Assembly (NCBI RefSeq): GCF_018457175.1
Contig: NZ_JAGFNU010000001.1
Location: forward strand, 62,001 to 126,000
From: Pseudohalocynthiibacter aestuariivivens
Lineage (GTDB): Bacteria; Pseudomonadota; Alphaproteobacteria; Rhodobacterales; Rhodobacteraceae
DNA: 64,000 nucleotides
Direction: 5' to 3'
Numbering within the stretch: the stretch's first letter is position 1; every line of letters begins with the position of its first letter. A program made the translations under genes and the position numbers. Below, piece by piece: positions 1 to 64,000 of this stretch. The notes below the pieces were generated by a model, which ran no database searches, had not been told where the DNA came from, and worked only from the letters and a program-made list of their open reading frames with translations.

Positions 1-212
1 TGGTGATCGATAAACGAGAAAGCGGTGGTTACGTGACCCCGGTTGAGTGTGTGGGTGACTACGCAACGTTTATCAGTCGTATTCGGCAGGACAGCACGAT
101 CGACAACGGGATCAACCTGTGGTGTGTCAGTGATAATTTGCGCAAGGGCGCGGCGCTGAACGCCGTGCAGATTGCAGAACTGTATGGCCGGGAAATTTTG
201 AAAAAAGGCTAG
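1..212 (+). CDS. asd: Aspartate-semialdehyde dehydrogenase, C-terminal end (partial)
   Basis: Only the last 70 or so residues are in the window; the gene begins upstream. The reading frame enters at base 3 and stops at 210-212. The motif DNGINLWCVSDNLRKGAA is the conserved C-terminal block of bacterial Asd, where the dimer and NADP-binding region close the enzyme. Asd reduces aspartyl phosphate to aspartate semialdehyde, the branch point to lysine (through DapA, encoded near 55 kb here), methionine and threonine, in the cytoplasm. An intrinsic terminator follows 25 bases after the stop, so asd is the last gene of its transcript. Identification rests on this block alone. Confidence 0.9.
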   Translation, partial: VIDKRESGGYVTPVECVGDYATFISRIRQDSTIDNGINLWCVSDNLRKGAALNAVQIAELYGREILKKG

Positions 213-237
213 TTCCAGATCGTGAAGAGATCTTTGA

Positions 238-261
238 GGGCGGCATTGGCCGCCCTTTTTT
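238..261 (+). terminator. Rho-independent terminator of asd
   Basis: A perfect 7-bp GC stem (gggcggc at 238-244, gccgccc at 249-255) with a 4-base loop is followed by six T. This is a textbook intrinsic terminator on the plus strand, 25 bases after the asd stop. Confidence 0.9.
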
Positions 262-262
262 C

Positions 263-723
263 GTGACGTTAGTGCTAAAAGTTTTGTTGGTGAGTTGTTG
301 TCGGCGTGACGCGATCTCGAGCAATCGGTCAGAATCGGGCCGTTTGTGCTGCGCCTAACGCTGAGTTTTAACTGGGAGCAACGAAGCAGATAAGCGAACT
401 GATTTGTTCGTAAAAGCGGGCACATCGATACAAACTTGATGCACCCGCCAAAAATTTATTTTCGGATGTTGCCACTCACAGCAATCACCCGGACTAACAG
501 AACGATTGTCGCAAGTTCTCAAATAATGTCAATATGATATTATTAACCTTTCGTAAACTCGCTCATAAATTGAAGAAATCTGCAAGAATTCGTCTTTGCC
601 TAGAAGTGTAAACTAATTGTTAACTTATAACTCACAAGTACAAATGTACTTTTAGGTATTTGCTCCTAAACTGGGTATGAAACGCGACTAACCAAACGAT
701 TTGAAACTGAGAAGAATATCATA
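263..723. other. AT-rich intergenic region without a recognisable gene
   Basis: This stretch separates asd from the HTH gene at 724. I found no ORF with a plausible start in either strand. An imperfect hairpin lies at about 416-459 (GCGGG...CCCGC arms). Two perfect inverted repeats lie close to the downstream gene (see 636-670). The stretch from about 480 to 720 looks clearly more AT-rich than the flanking genes. Confidence 0.6.
636..670. promoter_or_regulatory. Two adjacent inverted repeats, candidate operator for the HTH gene
   Basis: AAGTAC (636-641) and GTACTT (646-651) form a 6-bp inverted repeat around AAAT. It is followed directly by TTTAGG (651-656) and CCTAAA (665-670), a second 6-bp repeat with an 8-base spacer. 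The pair sits 54-88 bases upstream of the GTG start at 724, where a promoter or operator is expected. That the neighbouring HTH protein binds here is inference. Confidence 0.35.
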
Positions 724-1017
724 GTGATTGAAACAAGTAAGATTGCGCAGCTTCGGCGGTTGTTACACAGCATGGAAGAATCATTAGGCCTGGTAGAACT
801 GTCGTCTACTGAGCGAGATGTTTATTACGCCGCTAGTGAGCTTTCAGAACAAGACAGAATCGTTCGCAGTGATGACTTACAGGAGCACCCTTTGATTAAC
901 GGTGTCGCGAAACCAACGTATTTCAGGGCGCTAAAAACGCTCGTTAAACTTGGGTACTTGCATCATGCTGCGGGGACGAAGACGGGCAAGTATGTTGTAG
1001 ATCTGCCATCAGAATAA
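724..1017 (+). CDS. Small winged-helix-like DNA-binding protein, function unknown
   Basis: This 97-residue protein probably starts at GTG 724. It looks like a compact winged-helix protein: residues 25-60 (TERDVYYAASEL...DLQEHPLI) resemble the first helices of such domains. Residues 62-80 (AKPTYFRALKTLVKLGYL) read as a recognition helix leading into a wing. There is no effector or transmembrane domain. The stop is 9 bases before the TTG start of a membrane protein, so the two genes are almost certainly co-transcribed. The protein may be a dedicated regulator of that partner, but the family and target are not known to me. Confidence 0.65.
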   Translation: MIETSKIAQLRRLLHSMEESLGLVELSSTERDVYYAASELSEQDRIVRSDDLQEHPLINGVAKPTYFRALKTLVKLGYLHHAAGTKTGKYVVDLPSE

Positions 1018-1026
1018 GGAAGCGAT

Positions 1027-1596
1027 TTGCCGCATTTTAAATGTCTGAAAAACAATCTTTGGTTTTTGGAAATGTTAGCGGTATCAATCGCTTATATATT
1101 GGCTTTTTTTCTGACGCACTATCTCTTTTACCCGCTTCAGTTAAAGATCATTCCAGAGTTTGATAGTCTCGCAAACCTTTTGTATTTGCCTCATGGCGTC
1201 CGAGTATTGGCGGCATGGCTTCTTGGGTGGCGTTCCGTAGTTGCGATTGCAGCCGGAGCTTTCGTTTCACAAAATTTGCTATTTGAACAACCGATCTGGG
1301 ATTTTAATTTTTTTGGGGTATTTTTCATCGGCATAGTCGTTGCGCCTTTGGCGTTCAGCCTGTTGAAGTTCGCAAAATTTGATGCAAGCGCACGGGAAGA
1401 AAATCCACCTTGCTGGCAATGTGTGATGGTTGTGGGTATTTTCGCGTCTTTGCTTAACGCTCTTCTGGCCAACCTTGTGCTTGGGACGCTTACCATTGAT
1501 TTTTTGGGATATCTGGTTGGTGACGTGTCTGGATTGTTTTTCCTTGTTCTGATTCTGATGCTTGTTTTCAGGCAAATGCGCGCTTGGGGCTACTGA
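1027..1596 (+). CDS. MASE1-like integral membrane protein without a signalling domain
   Basis: The 189-residue protein probably starts at TTG 1027, supported by AAGGAAG six bases upstream. The next ATG is at codon 16. It has about five hydrophobic segments. The segment around residues 52-80 (LLYLPHGVRVLAAWLLGWRS) resembles the MASE1 sensory module, which normally precedes histidine kinase, GGDEF or EAL domains. Here the protein ends after the membrane part with FRQMRAWGY and carries no output domain. Paired with the HTH gene upstream it could form a membrane-sensor/regulator pair; this is inference. The MASE1 resemblance is by eye and moderate. Confidence 0.55.
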   Translation: MPHFKCLKNNLWFLEMLAVSIAYILAFFLTHYLFYPLQLKIIPEFDSLANLLYLPHGVRVLAAWLLGWRSVVAIAAGAFVSQNLLFEQPIWDFNFFGVFFIGIVVAPLAFSLLKFAKFDASAREENPPCWQCVMVVGIFASLLNALLANLVLGTLTIDFLGYLVGDVSGLFFLVLILMLVFRQMRAWGY

Positions 1597-1722
1597 AAAG
1601 GCAACCATTCCCTTGGCTAAATTTTCCCAAACAAGTCGCTTTCCGGAAACTGGATATTGCACCTGACCGAAATGTAAGACATTTGATTGGCTGACAATTG
1701 AAGACAGCATTGGATCAGCGGA

Positions 1723-2898
1723 ATGACAAATAGGATTGACAGTTTACTCGAAGCTGCTCGCACGCATTGCGACGAAGAAGTACTTCCAAATGTGGACAAA
1801 TGGAACGAGGTTGGCTTGTGGCCCCGGTCTTCGTCAGACAAGGCTGGAGACCTCGGTTTAACAGGGCTCTATGCACCCGAAGAATTCGGAGGTCAGGGAC
1901 TGCCGCTTGGTGAAGGTATTCGTATTTACGAAGAGTTGGGGCGTGGCGACGGTGCCTATGCCTTTGCGCTCTCGATGCATAATATTTGTACATTCGCTGC
2001 TTGTGGTTACGGTACAGAGGTTTTCAAAAACGCCTGGGCCAGAGATTTAACCTCGGGCCGCAAACTCGCAAACTTTTCGCTGACCGAGCCGCAGTCTGGT
2101 TCGGACGCAACCAATATGTACTCTCGAGCTGTCATAAATGGCGACGGCACGTGGACAATCAGCGGTGCAAAGGCCTGGGTTAGTTTGGCGGGTGAGGCGG
2201 ATATTTACTTTACCGTCGTCAAAACAACTGACAAGCCCGGCCATCAGGACATGGCCATGATCGCAATTCCAGCGGATGCCGAAGGCGTGAGTTTTGGACC
2301 CTTATACGAAACGCCCTCATACAACTTTTTGCCAATGGCAGAGATGTACCTGAAAGATGTCGTCGTCAGCGAAGGCAACATTATCTTGCCGGTGGGTCAG
2401 GGCCTGCAAGGGTCACTTATGGCAATTGATATTGCGCGTGTTTCAATCGCGTCCGGATGCTGCGGACTGATGCAATCTGCTCTCGACACTTCATTGGCCT
2501 ATTCTGCGAACAGGAAGATGTTCGGCGGTAAGAACATCGATCTGGATGGCATACAGTGGATGCTTGGCGATGTCGCAACAGAGCTTGAAGCGTCCCGGCT
2601 TTTGTACCGCGCTGCAGCCAATGCGCTTGGAACACCAGAAGGTCCGCTTATGGCGGCCCACGCCAAACGGTTCGTGCCAGATGCAGCGGTGAAAGCTGCG
2701 AACACATGTACCCAGGTGCTGGGTGGTATGGGGTTGCTGAAGCCCTACGGGATGGACAGACTATCCCGGCTTTCCCAAATGCTTCGTATTGTCGACGGAA
2801 CAACCGAAATCAGCCGCGTTGTGATCGGGCGAAGCCTGAAAAAACGTGCGGCCCAGTTAAAAACACCTGTCATCCCGAAAGGTTTTGGCGAAAGCTAA
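1723..2898 (+). CDS. Acyl-CoA dehydrogenase family protein
   Basis: The 391-residue protein has the full acyl-CoA dehydrogenase layout: an N-terminal helical domain (1-115), a middle beta domain with FSLTEPQSGSDATN binding FAD, and a C-terminal helical domain with CTQVLGGMGLLKPYGMDRLSR. It would oxidise an acyl-CoA to the enoyl-CoA and pass electrons to ETF. The usual C-terminal catalytic glutamate motif (YEGT) reads VDGTTEISR, with Asp358 at that position, so the substrate and base assignment are uncertain. It stands alone between the MASE1-like gene and a bidirectional terminator. The substrate cannot be told from sequence. Confidence 0.85.
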   Translation: MTNRIDSLLEAARTHCDEEVLPNVDKWNEVGLWPRSSSDKAGDLGLTGLYAPEEFGGQGLPLGEGIRIYEELGRGDGAYAFALSMHNICTFAACGYGTEVFKNAWARDLTSGRKLANFSLTEPQSGSDATNMYSRAVINGDGTWTISGAKAWVSLAGEADIYFTVVKTTDKPGHQDMAMIAIPADAEGVSFGPLYETPSYNFLPMAEMYLKDVVVSEGNIILPVGQGLQGSLMAIDIARVSIASGCCGLMQSALDTSLAYSANRKMFGGKNIDLDGIQWMLGDVATELEASRLLYRAAANALGTPEGPLMAAHAKRFVPDAAVKAANTCTQVLGGMGLLKPYGMDRLSRLSQMLRIVDGTTEISRVVIGRSLKKRAAQLKTPVIPKGFGES

Positions 2899-2915
2899 AC
2901 ACAATTTAAAACGAG

Positions 2916-2950
2916 ATGGCCTCTGACCCATTCTAACGGTCAGGGGCCAT
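2916..2950. terminator. Bidirectional terminator hairpin
   Basis: A 13-bp stem (2916-2928 with 2938-2950, one G-T pair) with a 9-base loop lies between the convergent acyl-CoA dehydrogenase and FAD-oxidoreductase genes. The T-rich flank is short (ttcttt), so strength is uncertain, but the position fits termination from both sides. Confidence 0.75.
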
Positions 2951-2969
2951 TTCTTTGCGCATCACCTAA

Positions 2970-4265
2970 TTAAAGCCCAAACCGGTCCATCATTGAATTC
3001 CAGCGCAGAAAAGCGGGCAGGAACCACGGTGTTCCATTGTAAAAGGGCTTTGACTCAAAGGACAGATCGTCGAGTTCGGTGCGTCCTTCCGGATCTCCCA
3101 GCATTTGTAATGCAACTTTCCGGCCAAAATAGCTAGCGCGGCCGACGCCGGAACCGCAGTAGCCCATGACATAGTGTACGCCATCATGCACCCCAAGGTG
3201 CGGTGCGTGATCAAAAGTATAGGCCACAGTACCTGACCATGCATGGGTGACCTGAGTGTCAGATAACTGCGGAAAAATACGGTGCATCATTCGTCTGAGG
3301 TCAGGTACATAGCGATCAGGTCGATCCGCAAGATCAAAGGCCCGACCGCCAAAGATCATCCGCGTACCATCGGGCGACGGTCGGTAGTAAAGTACAAGGC
3401 GCGAGCTTTCCCCAAACCCGCGGTTCTTCGGCGAAAGTTCTGACATCAATCCGGCTGGCAATTGTTCCGTCGCGATGATGGCAGAACGGATGGGAATGAC
3501 GCGGTGGTGGAAAAAGGGCATTTCTGGCCCGGAATATCCGTTTGTTGCGACCAGAACCTGCCCGGCTGTAACTTCCGTTTCGCCAATACGTACGGTCAGT
3601 TTGGCGCCATTCCTTGTCACCCCGGTTACACGGGCGGGCGCAATGATTTGTGCGCCAGCTACAAGAACCCTTTCGACCAGTGCTCTCGCATAAAGACCGG
3701 GGTGCAGATGACCGTCATCTAGATAAACAACGCCACCATGATAATGATCACTGCCAATTTCTGCGTGTTGGGCCGCGCGTGGTATCATTTCAAACTGCAT
3801 GCCTGTCGCACTAGCCAGGTCTTCCGACTCGCGGGCCACGCTTTCATAGCCTTCCGGTTTAACGACGCCCCGGAAACGTCCAGTCAAATGCAAGCCGCAG
3901 TCGATCTTTTCTTCGACAAGGAAGTTTTTCAGGTATTTCAGGCAATCCATCGATTCTCGCAGAATCGCGGTGGCTTTTTCTTGCCCGAAAGCAGATTTCA
4001 AACCGGACAGACCCAATTTGTGAAAGGACGGGCCAATCAGCCCACCGTTGCGCGACGAACAGCCGTAAGCGGGCATTTCGGCGTCAACGACCAAAACTTC
4101 GCGGCCAGAGCGCGCCAATGTCAGGGCCGCAGAAAGGCCGCTGTAGCCAGCGCCAACGATCAGGGTTTCTACATGCTTGGGCAGGTTATCAGGCGAGCTT
4201 GCCGCGACAGATAAATGCGGTTCAGCAGCATCCCACCAATAGGGTCGGGTCAGATAGTTTGCCAA
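2970..4265 (-). CDS. FAD-dependent amine/amino-acid oxidase family (PuuB/DadA-like)
   Basis: The 431-residue flavoenzyme has the dinucleotide motif GAGYSGLSAALTLARSG near residue 38, then YGCSSRNGGLIGPSF. That second motif is typical of gamma-glutamylputrescine oxidase-like and DAO-fold enzymes. The C-terminal GYCGSGVGRASYFGRK block closes the FAD site. It would oxidise an amine or amino acid with release of H2O2 or electrons. The start is TTG 4265, chosen because GGAGGAG lies 7 bases upstream and no ATG matches as well. The carbonic anhydrase gene ends 20 bases upstream on the same strand, so both probably share a transcript. The substrate is unknown. Confidence 0.8.
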   Translation of the reverse strand: MANYLTRPYWWDAAEPHLSVAASSPDNLPKHVETLIVGAGYSGLSAALTLARSGREVLVVDAEMPAYGCSSRNGGLIGPSFHKLGLSGLKSAFGQEKATAILRESMDCLKYLKNFLVEEKIDCGLHLTGRFRGVVKPEGYESVARESEDLASATGMQFEMIPRAAQHAEIGSDHYHGGVVYLDDGHLHPGLYARALVERVLVAGAQIIAPARVTGVTRNGAKLTVRIGETEVTAGQVLVATNGYSGPEMPFFHHRVIPIRSAIIATEQLPAGLMSELSPKNRGFGESSRLVLYYRPSPDGTRMIFGGRAFDLADRPDRYVPDLRRMMHRIFPQLSDTQVTHAWSGTVAYTFDHAPHLGVHDGVHYVMGYCGSGVGRASYFGRKVALQMLGDPEGRTELDDLSFESKPFYNGTPWFLPAFLRWNSMMDRFGL

Positions 4266-4285
4266 CGCGTGACTCCTCCGGTCGA

Positions 4286-4936
4286 TCAGACAGGAACAAA
4301 TTTTGCCTGTTTCGGATCGTAGGCTTCAAGACCACCTTCCGCAATGTCATTCCAAAGGCCATGAATGCTTAATTCTTCTTCTTTCACGGCATCGCGAACG
4401 AACGGAAAAGTTATGAGGTTCTCTAACGAGATTAATACGGCTTCTTTTTCCAGTGCACGTTCACGATCTGGTTCGCTTTCTATATGGCGAACACGTTCGA
4501 AGCCGGGGCGCAAAATATCCATCCAACGCCCAATGAAGCTGGATTCTTCATCAAGATCGGGTGCCTTACCAGAGCACATTTCATGGCATCCGTGAACTCC
4601 GCCACAATTAGAGTGACCCAATACGATAATATGGGCAACTTTCAACACTGTTACGGCGTATTCAACCGCTGCGGATGTGCCGTGATGATCGCCATCCGGT
4701 GCATAGGGTGGGACGAGATTTGCAATGTTGCGATGGATGAAAAATTCACCCTGTTCTGCCCCGAAAATCGAGGTCACGTGAACGCGGGAATCGCAGCATG
4801 AGACAACCATGGCCCGAGGTCGCTGGCCCTCTGTCGCAAGCCGCCTGTACCAGACTTTGTTTTCCGCATAGCTGGTCGCCTTCCAGCCCTGGTAACGTTG
4901 CACCAGATAGGCTGGCAGCGGTTTTGCATGATCCAT
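4286..4936 (-). CDS. Beta-class carbonic anhydrase
   Basis: The 216-residue cytoplasmic zinc enzyme interconverts CO2 and bicarbonate. The beta-class zinc ligands are visible: Cys47 in CCDSRV (with Asp49 and Arg51 as the catalytic dyad), and His108 and Cys111 in GHSNCGG. The HRNIANLVPP block at 68-77 is also conserved. Length is normal for the family. AGAGGGG lies just upstream of the ATG. It is the first gene of a two-gene minus-strand operon with the FAD oxidase at 2970. A supply of bicarbonate for carboxylases such as AccABCD is the likely role. Confidence 0.93.
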   Translation of the reverse strand: MDHAKPLPAYLVQRYQGWKATSYAENKVWYRRLATEGQRPRAMVVSCCDSRVHVTSIFGAEQGEFFIHRNIANLVPPYAPDGDHHGTSAAVEYAVTVLKVAHIIVLGHSNCGGVHGCHEMCSGKAPDLDEESSFIGRWMDILRPGFERVRHIESEPDRERALEKEAVLISLENLITFPFVRDAVKEEELSIHGLWNDIAEGGLEAYDPKQAKFVPV

Positions 4937-5084
4937 TGCGTGTGCCCCTCTTATATACCTCCAGCGTATCTATGCGAAATTTGTACGAAATTCGAGCGAA
5001 TTCTGTGTTTGGCCTCAACCTTTTCGAAGGGTCGAGAGTAGAATATCGCCATGCTGTGGGGGCGTTCAGAAGCGGGGTGAGCTT

Positions 5085-5465
5085 ATGGAGATTGTAACCA
5101 TACTCAGACATGAAGAAACAGTCAGGATCAATCCTGATCGACTGACGGAGCTTTTCCTAAATTTGGGTGAGACAGCGGCAGAGGAATTTATTTGCTGGGC
5201 TGTCGAGGACCTTGCAATTAAAATTTCAGAGATTAAACGCGCGGCCTCAAATAAACAGTACGATCTATTACAACTTAGTTCAGAACAGGTGGCGGAGATA
5301 GCGACGCGGGTTGGCCTAACGAGTTTGGCGCGTGTCGCACTGGATGTGGACTATTGCCTGAAAATTGAAACGGATACAGCATTGTCAGCCACTGTTGCGC
5401 GGCTTATCCGCATCGGAGAGATGTCTCTTTTGAAGGTTTGGGACGAACGAGATTTATCTGTTTGA
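5085..5465 (+). CDS. Conserved hypothetical protein, helical
   Basis: I do not recognise this 126-residue soluble protein. It has no signal peptide or membrane segment and is predicted by eye to be mostly alpha-helical (LFLNLGETAAEEFICWAVEDL, then VGLTSLARVALDVDYCLK). The size and all-helical pattern recall phosphotransfer (Hpt) domains, but the invariant HxxKG phospho-histidine motif is absent. GGGGTGAG precedes the ATG. It is divergent from the carbonic anhydrase gene and lies 80 bases before the M17 peptidase gene. Confidence 0.6.
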   Translation: MEIVTILRHEETVRINPDRLTELFLNLGETAAEEFICWAVEDLAIKISEIKRAASNKQYDLLQLSSEQVAEIATRVGLTSLARVALDVDYCLKIETDTALSATVARLIRIGEMSLLKVWDERDLSV

Positions 5466-5545
5466 TGCGCCGCTTATTGCCCCTTTGCTGGTTCCAAGCA
5501 AACCGATAGGGTGACGGGCAGACAAAGCAGTGAAAAGGTCACGGG

Positions 5546-6931
5546 ATGCCGCTGAAATTTGCAAATGGGGATACCTCGTCGATCCCGGTGCACGTCGTTA
5601 AAAAAGACGCTTTTAAGGGTTGGTTGGCAAGCCAGCCTGAAGAGGTTGCCTCATGGCTGGGCCGGACCGGATTCGAGGCGGAAGCTGGTGAATCGCAACT
5701 TGTCCCGGGCGCAAGTGGAAATCCTCAGATGGCCGTTGTTGGCTATGGTACTGCTAAAAGCCGTGCGCGTGGCCGGTTTCATATTGCGCGTGCAGCCAGA
5801 GCGTTGCCAAAGGGAACGTATCATATTGCAAGCGGACTTATAGGGCCCGCCCTCGAAGAAGCAGCCCTTGGCTGGTTATTGGCCAGTTACCGGTTTGACC
5901 GGTACCGAAAGCAAAAACCGCAAAAAGCACGCCTCAAAGCACCCAAAGGTGTTGATGCGGCACGCTTGGAAGTTATCGCTGAAGGAGAGGCGCTGACGCG
6001 TGACTTAATCAATACACCAGCATCTGACATGGGGCCGGACGAGCTTGAGTCCGTCTTTTTGGCGTTGGCGGACCAGCACAGCGCATCGGCTGCGATAATA
6101 AGTGGTGATGATTTACTCAAACATAATTTCCCAATGATTCATGCGGTTGGACGCGCGTCAGATCGGACACCGCGTTTGCTTGACATGCGTTGGGGTACGG
6201 CGGGGCCGATGCTCACGTTGGTGGGTAAAGGTGTCTGTTTTGATACAGGCGGATTAAATTTGAAGCCGAGTTCATCAATCGGGCTTATGAAAAAGGACAT
6301 GGGTGGGGCCGCCGCCGCCCTTGGGCTGGCCCATATGATTATGTCACTGGGCCTGCGTTTGCGATTGCGTGTCTTGGTGCCTGCTGTCGAAAACAGTGTT
6401 TCAGGCAATGCATTTCGCCCGCAAGATATTTTGACATCGCGCAAAGGATTAACCGTTGAAATAAACAACACCGACGCCGAAGGTCGGCTGGTTTTGGCGG
6501 ATGCTTTGGCTCTGGCAGATGAAGAGAAGCCCGATTGTCTGATTTCGATGGCGACATTAACGGGTGCGGCCCGTGTCGCCGTTGGACCAGATTTGGCCCC
6601 GTATTTCGCAGATGATTCTGGGTTCGTCGGAGCGCTCGAAGCAGCGGCTGCGCAAGTTTGTGACCCGGTCTGGCGAATGCCCTTCTGGTCGCCTTACGAA
6701 AACCTGATCGAACCGGGCATAGCCGACCTTGATAACGCCCCAAAAGGTGGATTTGCGGGGGCGATCACTGCGGCCCTGTTTTTGCGTCGTTTTGTCGAAA
6801 ACTCGCCAAAATACGCACATTTTGATATTTATGGATGGCAACCGACCGCTGCCCCTGCCCGGCCCAAGGGTGGTGTAGGACAAGCAACTCGCGCTATTCT
6901 AGAGGCGCTGCCATCGATTTTGGAGATTTAG
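5546..6931 (+). CDS. M17 leucyl aminopeptidase family protein
   Basis: The 461-residue cytoplasmic metallopeptidase removes N-terminal residues from peptides. The two-metal site is complete: Lys228 and Asp233 in VGKGVCFDTGG, Asp251 in KKDMGG, and Asp310 and Glu312 in NNTDAEGRLVLADA, with Arg314. Spacing between these residues is identical to that of E. coli PepA. The N-terminal domain is shorter than in PepA. AAAGG precedes the ATG at 5546. The stop codon directly abuts the ATG of an NlpC/P60 peptidase (no intervening base), so the pair is translated together. This suggests joint processing of cell-wall peptides. Confidence 0.92.
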   Translation: MPLKFANGDTSSIPVHVVKKDAFKGWLASQPEEVASWLGRTGFEAEAGESQLVPGASGNPQMAVVGYGTAKSRARGRFHIARAARALPKGTYHIASGLIGPALEEAALGWLLASYRFDRYRKQKPQKARLKAPKGVDAARLEVIAEGEALTRDLINTPASDMGPDELESVFLALADQHSASAAIISGDDLLKHNFPMIHAVGRASDRTPRLLDMRWGTAGPMLTLVGKGVCFDTGGLNLKPSSSIGLMKKDMGGAAAALGLAHMIMSLGLRLRLRVLVPAVENSVSGNAFRPQDILTSRKGLTVEINNTDAEGRLVLADALALADEEKPDCLISMATLTGAARVAVGPDLAPYFADDSGFVGALEAAAAQVCDPVWRMPFWSPYENLIEPGIADLDNAPKGGFAGAITAALFLRRFVENSPKYAHFDIYGWQPTAAPARPKGGVGQATRAILEALPSILEI

Positions 6932-7756
6932 ATGGACCGACGTTTGATACCAGCGAACGAACGCGTTGCCGCTTTGCATCTGAAGGGGAAAGTTGAGGCA
7001 GAGCAATATCTGAAAGGGGCGGCGCGTCAGGTGACGGCGTCCGAAGCAAACCTTTTGCGCGCGCCGGGTGGTAAACGGGATCGCCAGTTGCTGATGGGGG
7101 AAAGGGTCACCGCCTATGAGGACCGTGCCGGATATGCGTTTGTTCAGGCAGCACGCGACGGGTACGTCGGGTATGTCGATAGCCTGGCAATTGGCCCGGC
7201 GCAAAGTATGACTCATTGGATCGCGAGCCGGTCAACGCATATTTATTCGACTGCCAATTTCAAGAGCCCGGAAACAGGAACACTGTCGTTTGGCTGCGAA
7301 GTCTGTGCCAGATCACAGGCGGAAAATTTTGTCGAAATCGGAGACGGGCAATTTCTGCCGTTGCAGCATTTGCTGGAAATCGGCGAAGGATTGCAAGATA
7401 TGGTGTCCGTTGCCGAAATGTTCCTTGGAACGCCTTATCTCTGGGGGGGCAACAGCGGCACCGGAATAGACTGTTCAGGGCTGCTGCAGGCGGCTTGCCT
7501 TGCCTGTGGTATTCCCTGCCCACGCGACAGTGACCAGCAAGAGGCGCAGCTTGGAAAAGAATTGCCCAAAGAAACACCCCTTGAACGAGGTGATCTGGTG
7601 TTCTGGAAAGGACATGTTGGATTGATGCTGGACGGCGAGATTTTGCTTCACGCAAACGCGCATCACATGGTTGTGGCGGTTGAGCCTCTGACCGAAGCGA
7701 TCAGTCGTATTTCAGCTAAAGAATTTGGTGATGTTACGGCTGTCAAGCGATTGTGA
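6932..7756 (+). CDS. NlpC/P60 family cysteine peptidase with SH3-like domains
   Basis: In the 274-residue protein, residues about 30-88 and 95-148 look like two bacterial SH3 domains (LLRAPGGKRDRQLLMGERV; GQFLPLQHL). They are followed by an NlpC/P60 domain from 155. The catalytic triad is visible: Cys181 in GIDCSGLLQ, His228 in GHVGLML, and His240 or a neighbour in LLHANAHH. The family cleaves gamma-D-Glu-diamino-acid bonds in murein peptides. There is no signal peptide, so it probably acts on recycled muropeptides in the cytoplasm, as YkfC-type enzymes do, together with the abutting M17 aminopeptidase. Confidence 0.9.
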   Translation: MDRRLIPANERVAALHLKGKVEAEQYLKGAARQVTASEANLLRAPGGKRDRQLLMGERVTAYEDRAGYAFVQAARDGYVGYVDSLAIGPAQSMTHWIASRSTHIYSTANFKSPETGTLSFGCEVCARSQAENFVEIGDGQFLPLQHLLEIGEGLQDMVSVAEMFLGTPYLWGGNSGTGIDCSGLLQAACLACGIPCPRDSDQQEAQLGKELPKETPLERGDLVFWKGHVGLMLDGEILLHANAHHMVVAVEPLTEAISRISAKEFGDVTAVKRL

Positions 7757-7757
7757 T

Positions 7758-8105
7758 TTAATCGATTGGCCGGATGAGTTTGCGCTCCAGAATGCGCAAC
7801 ACCTTTTTCAGATCAGCCCCACGCTTTAGGATTTGCCCGTCCATTGCGATAACGGAATATTGCCCTTGTCGCAGGCGCATTTTAGGGCGCTTTTCTATTC
7901 GGTAAAGCGGATGCTCTGCGGTGCGGCGGAAGACAGAAAAAACAGCGACATCCCGCAGACAGGAAATGCCATAATCGCGCCACTCACCGGCAGCGACCAT
8001 ACGCCCATAAAGCGCCAGAATATCCCCGAGCTCTTTCCGGTCAAAACTGATCTGATCCGGAATCCCGTTGCTTTGCGGAAAAGGCGTCGGTGACTGAATT
8101 GTCAT
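7758..8105 (-). CDS. DUF2794 domain-containing protein
   Basis: The 115-residue protein matches the alphaproteobacterial DUF2794 family as I know it: FDRKELGDILALYGRMVAAGEW is followed by a basic beta-rich half (YRIEKRPKMRLRQGQYSVI) ending in a helical LKKVLRILERKL. Function is unknown. It is convergent with the NlpC/P60 gene, leaving a single base between the stops, and faces the 455-base gap before frmA. No strong ribosome site is visible upstream of ATG 8105. Confidence 0.85.
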   Translation of the reverse strand: MTIQSPTPFPQSNGIPDQISFDRKELGDILALYGRMVAAGEWRDYGISCLRDVAVFSVFRRTAEHPLYRIEKRPKMRLRQGQYSVIAMDGQILKRGADLKKVLRILERKLIRPID

Positions 8106-8243
8106 ATTGTAAGACTGGCCTGTGTTTCGGACAAAATCAAGCGCTGCCCCGAGTTTGCCTAAAAAAGATCAGGAAAGAGCCTTGCCACAGCTATTATACA
8201 GCCCTGATTACCTGTTCAATTTGCCTTGTAGCGACCAACGCTA

Positions 8244-8340
8244 GCCTCGGTGTCATGGATTAACAGCCCCCACCCAGCCTGTGGCACCGGGGCAAGATCA
8301 ACCAAAGCCCTCACCTCTGTGGTGGGGGCTTTGTCTTTTG
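8244..8340 (+). promoter_or_regulatory. Mutually exclusive hairpins with a terminator: candidate attenuator or small RNA
   Basis: The 455-base gap 8106-8561 holds a structured block. GCCTCGGTG (8244-8252) pairs with CACCGGGGC (8286-8294). A 12-bp stem, 8305-8316 with 8322-8333 (one G-U), is followed by gtctttt and looks like an intrinsic terminator. AGCCCCCACC (8265-8274) is a perfect 10-base complement of the terminator's 3' arm (8322-8331), so it can compete as an anti-terminator. The block ends 222 bases before the frmA start. It is either a conditional terminator in a long frmA leader or a separate small RNA. No known riboswitch class was recognised. Confidence 0.45.
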
Positions 8341-8561
8341 CAGTCTTCCTTAAAACCTGGTCCGAAAACGACAACGCAGTTATGGCGGAGCGCATTGTTG
8401 GCAATGGTTAAATCATAGGGCCGTACTGCGATTCGTGGCATTGGATTGTTGGTCACTTTTAACGATGGGTCGTGACAGCCCAGATTGGCGTCGTCTTTGA
8501 GTTGATAAGTTTCATGGATTCGATCAAAGTGACTCCGAGTTTTAAAAAGGGAGGAGTGACC

Positions 8562-9674
8562 ATGCGCACCCGTGCAGCCGTTGCCTTAGAGGCGGGAAAA
8601 CCGCTTGAGATTATGGAAGTGAACCTTGAAGGCCCGAAGGCGGGCGAGGTTTTGGTTGAAATCAAGGCAACCGGAATTTGCCATACCGACGAGTTTACCC
8701 TTTCAGGGGCTGATCCGGAGGGGCTTTTCCCGGCGATTTTGGGGCACGAGGGTGCAGGTGTGGTTCTGGAAGTTGGGGCTGGTGTGAGCAGCCTGAAACC
8801 CGGCGATCACGTGATCCCGCTCTATACCCCGGAATGTCGCGAATGCGAATATTGCCTTAACCCGAAAACCAACCTGTGCCAGTCGATCCGCAGCACACAG
8901 GGTCAAGGCCTGATGCCGGATGGAACAAGCCGGTTTTCAATGCTCGATGGGACGCCGATCTTGCACTACATGGGGTGTTCAACCTTCTCAAATCATACGG
9001 TTCTGCCGGAAATCGCATTGGCAAAAGTCCGCAAAGACGCGCCATTTGACAAGATTTGCTACATTGGTTGCGGGGTCACCACGGGCATTGGTGCGGTGAT
9101 CAATACAGCAAAAGTAGAAATTGGGTCCAGGGGGATCGTTTTTGGCCTGGGGGGTATCGGTCTCAACGTGATTCAGGGGCTGCGGTTGGCAGGCGCTGAT
9201 CAGATTGTTGGCGTTGACCTGAACCCAACCAAAGTTGAAATGGCAACACGTTTCGGCATGACGGACTTCGTGAACCCAACTGAGGTTGAGGGCGATCTGG
9301 TCGCGCATCTGGTTGAACTGACTGGCGGTGGCGCGGACTATACGTTTGACGCAACAGGAAACGTTGGTGTGATGCGGGCGGCGCTTGAATCTGCGCACAA
9401 GGGCTGGGGTGAAAGCATAATCATTGGCGTTGCACCCGCCGGAGCAGAGATTTCGACCCGACCTTTCCAGCTTGTCACCGGCCGGAGTTGGCGCGGTACA
9501 GCCTTTGGCGGCGCGCGCGGTCGTACCGATGTGCCAAAAATTGTTGATTGGTATATGGCCGGAAAGATCGAGATCGACCCGATGATTACCCATGTGCTGC
9601 CACTGGAGGACATCAACAAAGGCTTCGACTTGATGCACGAAGGCAAATCGATCAGGGCTGTGGTGGAGTTCTAG
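8562..9674 (+). CDS. frmA: S-(hydroxymethyl)glutathione dehydrogenase / class III alcohol dehydrogenase
   Basis: The 370-residue zinc, NAD-dependent enzyme oxidises S-hydroxymethylglutathione (formaldehyde plus glutathione) to S-formylglutathione. Catalytic zinc ligands appear in ATGICHTDE and in the GHEGAG block. The structural zinc cysteines are [15 protein letters not shown]. The Rossmann motif is GLGGIGLN, and [10 protein letters not shown] is typical of class III ADH. The start at 8562 is set by GGGAGGAG 5-12 bases upstream; an in-frame extension to 8472 has no such support. The partner fghA lies 3.2 kb downstream, after tetR, mbfA and an AEC gene. Rhodobacter work calls the gene adhI. 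Confidence 0.95.
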
Positions 9675-9727
9675 GGACCCAAAGATTTTAACGAGCAGCG
9701 TGTTCCTGTTTTGGAGCGCGCGGTTCG

Positions 9728-10357
9728 TTATCGAGCGTTTTGAGAACCATATCGCGCCATGAACATGTCCACGGTGCCGGCGATGATTTTGTCGATTTCG
9801 GCTTGGGTTGGTACAGAGGTTACGTGGAAACTGACGCGTACCCAGATATCAGTTTTGCAGAGAGCCGCAAACTGATCTGCGGCGAGATCAAGGTCATCTA
9901 TATTCAATTCGCCGCGGCGAACACCGGCGGCGAACAGAATTTTCAGCCTTTCGCGCCCAAGTTCCGGACCGGATTTATAGAATGCCCGAGCGAGTTCAGG
10001 AAAGCGGTCAGATTCTCCGACAGCCAACCTGTGAATGCTTTGAGAGAATGGGCTGATGAGAAAATTAACAAGAATAGATGCGGCAACCGTCAGCAGCTCA
10101 TCAATGGGTTTGTCGCATTTTTCCAGATCAAACGCGGCATCTGCCTGCTTCAAGCATTGTTCTTTGCAAATTTCCAGAAACAGGATGCGCTTGTCAGGAA
10201 AGTAACTGTAGAGCGTAGCCTTTGAAACGCCAGCTTCGCGTGCAATGTCGTCAACGCTTGCGCCTTCAAAGCCGTCTCTTAAAAAAACATTGCGCGCGCC
10301 TTCAATCACCTGATCGAATTTTCGACCTTTTCGAATGGTGCCAACGTCCGCGTTCAT
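9728..10357 (-). CDS. TetR/AcrR family transcriptional regulator
   Basis: The 209-residue repressor has an N-terminal TetR HTH: ASVDDIAREAGVSKATLYSYF at about residues 34-54. A helical ligand-binding domain follows. The palindrome AACTGATCAGTT lies 32 bases upstream of its ATG and related palindromes lie before the small exported-protein gene just upstream. The regulator therefore probably controls itself and that gene. The two are on the same strand, 110 bases apart. The ligand is unknown, but TetR proteins of this type often govern efflux or stress functions. Confidence 0.9.
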   Translation of the reverse strand: MNADVGTIRKGRKFDQVIEGARNVFLRDGFEGASVDDIAREAGVSKATLYSYFPDKRILFLEICKEQCLKQADAAFDLEKCDKPIDELLTVAASILVNFLISPFSQSIHRLAVGESDRFPELARAFYKSGPELGRERLKILFAAGVRRGELNIDDLDLAADQFAALCKTDIWVRVSFHVTSVPTQAEIDKIIAGTVDMFMARYGSQNAR

Positions 10358-10388
10358 ATGTTTTCCCCTAGGATCACGGACAAGTATA

Positions 10389-10400
10389 AACTGATCAGTT
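10389..10400. promoter_or_regulatory. Perfect 12-bp palindrome upstream of tetR (candidate operator)
   Basis: AACTGATCAGTT is perfectly self-complementary and sits 32 bases upstream of the TetR start. Two similar sequences occur at 10661-10672 and 10684-10695. Recurrence around a TetR gene suggests the TetR binding site. Confidence 0.6.
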
Positions 10401-10467
10401 CAATTCCAACAAGGCGACAAAAACACCCAATCAAACCATATCGCTACTGAAGCAGGCATATCTTTGG

Positions 10468-10644
10468 TTATTTGTCTTTGGTGTCGGGCTTTGTGACTTC
10501 GGTTGGTTGAAAAGTACCCTGATCCGCACCATCAGATTCTGGGTAGGTCAGAGTAGGGAATTCTACGCTCAAGTTTCCTGCGCTGGCAGGTATGGCAGCG
10601 ATTGTAACTGCAAGGATAAAGGCGGACGTTTTGAGTATGGACAT
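10468..10644 (-). CDS. Small exported protein of 58 residues
   Basis: On the minus strand an ATG at 10644 opens a 58-codon frame ending TAA at 10468. Residues 1-22 form a clear Sec signal peptide: a short basic start (MSILK), a hydrophobic core (FILAVTIAAI) and an AxA cleavage site (PASA-GN). The mature part is only about 36 residues, hydrophilic, and ends KPDTKDK. Candidate TetR operators lie 17-51 bases upstream of the ATG, and tetR follows 110 bases downstream. I know no family for it. It might be a remnant of an exported component or a genuine small periplasmic protein. The signal peptide makes chance unlikely. Confidence 0.6.
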   Translation of the reverse strand: MSILKTSAFILAVTIAAIPASAGNLSVEFPTLTYPESDGADQGTFQPTEVTKPDTKDK

Positions 10645-10657
10645 TGCTGATCACTTT

Positions 10658-10700
10658 CTAAACCGATTAGTTCACTTTATCTAAACTGATTAGTTTAGAA
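10658..10700. promoter_or_regulatory. Tandem near-palindromes, candidate TetR operators
   Basis: AACCGATTAGTT (10661-10672) and AACTGATTAGTT (10684-10695) are spaced 23 bases apart, start to start. The second is embedded in a longer near-palindrome, TCTAAACTGATTAGTTTAGA (10680-10699). Both resemble the perfect site at 10389. They lie at the expected promoter of the small exported-protein gene and 60-130 bases upstream of mbfA on the other strand. Confidence 0.55.
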
Positions 10701-10762
10701 TTCAAGTGCATACTTCGAAAATTCGCGGTGATTTGCCTTGAATTTGGCGGGTGGATTGATAC

Positions 10763-10779
10763 TTTAGAACAATTCTAAA
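10763..10779 (+). promoter_or_regulatory. Irr box (iron control element) of mbfA
   Basis: TTTAGAA (10763-10769), CAA, TTCTAAA (10773-10779) is a perfect match to the inverted-repeat ICE motif bound by Irr in alphaproteobacteria. Irr is known to repress mbfA under low iron in Agrobacterium and Bradyrhizobium. Here the box ends only 11 bases before the mbfA ATG and overlaps the ribosome-binding region (aaaagg), so Irr would occlude the promoter core or the very start of the transcript. Confidence 0.85.
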
Positions 10780-10790
10780 AGGAAAAAGTT

Positions 10791-11768
10791 ATGATCCCCG
10801 GATTTAGCCAGCGCCGTCGCTTTTCAGATTTGACCGAGCAGGAAATTATCGCTCTTGCCATTTCATCAGAAGAAGATGACGCTCGGATTTATCGAACGTA
10901 TGCGGAGCGCCTAAGGGCGGATTACCCTGCTTCGTCTGCAGTATTTGACGGCATGGCTGTTGAAGAGCAGGAACATCACCGAAGGCTCATAGAACTTCAT
11001 CAGGAACGATTTGGTGACGTCATACCGCTGATCCGCCGCGAACATGTTTCTGGCTTTTATGCGCGCAGACCTGTCTGGCTTGTCGAGAACCTTGGCCTTG
11101 AAAGAATGCGGGACGAAGCTGCCCGTATGGAACACGACGCCGCAGAATTCTACACGAAGGCTGCGGGCAGGATGACAGACGCAACAACGCGCAAGTTGCT
11201 GAGTGATCTGGCGGCGGCAGAAGCAAGCCACGAACACTCTGCCCAATCGTTGCAAGACGAGCATCTGACAGAGGATGCAAAATCTGACGAAGATCGCGCA
11301 GCGCACCGCCAATTCATACTGACCTGGGTTCAGCCCGGGCTTGCCGGTTTGATGGACGGGTCCGTTTCGACCCTGGCGCCGATTTTCGCCGTGGCCTTTG
11401 CGACCCATGATACACACACAACATTTCTGGTTGGCCTTGCCGCGTCAGTTGGTGCCGGTATTTCGATGGGCTTCACCGAAGCAGCCTCGGATGATGGAGA
11501 ACTGTCAGGGCGTGGATCACCGTTAAAACGTGGAATAGCAGCCGGGGTCATGACCACGATTGGCGGTCTGGGACATGCGCTACCTTATCTGATACCGGAT
11601 TTTTGGACCGCAACGATTATTGCTTTGATCGTGGTGTTTATTGAGTTGTGGGCGATCGCCTGGATCCAGAACAAATTCATGGAAACACCGTTTTTGCGCG
11701 CGACATTTCAGGTGGTTCTCGGGGGTGCTTTGGTCTTTGCAGCGGGGGCGTTAATTGGGGGTGGTTAA
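10791..11768 (+). CDS. mbfA: Membrane-bound ferritin / iron exporter MbfA
   Basis: The 325-residue protein has two parts. Residues 12-165 are a ferritin-like domain with diiron-type residues (SSEEDDARIY, AVEEQEHHRRL, MEHDAAEFY, EASHEHS). Residues 175-325 are a VIT1/CCC1-like membrane domain with about five segments (GLMDGSVSTLAPIFA, GLAASVGAGISMGFTEA). MbfA exports ferrous iron from the cytoplasm and protects against iron and peroxide stress. A perfect Irr box precedes it. It is divergent from the tetR module and is followed 58 bases later by an AEC transporter gene. Confidence 0.93.
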   Translation: MIPGFSQRRRFSDLTEQEIIALAISSEEDDARIYRTYAERLRADYPASSAVFDGMAVEEQEHHRRLIELHQERFGDVIPLIRREHVSGFYARRPVWLVENLGLERMRDEAARMEHDAAEFYTKAAGRMTDATTRKLLSDLAAAEASHEHSAQSLQDEHLTEDAKSDEDRAAHRQFILTWVQPGLAGLMDGSVSTLAPIFAVAFATHDTHTTFLVGLAASVGAGISMGFTEAASDDGELSGRGSPLKRGIAAGVMTTIGGLGHALPYLIPDFWTATIIALIVVFIELWAIAWIQNKFMETPFLRATFQVVLGGALVFAAGALIGGG

Positions 11769-11826
11769 ACCGACCATTGCCACAGATACGCGTACGCGAT
11801 AGGCCTCGGACAAGGCGGCGCGAACC

Positions 11827-12753
11827 ATGATCCAGATTTTCTTTAAGACACTTCCATTTTTTGCGCTGATCGGTCTTGGGTACTGGGCGTGCAGAACGCG
11901 GTTCTTCACGGAAGAAGCAGCCGCTTATCTAACTAAATTTGTGTTTTATTTTGCTCTGTCGGCCATGCTTTTTCGCTTTGCGGCCAGTCTGCCAATCTCC
12001 GAAGTTTTTGATACGCAATTTGCATACGCGTATTTGGCAGGATGTTTCACGGTCTATTTTTTGTTCACCGCAGTTGCCTTGTTTCGCGGAATTGGCATCG
12101 AGGAAGCCGCGATAGAGGCCCAATGTTCAGTGATCGGGAACGTAGGTTTTCTGGGCGTGCCGATGCTGGTTGTTTTATTGGGTGAAGCTGCGGCAGGGTC
12201 AGTCTTACTGATACTTGCGATTGATCTGATCGTCTTTTCCAGCCTTATTGTCATCCTCATAACAGGCGGCCGCGATGGGCGCATGTCGTTTGGAATGCTG
12301 CGAACTGTGGGCCTTGGGCTGCTCAAGAACCCAATGATTGTGTCGATAAGCCTTGGTTTGATTTGTTCGGGATTATCATTACCAATCCCTGCGCCTGTAG
12401 ACGAATTCTTGTCAATTTTGGGCGCTGCTGCAACGCCTGGCGCTTTGTTTGCGATTGGCGCGTCGCTTGCTGGTAAATCTGCAGAACGCCTGTCGGTTGC
12501 CAGTTGGTTGAGTTTTGGAAAATTGGTGCTTCACCCCATTGCCGTCGCGTTCTTTGCGTTGATGGTTTTTGACGTCGATCAGTTCTCTGCATACGTTATG
12601 ATTTCGGCGGCCGCGTTACCTGTGGCTGGAAACGTCTACATTCTGGCACAACACTATGGTGTTGCACCGCAACGGGTATCAGCCTCGATCCTGATCTCTA
12701 CAGCGATCAGCGTGTTAACTGTGAGCTTGGTCATTGCGGTCTTGCAAGGATAA
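11827..12753 (+). CDS. AEC family transporter (auxin efflux carrier-like)
   Basis: The 308-residue integral inner-membrane protein has about ten hydrophobic segments in the two five-helix halves typical of the AEC family. It opens with LPFFALIGLGYWACR and contains the conserved NVGFLGVPMLVVLLGE and LKNPMIVSISLGL blocks. The family moves organic acids such as malate or malonate. No substrate can be assigned. It lies between mbfA and fghA on the same strand; the 158-base gap to fghA suggests a separate promoter for the latter. Confidence 0.88.
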   Translation: MIQIFFKTLPFFALIGLGYWACRTRFFTEEAAAYLTKFVFYFALSAMLFRFAASLPISEVFDTQFAYAYLAGCFTVYFLFTAVALFRGIGIEEAAIEAQCSVIGNVGFLGVPMLVVLLGEAAAGSVLLILAIDLIVFSSLIVILITGGRDGRMSFGMLRTVGLGLLKNPMIVSISLGLICSGLSLPIPAPVDEFLSILGAAATPGALFAIGASLAGKSAERLSVASWLSFGKLVLHPIAVAFFALMVFDVDQFSAYVMISAAALPVAGNVYILAQHYGVAPQRVSASILISTAISVLTVSLVIAVLQG

Positions 12754-12911
12754 ACACGCCGAAGGTTTCATAAAAGATCGAAGTTCGATTTGTCGGTTGG
12801 CGTAAGTGATCTGTCGATTGTATCGGTCCCAAAGAATGTAAATACAGTTTAGGTTTGTCTCATACGCACGTCCTGTTAGTAGAGGGCAACGCGATAAAAA
12901 GGGGCGATCCA

Positions 12912-13745
12912 ATGGAAACCATCTCTGAAAACAAATGCTTTGGTGGCACACAGGGTGTCTATAGCCACACATCAGCAGTGTGCGGTTGTGAAATGACGTA
13001 CGGGTTGTTCCTGCCGGAAGAGGTGGAATTTGGCCCGGTTCCGGTTCTTTGGTATTTGTCCGGGCTAACCTGCACCCACGAAAATGCGATGGTCAAAGCA
13101 GGAGCGCAAGCCTGGGCGGCTGAGCAGGGCATTGCTTTGGTTTTTCCAGACACATCCCCTCGTGGTGACGGTGTTGCTGATGACGATGCCTTTGATCTGG
13201 GCCAAGGCGCGGGTTTCTATGTGAACGCGACAGAGGCACCATGGGCACCACATTTTCAGATGTGGGATTATGTGACAGAAGAGCTTCCCGCACTCTTGTT
13301 TGAAAACTTTGCGATCGATGAAGCGCGCCAAAGCATCACTGGCCACTCGATGGGTGGCCATGGTGCATTGACGATTGCGATGAATTTACCAGAACGTTTT
13401 CGTTCTGTTTCAGCCTTTTCACCAATTGCCAATCCGACCAAATCTGATTGGGGCCGCAACCAGTTAACGGCGTATCTTGGCTCGGACGAAGGCAAATGGG
13501 CAGCCAATGATGCAAGCCTGCTGATGCGCGAAAAAGGTTTTCCCGGTCCGGTTCTGATTGATCAGGGAACAGAGGATCAGTTTCTTGACCTGTTAAAGCC
13601 GGAGGCTTTGGCAGACGCAATCGCGACACGTCGGCAAGAAGCAATTGTTCGGATGCAAAAAGGGTATGACCACAGCTATTTCTTCATTTCCACCTTCATG
13701 GAAGACCACGTGAATTTCCATGCAGAAGCTCTCTATGCGGGGTAA
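12912..13745 (+). CDS. fghA: S-formylglutathione hydrolase
   Basis: The 277-residue serine hydrolase releases formate and glutathione from S-formylglutathione, the second step after FrmA. The esterase-D fold motifs are clear: oxyanion region LSGLTCTHEN, nucleophile Ser146 in GHSMGGHG, Asp222 in QGTEDQFL, and His254 in YDHSYFF. ATG 12912 is chosen because it gives the family length and has GGGG upstream; an in-frame extension to 12855 adds unrelated residues. Three bases separate its stop from sthA, so formaldehyde oxidation and transhydrogenase are likely co-expressed. Confidence 0.95.
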   Translation: METISENKCFGGTQGVYSHTSAVCGCEMTYGLFLPEEVEFGPVPVLWYLSGLTCTHENAMVKAGAQAWAAEQGIALVFPDTSPRGDGVADDDAFDLGQGAGFYVNATEAPWAPHFQMWDYVTEELPALLFENFAIDEARQSITGHSMGGHGALTIAMNLPERFRSVSAFSPIANPTKSDWGRNQLTAYLGSDEGKWAANDASLLMREKGFPGPVLIDQGTEDQFLDLLKPEALADAIATRRQEAIVRMQKGYDHSYFFISTFMEDHVNFHAEALYAG

Positions 13746-13748
13746 ATC

Positions 13749-15182
13749 ATGAGCCATTATGATCTGATCGTTATCGGAAGCGGCCCTGCGGGTCGCGCCG
13801 CCGCTATTCAGGCTGGAAAGCTTAAGCGCAACGTTTTGGTGGTTGAACGCAGCGGGCGAATGGGCGGCGTATCTGTTCATACAGGGACGATTCCATCAAA
13901 AACGCTCCGCGAAACGGTGTTGAACCTGTCAGGCTGGCGCGAACGCAGTTTTTATGGCCGTTCCTACCGGGTGAAAGACCAGATCAATGCGGGCGACCTG
14001 AAGGCCCGTATGCACATGACTTTGGACCATGAAGTCGATGTTCTGGAACATCAGTTTGCCCGTAATCATGTAACAACGGTCGAAGGTGTGGCACGTTTTG
14101 TCGGCGAACATGACATCGAGATTACGAACGAAACTGGCGAAGTTAGCCGGCTTACTGCTGACAGATTTCTGATTTCGACAGGGACGCGCCCCTATCGACC
14201 CGAGTATGTGCCGTTTAACGGCACCAATATTCTGGACAGTGATGAGTTTCTTGAACTGTCACAAATTCCCCGAAGCCTGATTGTTGTTGGGGCCGGTGTT
14301 ATTGGGGTGGAATACGCCACGATGTTCGCAGCCCTTGATGTGCGGGTCACATTGGTTGAGCCGCGTGAAACATTCCTCGATTTCATCGATAAAACTCTGA
14401 TTGGCGAGTTTACCCACCAGGTGCGCGAAAACGGTTTGGATCTGCGCCTTGGCTCTGAGATCGAGAAGGTCGAGGATAAGGGTGAGTTCGTTGAAATCTC
14501 GCTCGACAACGGTCGGCATGTCCGCGCTGAAATGTTGCTATTTGCCGCCGGGCGTCTCGGGGCTACGGGTGAACTCAATCTGAAAGCCGCCGGGTTAGAG
14601 ACTGATCATCGAGGTCGCTTGGAAGTGGATCGGAAAAGCTATCAGACAAAGGTGCCACATATCTACGCAGCCGGTGATGTGATTGGTCACCCAAGTCTTG
14701 CGTCGACGGCATTACAACAAGGCCGCGTTGCCGCATGTCACGCCCTTGATACGCCAACGCTCAAGGAAAGCCCGTGGTTCCCCTACGGCATCTATTCCGT
14801 TCCTGAAATTTCCACCTGCGGCATGTCCGAGGAAGAGGCGCAGCAACGTGGCATTCCTTACGAGGTTGGCACCGCACGCTTTCGCGAAACATCGCGCGGT
14901 CAAATCATGGGGCTTGATCATGGAATGCTGAAAATGCTGGTGTCGCTTAAAACGCGCCGTCTGCTTGGTGTTCAGATTATGGGGGAAGGTGCGACGGAAC
15001 TTATTCACATCGCCCAAGCAGTTTTGAACCTGAAAGGCACCGTGGATTATTTCGTGCAGAATACATTCAACTACCCGACATTGGCAGAAGCTTACAAAAT
15101 CGCCGGGCTTGATGCGTTTAACAGAATGCCGATACCCGAAGAGTACCGGGTAAAACCCAAGCCACAGAAAGCAGCAGAGTGA
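13749..15182 (+). CDS. sthA: Soluble pyridine nucleotide transhydrogenase
   Basis: The 477-residue FAD enzyme of the pyridine nucleotide-disulfide family has [16 protein letters not shown] (FAD), [15 protein letters not shown] (NAD) and [15 protein letters not shown]. The redox-active disulfide found in lipoamide dehydrogenases is absent: the CIPSK region reads [15 protein letters not shown] with neither cysteine. The missing disulfide supports transhydrogenase (NADPH to NAD) rather than disulfide reductase. It follows fghA by three bases and overlaps the next gene by four (GTGA). It may balance the NADH made by formaldehyde oxidation. Confidence 0.92.
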
Positions 15183-15631
15183 GCGCGATTTACGTTGATG
15201 CAGACGCCTGCCCTGTGAAGGCCGAGGCAGAACGTGTCGCTACCCGTCACAAGCTTACGATGTATGTCGTTTCAAATGGCGGTATCCGGCCGTCTCCAAA
15301 TCCGTTAGTTGAAACGGTGATCGTACCGGATGGTCCTGATGTAGCCGATATGTGGATCGCAGAGCGCGCTGGGCGCGGTGATGTGGTCGTGACAGGCGAT
15401 ATTCCCCTGGCGGCGAAATGCGTTGCATCTGGCGCGCGCGTCTTGCGTCACAATGGTGAAGCGCTGACCGAGGCGAATATCGGCAATCAGCTAGCAACGC
15501 GTGACTTGATGACAGATCTGCGCGCGGCGGACCCGTTTCGCCAAGGAGGCGGTCGACCTTTTTCGAAGGCTGACAGGTCGCGGTTTCTGGATGCGTTGGA
15601 GCGTGAAGTCCGGGTAGCACTTCAGGCATAG
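15179..15631 (+). CDS. UPF0178 / YaiI-YqxD family protein (DUF188)
   Basis: The 150-residue protein has the family hallmarks [18 protein letters not shown] at the N-terminus and [20 protein letters not shown] in the middle, a PIN-like acidic pattern suggesting a nuclease-type fold. Function is not established. The GTG start at 15179 overlaps the sthA stop (GTGA), so translation is coupled to sthA. Confidence 0.93.
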
Positions 15632-15717
15632 CCCACCCGCGATTTAGCGACAGCTATGTCGCGGACGGAACAGCAGCCTGGCGGGTTTTGGGTCAATCAA
15701 GTTGTATAGGAGCCGTT

Positions 15718-16686
15718 TTGACTTTCGCAACAACTCAGCAAAAAACATCTTTGGGTGCTATTTGGGCGCTCTTCGCTGTGATGTGTTTTTCAGTCAATGA
15801 CGTGACGATCAAGTTTCTGAGTGGTGATTATGCCCTGCACCAGATTGTACTGATCCGCTCTTTTGTCGGTATGGCTGTTTTGCTGGCTGTAATTATGCCG
15901 CTGGAAGGTGGGTATCACCTTATTAAGACACGGCGGTTGGGGCTGCACATTATCCGCGGACTCTGCGTTGTTTTTGCGAATATGACCTTCTTTCTGGGCC
16001 TTTCAGTATTGCCGTTGGCCGATGCAGTCGCTGTCTTTTTTATTAGCCCGATGATCATCACAACCTTGTCGGTGTTGGTTTTGAAGGAAAAGGTCGGGCT
16101 GTTTCGCTGGGGAGCGGTTATTGTCGGTATGCTCGGTGTGCTGGTGATGTTTCGCCCGGGTGGCGAAAGCTTCAGGTTGGCGCTTTTATTGCCGTTTGCT
16201 GCCGCCTTTGGGTACGCCTTTCTGCATATTCTGACACGCTTTATTGGCGGAACAGAACGTGCATCAACCATGGCATTTTACATTCAGTTTGTTTTTATAA
16301 TCGTCAGCGGGTTGATTGGCTTGATGTTGGGCGATGGGAAGTTTGCGGGTGGGGATGAACCGATGCTGGAGTTTCTGTTTCGCAGCTGGGTCTGGCCGGC
16401 AGTATCGGATTATCCTTTGCTGGGCCTAATCGGGGCGACCAGTGCAATGGGTGGTTATTTTATCAGTCAGGCCTATCGACTTTCAGAAGCCAGCCTTATT
16501 GCGCCCATGGAGTATGGCGCGCTGGTCGCGGCAATATTCTTTGGAGTTGTTGTTTTTGGCGAATGGCCGGATTTCGTAAGCTGGTTTGGTATTGTTCTGA
16601 TCGCAGGGGCCGGGTTATGCGTGATCTGGCGCGAGTCAGTGCTGAACAAACGCCAGCGTGCAGCCCTTCCACGGTCAAAGCATTAG
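15718..16686 (+). CDS. EamA/DMT family transporter
   Basis: The inner-membrane protein has two EamA repeats (about residues 12-140 and 155-300) and ten predicted segments, for example IVLIRSFVGMAVLLAV and PLADAVAVFFISPMII. The family exports metabolites such as amino acids or nucleosides. The start is set at TTG 15718 because AGGAG lies five bases upstream; an in-frame TTG at 15688 has no such site. The substrate is unknown. It stands 65 bases upstream of the HAD gene. Confidence 0.88.
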   Translation: MTFATTQQKTSLGAIWALFAVMCFSVNDVTIKFLSGDYALHQIVLIRSFVGMAVLLAVIMPLEGGYHLIKTRRLGLHIIRGLCVVFANMTFFLGLSVLPLADAVAVFFISPMIITTLSVLVLKEKVGLFRWGAVIVGMLGVLVMFRPGGESFRLALLLPFAAAFGYAFLHILTRFIGGTERASTMAFYIQFVFIIVSGLIGLMLGDGKFAGGDEPMLEFLFRSWVWPAVSDYPLLGLIGATSAMGGYFISQAYRLSEASLIAPMEYGALVAAIFFGVVVFGEWPDFVSWFGIVLIAGAGLCVIWRESVLNKRQRAALPRSKH

Positions 16687-16751
16687 AACTGGTTTCGCTG
16701 CAATCCGTTAGCGGTTAAAGCGGTTTGCAAATCGAGAACAAGGGAATTTCA

Positions 16752-17378
16752 ATGTCGCAACCCAAAGCCGTCATCTTCGATATTGGAAATGTTCTGATCG
16801 AATGGAACCCCGAACGATATTTTGACCAGGTGATCGGACAAGAGCAACGGGAAAGGATGTTTTCCGAGGTTGATATCCATGGAATGATGGAACGGATTGA
16901 TGCGGGTGCACCCTTTGCCGAAACCGTGGCGGAAATGGCGGGCGAAAACAGCAAGTGGCACGATGCGATCTTGCATATTCGCGATCATTGGACAGACGTT
17001 GCAAGCCCTGCAATTGACCATTCCGTACGCTTGCTCAGAGCGTTGAAAGACAACAACGTTCCAGTTTTTGCACTGACAAATTTTGGAGTTCAGAACTTTC
17101 CGCTTAGCGAGGCAAAATATTCTTTTCTGGGTGAATTTGACCGCAGATATATTTCAGGGGAATTGGGGCTAATTAAACCCGACCCGCAAATCTATGCGAT
17201 CGTTGAGGCCGATACCGGGTTAGCACCCGAAAATTTGCTTTTCACAGATGATCGTGAAGATAATATCACTGCTGCCAACGTACGAGGTTGGAAAACACAT
17301 TTGTTCGATGGACCAGAGGGGTGGGCGCAAACGCTTGTTTCATATGGTTTGCTTGATCCCGCGGAGGCAGGTTTATGA
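16752..17378 (+). CDS. HAD-superfamily hydrolase (HAD-IA)
   Basis: The 208-residue phosphatase or dehalogenase-type enzyme shows motif I FDIGNVLIEW (nucleophile Asp), motif II ALTNFG, Lys in LGLIKPDPQIY, and acidic motif IV FTDDREDNI. Together these form a complete catalytic set. The alpha-helical cap lies at residues 15-80. The start at 16752 is favoured by GGGAA six bases upstream; a longer form from TTG 16725 is possible. The stop overlaps the next ATG (ATGA), the first of two such overlaps in this operon. The substrate is unknown. Confidence 0.87.
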   Translation: MSQPKAVIFDIGNVLIEWNPERYFDQVIGQEQRERMFSEVDIHGMMERIDAGAPFAETVAEMAGENSKWHDAILHIRDHWTDVASPAIDHSVRLLRALKDNNVPVFALTNFGVQNFPLSEAKYSFLGEFDRRYISGELGLIKPDPQIYAIVEADTGLAPENLLFTDDREDNITAANVRGWKTHLFDGPEGWAQTLVSYGLLDPAEAGL

Positions 17379-18292
17379 AGTTTGAGGTTATTGAGTTTGA
17401 GGCAGACAGCCTGTTGAGCTGGGACGGGCTGTGCGAAACCTTTCTTGAAGGTCACAAGCTGCCCAAAGCTGAAATTGACGACACATTCCTTTATCGTGGT
17501 AAGGATACGCTCTTGTCACGTGCGGCATGGATTGATGGCATGGGAATTGCCGTAAAATCCGCTACGATTTATCCGGATAATCCTGCTAAGGGCACCCCGA
17601 TGATCAATGGGGCGGTCAGCCTGTTCTCCGATTCCGAAGGAACGCTGGACGCGCTGATAGACTTTCATCTGGTGACAAAATGGAAAACCGCTGGTGACAG
17701 TTTGCTTGGGGCGAAGCTTTTGGCGCGCCCTGATAGCCGTAAAATCCTGATTGTTGGTGCTGGTACAGTAGGGCGAAATTTGCGTTCTGCTTACGTCAGC
17801 GCCTTTCCAGATGCGGAGTTTATGGTCTGGAACCGCACCTCTGCCGGGGCAGAGGCATTTGCATTGGAGTTTGAAAATACAGTCGCGGTTACGGATCTGC
17901 AGGCAGCCGTTGTTGACGCCGACATTGTAACATCTGCCACGATGTCGACCGAGCCGCTGATCATGGGAGAGTGGCTGAAACCTGGTCAGCACATTGACCT
18001 GATTGGTGCGTATCGTCCGGACATGCGCGAGGTTGATGATACCGCGCTACTTCGTTCTCGGGTTTTTGTGGACAGCCGTGACACAACGCTTGACCATATA
18101 GGTGAGCTGAAAACTCCGCTGGCTGAGAGCGTGATAAGTCGCGAACATGTTGTGGCGGATTTCTATGACGTAAAGACAGGTGGGTTTAAACGGACATCAG
18201 CGGATGAAATCACCCTTTTCAAAAATGGCGGTGGCGCGCATCTGGACCTGATGACCAGCCGCTATATTCTGAAAGCATGGATTAGCAGATGA
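17375..18292 (+). CDS. Ornithine cyclodeaminase / mu-crystallin family protein
   Basis: The 305-residue NAD(P)-binding protein has VKSATIYPDNPAKGTPMINGAV (substrate region), Rossmann motif IVGAGTVGRNL near residue 127, and HIDLIGAYRPDMREVDD (dinucleotide and catalytic Asp region). Family members include ornithine cyclodeaminase, alanine dehydrogenase and pyrroline-2-carboxylate reductase, and sequence by eye cannot separate them. It overlaps by four bases both the HAD gene before it and the PhyH gene after it, so the four-gene operon is tightly coupled. Confidence 0.88.
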   Translation: MKFEVIEFEADSLLSWDGLCETFLEGHKLPKAEIDDTFLYRGKDTLLSRAAWIDGMGIAVKSATIYPDNPAKGTPMINGAVSLFSDSEGTLDALIDFHLVTKWKTAGDSLLGAKLLARPDSRKILIVGAGTVGRNLRSAYVSAFPDAEFMVWNRTSAGAEAFALEFENTVAVTDLQAAVVDADIVTSATMSTEPLIMGEWLKPGQHIDLIGAYRPDMREVDDTALLRSRVFVDSRDTTLDHIGELKTPLAESVISREHVVADFYDVKTGGFKRTSADEITLFKNGGGAHLDLMTSRYILKAWISR

Positions 18293-19074
18293 TCACGGAA
18301 CAGAAAATCAACGAATTTCAGCGAGACGGTGCAACCTGCATCCGGGGGGCGTTCAAAGACTGGGTTGATGTTATGGCCGTAGGGGTTGAGCGCAACATGG
18401 CAGAGCCGGGCCAATACGCCTCAGAAAATGCTGTGACGAAAGGTCGGTTTTTCGACGACTATTGCAACTGGACACGGATACCCGAGTTTGAGCGCATCGT
18501 ACGCGAAAGCCCAATGGCAGAGATTGCGGCGCAGGTGATGCAGTCCAGGTCCGCGCAGTTTTTTCATGACCATGTGTTGGTCAAGGAAAGCGGCACACCA
18601 AAGCCCACGCCCTGGCATCAGGACGGGCCATATTATTTTGTCGAAGGTGAACAAACCGTTAGCTTCTGGGTTCCACTGGATCCGGTTGATACTGCCAGTT
18701 TGCGCCTGATTGCCGGGTCACACCATTGGGACAAGCCCGTACGGCCCGTTAGCTGGGCAGACAACAGTGATTTCTATGAAGGCGATCAGGAATGGATCGA
18801 AGTCCCTGACCCTGATGGCGACGATGGGGAATATGACGTTCGCGAATGGGCCATGCAGCCGGGGGATGCCGTACTGTTTGACTACCGCACAGTGCACGGT
18901 GCGCGCGGCAATCCGGGGGGCGCACGGCGACGGGCACTTTCAATGCGTTGGGTTGGTGATGACGCGCGGTTCATTGAACGACCCGGGCGAACTTCACCTC
19001 CGTTTCCGGGGCATGATATGGTTGCAGGGCAGCGCCTGCGCGAGGATTGGTTTCCTGTAATCTGGAAAGGCTGA
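18289..19074 (+). CDS. Phytanoyl-CoA dioxygenase (PhyH) family protein
   Basis: The 261-residue Fe(II)/2-oxoglutarate oxygenase has iron ligands His110 and Asp112 in PTPWHQDGPYY and His203 in YRTVHGARGN. Arg213 or Arg214 in GGARRRALSMRW would bind 2-oxoglutarate. The family hydroxylates varied small molecules (phytanoyl-CoA, ectoine, antibiotic precursors). It is embedded between the ornithine-cyclodeaminase-like gene (ATGA overlap) and an alpha/beta hydrolase gene starting one base after its stop. A hydroxylated amino-acid substrate is a possible reading, not shown. Confidence 0.9.
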   Translation: MITEQKINEFQRDGATCIRGAFKDWVDVMAVGVERNMAEPGQYASENAVTKGRFFDDYCNWTRIPEFERIVRESPMAEIAAQVMQSRSAQFFHDHVLVKESGTPKPTPWHQDGPYYFVEGEQTVSFWVPLDPVDTASLRLIAGSHHWDKPVRPVSWADNSDFYEGDQEWIEVPDPDGDDGEYDVREWAMQPGDAVLFDYRTVHGARGNPGGARRRALSMRWVGDDARFIERPGRTSPPFPGHDMVAGQRLREDWFPVIWKG

Positions 19075-19075
19075 G

Positions 19076-20008
19076 ATGGGCTGGATTCTGTTTCTGTTAT
19101 TAATTGGTGCCATTGCGGTCGTGCCTCTGGTTTTGGAAAGCCGCAGGTTGCCAATGGATCAGGCAGAACGGGCCAATGCGCCGGGTCGGTTTGCGAACCT
19201 GTCCCGCGGGATGACGCACTACGATTGGTCTGGCCACATAGATGGGCCAGTCGCTGTTTGTGTTCATGGGCTGACCTCGCCAAGCTTTGTCTGGAGCGCT
19301 GTTGTAAAAATACTGACCCTGATAGGGTTTCGCATCCTGACCTATGATCTTTACGGGCGAGGATTTTCTGATCGGCCGAAGGACGCGCAGGATGCAGACT
19401 TCTTTGTCACCCAACTGAATGAACTGATGGATGATCAGGATGTAGGGGACAATGTCACCTTGCTTGGGTATTCAATGGGCGGCGCAATTGCGACAGCCTA
19501 TGCTGCGCGCCATCGCGACAGGCTTGAACGGCTCGTCCTGATCGCGCCGGGTGGCCTTGGCCATGATCTTGGAAAATTCTTTGAGTTTGCTGCGAAAACA
19601 CCGCTGATAGGTGATTGGCTTTTCCTCACGTTTGGGGGATTTATGCATCGGCGCAATATTGCGAAAGAAGCAGCAGTTTGGCCAACCGAGGTTCCGGATA
19701 TCCATGAAGATCAAGCAAACGAAACCCATTTTCAGGGTTTTCTGCCAGCAGTTCTGTCTAGCATGCGTCACATGCTGAGTAACGATCAGGAACCGGAACA
19801 TCGCGCCATAGAAAAAACGGATTTACCGGTTCTTGCGATCTGGGGGGAAGAGGATGACGTTATCCCGATTTCAGGACTTGGCAGGTTGGCGGAGTATCAC
19901 AGGGATGCGAGACAGGTCTCTATCCCCGGCGCGCCGCATGCGTTGGCCTATACCCATCCCAAGGATGTACAAAAGGCCCTTCAGGATTTGTTGCATGACG
20001 GGCTTTAG
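19076..20008 (+). CDS. Alpha/beta hydrolase, membrane-anchored
   Basis: In the 310-residue protein, residues 3-20 are a hydrophobic anchor (ILFLLLIGAIAVVPLVL) followed by ESRR, so the enzyme is probably tethered to the inner membrane. The hydrolase domain shows VCVHGLTSPSFVW (oxyanion), nucleophile Ser133 in GYSMGGA, Asp260/261 in WGEEDDVIP, and His288 in GAPHALAY. The substrate is unknown. It is the last gene of the HAD/OCD/PhyH operon and is convergent with the MFS gene, 11 bases away. Confidence 0.88.
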   Translation: MGWILFLLLIGAIAVVPLVLESRRLPMDQAERANAPGRFANLSRGMTHYDWSGHIDGPVAVCVHGLTSPSFVWSAVVKILTLIGFRILTYDLYGRGFSDRPKDAQDADFFVTQLNELMDDQDVGDNVTLLGYSMGGAIATAYAARHRDRLERLVLIAPGGLGHDLGKFFEFAAKTPLIGDWLFLTFGGFMHRRNIAKEAAVWPTEVPDIHEDQANETHFQGFLPAVLSSMRHMLSNDQEPEHRAIEKTDLPVLAIWGEEDDVIPISGLGRLAEYHRDARQVSIPGAPHALAYTHPKDVQKALQDLLHDGL

Positions 20009-20019
20009 CTGACGGATAT

Positions 20020-21258
20020 TCAGGCCGCAACGGTAAGCGGTTTTTCACGCACAGGCAAATGCACGATGGCTGAAAATTCACCAACGCCAACGCCAACCCA
20101 CCAGACCGCCGTATAGTCGCCGTAGATGTCATACATCCGTCCGCCCAGCCAAACACCCAGAAAACTTCCAAGTTGGTGGCTGAAGAAGACAATTCCGTAC
20201 AACGTGCCCATGTTCCGCAGGCCGTAGATATGCGCAACCAGACCAGCCGTAAGCGGTACAGTTGCCAGCCAGAGAGAGCCCATCGCGAAGGAAAAAAGGA
20301 CTACGGATGTCGGTGTGATTGGCATTAGGATAAAGGCTGCAGCAATTAGGGTTCGGCCCGTGTAAATTCCCGCCAGAAGGTACTTGCGGGAATAGCGATT
20401 GCCCAGCCAGCCCGCAAAAATTGTACCCGCAATATTTGTCAAACCGATCAGAGATATTGCAAGAGCGCCGAGGCTTGATGTCGTCGAAACCCCAATCGCC
20501 GCCAGTGTGCCCGAAGGGTCAATTGCGCCGCACATTTCGGTCACAAATGCAGGGAAATGTGCTGTGATGAATGCAAGTTGATAGCCACACGAAAAGAAAC
20601 CGAAAAATATTAACGAATAAGATGGATCTCTGAACGCTTTGAGCAAGTTCTGACCCATCGATCCCTCAAGCTCGGTCCTGCTAACAGGCTGCGGGCTGCG
20701 CATCATTGGCAACGCGAAAAGTGCTAGAAGTATGAGAGCTGCAAAAACCATGAACACCTGTTGCCATTGCATAAAGCCAAGCAGGAACTCGGCAAAAGGT
20801 GCGCCAATAACTTGTCCGGCAGATCCCGCTGCGGTGGCAATACCCATGGCGACCGATCGGTTTTTGTCACTGGCTGCGCGGCCAACAACCGCCAAAATTA
20901 CGCCAAACCCCGTTCCGGCGACGCCAAAGCCGACGAGAATTTCAAGCCATTGATGTGCCCCGGGTGTGACGGCGTAAGACGATAGAACCAAACCTGTTGC
21001 GTAAAATAAAGCACCAACAATAATTGCTCTTCGATCACCGAATTTTTCAGCTAAAGCGCCGAAAATAGGCTGCCCAATACCCCATGCGAGATTTTGAATG
21101 GCGATTGCAAAAGAGAACTCTGTTCGCAGCCAGCCAAACTCCTCGGCGATGGGAATTTGAAACACGCCAAAGGACGCACGTATGGCAAAGCCGATCATGA
21201 TAATGATGCAGCCGCCGACCAGAACCGGGGTAAACAAGGGTGTACGGGTCTCTGTCAT
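20020..21258 (-). CDS. Major facilitator superfamily transporter
   Basis: The 412-residue inner-membrane protein has about twelve segments. It opens with PVLVGGCIIIMIGFAIRASFG and has a loop 2-3 motif GALAEKFGDRRAI. The layout resembles the oxalate/formate and monocarboxylate-type MFS branch. ATG 21258 is preferred, with TTGGAG upstream; a TTG four codons earlier would overlap that site. Divergent from zapE (114 bases) and convergent with the alpha/beta hydrolase. The substrate is not assignable. Confidence 0.88.
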   Translation of the reverse strand: MTETRTPLFTPVLVGGCIIIMIGFAIRASFGVFQIPIAEEFGWLRTEFSFAIAIQNLAWGIGQPIFGALAEKFGDRRAIIVGALFYATGLVLSSYAVTPGAHQWLEILVGFGVAGTGFGVILAVVGRAASDKNRSVAMGIATAAGSAGQVIGAPFAEFLLGFMQWQQVFMVFAALILLALFALPMMRSPQPVSRTELEGSMGQNLLKAFRDPSYSLIFFGFFSCGYQLAFITAHFPAFVTEMCGAIDPSGTLAAIGVSTTSSLGALAISLIGLTNIAGTIFAGWLGNRYSRKYLLAGIYTGRTLIAAAFILMPITPTSVVLFSFAMGSLWLATVPLTAGLVAHIYGLRNMGTLYGIVFFSHQLGSFLGVWLGGRMYDIYGDYTAVWWVGVGVGEFSAIVHLPVREKPLTVAA

Positions 21259-21372
21259 CGCGGTCTCCAAGCGTTCTGGTGACCGTCACGGAAAAAGCGC
21301 ACAACGTCAATTCAGTGTTTTTTGCGCCCTGCATCAGCTTTTCTTATTCGTCACGGCGATTTATGGGAGGGT

Positions 21373-22452
21373 ATGGCAGAGAGCTTGCAAGATATTTACA
21401 ACCGCCACGTTGCGGAGGGCCTGCTGACAGCAGATAATGCGCAGATTGCAGCACTGCCAGCACTAGAGGATATTCGTCAGCATTTGGAAGCAGCAAAAAC
21501 CCGCAAGCGCGGCATATTGGGTGGCTTGTTTCATAAACCCGAAGAAGTGCCGAGCGGTTTATATCTTTGGGGCGGTGTTGGGCGCGGTAAATCTATGCTG
21601 ATGGATCTGTTCGTCGATCATTTGCAGGTATCTGAAAAACGCCGGGTGCACTTTCATGCCTTTATGCAGGAAGTACACACTGCAATGCATGAAGCACGGA
21701 AAACTGGTGTAGATGACGCAATAGCGCCCGTTGCGGCAGAGGTTTCTTCCAAGGTCCGTCTGTTGGCTTTCGACGAAATGCAGATCAACGATATCACGGA
21801 TGCGATGATTGTTGGTCGATTGTTTGAAAAACTGTTCGAGGCGGGCGTTGTGATTGTCACAACCTCTAATCGCGTGCCAGATGACCTTTACAAAGACGGG
21901 CTGAACCGGCAACTTTTCTTGCCTTTCATCAAACTTCTGAAAGAACAGATGGTTGTGCATGAACTGATTAGCCCGACAGATTACCGGCAAGACAGGCTAG
22001 CAGGATCAGAAGTTTATTTTACGCCTGTTAACGCGGAAAACCGCAACGCTATTCGCGCGATCTGGGAAAAGATGAGCGGTGGCGCGGCGGACCCTCTGGT
22101 TCTGACGGTCAAGGGGCGTTCGGTGGAACTTCCTGCGTTTCGCAATGGTGTGGCACGGGCAACTTTTTATGATCTATGTGGCCGCCCACTTGGACCAGCG
22201 GATTTTCTGGCTATCGCCGAAGCCGTTCGCGTTTTGGTGTTGGAGGATATCCCACAACTTGGCCGGTCAAACTTTAACGAAGCAAAGCGTTTCGTCACGC
22301 TGATAGACGCGCTTTATGAGGCCAAGGTTCGGCTGATATGTTCAGCAGCATCGCTCCCTGAAATGCTTTACATCGAAGGCGAAGGAACGTTTGAATTTGA
22401 ACGCACCGCAAGCCGCCTGCGAGAAATGCAGGACGCTGACTGGGGGCACTAG
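21373..22452 (+). CDS. zapE: Cell division protein ZapE (AFG1-like ATPase)
   Basis: The 359-residue cytoplasmic ATPase has Walker A GGVGRGKSMLMD and Walker B LLAFDEMQIND, followed by VTTSNRVPDDLYKDGLNRQLFLPFI, diagnostic for the ZapE/AFG1 family. ZapE associates with the Z-ring in E. coli. ATG 21373 follows GGGAGG at a short distance; an in-frame upstream extension to 21322 lacks support. Divergent from the MFS gene and convergent with the PhyH gene, seven bases apart. Confidence 0.93.
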   Translation: MAESLQDIYNRHVAEGLLTADNAQIAALPALEDIRQHLEAAKTRKRGILGGLFHKPEEVPSGLYLWGGVGRGKSMLMDLFVDHLQVSEKRRVHFHAFMQEVHTAMHEARKTGVDDAIAPVAAEVSSKVRLLAFDEMQINDITDAMIVGRLFEKLFEAGVVIVTTSNRVPDDLYKDGLNRQLFLPFIKLLKEQMVVHELISPTDYRQDRLAGSEVYFTPVNAENRNAIRAIWEKMSGGAADPLVLTVKGRSVELPAFRNGVARATFYDLCGRPLGPADFLAIAEAVRVLVLEDIPQLGRSNFNEAKRFVTLIDALYEAKVRLICSAASLPEMLYIEGEGTFEFERTASRLREMQDADWGH

Positions 22453-22459
22453 CCAAAGG

Positions 22460-23128
22460 CTAAATTCCGGCCCATTCCAGCGGGTCGGGCAAATCAAATG
22501 CAGCGAAATCCACTTGCAATACGCGTCTGCGCGTCGGGTGTTGAGCGGCGTCAGAGGCATGTAGAATAAGCGTGCGATACGCCCAGATATCTCGGGGCTT
22601 TGCCAGACAGTCCAACTGTTCTGAGCTTGCCACGGCGTCTGCGATATCATCGACACGAACAAGCCCCAGCTTGTGAGAGCCAAGCGCCACTTTCAAAGGG
22701 GCATTTTCAGCGCCACACGGATCAAGATGCACACGAAGTGTCAGCATGTGTTCCAAGATGGACGCGGGCGGTTGAACATGAAGCAGGCCGGATTTGCGCG
22801 TAAATGGCCCAAACTCCGCAACATCAGCAATTCGTTTCACGCAAATTGTCCGATCCTGATGCCAGCCGAGCGGCCAGTTGTTATCGGCAGTTTTGTCAAA
22901 CAAGATCGCCCGGACAGCCCGCGCATTCGGGCCAAGGAACTGCACGGCGATATCGCGCATTGCGCTTTGGTTTTGTGTCAGCAGCTTGGAAGCCGGGTTG
23001 CCTTTGAGACGCTGGCCGGGTTGGCGCGGGTCCGTTTCTTCGCCGAGCTGTTCCAAAAGTTGGAACTCTGCGTCAGAAAGCGCTTTCGAAAAACACTCGG
23101 CACCTGTCGTTTCAAGCGTGGGTCTCAT
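22460..23128 (-). CDS. Phytanoyl-CoA dioxygenase (PhyH) family protein, second copy type
   Basis: The 222-residue Fe(II)/2-oxoglutarate oxygenase is not closely similar to the one at 18289. Iron ligands are His90 and Asp92 in PLGWHQDRT and His190 in LILHASDAA, with Arg200-202 for 2-oxoglutarate. The segment APLKVALGSHKLG resembles the core strand region of the family. The start overlaps the folC stop by four bases (ATGA), making it the third gene of the accD-folC operon. The link to fatty-acid or folate metabolism is only contextual, and the substrate is unknown. Confidence 0.85.
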   Translation of the reverse strand: MRPTLETTGAECFSKALSDAEFQLLEQLGEETDPRQPGQRLKGNPASKLLTQNQSAMRDIAVQFLGPNARAVRAILFDKTADNNWPLGWHQDRTICVKRIADVAEFGPFTRKSGLLHVQPPASILEHMLTLRVHLDPCGAENAPLKVALGSHKLGLVRVDDIADAVASSEQLDCLAKPRDIWAYRTLILHASDAAQHPTRRRVLQVDFAAFDLPDPLEWAGI

Positions 23129-24399
23129 CCGTTTTCACGTAATACCGTGCCCGCTAAATAAAGCGATCCGCAGATCAGGATGCGGGCATTTGGTGCTCTT
23201 TTAGCGATGCTATTAATTGCCGCTTCAACGTCCGGTGCCGTGCTGGATTGCAACCCGGCTTTTTCAGCGGCTTCAGCGGTTGTTTCGGCGGGCAGGGTGT
23301 TTGCCTCTCCCGGGATGGAAACAGCCGTCAATGATGAGGCAACTTCTGCCAGCGGCCTGAGATACCCGCCGACATCCTTCGTGTTCAGCATACCGCAGAT
23401 CAAATGGGTTGGTCTGGGTGACAGACTTTTCAAAACTTCGGCAAGCGCATCTCCGGCTGCCGGGTTGTGACCGCCGTCCAGCCAAAGCTCTGCTGGGCCA
23501 GCGGCTTTAATCAACGGGCCGGATTTTAATCGCTGCATCCGGGCGGGCCAGTTCGCGTTTGTCATCGCCGCTTCGCAGGCGGTTTCGCCATATCCAAGCG
23601 CGCGCAATGCCGCGATCGCGGCGGCGGCATTTTGCATCTGATGCGCGCCCAGCAAGTTGGGAAGCGGCAGATCCAGAAGACCATGTTCATCCTGAAAAAT
23701 CAGACGGCCCCGTTCCTCAAAAACATGCCAGTGCTGGCCATGAGCTAGAAGCGGAACGCCAAGCCGCGCGGCTGTTGCTTCTATCACGTCCAGCGCTTCT
23801 TCCGGCTGTGGGCCAACGACACAGGGCACACCTCGTTTCAGAATACCGGCTTTTTCGGCGGCAATCTTTTCCAGCGTGTCCCCAAGGTATTGTTCGTGAT
23901 CAACAGAAATGGGTGTGATCACGGTCAACGCGGGTTTGTCGATCACGTTCGTGGCGTCCAAGCGCCCGCCAAGACCCACCTCAAGCAGCGTGTAATCTGC
24001 CGGGGTGCGGGCAAATGCCAGCAAACCGGCGACGGTGGTGATCTCAAAATAGGTGATGTTTTCGCCGCTGTTCGCCGCGTAGCATTCGTCAAGTATTTCG
24101 GTGAGATGTGTCTCTGAAATCAGGGTACCTGCGAGACGAATTCTTTCGTGAAACCGGGCAAGATGTGGCGACGTATAGGCATGCACTGATTTACCGACGC
24201 CTTCTAAACCGGCACGAATCATCGCCTGAGTTGATCCTTTGCCATTGGTGCCTGCGATGTGAATCACTGGTGGTAGCTTACGCTCCGGATGATCAAGCGC
24301 AGCCAGCAAACGCCAGACGCGATCAAGCGTAAGATCGATAATTTTAGGATGCAGCGCCATCATCCGTGCCAGGATGACGTCCGATGTAGCCTCGTTCAC
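23125..24399 (-). CDS. folC: Bifunctional dihydrofolate synthase / folylpolyglutamate synthase
   Basis: The 424-residue Mur-ligase-family ATPase adds glutamate to dihydropteroate and to folates. Visible motifs are [19 protein letters not shown] (P-loop), [42 protein letters not shown], and [27 protein letters not shown]-terminal [16 protein letters not shown] completes the ligase. It overlaps accD upstream and the PhyH gene downstream by four bases each. The accD-folC pairing is common in bacteria. Confidence 0.95.
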
Positions 24400-25337
24400 T
24401 TTTTGGCATCCTCGGCAGGGGTACCATCCGGTTGGTCATCGGTTTTGGAATTTGTATCAGGTTTGGGCAATTCACCCATGACGGCTGGCGGTAAACCCAT
24501 CAGCATTCGGGTAATGGTGATCAGCTCTTCCCGCAGATCCTTGCGGTGCGTCACGCGATCCAGCATACCGTGGTCCAGCAGATATTCAGAACGCTGGAAA
24601 CCTTCAGGCAGTTTTTCGCGAATGGTTTGTTCGATCACGCGGGTTCCGGCGAACCCGATAAGTGCGTTTGGTTCTGCGATTTGCACATCACCAAGCATCG
24701 CGTATGAGGCGGTTACACCGCCCGTTGTTGGATGCGTCAGAACAACGATGTAAGGCAGGTTAGCCTCGCGCAGCATTTCCACCGCTACAGTTGTGCGCGG
24801 CATTTGCATAAGGCTGAGGATACCCTCTTGCATTCGGGCTCCACCAGCGGCGGAGAACAAGATAAAGGGACGTTTCAGGGCAACGGCACGTTCGGCACCG
24901 GCAATAATGGCGTTTCCAACGTACATACCCATAGAGCCGCCCATGAAGGAAAAGTCCTGTCCGGCGGCAACAACAGAAGTGCGTCCGATTTCACCTTCAA
25001 CCACCAGCATCGCGTCTTTTTCACCGGTCTTCTTGCGTGCATCCTTCATCCGGTCAGGGTATTTTTTCTGATCGCGAAAGTGCAACGGGTCAGCGACAGC
25101 GGCGGGCACTTCGATTTCAGCGAAAATTCCACCGTCAAACAGCGCCTCGAAACGCTCACGTGGTGCAAGCGCCATATGATGGTCACACCCCGTGCAAACA
25201 TTCAGGTTCTCTGAAAGTTCCCGGTGAAACAGCATGGTCCCGCACTCAGGGCATTTGGTCCAGAGATTGTCCGGCACCTCACGACGGGAAAACAGCGAGT
25301 TGATTGTGGGTCGGACGTAATTGGTGATCCAGTTCAT
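24396..25337 (-). CDS. accD: Acetyl-CoA carboxylase carboxyltransferase subunit beta
   Basis: The 313-residue subunit transfers carboxyl from carboxybiotin to acetyl-CoA in the first step of fatty-acid synthesis, with AccA. The N-terminal zinc ribbon is complete (Cys29, Cys32, Cys48, Cys51). The crotonase-like core shows [16 protein letters not shown] and [27 protein letters not shown] is the usual start, so ATG 25337 is chosen over an in-frame start 20 codons upstream. The tail ([15 protein letters not shown]) is low-complexity. It leads the accD-folC-PhyH operon. Confidence 0.95.
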
Positions 25338-25397
25338 TCGTGCTGTACCTTTGCTAAAGTCTTGCTCTGAAATAAGACGCCAGCGCTTGAAATGCAA

Positions 25398-26279
25398 TCA
25401 GCGCCTTATTGCAATACGCGCCGCAAGCCATGCAACAATCAAAAAGCCGAAATCAAGCATGATAAGCGGGCTTGCTGCCTCAATGTCTGACGCGCTGTAA
25501 GGCAGATGATAGAGTGCGAGACCACCAAGTTGATCCGGAAAGCCTACGATCAGCATAGCGTAGGCGTTGTTTGTGAAGTGAAAACCGATAGCTGCGCCAA
25601 GGTTGCCACTGCGTGCTGTCAGGTCTGCCGCCATCAAGCCGAACATCCCGGCCCAAAGCGTTGCCCAGATCGCGTTGTCACCCAGAGTTGCGGTGTCGAA
25701 ATGCCCCAGAGCGAACAGAAAAGAGGGCACCCCCATCCAAATGATACGAGAGTTAAAACGCGCCGCGAGTTGGCTTTGAATGTAGCCGCGAAACAGAATT
25801 TCTTCTGCGCTGGTTTGGATCACAATCCCTAAAACAGACAATGGCAATAAAGCCATCCAATGCCTGAACGACAGGTTTGCAACAACTTCGAACGGGTCAT
25901 AAGGCGGCAAGATTTCCAAGACGATCTGAAGAAGGATCAACGCAAAAGTAACGCGAAAAAAATATCGCACGGTGAGGCGTAAATCACCAACCAAAGTCAG
26001 GCCCGGCCTTTTGTGTAACCATCGCACAATCAGCATCGGAGGAAGTGCCATCATGACAAAGCTGAACAGCATAACAAGCGTAGCAGTTGGGTTACCAGTG
26101 CTTAGCAGCATTTCGAAAGACCAGGCAGGTATCTTCAACAGAAAAGAGATCGCCTCGCCCAAAGCGATAATTCCGAAGAGGTAAAGTACGGTACATAGCA
26201 CCAGCCCAACCACAAGTCGCCAGATTTGAGGTTTTCTGCGCGCGGGCGCGACGAGTTGTTCGTAAGGGACGTAGGACAT
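25398..26279 (-). CDS. CPBP family intramembrane metalloprotease (Abi/CAAX-like)
   Basis: The protein has 293 residues from ATG 26279 and about eight membrane segments. The family motif EEILFRGYIQ (EExxxR) lies in the middle, followed by FALGHFD and GFHFTNNAYA, which provide the metal-binding histidines. Homologues are CAAX prenyl-protease-like or bacteriocin self-immunity proteins; the role here is unknown. A further 59 in-frame codons upstream look non-coding. The start is uncertain, as no good ribosome site is seen. It lies 60 bases upstream of accD on the same strand and is divergent from ilvD. Confidence 0.85.
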   Translation of the reverse strand: MSYVPYEQLVAPARRKPQIWRLVVGLVLCTVLYLFGIIALGEAISFLLKIPAWSFEMLLSTGNPTATLVMLFSFVMMALPPMLIVRWLHKRPGLTLVGDLRLTVRYFFRVTFALILLQIVLEILPPYDPFEVVANLSFRHWMALLPLSVLGIVIQTSAEEILFRGYIQSQLAARFNSRIIWMGVPSFLFALGHFDTATLGDNAIWATLWAGMFGLMAADLTARSGNLGAAIGFHFTNNAYAMLIVGFPDQLGGLALYHLPYSASDIEAASPLIMLDFGFLIVAWLAARIAIRR

Positions 26280-26372
26280 CAGGGATTTTCTGGACTGTAA
26301 AAGACGAAGGCTCACTCTGACGGGGATGTGCGCGGAAATCAATAACGGTGGGTTGTGTAAGTGGGGAATGGT

Positions 26373-26499
26373 CCGTTTCAGTCGACCTGCCGGGTTAGGA
26401 ATACCGCAAACCAAACCTACAAGGAGGGCAGGAAAGCCGCAATCACGCTTGTACACAGGTCGACTGTCGAATATTCCAAGTCGAGGTCTGAAACGGGAG
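26373..26499 (+). promoter_or_regulatory. Structured ilvD leader with competing pairings over the ribosome site
   Basis: Segment A (26373-26389) contains CAGTCGACCTG, a perfect complement of CAGGTCGACTG at 26456-26466 (11 bp). The 5' part of A, CCGTTTCAG, is a perfect complement of CTGAAACGG at 26488-26496, extended across a 3-base bulge by ACCT/AGGT. That second partner overlaps the GGGAG ribosome site (26495-26499) of ilvD. The two pairings share bases of A, so a switch between exposed and masked start is possible. No leader peptide rich in Ile, Val or Leu codons was found. Confidence 0.4.
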
Positions 26500-26506
26500 T
26501 CATTCC

Positions 26507-28240
26507 ATGTCCAACAGCAAGTTCGATAAATCTAAACTACCAAGCCGCCATGTAACCGAAGGTCCGTCACGCGCGCCACACCGATCTTACATGTATGCAA
26601 TGGGGCTTTCTGAGGAAGAAATTCACCAGCCGCTGGTTGGCGTTGCGACGTGTTGGAATGAAGCCGCACCATGTAACATCTCGCTGAACCGTCAGGCACA
26701 AGCCGTGAAGATGGGTGTCAAACGCGCCGAAGGCACGCCACGCGAGTTTACGACGATCACAGTAACCGACGGCATTGCGATGGGCCACGAAGGCATGCGT
26801 TCGTCTTTGGCAAGCCGTGAGGCAATCGCGGACACGGTTGAATTGACCATGCGCGGCCATTGTTATGACGCGCTTGTCGGACTTGCGGGATGTGACAAAT
26901 CATTGCCGGGCATGATGATGGCGATGATCCGTCTGAACACACCATCGGTTTTCATCTATGGCGGATCGATCCTGCCGGGTCGTTATCAAGGCCGTGATGT
27001 GACGGTGCAGGACGTGTTTGAAGCTGTAGGTCAGCATCAGGCTGGCAACCTCAGCAGTTGTGAGCTGGAAAAACTTGAGGCTGTGGCGTGCCCAAGTGCC
27101 GGTGCTTGTGGCGGTCAGTTCACCGCGAACACTATGGCATGCGTGTCCGAGGCAATTGGCCTTGCATTGCCAAACTCTGCTGGGGCACCTGCACCTTATG
27201 AATCTCGCGACCATTACGGTGAAGCATCCGGCCGCGCTGTGATGAACCTGCTGGAAAAGAATATCCGGGCGCGTGACATTGTTACCCTTGAATCGCTGAT
27301 CAACGCGGCGCGTGTTGTTGCATGTACTGGTGGGTCAACCAATGCCGGTCTGCATCTGCCTGCGATGGCCCATGAAGCCGGAATTGATTTCGATCTTGAT
27401 GATGTCTGCGACATTTTCCGCGAGACGCCGTATTTCGTCGATCTGAAACCGGGCGGCGCCTATGTTGCGAAAGACCTTTATGAAGTTGGCGGTGTGCCAG
27501 TTATCATGAAAGAGCTTGATAAAGCCGGTCTTATCAACCGCGATTGCATGACTGCAACCGGTCGGTCCATGGGCGAAGAGATTGACATTGTAACGCGCGA
27601 AGCCGACGGCAAAGTCATTTATCCAGTAGCTACGCCGCTGAGCGAAACAGGCGGCGTTGTTGGCCTAAAGGGAAATCTGGCTCCGCAAAGTGCGATTGTG
27701 AAAGTGGCCGGGATGACGAAGGAACAGCAGGTCTTTAGTGGTCCGGCGCGTGTATTTGAAAGCGAAGAAGACGCTTTTGAAGCCGTGCAAAACCGCACGT
27801 ACAAAGAAGGTGAAGTGCTGGTCATTCGAAACGAAGGTCCGGCCGGTGGGCCCGGAATGCGCGAAATGCTGGCAACAACGGCGGCGCTTTCAGGTCAAGG
27901 TATGGGTAAAAAAGTAGCACTTATTACCGACGGGCGTTTTTCCGGCGCGACACGTGGTTTCTGCGTTGGCCATGTTGGGCCAGAAGCCGCGCATGGTGGC
28001 CCAATCGCGTTGCTGAAAGATGGCGACGTTATTACGATAGATGCGATCAAGGGCGAACTATCGGTGGCGTTGACAGATGAAGAACTTGCAGCACGCAAAG
28101 CTGATTGGAAAGGCCCCAAAAAGACGCTCTACGCGTCAGGTGCTTTGTGGAAGTACGCGCAGCTTGTTGGCCCGACCAACAAAGGTGCTGTTACACATCC
28201 AGGCGCAGAAGCGGAGCTACATGTCTACATGGACCTCTGA
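26507..28240 (+). CDS. ilvD: Dihydroxy-acid dehydratase
   Basis: The 577-residue iron-sulfur enzyme catalyses the fourth step of valine and isoleucine synthesis. The cluster cysteines of the short [2Fe-2S]-type branch are visible: Cys56 in [10 protein letters not shown], Cys129 in [11 protein letters not shown], and Cys201 in [12 protein letters not shown]. Other family blocks are [17 protein letters not shown] and [25 protein letters not shown] precedes ATG 26507, inside a structured leader. Its last 20 bases overlap the lipoprotein gene. Confidence 0.96.
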
Positions 28241-28862
28241 CTTAAAAACATGCGCGGTTGCAGGCGTAGCCGCGCTTTTGGCTTTGGCCGGATGCATTGA
28301 CGGGGGCGGATTTGGCTATGCCCCCAGCCAAATGATTGTGTCCCAAAACAGCGTTGTGATCTCCGGTCCGCCGGGGTTTTGTATCGATCGGCCCGCGAGC
28401 CGTGATAATGCGGACGGCGCGTTTGTTCTTATGGGAAGCTGTGCCGCTATTGCACGATCATCAAAACAGCCAACACCTGATGTGGCCGCTGTTTTGATGG
28501 CTTCCGTCTCGACACCGGTCGCTGGCAAACCAGTATCTGAATCGCTTGATACGTTGGAGCGGTTTTTTACTTCGGAAGAAGGTCGCGCAGCGCTTAGTCA
28601 AACAGGTCACTCTGACAGCGTCGAAGTACTGGACACTCTTCAAAGGGATAAGGTTTTCTATATTCATGCGCGTGATGCGAGCGAGGGGCTGGCGAGCGAA
28701 GTGCGAGACGAATATTGGCGGGCATTCTTTGATGTGAAAGGCCGACTGGTGACAGCGTCTGTTTTTGGCACCGACGAACGGCCATTTTCAAGCGACGCAG
28801 GACGCGCCACATTGACTGAATTTGTACAGCAAATACGCCGCCGCAACACAGGCGACAGCTAA
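28221..28862 (+). CDS. Predicted lipoprotein, unknown function
   Basis: The protein has 213 residues from ATG 28221, which has GGAG upstream. Residues 1-25 form a lipoprotein signal with the lipobox LALAGC, giving a lipidated Cys. The mature part is about 190 residues with no domain I recognise; it contains [15 protein letters not shown] and a C-terminal amphipathic region. The start lies 20 bases inside ilvD in another frame, implying translational coupling. A longer in-frame reading from 28077 would only repeat ilvD sequence in the wrong frame. Confidence 0.8.
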
Positions 28863-28961
28863 TACTGAAATTTTGCCTGACTTTTGCTTCTATGAAACCT
28901 CTTTGGGCGATATAAGAAATCAGAAGCCGGATTAACTGGCGTGTCGAGGTTTTGGGTATAC

Positions 28962-29735
28962 ATGGCAAAACGCATAGATTCCCTGTTTCAGCGTCTGTTT
29001 CACCGGCGTTTCCTGTATCGCTGGAAAAAAATTGCTGATGCTGCGGCGCAGATGGATCTGGTTCGCCTGCGCCTGTTCCGCACCCGTGCGCGTCAGGTGC
29101 GGCGTCCGATTGACCGGTTTATTCAGGTTGCAGAAAACCGGTTGGCCCTGCCGTTGATGGGCTCCAACGCGATACAGACCCCACTTGGAACAGACTGGTC
29201 TTACAGGCCGGAACTTTGGCGTGGGCCGATAACACCTTCGGGACAAGCAGGGGTTGAGAGCAAATCCATTTTTGGTGACGAGGCAACCGTGTTTCATGAC
29301 TGCCGCATATCTGAGTTAACTCTTCGGCAGTTGCGGAACACAAGAGAAGCAGATCTTGCCCCCTTTGGCGTTCGAATGGATGTTTTTAGGTTTGACGGAA
29401 GTTTTTTATCTTTGGTCATCGAATTGCCCGAAGCAGCTGTACAGGGGCTCAAGAAGAAACACGTGATCCGAATGGATGTTATTGTTGAGTTGGAAAAACC
29501 TCTCGAAATTTTTGCGCGCCTAAACATCAAGCATGGACCAAACACCGAGCAGATCGTGCGGGAACTGCCACTTAACCAAGATGAGGTGATGGTGGAGTTC
29601 GATCTGGCTTACACCAAACTGAACGAAAAGCGGACAGACCGGATCTGGATCGATTTGATTTTTGAAGGTCCGGAAATGAACCAGATTATTTTACGCGACG
29701 TCACGTTTAGCCGTCGCCCACGTGCAGAACTTTAG
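28962..29735 (+). CDS. DUF6478 family protein
   Basis: The soluble protein is about 257 residues long from ATG 28962; a GTG at 28941 in the same frame is an alternative. The basic N-terminus (KRIDSLFQRLFHRRFLYRWKK) is followed by a beta-rich domain with WRGPITPSGQAGVESKSIFGDE, ISELTLRQLRN and LNIKHGPNTEQIVRELPL. I know this family only from Rhodobacteraceae, where it has no assigned function. The next gene starts nine bases after its stop, so the two form a unit. Confidence 0.7.
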   Translation: MAKRIDSLFQRLFHRRFLYRWKKIADAAAQMDLVRLRLFRTRARQVRRPIDRFIQVAENRLALPLMGSNAIQTPLGTDWSYRPELWRGPITPSGQAGVESKSIFGDEATVFHDCRISELTLRQLRNTREADLAPFGVRMDVFRFDGSFLSLVIELPEAAVQGLKKKHVIRMDVIVELEKPLEIFARLNIKHGPNTEQIVRELPLNQDEVMVEFDLAYTKLNEKRTDRIWIDLIFEGPEMNQIILRDVTFSRRPRAEL

Positions 29736-29744
29736 GGGGTCGGC

Positions 29745-30128
29745 ATGGTTGAGACAACGTTGACACACACACGCACTTCGGAAGGTGTTTGGGAAGGGCT
29801 GCTTGTTATGGGGGGTGATACGCCGCCTGTACCGGAACTCAAGGTAACACATCTGGAAAAACCAATTCCGGAGGTCAGCCTGACCGAAAATCCTGAAAAA
29901 GGCGGCGAATGGGTGCTCAGTTTCCCAATTCCCGTTGAATGCCTTTCGGATGGGGTGCAAACCTTTTTGATTACTGACACACGCAGCGGGGCGCGGCTTG
30001 GCAGTTACACAATTGTGACAGGAATGGCGCTGGAAGATGACTTTCGGGCCGAAGTAGATTTGCTGCGCGCTGAACTGGATATGCTGAAACGCGCATTTCG
30101 CCGTCATTGCCTTGAGACCGTTGGTTAA
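29745..30128 (+). CDS. Conserved hypothetical protein paired with DUF6478
   Basis: The 127-residue protein has GGGGGT before the ATG. The N-terminal two thirds look beta-rich (VWEGLLVMGGDTPPVPELKV, EWVLSFPIPVECLSDGVQTF). The last 30 residues form a probable coiled-coil helix (LEDDFRAEVDLLRAELDMLK). No signal peptide. Nine bases separate it from the DUF6478 gene, suggesting a two-protein complex. Function unknown. Confidence 0.65.
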   Translation: MVETTLTHTRTSEGVWEGLLVMGGDTPPVPELKVTHLEKPIPEVSLTENPEKGGEWVLSFPIPVECLSDGVQTFLITDTRSGARLGSYTIVTGMALEDDFRAEVDLLRAELDMLKRAFRRHCLETVG

Positions 30129-30196
30129 ATTTAATTTTTTCACGTGCTTTGGTCTGAAATGCGACCCTTTCAAAGTTGACGTGGCGTTCTTCGTGA

Positions 30197-32275
<2,079 letters not shown>

Positions 32276-32447
32276 GGTAATTTCGTAGATTCAATTTCAT
32301 TTCCTGCGGAGTTTGGTTCGAAACAATTGTTTCCAAATTTCGAATTTTATTGTGATCACCGCTTTTTCGTCCGTCGCGTGACCCATTGTTGCCAAAATTG
32401 ACTGTAATACACATCCGGAATGGGTGAGCGCAGTATTGGGTAACGCA

Positions 32448-33353
32448 ATGGACCGACTAACCGAAATGGAAGCTTTCGCCACCGTCGTGGATCAAGGGGG
32501 ATTCACGGATGCGGCGAAGAAAATGGGGATTTCAAAATCTGCCGTTTCCAAACATGTTTCATCACTTGAAGCACGCCTTGGTGCGAGACTACTAAACCGC
32601 ACGACGCGTCGCGTCAGCCCGACAGAAATTGGCCTGGCCTATTATGATCGTGCCCGCCGCGTTTTGAACGACGCCGGAGAGGCAGATGCATTGGTTACAT
32701 CAATGCAATCGGCACCTTCCGGATTGTTGCGAATATCCGTCGCGACAGATTTTGGTGTCAATCACCTGTCGCCTGTTTTGGGCGAGTTTCTTCAGGAATT
32801 TCCGGATATCACCGTTAATATGGTGCTTAACAACCGTTTCGTTGAGTTAATTTCCGAGGGGTTTGATTTAGCAATCCGTATTGGTGAATTGGAAGACAGT
32901 ACGTTGCGCGCCAGAAAGCTGACTGATACCTCCAAACGTATGGTCGGCTCTCCTGACTATTTTAGAAAATTTGGTCGGCCAGAAAAAATCGACGAACTGA
33001 ATGATCACAAATTGCTGCATTATTCGAACCAATCTAATGGGTCTGTCTGGAAACTGACGGCACCTTCTGGCGAAAAGCGTCAGGTGCGTACCGCAGGTTG
33101 GCTGAGCGTGAATGACGGGCAATCCCTGCTCAACGCGGCGATTTCAGGTCTGGGAATCGCGTATCTTCCTAGTTTTCTTTACGCAGAAGCCTTGAAAGAT
33201 GGTCTGGTTGAAGAGGCGATGCCAGAATTGCCTGCTGACCGTCAGGGCATTTATGCGGTCTACCCACCCGGTCGGTTTACACAGCCAAAAGTGCGTGCAT
33301 TTATTGATTTTCTCGTTCACGCGTTTGCAGATAAGGGGCCAGACAACTGGTAA
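32448..33353 (+). CDS. LysR family transcriptional regulator
   Basis: The protein has 301 residues from ATG 32448, where MDRLTEMEAF matches the usual LysR N-terminus; an upstream in-frame GTG at 32424 is less likely. The HTH is GGFTDAAKKMGISKSAVSKHVSSLEARLGARLLNRTTRR, in overlapping segments from residue 17. A periplasmic-binding-like effector domain follows with the NNRFVELISEGFDLAIRIG block. It resembles the DsdC/YhcS-like LysR branch that often controls a nearby oxidoreductase. The FadH-like gene just upstream is in the same direction. Confidence 0.92.
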   Translation: MDRLTEMEAFATVVDQGGFTDAAKKMGISKSAVSKHVSSLEARLGARLLNRTTRRVSPTEIGLAYYDRARRVLNDAGEADALVTSMQSAPSGLLRISVATDFGVNHLSPVLGEFLQEFPDITVNMVLNNRFVELISEGFDLAIRIGELEDSTLRARKLTDTSKRMVGSPDYFRKFGRPEKIDELNDHKLLHYSNQSNGSVWKLTAPSGEKRQVRTAGWLSVNDGQSLLNAAISGLGIAYLPSFLYAEALKDGLVEEAMPELPADRQGIYAVYPPGRFTQPKVRAFIDFLVHAFADKGPDNW

Positions 33354-33390
33354 GCACGCCTGTTACCACTTCTGTGAATCCTAAAATTTA

Positions 33391-33421
33391 AAAGACCGAA
33401 GTGTTTAACGCTCCGGTCTTT
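33391..33421. terminator. Terminator shared by lysR-type and ompA-like genes
   Basis: AAAGACCG (33391-33398) pairs with CGGTCTTT (33414-33421), followed on the plus strand by further T residues and preceded by A residues that give a T-run on the minus strand. It lies between convergent genes and probably stops both. Confidence 0.8.
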
Positions 33422-33439
33422 TTGACTGTTTTGGGGTGT

Positions 33440-34384
33440 TTATTCAATCGATGTTAATATGACTTCGACGCGTCTGTTTTGAGTTCGCCCATCTTCAGTC
33501 AAATTTGTTGCGCGTGGCGAAAGAAAACCCATGCCTTCGGCACTCATCTGTGCACTATCTACCCCGTAGTTGGACACCAAGTGTTGCAAAACAGAACTTG
33601 CACGCCGTTTGGAGAGCGCGACATTTCCCGCCAGTGAACCTTCTGCATCCGTGTGGCCAACAAGTGCTATGGTTTTGTCCCTATGCGCGTTTAAGTACTC
33701 CGCCAACGCCACCAGAGTAACATAGTCGCCTTCGTCAAGTTCGGATGACCCGGTTTCAAAGTTGAGGTCTTCAAGAACGACATATCCCTCCTGCTCCAAC
33801 ATCTCACCCAAAGCCGAATGTATACGCCCTGCGGCGAGGGGCGCAGGCGTCTCTGCTGAGGCGACAAATTGTGGCGCCGCCGCATTTTCAGCGCCAACGT
33901 GCATAAACTGAACGAAACCAGTGTCACCACTACGGCTTACCAAAAGGCTTAGATACTGCGGGGTTTCGCCGTTCAGGCGTCTTGCTGAAAGAAATCGGTA
34001 ATCGCCAAGATCGACATGCATCGCAGGTTCCGGAACAACATCAATATCGAACCGAAAGTCAAAACCGCCACAGACCGTTGATTCACATTCAAAGACAATC
34101 TCGAATCCTGCTGCTGTCAACTGTTCCCGCAAAGGTGCCAGCAGTTGCAGTGTTGTCAAACCCTGAGCCGGAACTTTCCATGCTTGCTGGGTTATTTTGC
34201 CTTCGGCATTCTCCGAAACAATTACACCGTCAGACCAAGGGCCAAGGGGAAATGCGTAACTTCCGTAGGGTTCAACCTGTTCTGCAGATTGAACTGCGCT
34301 GCCGGTGAACTCCAGCGTCATGGCATGGCCTGGTCCGGAAATTACTGCCGCGACAGTCGCCAATATGAATGTGCGAAGGGTCAT
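33440..34384 (-). CDS. OmpA-family exported protein
   Basis: The 314-residue protein has a Sec signal peptide at residues 1-21 (TFILATVAAVISGPGHA). The middle region is unassigned, with two cysteines at ECESTVCGG that could form a disulfide. The C-terminal 100 residues are an OmpA/MotB peptidoglycan-binding domain: LNFETGSSELDEGDY, IALVGHTDAEGSLAGNVALSKRRA, and GRTQNRRVEVIL. It probably sits in the periplasm or outer membrane bound to murein. Its ATG overlaps the stop of the upstream CMD-family gene. It is last in the minus-strand operon from 36426. Confidence 0.88.
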   Translation of the reverse strand: MTLRTFILATVAAVISGPGHAMTLEFTGSAVQSAEQVEPYGSYAFPLGPWSDGVIVSENAEGKITQQAWKVPAQGLTTLQLLAPLREQLTAAGFEIVFECESTVCGGFDFRFDIDVVPEPAMHVDLGDYRFLSARRLNGETPQYLSLLVSRSGDTGFVQFMHVGAENAAAPQFVASAETPAPLAAGRIHSALGEMLEQEGYVVLEDLNFETGSSELDEGDYVTLVALAEYLNAHRDKTIALVGHTDAEGSLAGNVALSKRRASSVLQHLVSNYGVDSAQMSAEGMGFLSPRATNLTEDGRTQNRRVEVILTSIE

Positions 34385-34950
34385 CTGTGTGACGCGTGGT
34401 ACTCCGAGTTGGGTCGCATATCGACAGCAGATGCGACGCGATTGGTCATGTTGAAAAAGCCTGCTACAGACGCGATGTCGAATATGTCACGGTCGCTGAA
34501 ACCCGCGTCCCGCAACGCCTGCCGGTCTGCTTTCTGAGTTTTGGCGCTTGCTTCCGTCAAATTTGCCGCGAAATCGAGCATTGCACGCTGGCGCTTGTCC
34601 AGGTCTGCAACGCGGTAATTCATCACAAGCATTTCCCCAAGTTCGGGGTTGCCCGACAGTTCGCGCACCGCTGCGCCATGGGCGACGAGGCAATAAAAAC
34701 ATTTATTGATCGATGAAACCACCACGGCGATCATTTCGCGTTCAAGTTTGGATAATCCGCTCGGTGCCAGCATGAGATCATTGTACATACCTGCAAAAGC
34801 GTTCAGCTTTTCGACGTCAAAGGCATAGGCCTTGAGCACATTTGGAACCAACCCAAGCTTTTCCGCGCAGATGTCAAAATACTTTTGCGTTGCCTCAGGA
34901 AGAGGGTCGACCATAGGAAGGTCAAGCGCGGTTACATAGGGTTCTGTCAT
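34381..34950 (-). CDS. Peroxidase-related enzyme (AhpD/carboxymuconolactone decarboxylase-like)
   Basis: The 189-residue protein has the all-helical AhpD-like fold. The CxxC redox motif with trailing histidine is present (KCFYCLVAHGAAV), as is LSKLEREMIAVVVSSIN. This subfamily is annotated as uncharacterised peroxidase-related enzymes. It follows the GNAT gene by 23 bases and overlaps the OmpA-like gene by four. Confidence 0.87.
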   Translation of the reverse strand: MTEPYVTALDLPMVDPLPEATQKYFDICAEKLGLVPNVLKAYAFDVEKLNAFAGMYNDLMLAPSGLSKLEREMIAVVVSSINKCFYCLVAHGAAVRELSGNPELGEMLVMNYRVADLDKRQRAMLDFAANLTEASAKTQKADRQALRDAGFSDRDIFDIASVAGFFNMTNRVASAVDMRPNSEYHASHR

Positions 34951-34973
34951 CTGTTAGCCTGCTCTCTTACCGC

Positions 34974-35699
34974 TTATGCGGCTTTTATTCTGTAGTGATA
35001 GTTTCCCACATTCTGCATGCTGAGGGAAGAATAGAGAGCATTCGCCCCCTTATTTTCTTGAGTCACCAGTACTAACAGAGTTTCGGCACCCTGATCTTGT
35101 GCCCAATGCGCGGCCGCCCGCATTATATTGATGGCAACTCCTTGCCGACGCTGGTCTGGTGAAACCTCTAGCGCATGAAGAACCGCGGTATTTTGATGAA
35201 TTCCGACATACGCGACCCCGGCGGCACGATCATTTTGTCGCCCGAGAACGGTGGTTTTGGGCCCTTTGGCGCGCAGCATAACGTTGATCCTTGCCGGTCC
35301 AATTCCACCCTCCGCCCAAAGTTCCCGCATGATCTGAAGTGGTGGAAAAATGTTAAACGTTGAAACGCGCGGAGGTTTTACACCGGTGAGATCTTTGACC
35401 GGACAAGAATACATGACAACGGGATCCTTGACGGTATATCCTCGAGCGTCCAGAGCAGCATCAAGTGCATGTTCACCCTTTCGGATCATGAAAAGATTAG
35501 GTTGATCAAGGGCTGCCATGGCTTTTTCGGCCATTTCAATATCGGGCAATGTTCCTAATTCTGCGGCTGTCGTAGACGAAACACGTTGCCCGCCGCCTGC
35601 TCCATCTCTCACAACCCAGCCCTCTATTTCGTGGAAAGCGGCAGGCGGCCACGTAGCTTCGGAAATCTCGAAGAGTTTGGTTAGCTCATTCGGGGTCAT
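34974..35699 (-). CDS. GNAT family N-acetyltransferase
   Basis: In the 241-residue protein, the C-terminal half has the acetyl-CoA motif A pattern LHALEVSPDQRRQGVAINIMRAA, followed by ENKGANALYSSLSMQNVG (motif B). The N-terminal half looks like a degenerate second GNAT fold. The substrate is unknown. Its start overlaps the CinA-like gene by 14 bases and the CMD gene follows 23 bases on, so it is the second gene of the operon. Confidence 0.85.
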   Translation of the reverse strand: MTPNELTKLFEISEATWPPAAFHEIEGWVVRDGAGGGQRVSSTTAAELGTLPDIEMAEKAMAALDQPNLFMIRKGEHALDAALDARGYTVKDPVVMYSCPVKDLTGVKPPRVSTFNIFPPLQIMRELWAEGGIGPARINVMLRAKGPKTTVLGRQNDRAAGVAYVGIHQNTAVLHALEVSPDQRRQGVAINIMRAAAHWAQDQGAETLLVLVTQENKGANALYSSLSMQNVGNYHYRIKAA

Positions 35700-36426
35700 C
35701 TGTAACCTCAGGTAAAAGGTTTGAAAGCCGGATCATGGCGGCGTCAATCAGCCCGCCGTCAGAGCCGCGAACGACGATATTTGTTCCGTAAACACCATCT
35801 TTCTGAAATGGATAAGATCCAATTGAAAGGTCAGGAAAATCTGCGGCAAGTGCACCCAGAGGCTCGGCAATCGTGCCTTCGCCAACCATGAACCGCATCG
35901 TTTGTGACAAAAGAGGTCGCCCGCCGGAAAGCTGGTGAATAACACCAGCGACCATGGCCTGAAAGACCGAAGGAACCCCGGCCATTACGAAGACATTACC
36001 CAGAATGAAACCGGGAGCGGCAGAAACCGGGTTTTCTATTAACTCTGCGCCTTCGGGAATACGTGCCATGCGAAGACGCGCTGCATTTAATTCCAATCCT
36101 GTGTCCGCGTAGTGTTTTGTCAGAATCGCGCGCGCATCATCGCGAATATCGATAGGGATACCAAAGGCTGCTGCAATGCAATCCGCCGTAATGTCGTCAT
36201 GGGTCGGCCCAATCCCGCCCGAGGTAAAAACGTAAGTGTAAGTTTCCGACAGGGTACGCGTCGCAGAGATGATTGCACTCCGATCATCAGAAACGACACG
36301 TACTTCGCTGAGTGCGATCCCGTTGTTCGTAAGCTCACCCGCAAGATGGTACATATTGGCGTCGCGTGTTCGGCCCGAGAGTATCTCGTCACCGATAACC
36401 AACATTGCTGCGGTTGGATTAGACAT
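35686..36426 (-). CDS. CinA-like molybdopterin-binding domain protein
   Basis: The 246-residue protein has the MoCF/CinA N-terminal domain: AMLVIGDEILSGRTRDANM, VFTSGGIGPTHDDITADCIA, and APGFILGNVFVMAGVPSVFQAM. It lacks the C-terminal NMN deamidase domain of full CinA, as in the single-domain alphaproteobacterial form. Function may concern nucleotide damage repair, but that is not settled. It leads the four-gene minus-strand operon and is divergent from sfsA with only 45 bases between starts. Confidence 0.9.
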   Translation of the reverse strand: MSNPTAAMLVIGDEILSGRTRDANMYHLAGELTNNGIALSEVRVVSDDRSAIISATRTLSETYTYVFTSGGIGPTHDDITADCIAAAFGIPIDIRDDARAILTKHYADTGLELNAARLRMARIPEGAELIENPVSAAPGFILGNVFVMAGVPSVFQAMVAGVIHQLSGGRPLLSQTMRFMVGEGTIAEPLGALAADFPDLSIGSYPFQKDGVYGTNIVVRGSDGGLIDAAMIRLSNLLPEVTDDPE

Positions 36427-36471
36427 GTGAAGCTCCTTGTTCGGATTTCACCTTGGGTATAGGTCGGGTTT

Positions 36472-37182
36472 ATGCGCTTTCAAACCCCCTTGGTACCTGC
36501 CGTGCTAATCCGCCGCTACAAACGTTTTCTGGCAGATGCCAGGCTGGAGGATGGACGCGAAATAACTGCCCACTGCGCAAACCCAGGCTCGATGCTGGGT
36601 TTAAAAGAACCAGGCACACGTATTTGGCTCGAACCGAACAATGACCCGAAGAAAAAGCTGAAATACGGGTGGCGCCTGGTTGAGCATGAGAATGGTCATT
36701 TTACCGGCGTCGACACAGCGCTACCCAACCGCGCAGTTCGGGCTGCCCTTATAGCAGGTGAAATACCAGAGTTGGCTAGCTACAAGACAGTACGACCAGA
36801 AGTTAAATATGGTCAAAATAGCCGTGTCGATTTCTTGCTGAGCGAGTCCGGGCTCCCGGACGCTTATGTAGAAGTCAAATCCGTCACGTTAAGACGGCAA
36901 GGCGATTTGGCGGAATTTCCTGACAGCGTAACTGCGCGGGGTGCCCGGCATCTGGAAGAGTTGAGCGCAATGGTTGCCGCAGGGAACCGCGCCGTTTTGT
37001 TTTACTTGGTGCAGCGTACCGATTGTTCCCGTGTAAGCGTGGCGGCAGATATCGACTCTGTATATGCCCAAACCTTTGCAAAAGCGCGCGCAAAAGGTGT
37101 CGAGGTGCTGTGTTATGATACAAGCATTTCGGTCGAAGATGTTTCGCTAAACCGCACGTTGCCGTTTGAAATGCCAGTTTGA
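36472..37182 (+). CDS. sfsA: SfsA family protein (sugar fermentation stimulation / nuclease)
   Basis: The 236-residue protein has RRYKRFLADARLEDGREITAHCANPGSM near the N-terminus in overlapping conserved pieces, followed by SRVDFLLSE and YVEVKSVTLR. The latter is a PD-(D/E)xK-like nuclease pattern reported for SfsA. RNA or DNA cleavage and a regulatory role have both been described for the family. ATG 36472 matches family length. Divergent from the CinA-like gene. Confidence 0.92.
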   Translation: MRFQTPLVPAVLIRRYKRFLADARLEDGREITAHCANPGSMLGLKEPGTRIWLEPNNDPKKKLKYGWRLVEHENGHFTGVDTALPNRAVRAALIAGEIPELASYKTVRPEVKYGQNSRVDFLLSESGLPDAYVEVKSVTLRRQGDLAEFPDSVTARGARHLEELSAMVAAGNRAVLFYLVQRTDCSRVSVAADIDSVYAQTFAKARAKGVEVLCYDTSISVEDVSLNRTLPFEMPV

Positions 37183-37304
37183 AATCGGGCCTGCTGTTCG
37201 CGGTAAGGGCGCACTCCGAATGCGGTTTGTGACATAAGCTGTCTCCAATATGATTGCGGTTTGCTCTGGATGAAAGTTGTCATTATGTGTAGGAGGTTTC
37301 GAAA

Positions 37305-37337
37305 TTGAGACTGACCAAGCAAGAGCAAACCAAATGA
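37305..37337 (+). CDS. Ten-codon leader ORF overlapping the map start
   Basis: TTG 37305 lies eight bases after a strong AGGAGG (37291-37296). It opens a frame reading MRLTKQEQTK and ending TGA at 37335-37337, overlapping the map ATG at 37334 (ATGA). The map ATG itself has only a weak ribosome site. The arrangement looks like a translated leader coupled to map. Alternatively AGGAGG could serve an in-frame ATT at 37304 as a rare map start. Confidence 0.35.
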   Translation: MRLTKQEQTK

Positions 37338-38146
37338 ACGACCTTCGCGGCAAAGTTACTAAAGACGGAATTCGGATTTACGAGGCTGATGATTTCGCCG
37401 GTATGCATGCAGCAGGTCGTTTGGCTGCGCAAATTCTTGACGATATGGCACCGCTGGTTGTGCCAGGCGTAACAACCGGTGAAATTGACCGTGCAATCAC
37501 TGATATGGTGGATGCGGTTGGGGCCAAGTCAGCGACGATTGGGTACAAAGGGTATAAACACGCAAGCTGCATAAGCGTGAACCATGTTGTGTGTCACGGC
37601 ATCCCCGGCGAGAAAAAACTTAAAGATGGCGACATCCTGAACATTGATGTGACTGTAATTGTCAACGGATGGTTCGGTGACACAAGCCGGATGTATGTGG
37701 CCGGTCAACTGAGCCGCAAATCCGAACGTTTGATCCAGGTTACGCATGACGCGCTGTTCAAGGGTATCGAACAGGTCAAACCCGGCAACACATTTGGTGA
37801 CATAGGTGCCGCGATACAAAGTTATGTCGAAGGCCATCGCATGTCGGTTGTGCGCGACTTTTGTGGTCATGGCTTGGGTCGGGTGTTCCATGCTCCGCCG
37901 AATGTGCTTCACTATGGTCGACCTGGTACTGGCCCAATGCTGGAAGAAGGCATGTTCTTTACGATTGAGCCAATGGTCAACCTTGGCCGCCCTGAAACAA
38001 AGGTTTTGGCCGATGACTGGACAGCTGTTACACGAGACAAGTCCTTGTCAGCGCAATTCGAACATTCAGTAGGTGTTACAGCAGATGGTGTCGACATTTT
38101 CACATTATCACCCGGAAACAAGTTCCACCCGACGTGGGGCGAATAA
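37334..38146 (+). CDS. map: Methionine aminopeptidase, type I
   Basis: The 270-residue metallopeptidase removes initiator methionine. Motifs are CISVNHVVCHGIP (substrate His), LNIDVTVIVNGWFGDTSRMY (metal Asp residues), FCGHGLGRVFHAPPNVLHYG (metal His), and FFTIEPMVNLG and QFEHSVGVT (metal Glu residues). ATG 37334 gives the expected N-terminus MNDLRGKVTKDGIRIYEADD. An in-frame TTG at 37277 would add 19 residues. A ten-codon ORF with the only strong ribosome site overlaps this ATG. Confidence 0.93.
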   Translation: MNDLRGKVTKDGIRIYEADDFAGMHAAGRLAAQILDDMAPLVVPGVTTGEIDRAITDMVDAVGAKSATIGYKGYKHASCISVNHVVCHGIPGEKKLKDGDILNIDVTVIVNGWFGDTSRMYVAGQLSRKSERLIQVTHDALFKGIEQVKPGNTFGDIGAAIQSYVEGHRMSVVRDFCGHGLGRVFHAPPNVLHYGRPGTGPMLEEGMFFTIEPMVNLGRPETKVLADDWTAVTRDKSLSAQFEHSVGVTADGVDIFTLSPGNKFHPTWGE

Positions 38147-38175
38147 TCTGCAGTAACTCACAGCGATCCCTCTAG

Positions 38176-38736
38176 TTATGTTCTCCCGAGAATGGTAACA
38201 AACGTGTCCCCGTATTTCCGACTGTCATGCAGTTCAAAACCTTCTGGCGCCTTTTGGGGGCTTTTTTCTTCCCACACGATCAATGCGCCTTCGGCGATCC
38301 ATCCGCCCTTAACTGCCAGGTCTAAAGCGGTCTCGCCCAGGCCTTTGCCATAGGGTGGGTCCATAAAAACCAGATCATAGGGTTCGTTGCCGTTCACGGG
38401 CAAACGGCAGGCGTCACAACTCAAAAGCTGTGTATCCGGCTGGCGGCGTGTCAAAGCAATATTTTCGCGGATGAGCTTTTTAGCAACGCGACCGTTGTCA
38501 ACAAACGTAACGTGCGAAGCCCCGCGAGAGAGTGCTTCAAGCCCCAGTGCACCTGTACCCGCAAACAGATCAAGCACCCGGGTATCCGTAATTGGGTCGC
38601 CAAAGCGACCACCCAGAAGTACGTTGAACAGACTTTCGCGCACCCTGTCAGCGGTTGGCCGCAAATGCGCCCCGGCATCGCCTTTACCAACCGAAGTGAG
38701 CGTAAGCCCTCGATGCGTGCCAGCTATGATCCTCAC
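38176..38736 (-). CDS. rsmD: 16S rRNA (guanine(966)-N(2))-methyltransferase
   Basis: The 186-residue SAM-dependent methyltransferase modifies G966 in the 30S subunit. It starts with MRIIAGTHRGLTL and shows RPTADRVRESLFNVL, SAM motif LDLFAGTGALGLEALSRGA, and catalytic motif FMDPPYGKG (DPPY, N2-guanine methylases). Its ATG overlaps the stop of the ferredoxin-reductase-like gene. Confidence 0.95.
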   Translation of the reverse strand: MRIIAGTHRGLTLTSVGKGDAGAHLRPTADRVRESLFNVLLGGRFGDPITDTRVLDLFAGTGALGLEALSRGASHVTFVDNGRVAKKLIRENIALTRRQPDTQLLSCDACRLPVNGNEPYDLVFMDPPYGKGLGETALDLAVKGGWIAEGALIVWEEKSPQKAPEGFELHDSRKYGDTFVTILGRT

Positions 38737-39944
38737 GCCTTCAACAAGGCTTTCATGTCGGTGTCCGGGTTTGCAATTACGCTAGGTGCAGGGGATTTCC
38801 CCGATTCAATAAGCCGCTTTCCGATCATATAGCTGCGTGGATCATTCATCGCATCAACAGCAAGCAAAGTGTCTCCCTTGTAGTACCAATGCGATACAGC
38901 ATCGCCCTTGTCACCCGGGCGCACGACGATAGTGTCGTAGCCTGTGTTTAATCCTGCGATCTGCAATTTGGTGCCAAACTGATCAGACCAGAACCAAGGC
39001 ATAGGGACATATTCCTTTCCCGCACCCAGAATGTTTTCGGCGACCAACTCTGCCTGATCTATCGCGTTTTGAACGCTCTCAAGACGAATACGATTGCCTT
39101 TGTAGGGAAACGAAGCACAATCACCCGCGGACCAGATTGCAGGGTCAGAGGTGCGACCCTGTGCATCAACCTTGATGCCATTCTCAATTGTCAGCCCAGC
39201 GACCTCTGCCAGCGTACTTCCCGGCATTATGCCAACACCCACGATAACAAAATCAACGTCGGTTTCACTGCCATCGGTAAAGCGAGCGCCACTGACACGA
39301 CCCTCACCCAGCAGACGTTCCAAACCCAGCCCTTCAAGGATATTTACGCCGTGAGACTGGTGTAGCTTGCGGAAATAGTCTGACGTTTCAGGCGCTGCAA
39401 CGCGTTGCAAAATGCGATCTGCCATTTCAACGAGCGTGACTTGTACGCCGAGCTTGGATGCAACTGCCGCAGCCTCTAGCCCAATATAGCCACCGCCAAC
39501 AATCAAAACGCGACGTCCGCTGGTAAACTCCGGTGCCATGCCGTCAACATCAGCAAGGGTGCGTACGACGTGAACACCTTGTAATGCGCCGCCGATTGCA
39601 TCAGGCAAATGACGCGGAACGGAGCCAGTGGTTAGCGCGAGTTGATGGTAAGAGATTGTCTCATCCCCAACGGTCACGGTTTTGGCAGTCGTATCGATGC
39701 TTGAAACGGGTTTGCCGAGCCTTAAAGTGATGTTTGCCTCGTCGTAGTAACTTTTGGGCCTTAAATAGAGCCGCTCCAGATCCATCTCACCGAGCAGATA
39801 TTTCTTTGACAACGGCGGGCGTTGATAAGGGGGGACTGGTTCTTCTCCAATCAAGGTCACTTTGCCTTCGAAACCAAGGTTTCGAAGTTTGACGACAAGA
39901 GAACACCCAGCTTGTCCTGCGCCGATAATCACAATATGACTCAT
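38733..39944 (-). CDS. NAD(P)/FAD-dependent ferredoxin reductase
   Basis: The 403-residue protein belongs to the putidaredoxin/rhodocoxin reductase family. It has FAD motif IVIIGAGQAGCSLVVKLR at the start, PYQRPPLSKKYLLGEM, NAD motif VLIVGGGYIGLEAAAVA near residue 146, and IWSAGDCASFPY. The C-terminal domain carries PWFWSDQFGTKLQIAG. Such enzymes pass electrons from NADH to a [2Fe-2S] ferredoxin serving a P450 or a dioxygenase. No such partner gene is nearby. Co-transcribed with rsmD by a four-base overlap and divergent from the peroxiredoxin. Confidence 0.9.
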   Translation of the reverse strand: MSHIVIIGAGQAGCSLVVKLRNLGFEGKVTLIGEEPVPPYQRPPLSKKYLLGEMDLERLYLRPKSYYDEANITLRLGKPVSSIDTTAKTVTVGDETISYHQLALTTGSVPRHLPDAIGGALQGVHVVRTLADVDGMAPEFTSGRRVLIVGGGYIGLEAAAVASKLGVQVTLVEMADRILQRVAAPETSDYFRKLHQSHGVNILEGLGLERLLGEGRVSGARFTDGSETDVDFVIVGVGIMPGSTLAEVAGLTIENGIKVDAQGRTSDPAIWSAGDCASFPYKGNRIRLESVQNAIDQAELVAENILGAGKEYVPMPWFWSDQFGTKLQIAGLNTGYDTIVVRPGDKGDAVSHWYYKGDTLLAVDAMNDPRSYMIGKRLIESGKSPAPSVIANPDTDMKALLKA

Positions 39945-40027
39945 CTCTTTCCCCGTGACCTAGTAGTTGCAGGTATGAAGCCTATATCTTCGTCTACACG
40001 AAACGCAATCGCGCAAGAGGGGCCAAG

Positions 40028-40516
40028 ATGACAATATCTGTCGGAAACAGACTACCAGAGGCTACGCTGCTGAAAATTGGCGAAGATGGGCCAGAATCAG
40101 TGGCGCTTTCAGACAAGCTTGCCGGACGAAAAGTGATTATTTTCGGCGTGCCGGGCGCTTTTACACCTACGTGCCACTCCGCGCATGTCCCGAGTTTCAT
40201 TCGGTCAAAAGATGCGCTTGAAGCGAAAGGCGTTGACGAGATAATCTGTATTTCGGTGAATGACCCTCATGTAATGAAAGCCTGGAGCGACGCGACGGGT
40301 GCATCCGATGCCGGTTTGACGATGCTCGCGGATGCACAAAGCGCTTTCACCACAGAAATTGGGATGAGTTTCGATGCTCCACCTGCCGGTCTGATGGCGA
40401 GATCAAAGCGTTATGCAATGCTTGTTGAAGATGGTGTTGTAAGAATCTTGAACGAGGAGGTTGCCCGGGGAACCTGCGAAATCTCAGGCGGTGAAAATCT
40501 TCTCGCAGCACTTTAA
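40028..40516 (+). CDS. Peroxiredoxin, Prx5 type
   Basis: The 162-residue thiol peroxidase reduces H2O2 and alkyl peroxides. The peroxidatic Cys49 is in PGAFTPTCHSAH, the family signature. The possible resolving Cys is Cys150 in ARGTCEISGG, with Cys74 also conserved. No glutaredoxin domain is fused. A long GC-rich hairpin follows the stop. Divergent from the ferredoxin-reductase-like gene, 83 bases apart. Confidence 0.93.
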   Translation: MTISVGNRLPEATLLKIGEDGPESVALSDKLAGRKVIIFGVPGAFTPTCHSAHVPSFIRSKDALEAKGVDEIICISVNDPHVMKAWSDATGASDAGLTMLADAQSAFTTEIGMSFDAPPAGLMARSKRYAMLVEDGVVRILNEEVARGTCEISGGENLLAAL

Positions 40517-40529
40517 TTCTTTATCCGTA

Positions 40530-40579
40530 AAATATCCCTGCCGGAGGCACTAAAGTTTTTGCCTCCGGCGGGGATATTT
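40530..40579. terminator. Long terminator-like hairpin after the peroxiredoxin
   Basis: A 19-bp stem (40530-40548 with 40561-40579, one G-T pair) has a 12-base T-rich loop. There is no T-run after the 3' arm, so it may be a bidirectional terminator between the convergent peroxiredoxin and phhB genes or an RNA-stabilising hairpin. Confidence 0.7.
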
Positions 40580-40653
40580 ATTGGAAAAAGAAAGTTTCGC
40601 GGTTGTCTGAGCTTATCGAATAGGCTCGATGGGTTTTTCAACAAAGCAGATGT

Positions 40654-40944
40654 TTAGTGCGCAAGCGTATCCATCTTGTTGGCCAACTTTACATCAAGCT
40701 CTGTCAGACCGTCTGAATCGTGCGTCGTAAGGGTCACGTCCACTTTATTGTAGACGTTCGACCATTCTGGGTGGTGGCGGTATTTTTCAGACCAGATTGC
40801 AATCCGGGTCATCCACCCGAACGCCTCGATAAAGCTTTTGAAGGTGAAGGTTTTCGAGATCGCGTCGCGATCCGGGACGAGAGACCAGCCGTTTTGAATT
40901 AGTGGAGCGAGGTCAGATTCACGTTGTTCATCGGACAGTTTCAT
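40654..40944 (-). CDS. phhB: 4a-hydroxytetrahydrobiopterin dehydratase (PCD/DCoH)
   Basis: The 96-residue protein has the family motif [21 protein letters not shown] with catalytic His57, His58 and His75. It regenerates quinoid dihydropterin after aromatic hydroxylation. No phenylalanine hydroxylase gene lies in the window, and PCD homologues without it may act in molybdopterin or pterin metabolism. Its ATG overlaps the FemAB-like gene by four bases. Confidence 0.92.
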
Positions 40945-42122
40945 TTTTCTTCTCCGGATGATTTCTTGAATGGGCCATAGCTGGTCAGTACATCGATATC
41001 ATTGTCAACGGCTTCACGTTCTGCGACCAGGTATTTTTCAACTGCATTCGCAAAGCCGGGGTCGGCGATCCAATGCAGCGAATGAGTCGTGACCGGCAGG
41101 TAGCCGCGCGCCAGTTTGTGGTCGCCCTGAGCACCAGCTTCGACGCGTGTCTGGCCGTGGGTAATGGCGTAATCAATCGCCTGATAATAGCAGAGTTCAA
41201 AATGCAGGCAGGCGTGGTCTTCGGTGCACCCCCAATAGCGGCCGTAAAGAGTACCTTTTCCGATCATGTTCATGGCCCCAGCTATCCAGCGGCCATTGCG
41301 CTCTGCCAACACCAGCAGGATATCGTCACGCAGAGTTTCTTGCGCAATATCAAAGAATGCGCGCGTCAGATAAGGGGTGCCCCATTTTCGTGCGCCTGTG
41401 TCCTGGTAAAATGTCCAGAATGCGTCCCAGTGCTCGGGTTCGATCTGGTCCCCGGTAAATTGATGGATTGTTCCGCCAAATGTCTGCGCCGTTGCACGCT
41501 CTTTTCGGATGTTTTTGCGTTTGCGCGCCGCAAGGCTCGCTAAAAACGCATCAAAATTTGCATAGTCTGTATTTTCCCAGTGGAACTGCTGGCTCGTGCG
41601 GTGAAGCAGACCCATTGCGCGGCCTGCTTCGGCCTCGGCTTCAGTGCAATATGTTATGTGCAGCGAAGAAAGTTGATTTTCAGACGCGAGCTGTACTGCA
41701 CCTTGTACCAGTGCAGACTGACCCATCTCCTCATACCCTGGGCGCGCCAGAAACCGCCTGCCAGTGGCTGGTGTAAAGGGGACGGAAATTTGCAGCTTCG
41801 GGTAATATCGTCCGCCAGCGCGTTCATAAGCGTGTGCCCAGCTATAGTCGAAAACATACTCGCCCTGACTATGGGTCTTTGCGTAGGCCGGGGTGACAGC
41901 AATAGCCATTTCACCGGAGTAAGCAACTAGGTAACGAGGCGTCCAACCCGTACCCGTGCCAACAGACCCGCTGTCTTCCAGCGCTTTGAGGAATCGGTGG
42001 GTTGTAAACGGATCAATCGGCCTGCTTTCGTTTGATTCGGGGCAAGCACAGGCATCCCACTCTGCTTCTGAAATATCAGAGAGCGACGTCAGAACATGTA
42101 TTTCGATTTGTTGATTGCTCAT
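40941..42122 (-). CDS. FemAB/GNAT-like protein (peptidogalycan biosynthesis, DUF482)
   Basis: The protein has 393 residues from ATG 42122, which has GAGG just upstream; a start eight codons earlier is less supported. The family motif [20 protein letters not shown] is present, as are [21 protein letters not shown] and [16 protein letters not shown]. The fold is of the double-GNAT FemAB type. Substrate and product are not known. It overlaps phhB and follows the GDPD gene by 48 bases. Confidence 0.87.
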
Positions 42123-42170
42123 CTGCCTCACCTGTCTGCGGGACATAGATTGGGGGCGAAGCGGCCAACG

Positions 42171-42941
42171 TCAAGCGGTGGGCAAGGCAGCGGCGTAACC
42201 TTCGAAGGTAATATTGTCGGCAATTTTGCGCGCTTCGGCTTCGGCTTCGGGGCTGCGTATCGTCCAGCACAAAATATGCGCGCCACTTGCTTTTAGTTCT
42301 GCAACGCGTGGTCTGGAGAGATCTGCTGCCTCGTGGCTGATAAAGCAAGCGCCAACGCGATCATAATCCGGGATATCACGCAAGATTTGGCGTCGTGCTG
42401 CCGGAATCATTTGTGTATCTTTGTCTGTCCAGCCTTCTGTAACGAGTCCGCGCGGAAGATGCGGTGCAAGTTCTGCAAGTTTGGCAACTGAATGCGGGTT
42501 GAAAGACATTAGTGCGACCGGACCTTCGTAGCCTATCAACGCATTCACAACTGCCTGCTCCAAAGGCCCGATGTTTGGGCCCATCTCACCGTCTTGGTCT
42601 TTTAGTTCGACAAGTAGAGGAGCACGCCCGGCGACAAGGTCTAGAACTTCAGCAAAACTCGGTACATTTTCGTTGCTGCCAATCAGTTGAATCTCTGCCA
42701 TTTCTGCGGCTGAACGTTGCTGAATCGGGCCCCTTTCACTAGTTAGACGGGTCAAATCATAGTCGTGAAAAACCATGGCCTGATCGTCTTTGGTGCGCTG
42801 CAGGTCCATCTCAATGCCGTAGCCTGCTTCAATAGCAGCAAGAAACGCAGCGCGCGAATTTTCAGCACGGCCTTTTGCAAGATTGTGGTAGCCTCGATGC
42901 GCAATCGGAGTTGATAAAAATACCGGGGGCAGATGCGTCAT
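42171..42941 (-). CDS. Glycerophosphodiester phosphodiesterase family protein
   Basis: The 256-residue enzyme has the GDPD motif HRGYHNLAKGRAENSRAAF with catalytic His15 and Arg16, then IEMDLQRTKDDQAMVFHDYDLTRLT (metal Glu and Asp, second His). No signal peptide, so it is cytoplasmic like UgpQ. It yields glycerol 3-phosphate from glycerophosphodiesters. The ATG overlaps the ridA-type gene upstream. Confidence 0.9.
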   Translation of the reverse strand: MTHLPPVFLSTPIAHRGYHNLAKGRAENSRAAFLAAIEAGYGIEMDLQRTKDDQAMVFHDYDLTRLTSERGPIQQRSAAEMAEIQLIGSNENVPSFAEVLDLVAGRAPLLVELKDQDGEMGPNIGPLEQAVVNALIGYEGPVALMSFNPHSVAKLAELAPHLPRGLVTEGWTDKDTQMIPAARRQILRDIPDYDRVGACFISHEAADLSRPRVAELKASGAHILCWTIRSPEAEAEARKIADNITFEGYAAALPTA

Positions 42942-43402
42942 TTTATTTGAAAAATACCTTCAATTTCCACAGCAACGCCCAACGGCAGTGATGCAGCACT
43001 AACAGCAGAGCGCGAATGACGCCCGGCGTCACCCATCGCTGCAACAAGAAAATCGGACGCCCCATTTATGACTTTAGGCTGGTCAGTGTAGTCGGCGGTC
43101 GAATTGACGAATCCGGTGAGTTTTACGGCGCGGACAAGGCGGTTAAGATCGCCACCGCAAGCGGCCTTAACTTGCGCGAGTAGGCTGATTGCACAGGATT
43201 TTGCAGCGTCTGCGCCTTGTTCAGTTGACATATCGTCACCAAGCTTGCCGGTGATTAACCCATCAGGCCCATTAGAGATTTGGCCAGAGACATACACAAT
43301 GTCGCCAATCTGTACGAACGGCACGTAGTTAGCGGCCGGGGCAGGTGCATCGGGTAGTGTTACACCAAGTTCAACAAGTCGTGCTTCGAGACCATTGCTC
43401 AT
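42938..43402 (-). CDS. RidA family protein (YjgF/YER057c/UK114)
   Basis: The protein has 154 residues from ATG 43402, with GGGAG nearby; an in-frame extension to 43489 reads as non-coding. Family blocks are NYVPFVQIGDIVYVSGQIS and SRSAVSAASLPLGVAVEIEG. The arginine that binds the imine intermediate in RidA is probably present in the SRSAV block. It is a longer, YabJ/Rid-variant form. RidA deaminates reactive enamines and imines. First gene of the ridA-gdpD-FemAB-phhB operon. Confidence 0.88.
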   Translation of the reverse strand: MSNGLEARLVELGVTLPDAPAPAANYVPFVQIGDIVYVSGQISNGPDGLITGKLGDDMSTEQGADAAKSCAISLLAQVKAACGGDLNRLVRAVKLTGFVNSTADYTDQPKVINGASDFLVAAMGDAGRHSRSAVSAASLPLGVAVEIEGIFQIK

Positions 43403-43729
43403 GAGAATTCTCCCTATTCGAATTTGAACAGACGCTAGCCCGGACTGCGGACGGGGAAAACCACAAAATCGGTTCTGGTCGAATTTCAAACCAAAATTGT
43501 TGAGATTGTTCGTCCCTTCAAGCCTCTAAGGCGTTAATAATGCATTAAGATTAGGCCTACGTGGCGCGTTGAAAGTACTATTGGCAACAAAGCAACGCCC
43601 TCCGTGTTCCATAGAAAAAACAAGATTAATTGATTTATCGTTGCTCGTTGTAACCAAACAGTCACAATGACGTTTTCTACACCGCCGATTGATTGGACTT
43701 TGTAAGTAAAATACTATTTGAGGGGCTGA
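43403..43729. other. Intergenic region between divergent ridA-type and mlaA genes
   Basis: No coding frame or stable hairpin was seen. It contains both promoters by position. GAGGGG (ribosome site of mlaA) lies just before 43730, and a TTGGAC with a downstream AT-rich stretch near 43695-43720 could be an mlaA promoter. The region around 43540-43640 is AT-rich. Confidence 0.5.
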
Positions 43730-44527
43730 ATGGGATTGTCGAAGAGAATTATTTTGCCTGGATCCAGAACCTGCCCCACAAGAGCTAGGCTAAAAATGGC
43801 TTGTGTACTTGTCGTCGCGCTGTCTCTCAGCGCGTGCGGTTTTTCGCAGCCAGTCGATGGAATTCAGGATCCAAATGAGAGACTAAACCGCCGTATTCAT
43901 GCCGAAAACATAGCGTTTGACCGTTTTCTGTTCCGCCCAGCTTCAAAGGTTTATGGCAGAGGGATACCGATGCCTATTCGCCGAGGTATCGGTAACTTCG
44001 CCGGAAACCTGAATTTGCCGCGTGTTGTTGTAAACAACCTCTTGCAGTTTAGGATTGGGAAGGCACTGAAGCACACCGGGCGTTTTGTGATCAATACAAC
44101 GCTAGGTATGGGTGGCCTTCTGGACCCGGCCACACCTATGGGTGTTGAGGAAGACAGAACCAATTTTGGCGAAACGCTATATGTCTGGGGTTTCAAAGAA
44201 GGTAACTTTATGGAATTACCTTTGTTGGGGCCGTCGACGGACCGGGCTACAGTGGGCATGATTGTCGACCTTTTTACCAATCCGCTTGTCTACATGGTGC
44301 CATCGCCTGAAAACGCAATTGGTGTATTTTCAGCAGGACTCGCAAAAGTTGGTGATCGGTACGAGTATTCGTCTACGATAGACTCTATCTTGTATGAGAG
44401 CGAAGATAGTTACGCACAGGCACGTTCTCTTTACTTGCAGAATCGCAGGTTTGAGCTGGGTGTAGAAGTAACCGACGACGAAGTTGACGAAATAGATTCA
44501 TTGTTCGAGGATCTGTATGGTGAATGA
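43730..44527 (+). CDS. mlaA: MlaA/VacJ family lipoprotein
   Basis: The 265-residue lipoprotein has a basic start, a hydrophobic stretch, and a lipobox LSAC at 33-36. MlaA sits in the outer membrane and passes misplaced phospholipids to the MlaC carrier. Conserved blocks are DPNERLNRRIHAENIAFDRF, NLNLPRVVVNNLLQFR, NTTLGMGGLLDPA, and GPSTDRATVGMIVD. It overlaps mlaC by 11 bases. The MlaFED transporter genes are not in the window. Confidence 0.94.
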   Translation: MGLSKRIILPGSRTCPTRARLKMACVLVVALSLSACGFSQPVDGIQDPNERLNRRIHAENIAFDRFLFRPASKVYGRGIPMPIRRGIGNFAGNLNLPRVVVNNLLQFRIGKALKHTGRFVINTTLGMGGLLDPATPMGVEEDRTNFGETLYVWGFKEGNFMELPLLGPSTDRATVGMIVDLFTNPLVYMVPSPENAIGVFSAGLAKVGDRYEYSSTIDSILYESEDSYAQARSLYLQNRRFELGVEVTDDEVDEIDSLFEDLYGE

Positions 44528-45122
44528 TGTAAAACGACGAACTGTTCTGGCCGGACTTGGTGCCGGCGTGGTTGCCGCGGCGGTGCCCGGTTCAGCGATG
44601 GCGCTGACCACCGCTGAAGCGCGCAGACTGATTGATGATGTCGTGAGCGAGATCACGCGCGTTATCAACTCTGGCGGATCTGAATCACGTATGTTGACGC
44701 AATTCGAACGAATATTTGATCGGTTTGCGAACACTGCCGTCATTGCTATCCGGGTGCTTGGAGCCGATGCGCGCTCTGCCAGCCAAGCGCAACTACGCGA
44801 TTTTACAGTGGCATTTCGAAGATACATTGCACGCAAATATGGTCGTCGGTTTAGGGAATTTATAGGGGGTCGGATCGAAGTCGATTCAGCCCGCGCTGTA
44901 AAAAGCTGGCACGAAGTGCAGACAACTGCACATCTGCAGGGAGAAGCGCCTTTCCGCATCGATTTTCTGGTCAAGGAAGCAGGTGGTCGAAACCTGTTTT
45001 TTGACATGGTGATCGAAGGAATTAGCCTGACAAAAGTTGAGCGCGAAGAGATAGGCGCAATGCTTGACCGGCGACGTGGGAATCTTGATCAGTTGATCAG
45101 CGATCTCCGGAACACCGGCTGA
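44517..45122 (+). CDS. mlaC: MlaC/Ttg2D family phospholipid-binding protein
   Basis: The 201-residue periplasmic carrier shuttles phospholipid between MlaA and the inner-membrane MlaFED complex. The N-terminus DVKRRTVLAGLGAGVVAAAVPGSAMA, read in parts, looks Tat- or Sec-like. The body shows FTVAFRRYIARKYGRRFREF and ISLTKVEREEIGAMLDRR, typical of the family. It starts inside the end of mlaA, with GAGG upstream. Confidence 0.9.
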   Translation: MVNDVKRRTVLAGLGAGVVAAAVPGSAMALTTAEARRLIDDVVSEITRVINSGGSESRMLTQFERIFDRFANTAVIAIRVLGADARSASQAQLRDFTVAFRRYIARKYGRRFREFIGGRIEVDSARAVKSWHEVQTTAHLQGEAPFRIDFLVKEAGGRNLFFDMVIEGISLTKVEREEIGAMLDRRRGNLDQLISDLRNTG

Positions 45123-45126
45123 CGCG

Positions 45127-45528
45127 ATGCGCTTGGGCATTGTCATAGCCACAGGCCTCTTGGCCTCGGCAGCAATAGCTGAAGAACAGCTTGGGAGTTT
45201 CGATGGTATCTACCGTCAGGTGGCTGGTGCTGATTGTGCTAGGATTGGCGAAGAGGGTGGTGCACTAAAGGTCGAAGACAACACCTTTATTGGTGTCGGT
45301 TCACAATGCACGATGATTAGCCCGGTCTCTGTTCGGGATATGAATGCCGTTCTCTATGACATGGAATGCGAAGCCGAAGACGCCCATTGGGTCGAACGGG
45401 TGCTGTTCATGAAAGCTGCCGATTCAGGGCTGATCATGGTCTGGAACGGCTATGCATTCAAATATGATAACTGTTCAGAGGAAGATCTGGTTGAGGGTGC
45501 TGTTGACGACGTCGTTAGCAACGAGTGA
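45127..45528 (+). CDS. Small periplasmic protein, unknown function
   Basis: The 133-residue protein has a signal peptide at residues 1-18 (IVIATGLLASAAIAEE). Four cysteines in the mature part (GADCARIG, GSQCTMIS, DMECEAED, YDNCSEED) could form two disulfides. No known domain. It starts four bases after the mlaC stop, so it belongs to the mla transcript and may assist it, but that is inference. Confidence 0.75.
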   Translation: MRLGIVIATGLLASAAIAEEQLGSFDGIYRQVAGADCARIGEEGGALKVEDNTFIGVGSQCTMISPVSVRDMNAVLYDMECEAEDAHWVERVLFMKAADSGLIMVWNGYAFKYDNCSEEDLVEGAVDDVVSNE

Positions 45529-45598
45529 AAATCACATTAGCACTCGCCCGCGCTAGCGGCGCAAGCAAACCAGTTAAGAGGCGTCTCTGGTGCAAAAG

Positions 45599-47797
45599 TT
45601 AGCGATTGCGACCGCCGAATATGCTGTTCAATACATCAAGAATTATGCCATCTGCCTGACGGTCCCGTCTGCCCCTGTTGCCACGTGTACGCAATTCGGA
45701 CAAAGGTGGCTGCGGTGGAACGGGTGTTATCATAGGCAGCGGTTGAGCAGGCAAACCTTCATGAACCCGTAGCATCGTTTCGTGCCATATTTCGGCTGGC
45801 AGACCACCGCCTGTCACACCAGTGAGCGGAGTGTTGTTGTCATAGCCCATCCAGACGCCCGCAACATAGTCGGCGGTAAAGCCTAAAAACCACGCATCGC
45901 GCGCGGCCTGAGTTGTTCCTGTTTTACCTGCTGCTGGCCGTCCCGGCAACTTTGCACGCTGACCAGTACCGGCTTCGACAACCTGGTTCATCATATAGAT
46001 GAGTTGCGCAGCTGCATTTTCACTGATGACACGTTCACCGATGCCACCCTCTTGTCGCATAAGGGGGTCCTGCTCGCCCTGTAGCCGAAGCTCAACAAGC
46101 CCGTAAGGTGTCACACTGCTTCCGCCGTTTAAGATGCCAGCGTATGCGCCTGTCATTTCAATAAGAGTGGATTCCGATGCGCCAAGCGCCAGTGCCGGGC
46201 CCAAAGCCAGATCACTTTCAATGCCGAAATCGGCTGCGATTTTGCGCACATTTTCGCGACCTACGCTTTCGGAAACGCGGACAGCCGGAATGTTAAAGGA
46301 CTGTCTCAGGGCGTCGGTCAGGGTCACTTGGCCATGAAATTTGTGATCATAGTTCGTCGGAGACCATGCGCCGGACCCCGGAATGTTGATTGTGAGCGGT
46401 GAGTCATCAACGTAATCGTTGTAACTGTACCCAAGGTCGAGAGCGGCGGCATAAACGAAGGGTTTGAATGCTGACCCAGTTTGACGCAGAGCCTGCGTCG
46501 CACGATTGAATGCGCCTGATACGCGTGTTTGCCGTCCGCCAACCATTGCACGCACCGCCCCGTCGGATGACATGACAACGATCGCGGCTTGTGCTTCTGA
46601 ACCGTCGCGTACCTTGGTTTCAAAAATGTAGGCCAGCGCTTCTTCGGCAGCAGTTTGTATGCGCTGATCAAGCGTTGTGCGGATGATAACGTCTTCGGTT
46701 GTGTTGCTGGTAAAGAAATCTGGCCCACTTCCCATGACCCAGTCCGCAAAATACCCACCGGCGCGTGCGGCTGCGGCTGCGGATAATTCCGCGGGGTTTT
46801 CGCGTGCATTCACTGCCTCAGCCGTAGAAAGATATCCCTGCTCTTCCATCAGATTCAAAACGACCTGCGCACGGTCACGAGACCGTTCAAGGTTGTTCGT
46901 CGGTGCATAGCGTGTCGGGGCTTTCAGCAAGCCCGCCAACATTGCAGCCTCTGTCGGAGAAACTGTGTTTGCTGATTCACCGAAATAACGTTGGCTCGCC
47001 GCCTCAAAACCACGTGCACCTGCGCCTAAAAACGCGCGATTGAGGTAGATCGTAAGGATTTCGTCTTTGCTGTACCGTACCTCCATCGCAAGTGCGTAGA
47101 TCGCTTCTTTCGCCTTACGCCAGAGCGTTCCCCGGCGACAATCAGCCTCGTATTCTGCTTCAGTCATCCCTGAACTAGGGTCGTGTGGAACACCAAGACA
47201 CAGCAGTTTCGCTGTTTGTTGCGTTATTGTAGAGCCACCGTTGCCGGACAGCGGGCCGCGTCCGGCGCGTAGGTTGATGCGTACTGCGCTCGCAATCCCA
47301 CGCGGGCTTATGCCAAAATGCCGGTAAAAACGCTTGTCTTCGGTCGCGATGACGGCGTTTTTCAGATGTGGGGAAACGGTATCAGCCGTAATCATGCCGC
47401 CAAACTGATCGCCGCGCCACGCGAACACCTGCCCGTTTCTGTCAAGCAGTGTGACGGATCCGCGGGTACGTCCGTCGATCAGCTGTGTGGCGTCAGGCAG
47501 TGTTGCAGCGAAGTACCCAACGGTCAGGGTGACTAGCAGCAGCAGCACAGCAGAGCTGCGCCAGACCACACCCCAGATCATCCGAAATACCCAACGAAAC
47601 AATCCTGATATCGCCCTAATAATTGGGTTGCGAGATCTGCTCCGCCTACGTCGTGTCGTTTTCCTTGGGGTGGGTTTGCTTTTAGTTGTTCGGCGTGTGG
47701 TAGCTGTCTTGGCAGCAGGTCTTTTACCTGATGCTGCCTTTGACGCATAACGCCGATCCGCCACCAATGGCGGTTTCTTTTTGCCAGTACCACTCAT
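45599..47797 (-). CDS. Class A penicillin-binding protein (PBP1A-type)
   Basis: The 732-residue bifunctional murein synthase has a long basic cytoplasmic tail (1-60, Lys/Arg/Thr-rich), an anchor (80-100), a GT51 glycosyltransferase with catalytic Glu153 in ATEDKRFYRHFG, and a transpeptidase. In the transpeptidase, SxxK is Ser442/Lys445 (TGSAFKPFVY), SxN is Ser500/Asn502, and KTG is at 625-627 (KTGTT). Length and motifs fit PBP1A. The C-terminus is proline- and arginine-rich. Convergent with the mla operon. Confidence 0.94.
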   Translation of the reverse strand: MSGTGKKKPPLVADRRYASKAASGKRPAAKTATTRRTTKSKPTPRKTTRRRRSRSRNPIIRAISGLFRWVFRMIWGVVWRSSAVLLLLVTLTVGYFAATLPDATQLIDGRTRGSVTLLDRNGQVFAWRGDQFGGMITADTVSPHLKNAVIATEDKRFYRHFGISPRGIASAVRINLRAGRGPLSGNGGSTITQQTAKLLCLGVPHDPSSGMTEAEYEADCRRGTLWRKAKEAIYALAMEVRYSKDEILTIYLNRAFLGAGARGFEAASQRYFGESANTVSPTEAAMLAGLLKAPTRYAPTNNLERSRDRAQVVLNLMEEQGYLSTAEAVNARENPAELSAAAAARAGGYFADWVMGSGPDFFTSNTTEDVIIRTTLDQRIQTAAEEALAYIFETKVRDGSEAQAAIVVMSSDGAVRAMVGGRQTRVSGAFNRATQALRQTGSAFKPFVYAAALDLGYSYNDYVDDSPLTINIPGSGAWSPTNYDHKFHGQVTLTDALRQSFNIPAVRVSESVGRENVRKIAADFGIESDLALGPALALGASESTLIEMTGAYAGILNGGSSVTPYGLVELRLQGEQDPLMRQEGGIGERVISENAAAQLIYMMNQVVEAGTGQRAKLPGRPAAGKTGTTQAARDAWFLGFTADYVAGVWMGYDNNTPLTGVTGGGLPAEIWHETMLRVHEGLPAQPLPMITPVPPQPPLSELRTRGNRGRRDRQADGIILDVLNSIFGGRNR

Positions 47798-48042
47798 GCG
47801 TCACCCAATCCGGCGCCTGCCTTTTTTTCGCAACTTACACGCTTCGCGTTGGAATGTGGAGCTTATAGAGCCAATCGCAATCCATTTTTCCAAAGCTTAA
47901 ATTTTAAGCATAGCCCGAAAAAACCGCAAAAAATGTGCGATCGAAGGGATTCATGCCTAAATTTTCGTCTCTCTCCCTTGAAGCGCGCATGTGCGGCATC
48001 GCTATGCTGCAGCTGCAAACACGCGGTCAGAAGGGAAATAAC

Positions 48043-48381
48043 GTGAAACTTATCATAGCGACCATCAAACCGTTCAAGCTCGAAGATGTCCGGGTTGCAC
48101 TTACAGAAACAGGCGTACGGGGCATGATGGTGAGTGAAATCAAAGGATTTGGTGCCCAGTCCGGTCATACGGAAATTTACCGGGGGGCCGAATATACGGT
48201 GAACTTTGTTCCGAAGATCAAACTTGAGATCGTTGTCGCTGCGGCAATGGCCGATCAGGTGATCGAAACAATCCAGAAAACAGCCAACACCGGCAAGATC
48301 GGCGACGGCAAAATATTCGTGCTTGATGTGGCGCAGGCAATGCGTGTGCGGACCGGCGAAATGAACGAGGACGCGCTGTAA
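48043..48381 (+). CDS. glnK: P-II nitrogen regulatory protein
   Basis: The 112-residue signal protein probably starts at GTG 48043, with GAAGGGA upstream. Starting there gives the canonical PII length, and an in-frame extension to 47935 does not look like PII. Blocks are KLIIATIKPFKLEDVRVAL, the T-loop GHTEIYRGAEY with Tyr51 (uridylylation site), and GKIGDGKIFVLDV. Its partner amtB follows 30 bases later, the classic glnK-amtB pair. No sigma-54 promoter could be found with confidence. Confidence 0.93.
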   Translation: MKLIIATIKPFKLEDVRVALTETGVRGMMVSEIKGFGAQSGHTEIYRGAEYTVNFVPKIKLEIVVAAAMADQVIETIQKTANTGKIGDGKIFVLDVAQAMRVRTGEMNEDAL

Positions 48382-48411
48382 AGCGGCGGACTGTCAGAGA
48401 GGAATATAGAA

Positions 48412-49731
48412 ATGAGACTGACAACACTTAGTCTGGCCGCACTGGTGGCCGCACTTCCAAGCCTTGGGTTTGCGCAAGAAGTGGATGAAACACCACTGAA
48501 CGCCGATATCGGCTTTATCTTTACGACATTCATGTTTCTGGTCACCGGGTTTCTGGTGTTCTGGATGGCGGCAGGGTTTGCCATGCTTGAGGCGGGTCTT
48601 GTTCGCGGCAAGAACGTCACCATGCAGTTAATGAAGAACGTTGCATTGTTTTCTCTGGCGTCGATCTTCTACTACCTGATTGGTTACAACCTTATGTATC
48701 CGGGTGACGGCTGGTCGATTGACGGAATTCTTGGGGCGTTTTCTCCGGCTTCGTTAGAACCTGTCGGCCTTGCAGACACCGAAGCAGACCTGACTTATGC
48801 GTCTGTGGGTTCAGACTTCTTCTTCCAGCTTATGTTCTGTGCAGCGACCGCGTCGATCGTGTCGGGTGCCATGGCAGAACGCGTAAAATTGTGGCCATTC
48901 CTGATTTTCACCGTGCTGCTGACGTCTGTCATCTATCCCATTCAGGCAAGTTGGAAATGGGGCGGCGGATTTCTGAACGAAATGGGCTTTCTTGATTTTG
49001 CCGGCTCGACCGTTGTGCACTCGGTCGGGGGCTGGGCTGCCCTGACAGGTGCTATTATCCTTGGGCCGCGTATCGGCAAATACAAAGATGGCAGAACCGT
49101 CCCAATGCCGGGTTCGAACTTGACGCTGGCTACATTGGGAACGTTTATTCTGTGGATGGGTTGGTTTGGTTTCAATGGCGGCTCGCAGCTTTACATGGAT
49201 ACCGCTGGTAACGTTTCTGACATCAGCCGGATCTTTAGCAATACCAATCTGGCTGCTGCCGGGGGCGCGCTCGCCGTACTCATCCTGACTCAGGTTCTTT
49301 ATAAGAAACCTGATTTGACGATGGTGCTGAACGGTGCACTTGCCGGGCTTGTATCGATCACTGCAGAACCGCTAACGCCAAGCCTTGGCGCATCTGTTCT
49401 GATTGGTGCAATCGGTGGTGTGATTGTTGTCTTTGCGGTGCCAATGCTGGATCGGTTCAAAATCGACGACGTCGTCGGTGCAATTCCGGTTCACCTGCTT
49501 GCAGGTATCTGGGGAACTCTGGCGGTCTGCCTGACAAATAGCGATGCATCTTTTGTCACCCAATTGATCTCGATCATAGTGGTAGCTGCCTTTGTCGTGG
49601 TTGCTTCAGCTGTGGTCTGGCTCGTTCTGAAGGGTCTGATGGGGCTCCGAGTGAGCGAAGAGGCCGAGATCACAGGGCTCGACATGACCGAATTGGGCAT
49701 GGAGGCCTACCCCGAGTTCTCTAACGGCTGA
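48412..49731 (+). CDS. amtB: Ammonium transporter
   Basis: The 439-residue inner-membrane channel has a signal peptide (1-21, ending GFAQ) and eleven segments. The twin-histidine pore is visible in TVVHSVGGWAALTG and IPVHLLAGIWG. Other marks are the GFAMLEAGLVRGKN block and the C-terminal cytoplasmic tail to which GlnK binds. A strong terminator follows. Confidence 0.94.
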   Translation: MRLTTLSLAALVAALPSLGFAQEVDETPLNADIGFIFTTFMFLVTGFLVFWMAAGFAMLEAGLVRGKNVTMQLMKNVALFSLASIFYYLIGYNLMYPGDGWSIDGILGAFSPASLEPVGLADTEADLTYASVGSDFFFQLMFCAATASIVSGAMAERVKLWPFLIFTVLLTSVIYPIQASWKWGGGFLNEMGFLDFAGSTVVHSVGGWAALTGAIILGPRIGKYKDGRTVPMPGSNLTLATLGTFILWMGWFGFNGGSQLYMDTAGNVSDISRIFSNTNLAAAGGALAVLILTQVLYKKPDLTMVLNGALAGLVSITAEPLTPSLGASVLIGAIGGVIVVFAVPMLDRFKIDDVVGAIPVHLLAGIWGTLAVCLTNSDASFVTQLISIIVVAAFVVVASAVVWLVLKGLMGLRVSEEAEITGLDMTELGMEAYPEFSNG

Positions 49732-49760
49732 TTCCCTTCCTTTTCAGCCGAGAGACATCT

Positions 49761-49790
49761 TGCCCGGGCCTAAGTGCCCGGGCCTTTTTT
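49761..49790 (+). terminator. Rho-independent terminator of glnK-amtB
   Basis: An 8-bp GC stem (gcccgggc at 49762-49769 and 49776-49783) with a 6-base loop is followed by cc and six T. It lies 30 bases after the amtB stop. Confidence 0.9.
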
Positions 49791-49857
49791 GTTTGTCTTA
49801 ACGAAAAACGCGGCCTCCCGGGGCACGCTTTCGTTTAAAGCAGAGTGTTAAATTGGT

Positions 49858-51042
49858 TCAAATTCCAACATCGATGATTGCTTTGGCCAGAATAGGCACT
49901 GAGTTTTTATTCAGGCCTGCAATGTTTAGCCGACTGTCACCAACCATGTAGATGCCATGATCGCGGCGGAGCGTTTCGACCTGCTCTGGCGTTGCACCAA
50001 GGCGCGAGAACATGCCGCGGTGCTGCGCAAGAAAAGCAAAGCGGTCAGAACCAGCGAGTTTTTGAAGCTCTTTCGCAAGCTGTTCACGCAATGCGAGCAT
50101 TCCAAGGCGAACCTCTTCAAGCTCGGCGCTCCAGTCAGCGCGCAGTGCTTTGTCATCAAGGATCATTGTAACAAGCCGTGCACCATGATCCGGCGGGAAG
50201 GAGTAGTTCTGACGGTTCAGAAACGCGAGGTTCCCCTGCGTAACATCCCGCAACGATGCATCCTGTGTCACCACCATTAGAATACCCGTGCGTTCGCGGT
50301 AGATACCGAAGTTTTTGGAACAGCTCGCCGCAATCAGGGTCTGGGGCATTTCAGAGGCGACCATACGTAAGCCTGCTGCATCTTCTTCCAGACCGTCACC
50401 AAACCCTTGATATGCGATGTCAATAAACGGGATTGCGCCGGTTTCCTGTAGCACGGCGATCACTTCGGCCCATTGTGCGTTGGTCAGGTTTGCACCGGTT
50501 GGGTTGTGGCAGCAACCGTGCAATAGCACAACATCGCCTGCGGGAATCTGTGCAAGGTCGGCGAGCATACCCTCAAAATCTACGCCCCGGGAGTCGTTAT
50601 CGAAATACCGATACTCGCGCATCTTCATCCCAAGATATTTGATGATCGACGGGTGGTTGGGCCATGTTGGGTTTGATATCCAGATAGTGGCATCTGGTGA
50701 TGCCATCTGGATGAGTTCCAGCGCCTGTCGCACAGCACCAGTTCCACCCGGAGTCGCAGCTGCAGCCACGTTTTCGCGCGCGACTGAGGAACTCAGAACC
50801 AGAGAAATCATTGCGTCCTGATACGCAGGCTCACCGGCAAGACCAGTGTACGATTTGGTTGTTTCGGTTTCCCAAAGTTGCTTTTCAGCAGCTTTGATTG
50901 CACGCATCACAGGAGTGACACCTTCGGCGTTTTTGTAAACGCCAACACCAAGGTCGATTTTGTCAGAACGCGGATCGTCGCGATACATTTGGACCAGCTG
51001 GAGGATTTTATCAGCGGGCTGTTGTTTGAGATTGCTAAGCAT
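49858..51042 (-). CDS. Aromatic amino acid/aspartate aminotransferase (TyrB-like)
   Basis: The 394-residue PLP enzyme of class I has Lys243 in AASCSKNFGIYRERTG as the cofactor lysine, HGCCHNPTGANLT for the cofactor ring, IDIAYQGFGDGLEED, and the N-terminal LGVGVYKNAEG. This is the AspC/TyrB branch; substrate preference between aspartate and aromatic acids is not separable by eye. One base separates its start from the stop of the sulfurtransferase gene, so the two are co-expressed. Confidence 0.9.
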   Translation of the reverse strand: MLSNLKQQPADKILQLVQMYRDDPRSDKIDLGVGVYKNAEGVTPVMRAIKAAEKQLWETETTKSYTGLAGEPAYQDAMISLVLSSSVARENVAAAATPGGTGAVRQALELIQMASPDATIWISNPTWPNHPSIIKYLGMKMREYRYFDNDSRGVDFEGMLADLAQIPAGDVVLLHGCCHNPTGANLTNAQWAEVIAVLQETGAIPFIDIAYQGFGDGLEEDAAGLRMVASEMPQTLIAASCSKNFGIYRERTGILMVVTQDASLRDVTQGNLAFLNRQNYSFPPDHGARLVTMILDDKALRADWSAELEEVRLGMLALREQLAKELQKLAGSDRFAFLAQHRGMFSRLGATPEQVETLRRDHGIYMVGDSRLNIAGLNKNSVPILAKAIIDVGI

Positions 51043-51043
51043 A

Positions 51044-51898
51044 TCAGGCCCCCGTTTTTATTTTAAGATCATTGTACATGCCCCATTCCGCCCATGAACC
51101 GTCATAGAGCGCGTGGCGACGATGCCCAATACGTTCCAGCGCAAGGCTGAGGATCGCTGCAGTTACACCAGAACCGCAAGTGGTGATTGCTGGCTTGCCA
51201 AGGTCGACGCCAGCATTTTCGAAAATGGGTTTCAGTGCATCCACGGATTTCATCGTTCCGTCAGCGTTCAGAACATCCGGGTAGGGAACATTTACCGAAT
51301 TGGGTATGCGTCCGGAACGAAGGCCCGGACGCGGCTCTTCTTCTTCGCCCCGAAAGCGTGCAGCGCTGCGAGCGTCGACGATTGTATAATCACCCAGTTT
51401 CGCTGCTGCGGCGACTTGCGTAACATCTTTGGTCAGATGTGCCTGCCGTTGAACTGTCATATGACGGTCGCGCACGATTGGGGGCAAGTCTTCGACTTCA
51501 CGTTCTTCGGCGATCCATTTGGGAAGGCCACCATCCAGAACAGCGATGTCTGTTTTGCCCATAAGGCGAAACAACCACCAGACACGTGCCGCGGAAAACA
51601 GACCAGAACCATCGTAGGCAACAACCTGATGGCCGTCTCCCACGCCCATTTCGCGCATTCGTGACATGAATTTTTCAATTGGAGGTGCCATATGTGGCAG
51701 CTCAGAGCGATGATCACTGATGTCATCGATATCGAAAAACCGTGCACCCGGAATGTGGGCCTCTTCATATTCCGCACGTGGGTTACGCCCAGATTGCGGC
51801 ATATACCAGGATGCATCAAGAATACGCAGGTCTGGATCTTTCAGATGCTGGGCTAGCCAGTCTGTTGAAACCAGTGTTTTCGGATCATTTTCGGACAT
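51044..51898 (-). CDS. sseA: 3-mercaptopyruvate sulfurtransferase
   Basis: The 284-residue protein has two rhodanese domains: a catalytically inactive N-terminal one with AHIPGARFFDIDDISD and a C-terminal one with SVNVPYPDVL. Catalytic Cys241 lies in the loop CGSGVTA, the loop sequence of mercaptopyruvate rather than thiosulfate sulfurtransferases. With the adjacent aminotransferase, which could convert cysteine to mercaptopyruvate, it would form a cysteine-degradation module. That pairing is inference. Confidence 0.92.
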   Translation of the reverse strand: MSENDPKTLVSTDWLAQHLKDPDLRILDASWYMPQSGRNPRAEYEEAHIPGARFFDIDDISDHRSELPHMAPPIEKFMSRMREMGVGDGHQVVAYDGSGLFSAARVWWLFRLMGKTDIAVLDGGLPKWIAEEREVEDLPPIVRDRHMTVQRQAHLTKDVTQVAAAAKLGDYTIVDARSAARFRGEEEEPRPGLRSGRIPNSVNVPYPDVLNADGTMKSVDALKPIFENAGVDLGKPAITTCGSGVTAAILSLALERIGHRRHALYDGSWAEWGMYNDLKIKTGA

Positions 51899-51960
51899 TT
51901 TTCGCCCCCAGAAGACTCGGTCGATCCTTGCCTACCGAGAGGGACGCGCGCTGGCAAGAG

Positions 51961-51992
51961 GCAGGTGCCTTACCTAAGGGGCAGGCACCTGC
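51961..51992. repeat. GC hairpin between sseA and the glycine-rich gene
   Basis: GCAGGTGCC (51961-51969) pairs perfectly with GGCACCTGC (51984-51992) across a 14-base loop. On the plus strand it is followed by attttt; on the minus strand there is no T-run. It may terminate the small glycine-rich gene's transcript before sseA. Confidence 0.5.
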
Positions 51993-52000
51993 AATTTTTC

Positions 52001-52288
52001 TTATTTTGCCATCATCTTTTTGACGATTCCGACGATTGCCAGCAAAACGCCGCCGCCAACACCGCCGCCAGCAATTTGGCTAACGATTGCGCCAAGGTCC
52101 ATTCCGCTGCCTGCAGCCGCGTCGGCCATGCCACCTGCGCCAATCATTCCAAGGAGCTGGCCACCAATACCACCGCCCAAGATTCCGGCAATCGAATTCA
52201 ACAGAGTGCCTTGGTTAAGGTTCTTTAACAGGCCGCCAGCTACGTTGCCGCCGATGGCACCCGATATCAGACTGATCAGGAGTTCCAT
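52001..52288 (-). CDS. Small glycine-rich hydrophobic protein
   Basis: The 95-residue protein is made largely of Gly, Ala, Ile and Leu. Repeated small-residue patterns such as GGNVAGGLL, GGGIGGQLLGMIG and GGGVGGGVLLAIVG recall glycine-zipper membrane segments. It may be a small inner-membrane or membrane-inserting protein. No family is recognised. It is monocistronic, with an AT-rich flank, between sseA and smpB. Confidence 0.7.
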   Translation of the reverse strand: MELLISLISGAIGGNVAGGLLKNLNQGTLLNSIAGILGGGIGGQLLGMIGAGGMADAAAGSGMDLGAIVSQIAGGGVGGGVLLAIVGIVKKMMAK

Positions 52289-52411
52289 TTTTGTGTCCTT
52301 CTTCCGTCATGGGCCATTAAATTTATACACCAATACCCGGCCCAGATACTTGGCTTAGGCGGAGGATATCAAATTTAATGTTTTTCCGCGAAGGGGAATA
52401 ATTTGACTGAT

Positions 52412-52885
52412 CTAACCGTTACGTAAAAGACGCTGTTTCTGGCGGCCCCAGTCGCGTTTTGCCTCGGTCGCACGTTTGTCGTGAACCTTTTTACCTTTGG
52501 CGATACCGATCTTAAGTTTGACCATACCTTTGTGGTTGAAATACATGACCAGCGGCACAAGGGTCATACCTTGACGCGAAGTTGCTTGCCAAAGTTTTGA
52601 TAATTCTTTCTTTGAAACCAGAAGTTTACGTTTGCGCCGCTCTTCGTGACCCCAGGTTTTAGCTTGCGCATAAGGGGAAATGTAGCCGTTAATCAGCCAA
52701 AGTTCACCGTCTTCAACATTTGCATAACTGTCGGCAATGTTAACCTGACCCGTGCGGGTCGATTTTACCTCGGACCCAAAAAGCACGATGCCACATTCGA
52801 GATCATCCTCGATGGCATAGTCATAGCGCGCGCGCCGGTTTTCGGCGATCACCTTATAGTTTGGGTCTGATTTCTTGTTCGACAT
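52412..52885 (-). CDS. smpB: SsrA-binding protein SmpB
   Basis: The 157-residue beta-barrel RNA-binding protein delivers tmRNA to stalled ribosomes. It has [23 protein letters not shown] at the start, [22 protein letters not shown] and [15 protein letters not shown], all diagnostic. The C-terminal basic tail [19 protein letters not shown] enters the mRNA channel. In many relatives smpB neighbours dapA; here 1.7 kb with a RidA gene and an orphan gene lies between. Confidence 0.95.
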
Positions 52886-52988
52886 AATGTCTGTTGCCTA
52901 CACCGCAGCAAAGAGGGTGTCCATCGGGGACCGACGCAGAAGGTAAGTTGAAATTTAAAAATTATAACCAGTGCCTTTGAATTCTATT

Positions 52989-53399
52989 TTAGCTGGAAGG
53001 CCATTCCGCGATCACGGCGTCTGCTTCTATCTCGATCAACCATTCCGGATTTACAAAGCGTTCAACCGCCATGATTGTATCAACCGGACGCACATCGGCG
53101 AAATAATCTTTGCGGACGTCTATGGCAGATTTCCAATCATCAATATTTGTCAGGATAATCCGGGTACGCACAACGTCGTGCATGCCAGACCCCGCCTGTT
53201 CAAGCGCAGCCTTAATGATCTCCAGAATACATTTTGTCTGCATCGCGACATCACCGATACCAACGGTTTTCCCGTCGGGACCAACCGGGGCAGTTCCACC
53301 AATCGAAATAAATGGGCCAACCCGAACGGCACGAGAGAAGCCCACGATCGCCTCCATCGGGTTTCCGTTGGAAATAAGCTCTCTGTCAAATAGCGCCAT
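52989..53399 (-). CDS. RidA family protein
   Basis: The protein has 136 residues from ATG 53399, which is preceded by GGAGG; an in-frame extension to 53495 is non-coding in appearance. Family blocks are SRAVRVGPFISIGGTAPV, VRTRIILTNIDDW and NPEWLIEIEADAVIA. It is a second RidA paralogue, distinct from that at 42938, and probably acts on reactive imines or enamines. It lies 103 bases upstream of smpB on the same strand. Confidence 0.9.
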   Translation of the reverse strand: MALFDRELISNGNPMEAIVGFSRAVRVGPFISIGGTAPVGPDGKTVGIGDVAMQTKCILEIIKAALEQAGSGMHDVVRTRIILTNIDDWKSAIDVRKDYFADVRPVDTIMAVERFVNPEWLIEIEADAVIAEWPSS

Positions 53400-53643
53400 G
53401 TTGGCCTCCGGTAATGGATTAAGTAGGGGCACGTTAACGGAAAATTTCGTTTTTGCGAAATTAGGCGGCGAACGCCTACTCAATTCAGTTTTCACTTGTC
53501 ATTTTCGGAGAAACCGATTGCCGCATCGCAACTAAAGATTGAAGAATTGATGCTGACGTATATTTAGAGATGCGGGTTTCTAATTGATCACTTTTGTTAA
53601 TCGCGAGCCGTTAGTTAGTGAATAATGGAGAAATTTGTAGGCG

Positions 53644-54426
53644 ATGGAGATATTGAGCGAAATCTATCAGGGTGGTTTTTACTTACTCTCGCGCAGGTTC
53701 GAGAAAAAGCAGTTTCCGTTTATTGGCGTGGAGGAGGTACTTCCACCTGTTGACGTAGATCTAAACTTACTTGCGGATCAAACTGTGACCTCTCCCGAAA
53801 TCTTATCCGAAGAATTAAGAAAGCATGATTTTCAGTTAACGCTCGCAGAACTGCAAACCGAATTCGCGGGCCAAAATGGTCTTTTGCTTTTACATGCTTT
53901 GCTAATCGCGGTTTTACGCAGACGCGAAGCGCCGGAAAATGCAACGCATCTCTTTCTGCGCCTGTGGCGAGAGCAAGGAACTCGTTTAGCCAAAGACCTG
54001 ACGATACGATGGAAGATATCCGCAGCGACCACGTTTGCCGACCACGGTAACTCATATGAGCAACGATCACTGGGGATGGGTCTTTCAATCCTATTTGACA
54101 TGATAAAACTGCACGACAGTGAAAGGCGCCTTACCGGTCAATCAGGTCGCGCCCCATTTAGGCGAAATCCAGAAATACGCCGATTTCCGCTGGCTTTCGG
54201 AATGGTGCCATATTCATTTCAGAACGGCGATCTTGATCGCAACATGCTGGCACGCCTCTGGGCGCTCTCTGAGAAAGATGAAGTAATCGCCCCGCTCGCT
54301 CGCTCAATGTTGTTTGCTGTTATGACAGATCAGCGATCAATTTTCGCTCGTGCCCAGCGCCTTAAGCCCAAACACGGCAATGAATCTGTCTTGGACCTGA
54401 TCCCACGCGACGAAGGGTCAAAGTGA
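53644..54426 (+). CDS. Orphan protein of unknown function
   Basis: I recognise no domain in this 260-residue cytoplasmic-looking protein. A helical N-terminal third (LSEIYQGGFYLLSRRFEKK) is followed by acidic DVDLNLLADQTV, then LLLLHALLIAVLRRREAPENA, basic FLRLWREQGTRLAKDLTIRW, and a C-terminal helical part ending KPKHGNESVLDLIPRD. No signal peptide or clear transmembrane span. It has its own upstream region (AT-rich, 53520-53640) and sits inside the usual smpB-dapA neighbourhood. A 46-codon frame may follow it. Confidence 0.6.
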   Translation: MEILSEIYQGGFYLLSRRFEKKQFPFIGVEEVLPPVDVDLNLLADQTVTSPEILSEELRKHDFQLTLAELQTEFAGQNGLLLLHALLIAVLRRREAPENATHLFLRLWREQGTRLAKDLTIRWKISAATTFADHGNSYEQRSLGMGLSILFDMIKLHDSERRLTGQSGRAPFRRNPEIRRFPLAFGMVPYSFQNGDLDRNMLARLWALSEKDEVIAPLARSMLFAVMTDQRSIFARAQRLKPKHGNESVLDLIPRDEGSK

Positions 54427-54429
54427 ATT

Positions 54430-54567
54430 TTGAATAGAGAAACTCTGGTCGTGCTAGCGACAATTGCAGGGCTTTGCCTGGTTAAACTATCTCAAGAGAT
54501 GTCTAATTCACTTTTTCGCGTCTCTTCCAGAGTGAACAAACACAGGTATTATTGTTACATTAATTAA
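54430..54567 (+). CDS. Possible 45-residue hydrophobic small protein
   Basis: TTG 54430 opens a short frame with a membrane-like core ([15 protein letters not shown]) and a basic tail ([12 protein letters not shown]). It begins four bases after the orphan gene's stop and ends just inside the 3' end of dapA on the other strand. GAAGGG lies a rather distant 12 bases upstream. Evidence is weak; chance is possible. Confidence 0.25.
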
Positions 54568-55435
54568 TCAAATCTGCATGGCGCATTGCGGCGTCGATTT
54601 GCGCCTTTGTTTCGTCCAGCAATTCGGTCAGCGGAGAGCGGACTTCGGCGGAGCACAGGCCAAGTTTCGAGAGGCCGTATTTTGCGCCAACAAGGCCGGG
54701 CTCTGTGAATATTGCCTGATGCAACGGCATGAGCTGGTCCTGATACTCAAGCGCAGTGGTGAAATCACCGGCAAGCATGGCTGCCTGAAACTCCGCACAA
54801 AGGCGCGGCGCAACGTTTGCTGTGACGGAAATACAACCAATACCCCCGTGCGCGTTAAACCCAAGTGCCGAACCATCTTCGGCAGACAATTGGATGAAAT
54901 CTTTGCCGCAAGTTTCACGTTGTTCAGAAACACGAGTCATGTCCGCCGTGGCGTCCTTCACACCGATAATCCGTGGCAAGCGCGCAAGTTCACCCATCGT
55001 TTGGGCTGTCATATCAACGACTGAACGGCCGGGGATGTTATAAATAAAGATCGGCAGGTCGCAGCAATCGTGCAATTCGGTGTAATGCGCGATCAGCCCG
55101 CGCTGAGTTGGCTTGTTGTAGTATGGTGTCACGACAAGTGCAGCGTCTGCGCCAACCCTGTGCGCATGGCGCATGAACCGCACGGCTTCGACCGTGTTGT
55201 TTGAACCGGCGCCCGCGATAACAGGAACGCGACCAGCGGCTGCTTTTACGACCGTCTCGACAACAATTTCATGCTCTTCATGGGTCAAAGTTGGGCTTTC
55301 ACCCGTTGTGCCAACCGGGACAAGACCAGTTGAGCCCTCTGCAATATGCCATTCGACCAGCTTCTTAAGCGTATCGAGATCCAGCTGGCCGTCTTTGAAC
55401 GGCGTTACCAGAGCAGGGAGAGACCCTTTAAACAT
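54560..55435 (-). CDS. dapA: 4-hydroxy-tetrahydrodipicolinate synthase
   Basis: The 291-residue TIM-barrel aldolase condenses pyruvate with aspartate semialdehyde (from Asd) toward lysine and diaminopimelate. Schiff-base Lys160 lies in [11 protein letters not shown], Thr43/Thr44 in [10 protein letters not shown], and the Tyr132 region in [23 protein letters not shown] is the usual N-terminus. The ATG at 55435 is better placed after AGGA than the ATG three codons upstream. Divergent from slt. Confidence 0.95.
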
Positions 55436-55597
55436 GATACGCATCCTTTTGCTTGAGGGCTAATCCAGTCAACCCGACGAATTCGCGGCAGACCCTAGCC
55501 ATATTTGCCCCAAATGCCAAGTTTGTGTGTCGAAGGGAAGGGGGATGCGCTACATTTGTCGAAGGAATCTCAGAATTCGAGCAGGGACTACAGGCTG

Positions 55598-57541
55598 ATG
55601 CACCAATTAATTGTTCTACTATTGCTTTTTTGCGTATCCGTCAGCGCTGTTGAAGCGCAGACCACCGAACAAGGCCAAGCTATGGCCAGTGCGATGAAAG
55701 AAGTGCGCGATGACAATTGGGATGAAGCCGTAAAACTTGCGCGTCCGGAGGGTCAAGTAGCGCTCGATTTAGTGGAATGGCGCCGCCTTCGTGCCGGAGA
55801 AGGCGATTTTACAGATTTCCAAAGGTTCTTAACGCGCCGTTCTGATTGGCCCGGGTTAAAGCGGCTGCGGGCTCGGGGGGAGATATCCATCACTGATGCT
55901 ATTCCGACAGCTGATGTATTGGCATACTTTGAAGACCATCCTCCTCAGACCGGGAATGGTGCGTTGCAAAGAGGGCGGGCTTTTCGCGAAATTGGTGCGC
56001 AGCATGACGCGAACGACGAAGCGGTCATTGCATGGCGAAGCCTTTCAATAGAGCCATCAGCACGCACAGTATTGCTACAAAGATACGGGCATATACTTGG
56101 GGCGCATCATGAAGCACGCCTCGACATGTTGCTTTGGCGCGGTTTGGTGAGTGAAGCAAAGGCAATGTTCCCGCTGGTTAGTCCGGGCTGGCGAAAACTG
56201 GCCGAGGCGCGATTGGGGTTGCGCGCGGATTCCAACGGCGTTGACGGTTTGATCGCGGCAGTTCCAGCGGCTCTAAGAAATGACCCTGGTCTGGCCTATG
56301 AACGGTTCCTGTGGCGCGCAAAAAAGGGGCGTGACGAAGCCGCCATCGAAATTGCTCTGGCGCGAAGTGGAAGCGCAGTCTCGCTTGGCGAGCCAGAACG
56401 CTGGGGGCGGTACCGGCGACAGATGGCGCGACAGCTTATGCGCGATGGACAGCCAAGATTGGCATACCGGCTCGCGTCTGCACACCATTTGAGTGAAGGT
56501 AGAAATTACGCCGATCTTGAGTGGCTGTCAGGTTTTATAGCGTTAAGAAAACTAGATGAACCAGCGCAAGCCTTAGAGCACTTTCAGAATTTTCAAGCCG
56601 CAGTTTTCACACCGATCAGTCTTGGTCGTGCAGGGTATTGGAAGGGCCGCGCAGAAGAGGCGTTGGGCAATACAGAGGCAGCGCAGGCAGCCTATGCTTT
56701 TGGCGCGCGATATCAGACGAGCTTTTACGGCCTACTCGCCGCTGAACGGGCTGGCCGGAAAATGGATGCGGGTCTGACCGGAGCGGAGAGTTTTCCGGAT
56801 TGGAGGAACGCCGACTTCATGCAATCCAGTGTCATTGCGGCGGCTTTGCTGTTGTTGGAAGCTGGTGAGCCAGATCTTGCTAAACGTTTCTTTCTGCATC
56901 AGGCGGAATCGCTAAACCGAAGCGAATTGGGCCAATTGGCGGATTTGGCGTTGTCATTGGATGCGCCCCACATCGCGTTGAAAATTGCGAAACAGGCCGC
57001 GCAACAGGGGTATATGTTGCCACGATCCTACTACCCGCTTCATCCTTTGCGCAGCGAGGAACTGCCTGTTGCGCCAGAGCTTACGCTCTCAATTGCGCGG
57101 CGAGAAAGTGAATTTAATCCGGTAGCAGTCAGCGGTGCGGGTGCTCGGGGTATCATGCAACTAATGCCACGAACGGCGCAGGCAATGACCAGTAAATTGG
57201 GCTTGGGGTATAATGGTGATCGTTTGTTGACGGACTGGCGCTACAATTCGCAGCTTGGAAGCGCATATCTCGCGCTACTGATCGAAGAGTTCGGTAAGTC
57301 TTATGTGCTGGTTGCTGCGGGCTACAATGCCGGACCATCCAGACCGCGTAAATGGATCGAGCGTTTCGGAGATCCGCGCAATGAAAGCGTGGATGCTGTC
57401 GACTGGATTGAACATATCCCGTTTGATGAAACGCGAAATTACGTAATGCGCGTTATGGAATCTCTGCCGGTTTACCGCGCGCGCCTCACGGGTCAGGTTC
57501 AGGAACTGACATTGTCGCAGGAATTGCGGCAGTCGCCGTAG
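55598..57541 (+). CDS. slt: Soluble lytic murein transglycosylase
   Basis: The protein has 647 residues from ATG 55598, where a signal peptide follows at once (IVLLLLFCVSVSAVEAQ); an in-frame start at 55505 would bury it. A long superhelical helix-rich N-terminal region resembles Slt70. The C-terminal SLT domain has catalytic Glu in ARRESEFNPVAVSGAGARG, then IMQLMPRTAQAM and AAGYNAGPSRPRKWIERFG. It cleaves murein glycan with 1,6-anhydro product formation in the periplasm. Its last 43 bases overlap the convergent EamA gene. Confidence 0.93.
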   Translation: MHQLIVLLLLFCVSVSAVEAQTTEQGQAMASAMKEVRDDNWDEAVKLARPEGQVALDLVEWRRLRAGEGDFTDFQRFLTRRSDWPGLKRLRARGEISITDAIPTADVLAYFEDHPPQTGNGALQRGRAFREIGAQHDANDEAVIAWRSLSIEPSARTVLLQRYGHILGAHHEARLDMLLWRGLVSEAKAMFPLVSPGWRKLAEARLGLRADSNGVDGLIAAVPAALRNDPGLAYERFLWRAKKGRDEAAIEIALARSGSAVSLGEPERWGRYRRQMARQLMRDGQPRLAYRLASAHHLSEGRNYADLEWLSGFIALRKLDEPAQALEHFQNFQAAVFTPISLGRAGYWKGRAEEALGNTEAAQAAYAFGARYQTSFYGLLAAERAGRKMDAGLTGAESFPDWRNADFMQSSVIAAALLLLEAGEPDLAKRFFLHQAESLNRSELGQLADLALSLDAPHIALKIAKQAAQQGYMLPRSYYPLHPLRSEELPVAPELTLSIARRESEFNPVAVSGAGARGIMQLMPRTAQAMTSKLGLGYNGDRLLTDWRYNSQLGSAYLALLIEEFGKSYVLVAAGYNAGPSRPRKWIERFGDPRNESVDAVDWIEHIPFDETRNYVMRVMESLPVYRARLTGQVQELTLSQELRQSP

Positions 57542-58407
57542 GGCTTGGCGCGCCTTTCGCGCCAAAGTGCGAACAAGCCGGCACCAACGACCAGACCCGC
57601 TCCGACGATGACATTGAACTCCAGCGTTTCGCCAAAAAGCGTTATGCCGATCATGGTTGCGAAAACCAGTTGCAGGTAGGCAAAAGGCTGCACAGCCCCG
57701 GCTTCAGCGACTTCGTAACATTTGATCAGCAACCAATGCCCCAGAACACCTGTAACACAAAGACAGGCCATCCAACCCCAGTCGGTTGCGATCATAGGTT
57801 CCCAGAACCACACCCCAATGGATGTCATCGCAACAGAGCCTGCAACACCTGTCCAGAAAAAACTGGTTGCGGCGGTGTCACGTCGCGCGGCATATCGGGT
57901 CAGCAACCCGTAGAGAGCAAAAAGAAAAGCAGCGATCAAAGGTATGACGGCTTCTGGTGCAAATACCCTGAAACCAGGTTGCAAGATGATCAGAACCCCA
58001 ATGAAACCCACGCCAATGGCCGTCCAACGCCGCCAGCCTACCGTCTCACCCAGAACCGGGCCGGACAAGGCGGCGATCAATAGAGGGTAGCTTGTAAAAA
58101 TGGCGTGGCTTTCGACCAGCCCAAGATAGGTGAAAGCAAGCACCATCACACAGATTTCAACGGCCAGCAGGACCCCGCGAAAAATTTGCAGCACGGGCTG
58201 AGTCGTTGCCGCCGCCGCGCGAATACCCCCGGTTTTTCGGCTCGCTATGCTGATCACGAAGGCTGCAAAGAACCAGTAGCGGATCATGACGACCATCAAA
58301 ACATTATAGGTGTCTGCAAGATGACGCGACAAACCGTCTTGCGCTGCAAAGACAAAGGTTGTCGCAATCATGAGCAGGATGCCAAGACGGGTGTTTGATT
58401 GCGTCAT
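57499..58407 (-). CDS. EamA/DMT family transporter
   Basis: The protein has 302 residues from ATG 58407, ten segments and two EamA repeats (GILLMIATTFVFAAQDG; VFATMIGITLFGETLEF). An in-frame extension to 58533 is non-membrane and unlikely. It is a distinct paralogue of the EamA gene at 15718. The start overlaps the mnmD stop by four bases. Its C-terminal coding end overlaps slt in the opposite direction by 43 bases. The substrate is unknown. Confidence 0.87.
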   Translation of the reverse strand: MTQSNTRLGILLMIATTFVFAAQDGLSRHLADTYNVLMVVMIRYWFFAAFVISIASRKTGGIRAAAATTQPVLQIFRGVLLAVEICVMVLAFTYLGLVESHAIFTSYPLLIAALSGPVLGETVGWRRWTAIGVGFIGVLIILQPGFRVFAPEAVIPLIAAFLFALYGLLTRYAARRDTAATSFFWTGVAGSVAMTSIGVWFWEPMIATDWGWMACLCVTGVLGHWLLIKCYEVAEAGAVQPFAYLQLVFATMIGITLFGETLEFNVIVGAGLVVGAGLFALWRERRAKPYGDCRNSCDNVSS

Positions 58408-59087
58408 GCTTTGGTTTCCATAACGGCGGTTGTCATGTGGCGTTTGCGCCCAAAGCCTGTTTGACGGGTCACTGTAAATCCAGCCTCTGATAAGGCGCGG
58501 CGAACGAAACCTGCGGCTGTATAGGTGGCGCATGTGCAGTTTGGTGCTGTATGCTTGGCGACCTGTTGGATCAGAGACTCTTCCCAGAGCTCTGGGTTTT
58601 TGACCGGGGAAAACCCATCAAGAAACCAGGCGTCAGCTAAGCCATGCCAAAGGGGTAGCATTTCACGCGCATCGCCAATGCGAATGTCAGCTATAAGATC
58701 ATCGGTTTCGATGTAGGTTTTGCCCGAACGCCATTGATCAAGGAATGGTCCCGCAATCGCCTGCGCTTCCGGAAACGCAGCAAGCGCTGTTTCGATTTGA
58801 TCTGCTTCCAGCGGGTAGGCTTCGAATGATGTAAACCGCAGCGGCCCAAAGGTGTCGGACACGCGCCAATCAAGCAGGGCGGTCAGCATGTTGAGCCCAG
58901 TGCCGAATCCAAGTTCTGCTATTTGAAAACCGGGGACAAACCGGTCAGGTAATCCGTTTCCTGCCATGAACACATGCCGGGTTTCAGCAAGACCGTTTTC
59001 GATGGAAAAATAAGGGTCATCAAATTGCACGGATACCGGAGTTATTCCGTCGCGCCATTCTAACTCTGTCCGCTGGTCTGTCGTCAT
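58404..59087 (-). CDS. mnmD: tRNA (mnm5s2U34)-methyltransferase MnmD
   Basis: The 227-residue methyltransferase matches the N-terminal half of E. coli MnmC. It has LEWRDGITPVSVQFDDPYFS, SAM motif IAELGFGTGLNMLTAL, and DAWFLDGFSPVKNPELWEES, a diagnostic block. It finishes mnm5s2U at the wobble position of certain tRNAs. The FAD half of MnmC is encoded separately and divergently at 59145. Overlaps the EamA gene by four bases. Confidence 0.93.
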   Translation of the reverse strand: MTTDQRTELEWRDGITPVSVQFDDPYFSIENGLAETRHVFMAGNGLPDRFVPGFQIAELGFGTGLNMLTALLDWRVSDTFGPLRFTSFEAYPLEADQIETALAAFPEAQAIAGPFLDQWRSGKTYIETDDLIADIRIGDAREMLPLWHGLADAWFLDGFSPVKNPELWEESLIQQVAKHTAPNCTCATYTAAGFVRRALSEAGFTVTRQTGFGRKRHMTTAVMETKA

Positions 59088-59144
59088 GGGATGCCCTAAA
59101 AGCGCTTAACGAACGGACAATGATGAAATCGGAAAGGTTTGGCA

Positions 59145-60182
59145 ATGGCCGACATAACAGTCGTGGGCGCAGGGATTTTTGGGCTTTCAATTGCCTGGGT
59201 CTGCGCAAGCCGTGGCGCAAAGGTGCGGGTTATTGAAAAACATGCAATTGGTGCCGGATCAAGCGGCGGAATCGTTGGGGCATTGGCCCCTCATACGCCG
59301 GACAATTGGAACCATAAGAAAGAGTTTCAGTTTCAGAGCCTGATAATGATGCCGGGCTTTTGGAAAGCCGTTGATGATGCCTCAAATCTATTGTCCGGCT
59401 ACGCCCAGTTAGGCCGGTTGCAATCGTTAGATGATATGAGAGTTCTTAATCTTGCGCAGGAGCGGATATCCTCTGCAAAAGATTTATGGCGAGGTAAAGC
59501 GATTTGGCGGGTCGAAGAGGTGGGTGATCGCGGAGATTGGGCGCCTAAAAGCAAAACTGGGATGCTGGCGTTTGACACTTTAAGCGCTCGTATTAACCCC
59601 CGTGCCGCAACCCATAGTCTGGCGGCTGCGGTTCAGTCGCTTGGGGTTGAAATTTTGATTGGTGAAGCGCAGCCAAAAGGGCGGGTAATCTGGGCAACTG
59701 GTTATCATGGCTTGCTCGACCTGTCGCGCGCGCTTGGTCAGGAGGTTGGTAAAGGGCTGAAAGGCCAGGCGATATTGCTGCGTCATGATGCAGGTGATCA
59801 GCCACATTTGTTTGCTGACGGTATCCATATTGTACCGCATGAGAATGGCACTGTTGCTGTCGGCTCAACCAGCGAACGCGAGTTCGAAGATGAAACCAGC
59901 ACCGACGAACAGCTTGACGACCTTCTTGAACGTGCGCTGAATGCGTTTCCTGTTTTGACTAGGGCAAAGGTAATTGAACGCTGGGCGGGTGTTCGACCAC
60001 GGGCAAAAACCCGTGCTCCGATGTTGGGGGCGTACCCCGGCCGCGCGGATGAGTACATTGCCAATGGTGGGTTCAAGATAGGGTTGGGAATGGCACCCAA
60101 AATCGCAGAGGTAATGGCGGATCTTGTGTTGGAAGGGCGCGACGAAATCCCTGATCCATTCAGGGTTGAAGCCAACCTTTAA
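59145..60182 (+). CDS. FAD-dependent oxidoreductase resembling the C-terminal half of MnmC
   Basis: The 345-residue DAO-fold flavoprotein has FAD motif VVGAGIFGLSIAWVCASRG at the start, then GAGSSGGIVGALAPHTPDNW. The C-terminal VRPRAKTRAPMLGAYPG and NGGFKIGLGMAPKIAEVM blocks resemble MnmC2, the oxidase half that removes carboxymethyl from cmnm5U34. ATG 59145 has AAAGG upstream. Its divergence from mnmD (57 bases) supports a split MnmC. A general amino-acid oxidase role is an alternative. Confidence 0.8.
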   Translation: MADITVVGAGIFGLSIAWVCASRGAKVRVIEKHAIGAGSSGGIVGALAPHTPDNWNHKKEFQFQSLIMMPGFWKAVDDASNLLSGYAQLGRLQSLDDMRVLNLAQERISSAKDLWRGKAIWRVEEVGDRGDWAPKSKTGMLAFDTLSARINPRAATHSLAAAVQSLGVEILIGEAQPKGRVIWATGYHGLLDLSRALGQEVGKGLKGQAILLRHDAGDQPHLFADGIHIVPHENGTVAVGSTSEREFEDETSTDEQLDDLLERALNAFPVLTRAKVIERWAGVRPRAKTRAPMLGAYPGRADEYIANGGFKIGLGMAPKIAEVMADLVLEGRDEIPDPFRVEANL

Positions 60183-60982
60183 CTCGCTGTTGCCTGCATA
60201 CACTGCCGTCCGTCTGGGCCGCGAACCCACATATCTGCACCCTCTTTACAGCACGTCACAGTTTCAAAATGCATGACGGGTGCTGTTGCCCGGAAAGAAA
60301 AAGTTTTAAGTGAACCAAGTTCGCGCTCTGCCATATGCATCAGCAACTGCGCCAGCAATGGGCCGTGAACGACGAGGCCATCATAGCCTTCCACTTCACG
60401 CGAATAGGTTTCGTCATAATGGATGCGGTGGCCGTTCAAAGTCAGCGCAGAGTAACGAAACAACAAAGTTGAATTGAAACTGTGGTTTTCACGTGTGCCC
60501 TCATCCGTTCTTGCAACTGGGGGTATTGGTTTCGGCGCACCCGGATCAGGGTCTTCGCGGTAGACGAGGTCTTGATGTTCTTTAAGGCAAAGCTTGCCAT
60601 TCTGGTAAACTTCGTGGCGCACGGTGATAAAGGCAAGTGGCCCGCTGCGCCCGTCTTTCAACGCAACATTCTCGATAATGGTGTGTTTATCCGCTGGGGT
60701 GCCGATAAGCAAAGGGGATAGAAATTCCATCTGGCCACCGGCCCACATGCGGCGGGGCAGACCCAGATCAGGTATGAAACCCCCAATTTTGATGTGCCCG
60801 TCGCGACCAAGCTTTTCGGCTGGCAGCGGGTCCCAGAAGTAGATTTGATGCCAGAAGGGCGGAAGTGGATCACCTTCTGCTGGTGCAGGACCGTTCAAGC
60901 CAAGTAAAACGTGCAAGGCGGCGGCGCGAGCCGGGTCCAGCGTGCAATGAAGGGTGTGTGATCGTCCAATAGCGTCGTGCAT
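60179..60982 (-). CDS. MaoC/HTD2-like acyl-CoA hydratase
   Basis: The protein has about 267 residues. LGLPRRMWAGGQMEFLSPLLIG and HRIHYDETYSREVEGYDGLVVHGPLLAQLL are hot-dog-fold dehydratase motifs of the FAS1-type/MaoC family, close to mesaconyl-C4-CoA hydratase. It would hydrate an unsaturated acyl-CoA. ATG 60982 is used; an in-frame TTG at 61009 is an alternative, and neither has a clear ribosome site. It overlaps by four bases the convergent FAD gene and is divergent from the VOC gene. Confidence 0.85.
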   Translation of the reverse strand: MHDAIGRSHTLHCTLDPARAAALHVLLGLNGPAPAEGDPLPPFWHQIYFWDPLPAEKLGRDGHIKIGGFIPDLGLPRRMWAGGQMEFLSPLLIGTPADKHTIIENVALKDGRSGPLAFITVRHEVYQNGKLCLKEHQDLVYREDPDPGAPKPIPPVARTDEGTRENHSFNSTLLFRYSALTLNGHRIHYDETYSREVEGYDGLVVHGPLLAQLLMHMAERELGSLKTFSFRATAPVMHFETVTCCKEGADMWVRGPDGRQCMQATAS

Positions 60983-61024
60983 GAAGGCGACGTTAACCGC
61001 AGCGGTCAAAAAGGAAAAGATGTG

Positions 61025-61423
61025 ATGGCACCAAAACTAACATCCCTTGATCATCTGGTGCTTACTGTTCGCAACATTGAACAAACCACGGATTTTTATA
61101 CTGAAGTTCTTGGAATGACGGCGGAGGAGTTTTACCCCAGTGATGGTAGTCGCCGGACTGCGCTGAAGTTTGGCAAACAAAAGATAAACCTGCACCTCGC
61201 AGGGGCAGAGTTTGAGCCAAAAGCGCAGGCGCCTGTATCTGGTTCTGCGGACCTGTGCTTTCTAAGTGATGTTCCACTCCCGGAATGGGAGGCGTATTTA
61301 ACTGCTTCGGGAATACCAATCGAAGATGGCTCAGTCGCACGCAATGGCGCGACAGGGCCCATTCAGTCATTGTATATTCGTGATCCAGACGGGAACCTGA
61401 TCGAAATTTCGAACAAGGTTTGA
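61025..61423 (+). CDS. VOC (glyoxalase/bleomycin resistance/dioxygenase) family protein
   Basis: The 132-residue protein from ATG 61025 has AAGGAAAAG upstream; an in-frame start at 60977 lies within the divergent hydratase. The motifs LDHLVLTVRNIEQTTDFYTEVLG and YIRDPDGNLIEISN mark the two beta-alpha-beta-beta-beta halves, with metal-site His and Glu. The reaction cannot be assigned. Confidence 0.9.
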   Translation: MAPKLTSLDHLVLTVRNIEQTTDFYTEVLGMTAEEFYPSDGSRRTALKFGKQKINLHLAGAEFEPKAQAPVSGSADLCFLSDVPLPEWEAYLTASGIPIEDGSVARNGATGPIQSLYIRDPDGNLIEISNKV

Positions 61424-61468
61424 CACGCTTGATGCAACAGAAATCCCGAACAAGCCCAGATATTCAGA

Positions 61469-62008
61469 TCAGCGTTTAGCGTCTGCATGCAATGCGGCCA
61501 TCAACTCCGTCAAAGCCTTGATGTAGTGCTTGTTCGTCAGAAGACCGTCATCATTGAATTCGGCTTGTGCGCCAGCAACGCCAACCTCTGGACCGGTTAG
61601 CAATCTTGGTCGAAACGGGTTCATTGCCAGACGCAGAGAATATTGCGCACGCGCTCCACCTGCACGACCGGCAGCGGCTGAAATGATCGCGACAGGTTTA
61701 TTTTTCCAAGGTGCGCCATCGGTGCGGCTGACCCAGTCGAGCGCATTTTTCAAAACTCCGGAAAGGGCCTGATTGTATTCTGGTGTCGAAATGATTACTG
61801 CATCAGCGTTTGCAATCTGTTCTGCGAGTGTTTGAGCGGGTACAGGAACACCGCTGGCGCTTTCAAGGTCGCCATCGTAGAGCGGCATTTGTAGGTCCGC
61901 CTCAATGAAATCACCATCGAACAACCGCGCTGCTTCGCGGATCAGTTTTCGGTTAAAAGAGTCTTTGCGAAGAGAGCCGGAAATTCCTAGCAATGTTGGT
62001 TTCGACAT
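61469..62008 (-). CDS. NADPH-dependent FMN reductase family protein
   Basis: The 179-residue flavodoxin-fold enzyme has the FMN phosphate loop LLGISGSLRKDSFNRKLI, STPEYNQALSGVLKNALDW, and ISAAAGRAGGARAQ. It resembles chromate/quinone reductases (ChrR, YieF type). It lies downstream of the cobO operon on the same strand, but a hairpin at 62082 separates them. Confidence 0.9.
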   Translation of the reverse strand: MSKPTLLGISGSLRKDSFNRKLIREAARLFDGDFIEADLQMPLYDGDLESASGVPVPAQTLAEQIANADAVIISTPEYNQALSGVLKNALDWVSRTDGAPWKNKPVAIISAAAGRAGGARAQYSLRLAMNPFRPRLLTGPEVGVAGAQAEFNDDGLLTNKHYIKALTELMAALHADAKR

Positions 62009-62081
62009 GAGTCACCTTTTAAATCAGTTACACATTAGATGATCAGCAAACCAAAATGACGCAATACCTGCCTGCGCACAG

Positions 62082-62104
62082 GCTGTGCATGATCGATGCA
62101 CAGC
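62082..62104 (-). terminator. Hairpin between cobO and the FMN reductase gene
   Basis: GCTGTGCAT (62082-62090) pairs perfectly with ATGCACAGC (62096-62104) across a 5-base loop, with further pairing outside after one bulged base. No T-run follows on the minus strand, so it is a probable but weak or Rho-assisted end for cobO. Confidence 0.5.
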
Positions 62105-62164
62105 GCCTGCTAGACCATCCCTCGTTATGGAAACGTCGAGAAAGGAGCGGTTTGCAATTTGGCT

Positions 62165-62785
62165 CTAAAATTCCACCCCAATCTGGGCTTTGACGCCGGA
62201 TCGGAACGGGTGCTTGATAAGTTCCATTTCCGTTACCAGATCAGCGATTTCGATCAGCTCTTCCTTTGCATTTCGCCCTGTCAGAACCACATGAGTCATT
62301 TCAGGTTTTTCCGCCTTCAAAAACTCAACGACATCATTGATGTCGATGTAGTCGTAGCGTAGCGCAATGTTGATTTCGTCAAGCAGAACCATCTTGTTGG
62401 CTGGGTCGCGGATCAGTTCTTTTGCCTTTTCCCAGGCGGCTGCCGCCATTTCGATGTCGCGGCTTTTGTCTTGGGTTTCCCAGGTAAAGCCTTCGCCCAT
62501 CGTGTAGAATTCGCAGGCATCGGAAAACTTGTTAAGGATCAGATCACGTTCGCCAGTCGACATCCCACCCTTGATAAACTGCACGACGGCACATTTCATG
62601 TCGTGGGCGATGCAGCGAAAGATCATGCCGAACGCTGCAGAGGATTTACCTTTGCCCTTACCGGTGTGCACGATGATCAGACCTTTCTTGTCGGTCTTGG
62701 TTGCCATGATCTTATCGCGCGCGGCCTTCTTCTTGGCCATTTTCATCGAGTGGCGGTCAAGGTCTTCTGGTTTGACGTCGGTCAT
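62165..62785 (-). CDS. cobO: Cob(I)yrinic acid a,c-diamide adenosyltransferase
   Basis: The 206-residue CobA/CobO/BtuR-type enzyme attaches the adenosyl group to cobalt using ATP. Visible are the unusual P-loop HTGKGKGKSSAAFGM, VVQFIKGGMSTGERDL, and VLLDEINIALRYDYID, with catalytic and fold-specific residues. Its ATG overlaps the GFA gene by four bases, and cobN lies 1 kb upstream on the same strand, as in aerobic B12 pathways. Confidence 0.95.
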   Translation of the reverse strand: MTDVKPEDLDRHSMKMAKKKAARDKIMATKTDKKGLIIVHTGKGKGKSSAAFGMIFRCIAHDMKCAVVQFIKGGMSTGERDLILNKFSDACEFYTMGEGFTWETQDKSRDIEMAAAAWEKAKELIRDPANKMVLLDEINIALRYDYIDINDVVEFLKAEKPEMTHVVLTGRNAKEELIEIADLVTEMELIKHPFRSGVKAQIGVEF

Positions 62786-63192
62786 TCTGCGTTTCCATTT
62801 AATGAGGTCGTTTGATACTTTGGCAAATCATCCGTGATATGCAACCACTCAACACGCTCTTTGTAGTGAACGTGAAATTTTGGTTTGAAATCTGCGGGAT
62901 CATCAAGTGTTGTCGCATAGAAGTGAATTTCACCCGGAAAGCGTTCCGCTTCATAAGCCATGGGTGTTCCACATTTCGCGCAAAAATGCCGGGTAACATC
63001 GGCAAAAGATTTATAGGTTGCAGGGGGTGTCCCAAGCCACCTGTAGTGTTCATTTGCTACACCAAAGAAAGCCGCAACAGGTGCTGCGCAATTTCTGCGG
63101 CAACTTTCACAGTGGCAAAAGCCAGACCACAGGGGTTTGCGCTCAAACTTGAACTTGGCAGCACCGCATAGGCATCTTCCAGAACCACTCAT
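62782..63192 (-). CDS. GFA family protein (Gfa-like zinc protein)
   Basis: The 136-residue protein from ATG 63192 has GGAGA upstream; an in-frame start at 63324 looks non-coding. Zinc ligands are visible in GRCLCGAAKF, FCHCESCRRN and HFCAKCGTP. The family includes glutathione-dependent formaldehyde-activating enzyme, but most members have unknown roles. It overlaps cobO by four bases, despite no known link to B12. Confidence 0.9.
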   Translation of the reverse strand: MSGSGRCLCGAAKFKFERKPLWSGFCHCESCRRNCAAPVAAFFGVANEHYRWLGTPPATYKSFADVTRHFCAKCGTPMAYEAERFPGEIHFYATTLDDPADFKPKFHVHYKERVEWLHITDDLPKYQTTSLNGNAE

Positions 63193-63320
63193 TATTCTCT
63201 CCTGCGCGGGGTAAGAGTTAGTTTCCATTATAGGCGCAAAAAACGGCATTTGAATTTGTTTAAATTTGCGATGTGCGCGGCAAGATTGGTTTTCTTGTGG
63301 CTGTAATGATGACACAGTTT

Positions 63321-63803
63321 TCATGCCCCGAGGGTGCCTTTGATCGGTTTTTGCAACGTGTATGAGGTTGCGTTTTGATATCCGGGATGCGCCGTTTCCC
63401 CGACGATGCCAAAGCCCATGGCTGCAAAGGCTGCGTGGTTTTCAACAAGTTCGACGCGGCTTTCAAGCTCCAGTTTCGATTTGCCTAAATCTCTGGCTCG
63501 ATTCTCGGCTAGTGTGGCAAGAGCACGGGCCAGCCCTTTGTTTCTCGAACTCTCGTTAACTGCGAGTTTTCCAAGATATAGCGTGTCGGGTTTAACGGTT
63601 AAAAAGATGCATGCAATTGGGGCGTCATTTTGCTCGATCACCCAGATTTCATTCTGTTCAGCGTGTTCTGCAATGTTTTTAAGTGATAGCAGGTGCATTG
63701 ATGAGGGTGGATCAATGCGCCCTTCCATATAGGCAAATGATGTCTGAATTAGCTGCAGCAATGCCGCGTGATCCTCGCCCGGTTTAACGCGACGTGGTGT
63801 CAT
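63321..63803 (-). CDS. GNAT family N-acetyltransferase
   Basis: The protein has 160 residues from ATG 63803, which overlaps the cobN stop by four bases; an in-frame start at 63854 would lie inside cobN. The acetyl-CoA site is YLGKLAVNESSRNKGLARALA, followed by ENHAAFAAMGFGIVGET. The substrate is unknown. It is located between cobN and the GFA/cobO pair. Confidence 0.88.
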   Translation of the reverse strand: MTPRRVKPGEDHAALLQLIQTSFAYMEGRIDPPSSMHLLSLKNIAEHAEQNEIWVIEQNDAPIACIFLTVKPDTLYLGKLAVNESSRNKGLARALATLAENRARDLGKSKLELESRVELVENHAAFAAMGFGIVGETAHPGYQNATSYTLQKPIKGTLGA

Positions 63804-64000
63804 TGGGCAAGCTCTGCCAGCAATGCGCGTGCTGAGTTTGATCGCGGCGTCCAAAGCCCCCGGTCAATCGCCTCATTCAACCTTTGTGCCATTTCCCGCA
63901 GTGCGGGTTCATTGTGTTCAGCAATAAATGTGCGCGTGTCCTCGTCTTCCAGAAAAGCGGTGTGGACAAGGTCAAAATGATGGCCTTTCACCGCGCCGGT
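63800..64000 (-). CDS. cobN: Cobaltochelatase subunit CobN, C-terminal end (partial)
   Basis: Only the last 66 residues are in the window; the frame runs open to base 64000 and the gene begins beyond it. HNEPALREMAQRLNEAIDRGLWTPRSN is the conserved end of CobN as I know it, shown here in one stretch of key residues LNEAIDRGLWTPRSN. CobN inserts cobalt into hydrogenobyrinic acid diamide with CobST in the aerobic B12 pathway. The nearby cobO supports the call. Confidence 0.85.
   Translation of the reverse strand, partial: TGAVKGHHFDLVHTAFLEDEDTRTFIAEHNEPALREMAQRLNEAIDRGLWTPRSNSARALLAELAQ

Follow-up and report, generated by a model that had tools for sequence, protein, structure and literature searches.

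In Pseudohalocynthiibacter aestuariivivens, the region between the DUF2794 gene and frmA is most likely the gene of a small regulatory RNA, whose near-constant C-rich loop is common to many Rhodobacteraceae, and not a switch for the adjacent gene of formaldehyde detoxification. The window, that is, the whole stretch of 64,000 nucleotides analyzed here, has at 8228-8340 a putative gene for a small RNA in its own right; it belongs to a Rhodobacteraceae-wide family, and its transcription would start near 8228. That this is an independent small RNA is regarded as highly probable because of its covarying hairpin, near-invariant loop, terminator, synteny with DUF2794, and GCC array at a fixed distance. 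The explanation considered best overall, and judged probable as a whole, is a small RNA gene that would be activated by an OmpR-type regulator and act in trans via its loop, with frmA as a mere neighbor. An OmpR/PhoB-family response regulator, for which ChvI is the leading candidate, would activate the RNA from the array, and the RNA would act in trans by exposing its C-rich loop, most likely pairing with G-rich stretches of mRNAs. The features of the locus are the following:

7758-8105, minus strand: gene of a DUF2794 protein (PF10984), divergent, syntenic with window-type copies
8146-8203, plus strand: CC/GCC array phased at 11 bp, a probable response-regulator operator
8228-8340, plus strand: predicted small RNA of approximately 106-113 nt, its transcript inferred from conservation, covariation, and upstream signals anchored at GTAGC
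8229-8233 with 8239-8243, plus strand: P1, a small hairpin (UAGCG/CGCUA) found by folding
8244-8258 with 8279-8293, plus strand: P2, a 15-bp hairpin with a 20-nt loop, the conserved core (fold and covariation)
8265-8277, plus strand: loop segment AGCCCCCACCCAG, nearly unchanging and, from loop conservation, probably the functional (seed) part
8303-8339, plus strand: intrinsic terminator, a 13-bp stem (8303-8315 with 8321-8333) followed by TCTTTT
8562-9674, plus strand: frmA, S-(hydroxymethyl)glutathione dehydrogenase (NCBIfam), a downstream neighbor not judged part of the system

The predicted RNA would run from the conserved GTAGC (approximately 8228) to the U-tract. Folded together with the terminator, 8190-8345 does better than dinucleotide shuffles (z = -3.09; 2 of 200 shuffles as good), while 8190-8300, in which the terminator is left out, has only a modest excess (z = -1.57; 16 of 200 as good). 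Anchored instances, in which the hairpin carries the exact loop and a GTAGC-like anchor is present, number 127 in 115 loci; they come from 144 hairpin-and-loop matches, the rest of which had no anchor, lay too close to the end of a contig, or had matched by chance. P1, overlooked in the earlier sequence-only reading, can form with 4-6 bp in 119 of the 127 instances, compared with at least 4 bp in 228 of 635 shuffles. A helix of at least 5 bp closing around P1 and P2 is possible in 18 of 127 instances against 30 of 635 shuffles and would be at most a feature of some copies. The sequence-only reading had recognized both the terminator and the main hairpin, and these stand, but their dimensions do not: the terminator stem, given as 12 bp at 8305-8333, is one of 13 bp (8303-8315/8321-8333), and the hairpin, given as 9 bp at 8244-8252/8286-8294, has 15 bp and a 3' arm that had been off by one base.

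The structure is conserved together with an unpaired segment, as expected of a small RNA. When 100 loci were given to a covariance model, 127 matches were obtained at E ≤ 0.001 and 115 at E ≤ 1e-9, the stricter cut removing 11 opposite-strand echoes and the weak partial match L051. Among the 115 sequences, all 14 of 14 P2 pairs changed on both sides, with 203 double-change cells against 61.3 in shuffled data, and 97.5% of P2 cells were paired against 36%-48% when slid; this alignment was fitted to the model, which favors structure. RNAalifold recovered the same hairpin from the unfitted 31-sequence alignment, with 10 of 14 pairs doubly changed. The many G-U pairs in P2 point to RNA. The loop GCCCCCACCCAG is near-invariant, its columns being identical in 114-115 of the 115 sequences, partly by selection, as many of these loci had been found by patterns containing the loop. 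In 24 loci taken from model matches without a loop pattern (20 hand-picked mid-scoring rows of the order-level search and four rows of the class-level search), CCCCCACCC was present in 23 and CCCCCATCC in one, and the full CCCCCACCCAG in 21, a check that is only partly independent because the model rewards the loop.

The family is widely spread. A blastn search with 8150-8350 gave matches in 37 of 295 genomes of the family (E ≤ 0.001). The sequence-only reading had proposed a search of other Rhodobacteraceae with covariance models upstream of frmA; with a model built from 31 aligned instances of 30 loci, the element indeed proved widespread, with matches in 304 of 394 sampled Rhodobacteraceae genomes (E ≤ 0.001), but the association with frmA did not hold, as detailed below. 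In the order-level search, 241 of 292 genomes matched (E ≤ 1e-5), all rows listed belonging to the window's own family, and since every listed row, match or not, is from that family, this search is no test outside Rhodobacteraceae. In the class sample, seven of 289 genomes matched, of which four belong to the window's family and three others are weak (E 3e-4 to 9e-4). A pattern scan of named contigs found at least 119 stretches, some of them evident chance matches in unrelated phyla; the genera among the pattern matches listed include Rhodovulum, Celeribacter, Sulfitobacter, Pseudorhodobacter, and Tateyamaria, all Rhodobacteraceae. Matched genomes of the family have one to three matches each among the rows listed, a number that can exceed the copies present because of weak opposite-strand echoes of the same hairpin (11 among the 100-locus matches). 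The P. aestuariivivens genome has two distinct copies, that of the window and another at G000:C44:71487-71564 (locus L188). Two anchored copies approximately 180-270 bp apart occur in L014, L021, L031, L033, L059, L071, L075, L089, L124, L136, L139, and L170; model matches are also paired in L049, L066, L074, and L126, and four lie within approximately 800 bp in genome G858.

No Rfam release 15 family reached its gathering score in the whole window or in 10 other loci of the element. An E-value search of 8050-8600 returned five weak matches, all below gathering scores, the best being sar (24 bits against 43). The element appears to be a regulatory small RNA, a known kind of molecule, without an Rfam 15 family in the tested loci. 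A description of this RNA was not found in the openly licensed PMC literature, where the accessible text of the small RNA catalogues of R. pomeroyi (PMC4809877) and P. denitrificans (PMC5107571) carries no sequences; the window RNA may overlap an RNA listed in either catalogue.

Upstream of the instances, an array of CC and GCC repeats keeps a fixed distance from GTAGC. The CC frequency peaks at -81 (0.34), -70 (0.34), -59 (0.58), -48 (0.46), -37 (0.43), and -26 (0.61), the mean being 0.12; the array of the window itself is imperfect, with CC at -81, -70, -48, and -26, four of the six family positions, together with one GCC pair. GCC pairs at period 11 number 87 upstream of the 127 instances against 14.3 ± 4.1 in ten dinucleotide-shuffle sets; every other period between 6 and 16 gives 7-23 pairs, the largest of the remaining excesses being at period 16 (23 against 12.5 ± 3.0). 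CC pairs at period 11 number 438 against 160.7 ± 5.8, periods 10 and 12 being raised as well (260 and 255), and in 91 of the 127 instances CC occupies at least four of the six positions when a shift of one base is allowed, against 6 of 127 shuffles. None of these array statistics can be read as a probability since related sequences are not independent. In 18 of the 20 mid-scoring model loci, GCC pairs at period 11 number 10 against 0.7, a number reached by none of 200 shuffles, and only -81 and -48 individually reach 40% in them. A genome scan for three GCC at 11-bp steps gave 70 matches against 46 for the reversed pattern.

Direct repeats approximately one helical turn apart are usual for OmpR-family regulators (PMC9275681), and the array is fairly likely to be an operator of an OmpR/PhoB-type response regulator that would control the RNA. 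The ChvI consensus of S. meliloti is quoted as N-GCC-N8-GCC (PMC9731502), and GCC-N8-GCC is found upstream of the element, strongly across the instances and as one pair in the window. In the P. aestuariivivens genome, the genes for a response regulator, a ChvG-like kinase, and HprK directly follow one another, in an order that we take to be chvI-chvG-hprK. HprK scored above its Pfam cut-off. Among NCBIfam models the kinase matched that of Caulobacter ChvG best, at 374.8 bits where the cut-off is 740; for the response regulator, no family cut-off was reached among the best 25 matches listed. Against ChvI, the upstream region of chvI shows by eye three TTAGCGCAACCA repeats and no GCC array. These repeats, 20 bp apart (L264:1446-1497; G000:C1, approximately 172,945-172,996) upstream of the chvI-like gene, are possibly an autoregulatory site. 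Other motifs are assigned to ChvI and its relatives elsewhere, namely TTGC-N3-GCAA for Caulobacter ChvI (PMC9731502) and, in the text available for Brucella, other repeats named as boxes of the ChvI homologue BvrR (PMC10538546). ChvI in particular is therefore put forward tentatively, as a lead only. CenR was also considered as the regulator and seems less likely: compared by consensus letters, its motif TGA-N8-TGA (PMC9275681) differs from the CC/GCC of the array.

The targets of the loop were sought by complementarity. Perfect 9-mers complementary to the loop showed no excess in the P. aestuariivivens genome, numbering 30 and 13 where the reversed patterns gave 27 and 23, respectively (two matches of each are the element's own antisense), and no excess of complementarity to the loop was seen in the start regions of the DUF2794 (54), ggt (48), rsbW-like (7), and frmA (11) genes. 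The heptamer GGTGGGG before ATG exceeded its reversed pattern both in P. aestuariivivens (85 against 31) and in G268 (121 against 42), but against the fairer permuted control GGGGTGG it was no commoner in P. aestuariivivens (85 against 93). In G268, the permuted control gave 121 against 91, with 33 of the matches listed belonging to one repeated 20-mer, GGTGGGGGCGACCAAGAATG, which is found in many places of G268:C1 and is probably part of a repeat or mobile element. An 11-nt loop-complement match, TGGGTGGGGGC, lies in L213 (G000:C34:108649-108657, minus strand) inside a frame whose translation contains GMGGGTGTG and which is presumably ftsZ; the match is probably a chance effect of glycine codons. 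The permuted control slightly lowers the odds of base-pairing, and that the RNA base-pairs in trans through its loop is held to be only somewhat likelier than the opposite.

The RNA could instead act mainly as a decoy, its C-rich loop capturing an RNA-binding protein in place of pairing with mRNAs, which would agree with a long near-invariant segment for which no target excess was found and with the presence of more than one copy in some genomes, P. aestuariivivens included. Seeds that serve several targets, however, commonly lie in a long invariant loop as well, and no candidate protein was identified, so a decoy is considered unlikely, and a trans-acting, base-pairing RNA is preferred.

By the letters that follow the anchor, the 127 instances were split into 68 window-type and 59 second-type copies. 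A divergent DUF2794 gene is present within 3 kb of 61 of the 68 window-type copies, with the protein start 121-125 nt from GTAGC in 40 of those 61. Second-type copies have, within 3 kb, RsbW-like (51 of 59), STAS (51 of 59), and gamma-glutamyltransferase (48 of 59) genes. The copy at L188:1501-1578 and its relatives lie between a STAS/RsbW-like pair and the gamma-glutamyltransferase gene, mostly without an obvious terminator. The split is imperfect, as five window-type copies (in L027, L055, L091, and L151, and one of those in L059) have the surroundings of the second type, and in L014, L021, and L089 tandem copies stand between DUF2794 and gamma-glutamyltransferase. Just past the hairpin, the window and roughly half of the window-type copies carry a terminator: a simple scan of the next approximately 70 nt found one in 32 of the 68 copies of this type and in 8 of the 59 second-type copies. 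An anchored upstream array and a terminator are both present in the window.

These neighborhoods bear on whether the element might be a cis-acting structured 5' leader that regulates whichever gene is downstream, ggt or frmA, on a signal. Gamma-glutamyltransferase is downstream of the 48 second-type copies mentioned, its protein match starting 126-215 nt from GTAGC in 38 of them, and second-type copies mostly lack an obvious terminator, all of which would suit a leader. The two types differ in their downstream genes, however, tandem copies exist, the window copy ends in a terminator, and some second-type loci have by eye a promoter-like sequence after the hairpin. A leader is accordingly thought improbable.

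The sequence-only reading had seen in the locus an attenuator or riboswitch of frmA. In such a scheme, 8265-8274 as an anti-terminator would pair with 8321-8330 until a signal released it. The complementarity is present in the window: 8265-8274 (AGCCCCCACC) perfectly complements 8321-8330 in the 3' arm of the terminator over 10 nt and in the right order, and the next sizeable gene on the same strand (8562-9674) is S-(hydroxymethyl)glutathione dehydrogenase, at 606 bits against an NCBIfam cut-off of 543.95. The regulatory claim itself fails, the alternative pairing being neither conserved nor energetically favorable and frmA being near few copies. Among 32 window-type terminators, the match between loop and 3' arm is 3-7 nt long in 31, and only the window reaches 10 nt; with reversed arms the match in the same 32 copies, window included, is 2-7 nt, so the complementarity is no more than chance would give. 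The lack of conservation in these terminators (n = 32) is what the sequence-only reading had itself named as refuting its proposal, and no conserved, mutually exclusive terminator and anti-terminator pairings were found. Forcing the 10-nt pairing requires the conserved 15-bp hairpin and the 13-bp terminator to open at a cost of approximately 14 kcal/mol (-40.8 against -54.9 kcal/mol, in a model with P2 opened and no pseudoknot), and the mean pair probability of the 10 alternative pairs is approximately 4e-10. Nor is there a conserved link to a regulated downstream gene, since frmA was seen within 3 kb downstream, at varying distances, in only 8 of the 68 window-type copies, although more may have it there because many loci reach only approximately 1.5 kb downstream. 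On conservation, energy, and synteny, the attenuator was rejected and is rated very improbable. The case shows how a perfect complementarity in a single genome may point to an attenuator for which a comparison of genomes gives no support. Covariation and synteny, together with the array kept upstream of the copies, back the passing remark in the sequence-only reading that the block might also be an independent small RNA. Locus L025, which has no anchor, is also near frmA, and an esterase-family protein (PF00756) is encoded in the window at 12855-13745 on the plus strand, not far from frmA; it is perhaps, we assume, S-formylglutathione hydrolase.

An untranscribed DNA-level element, such as a recombination site, a repeat, or a protein-binding palindrome, would fit the element's recurrence as an inverted repeat, with some copies in tandem, but is hardly credible in view of the frequent G-U pairs, the few copies per genome with conserved synteny, and the anchored upstream signals.

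Among known systems, the predicted independent small RNA resembles ChvR of C. crescentus, likewise an alphaproteobacterial small RNA with stem-loops, which is under the OmpR-type ChvG-ChvI system (PMC6237742), a kind of control that is inferred here. ChvR is activated by Caulobacter ChvI, and two of its stem-loops pair with the target (PMC6237742). Unlike the window RNA, ChvR is described, in the text available, as specific to C. crescentus with the one target chvT (PMC6237742), whereas the window RNA has its own conserved loop and, outside Rhodobacteraceae, only three weak matches among 289 class genomes. The putative operator array is like the ChvI-type promoters of S. meliloti (N-GCC-N8-GCC) in its GCC direct repeats 11 bp apart (PMC9731502), but the organism's own chvI has by eye no such array upstream. 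StsR, UpsM, CcsR1-4, SorX, SorY, and Pos19 of Rhodobacter sphaeroides come from the same bacterial family and were compared by description; StsR is tied to the stationary phase and alternative sigma factors (PMC8307010). The succession of a hairpin and a terminator recalls Thr_leader (RF00506), for which cmscan gave a weak match (23.1 bits, the gathering score being 55), but unlike leader attenuators, the element has no conserved alternative pairing and, in window-type copies, no conserved downstream gene.

It is conceivable, if rather doubtful, that through this RNA family a response regulator of envelope stress (ChvI or a relative) extends its control to the RNA level; the phased GCC array would then switch on RNAs sharing GCCCCCACCCAG for a common set of mRNAs, as a lineage-specific counterpart of Caulobacter ChvR. 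If transcribed as predicted, the element would count as a candidate regulatory RNA that is widespread in a bacterial family of major importance in the sea and other environments, with no matching Rfam 15 family in the tested loci. Its array would provide a testable link to a two-component system, and its fixed loop makes the targets testable.
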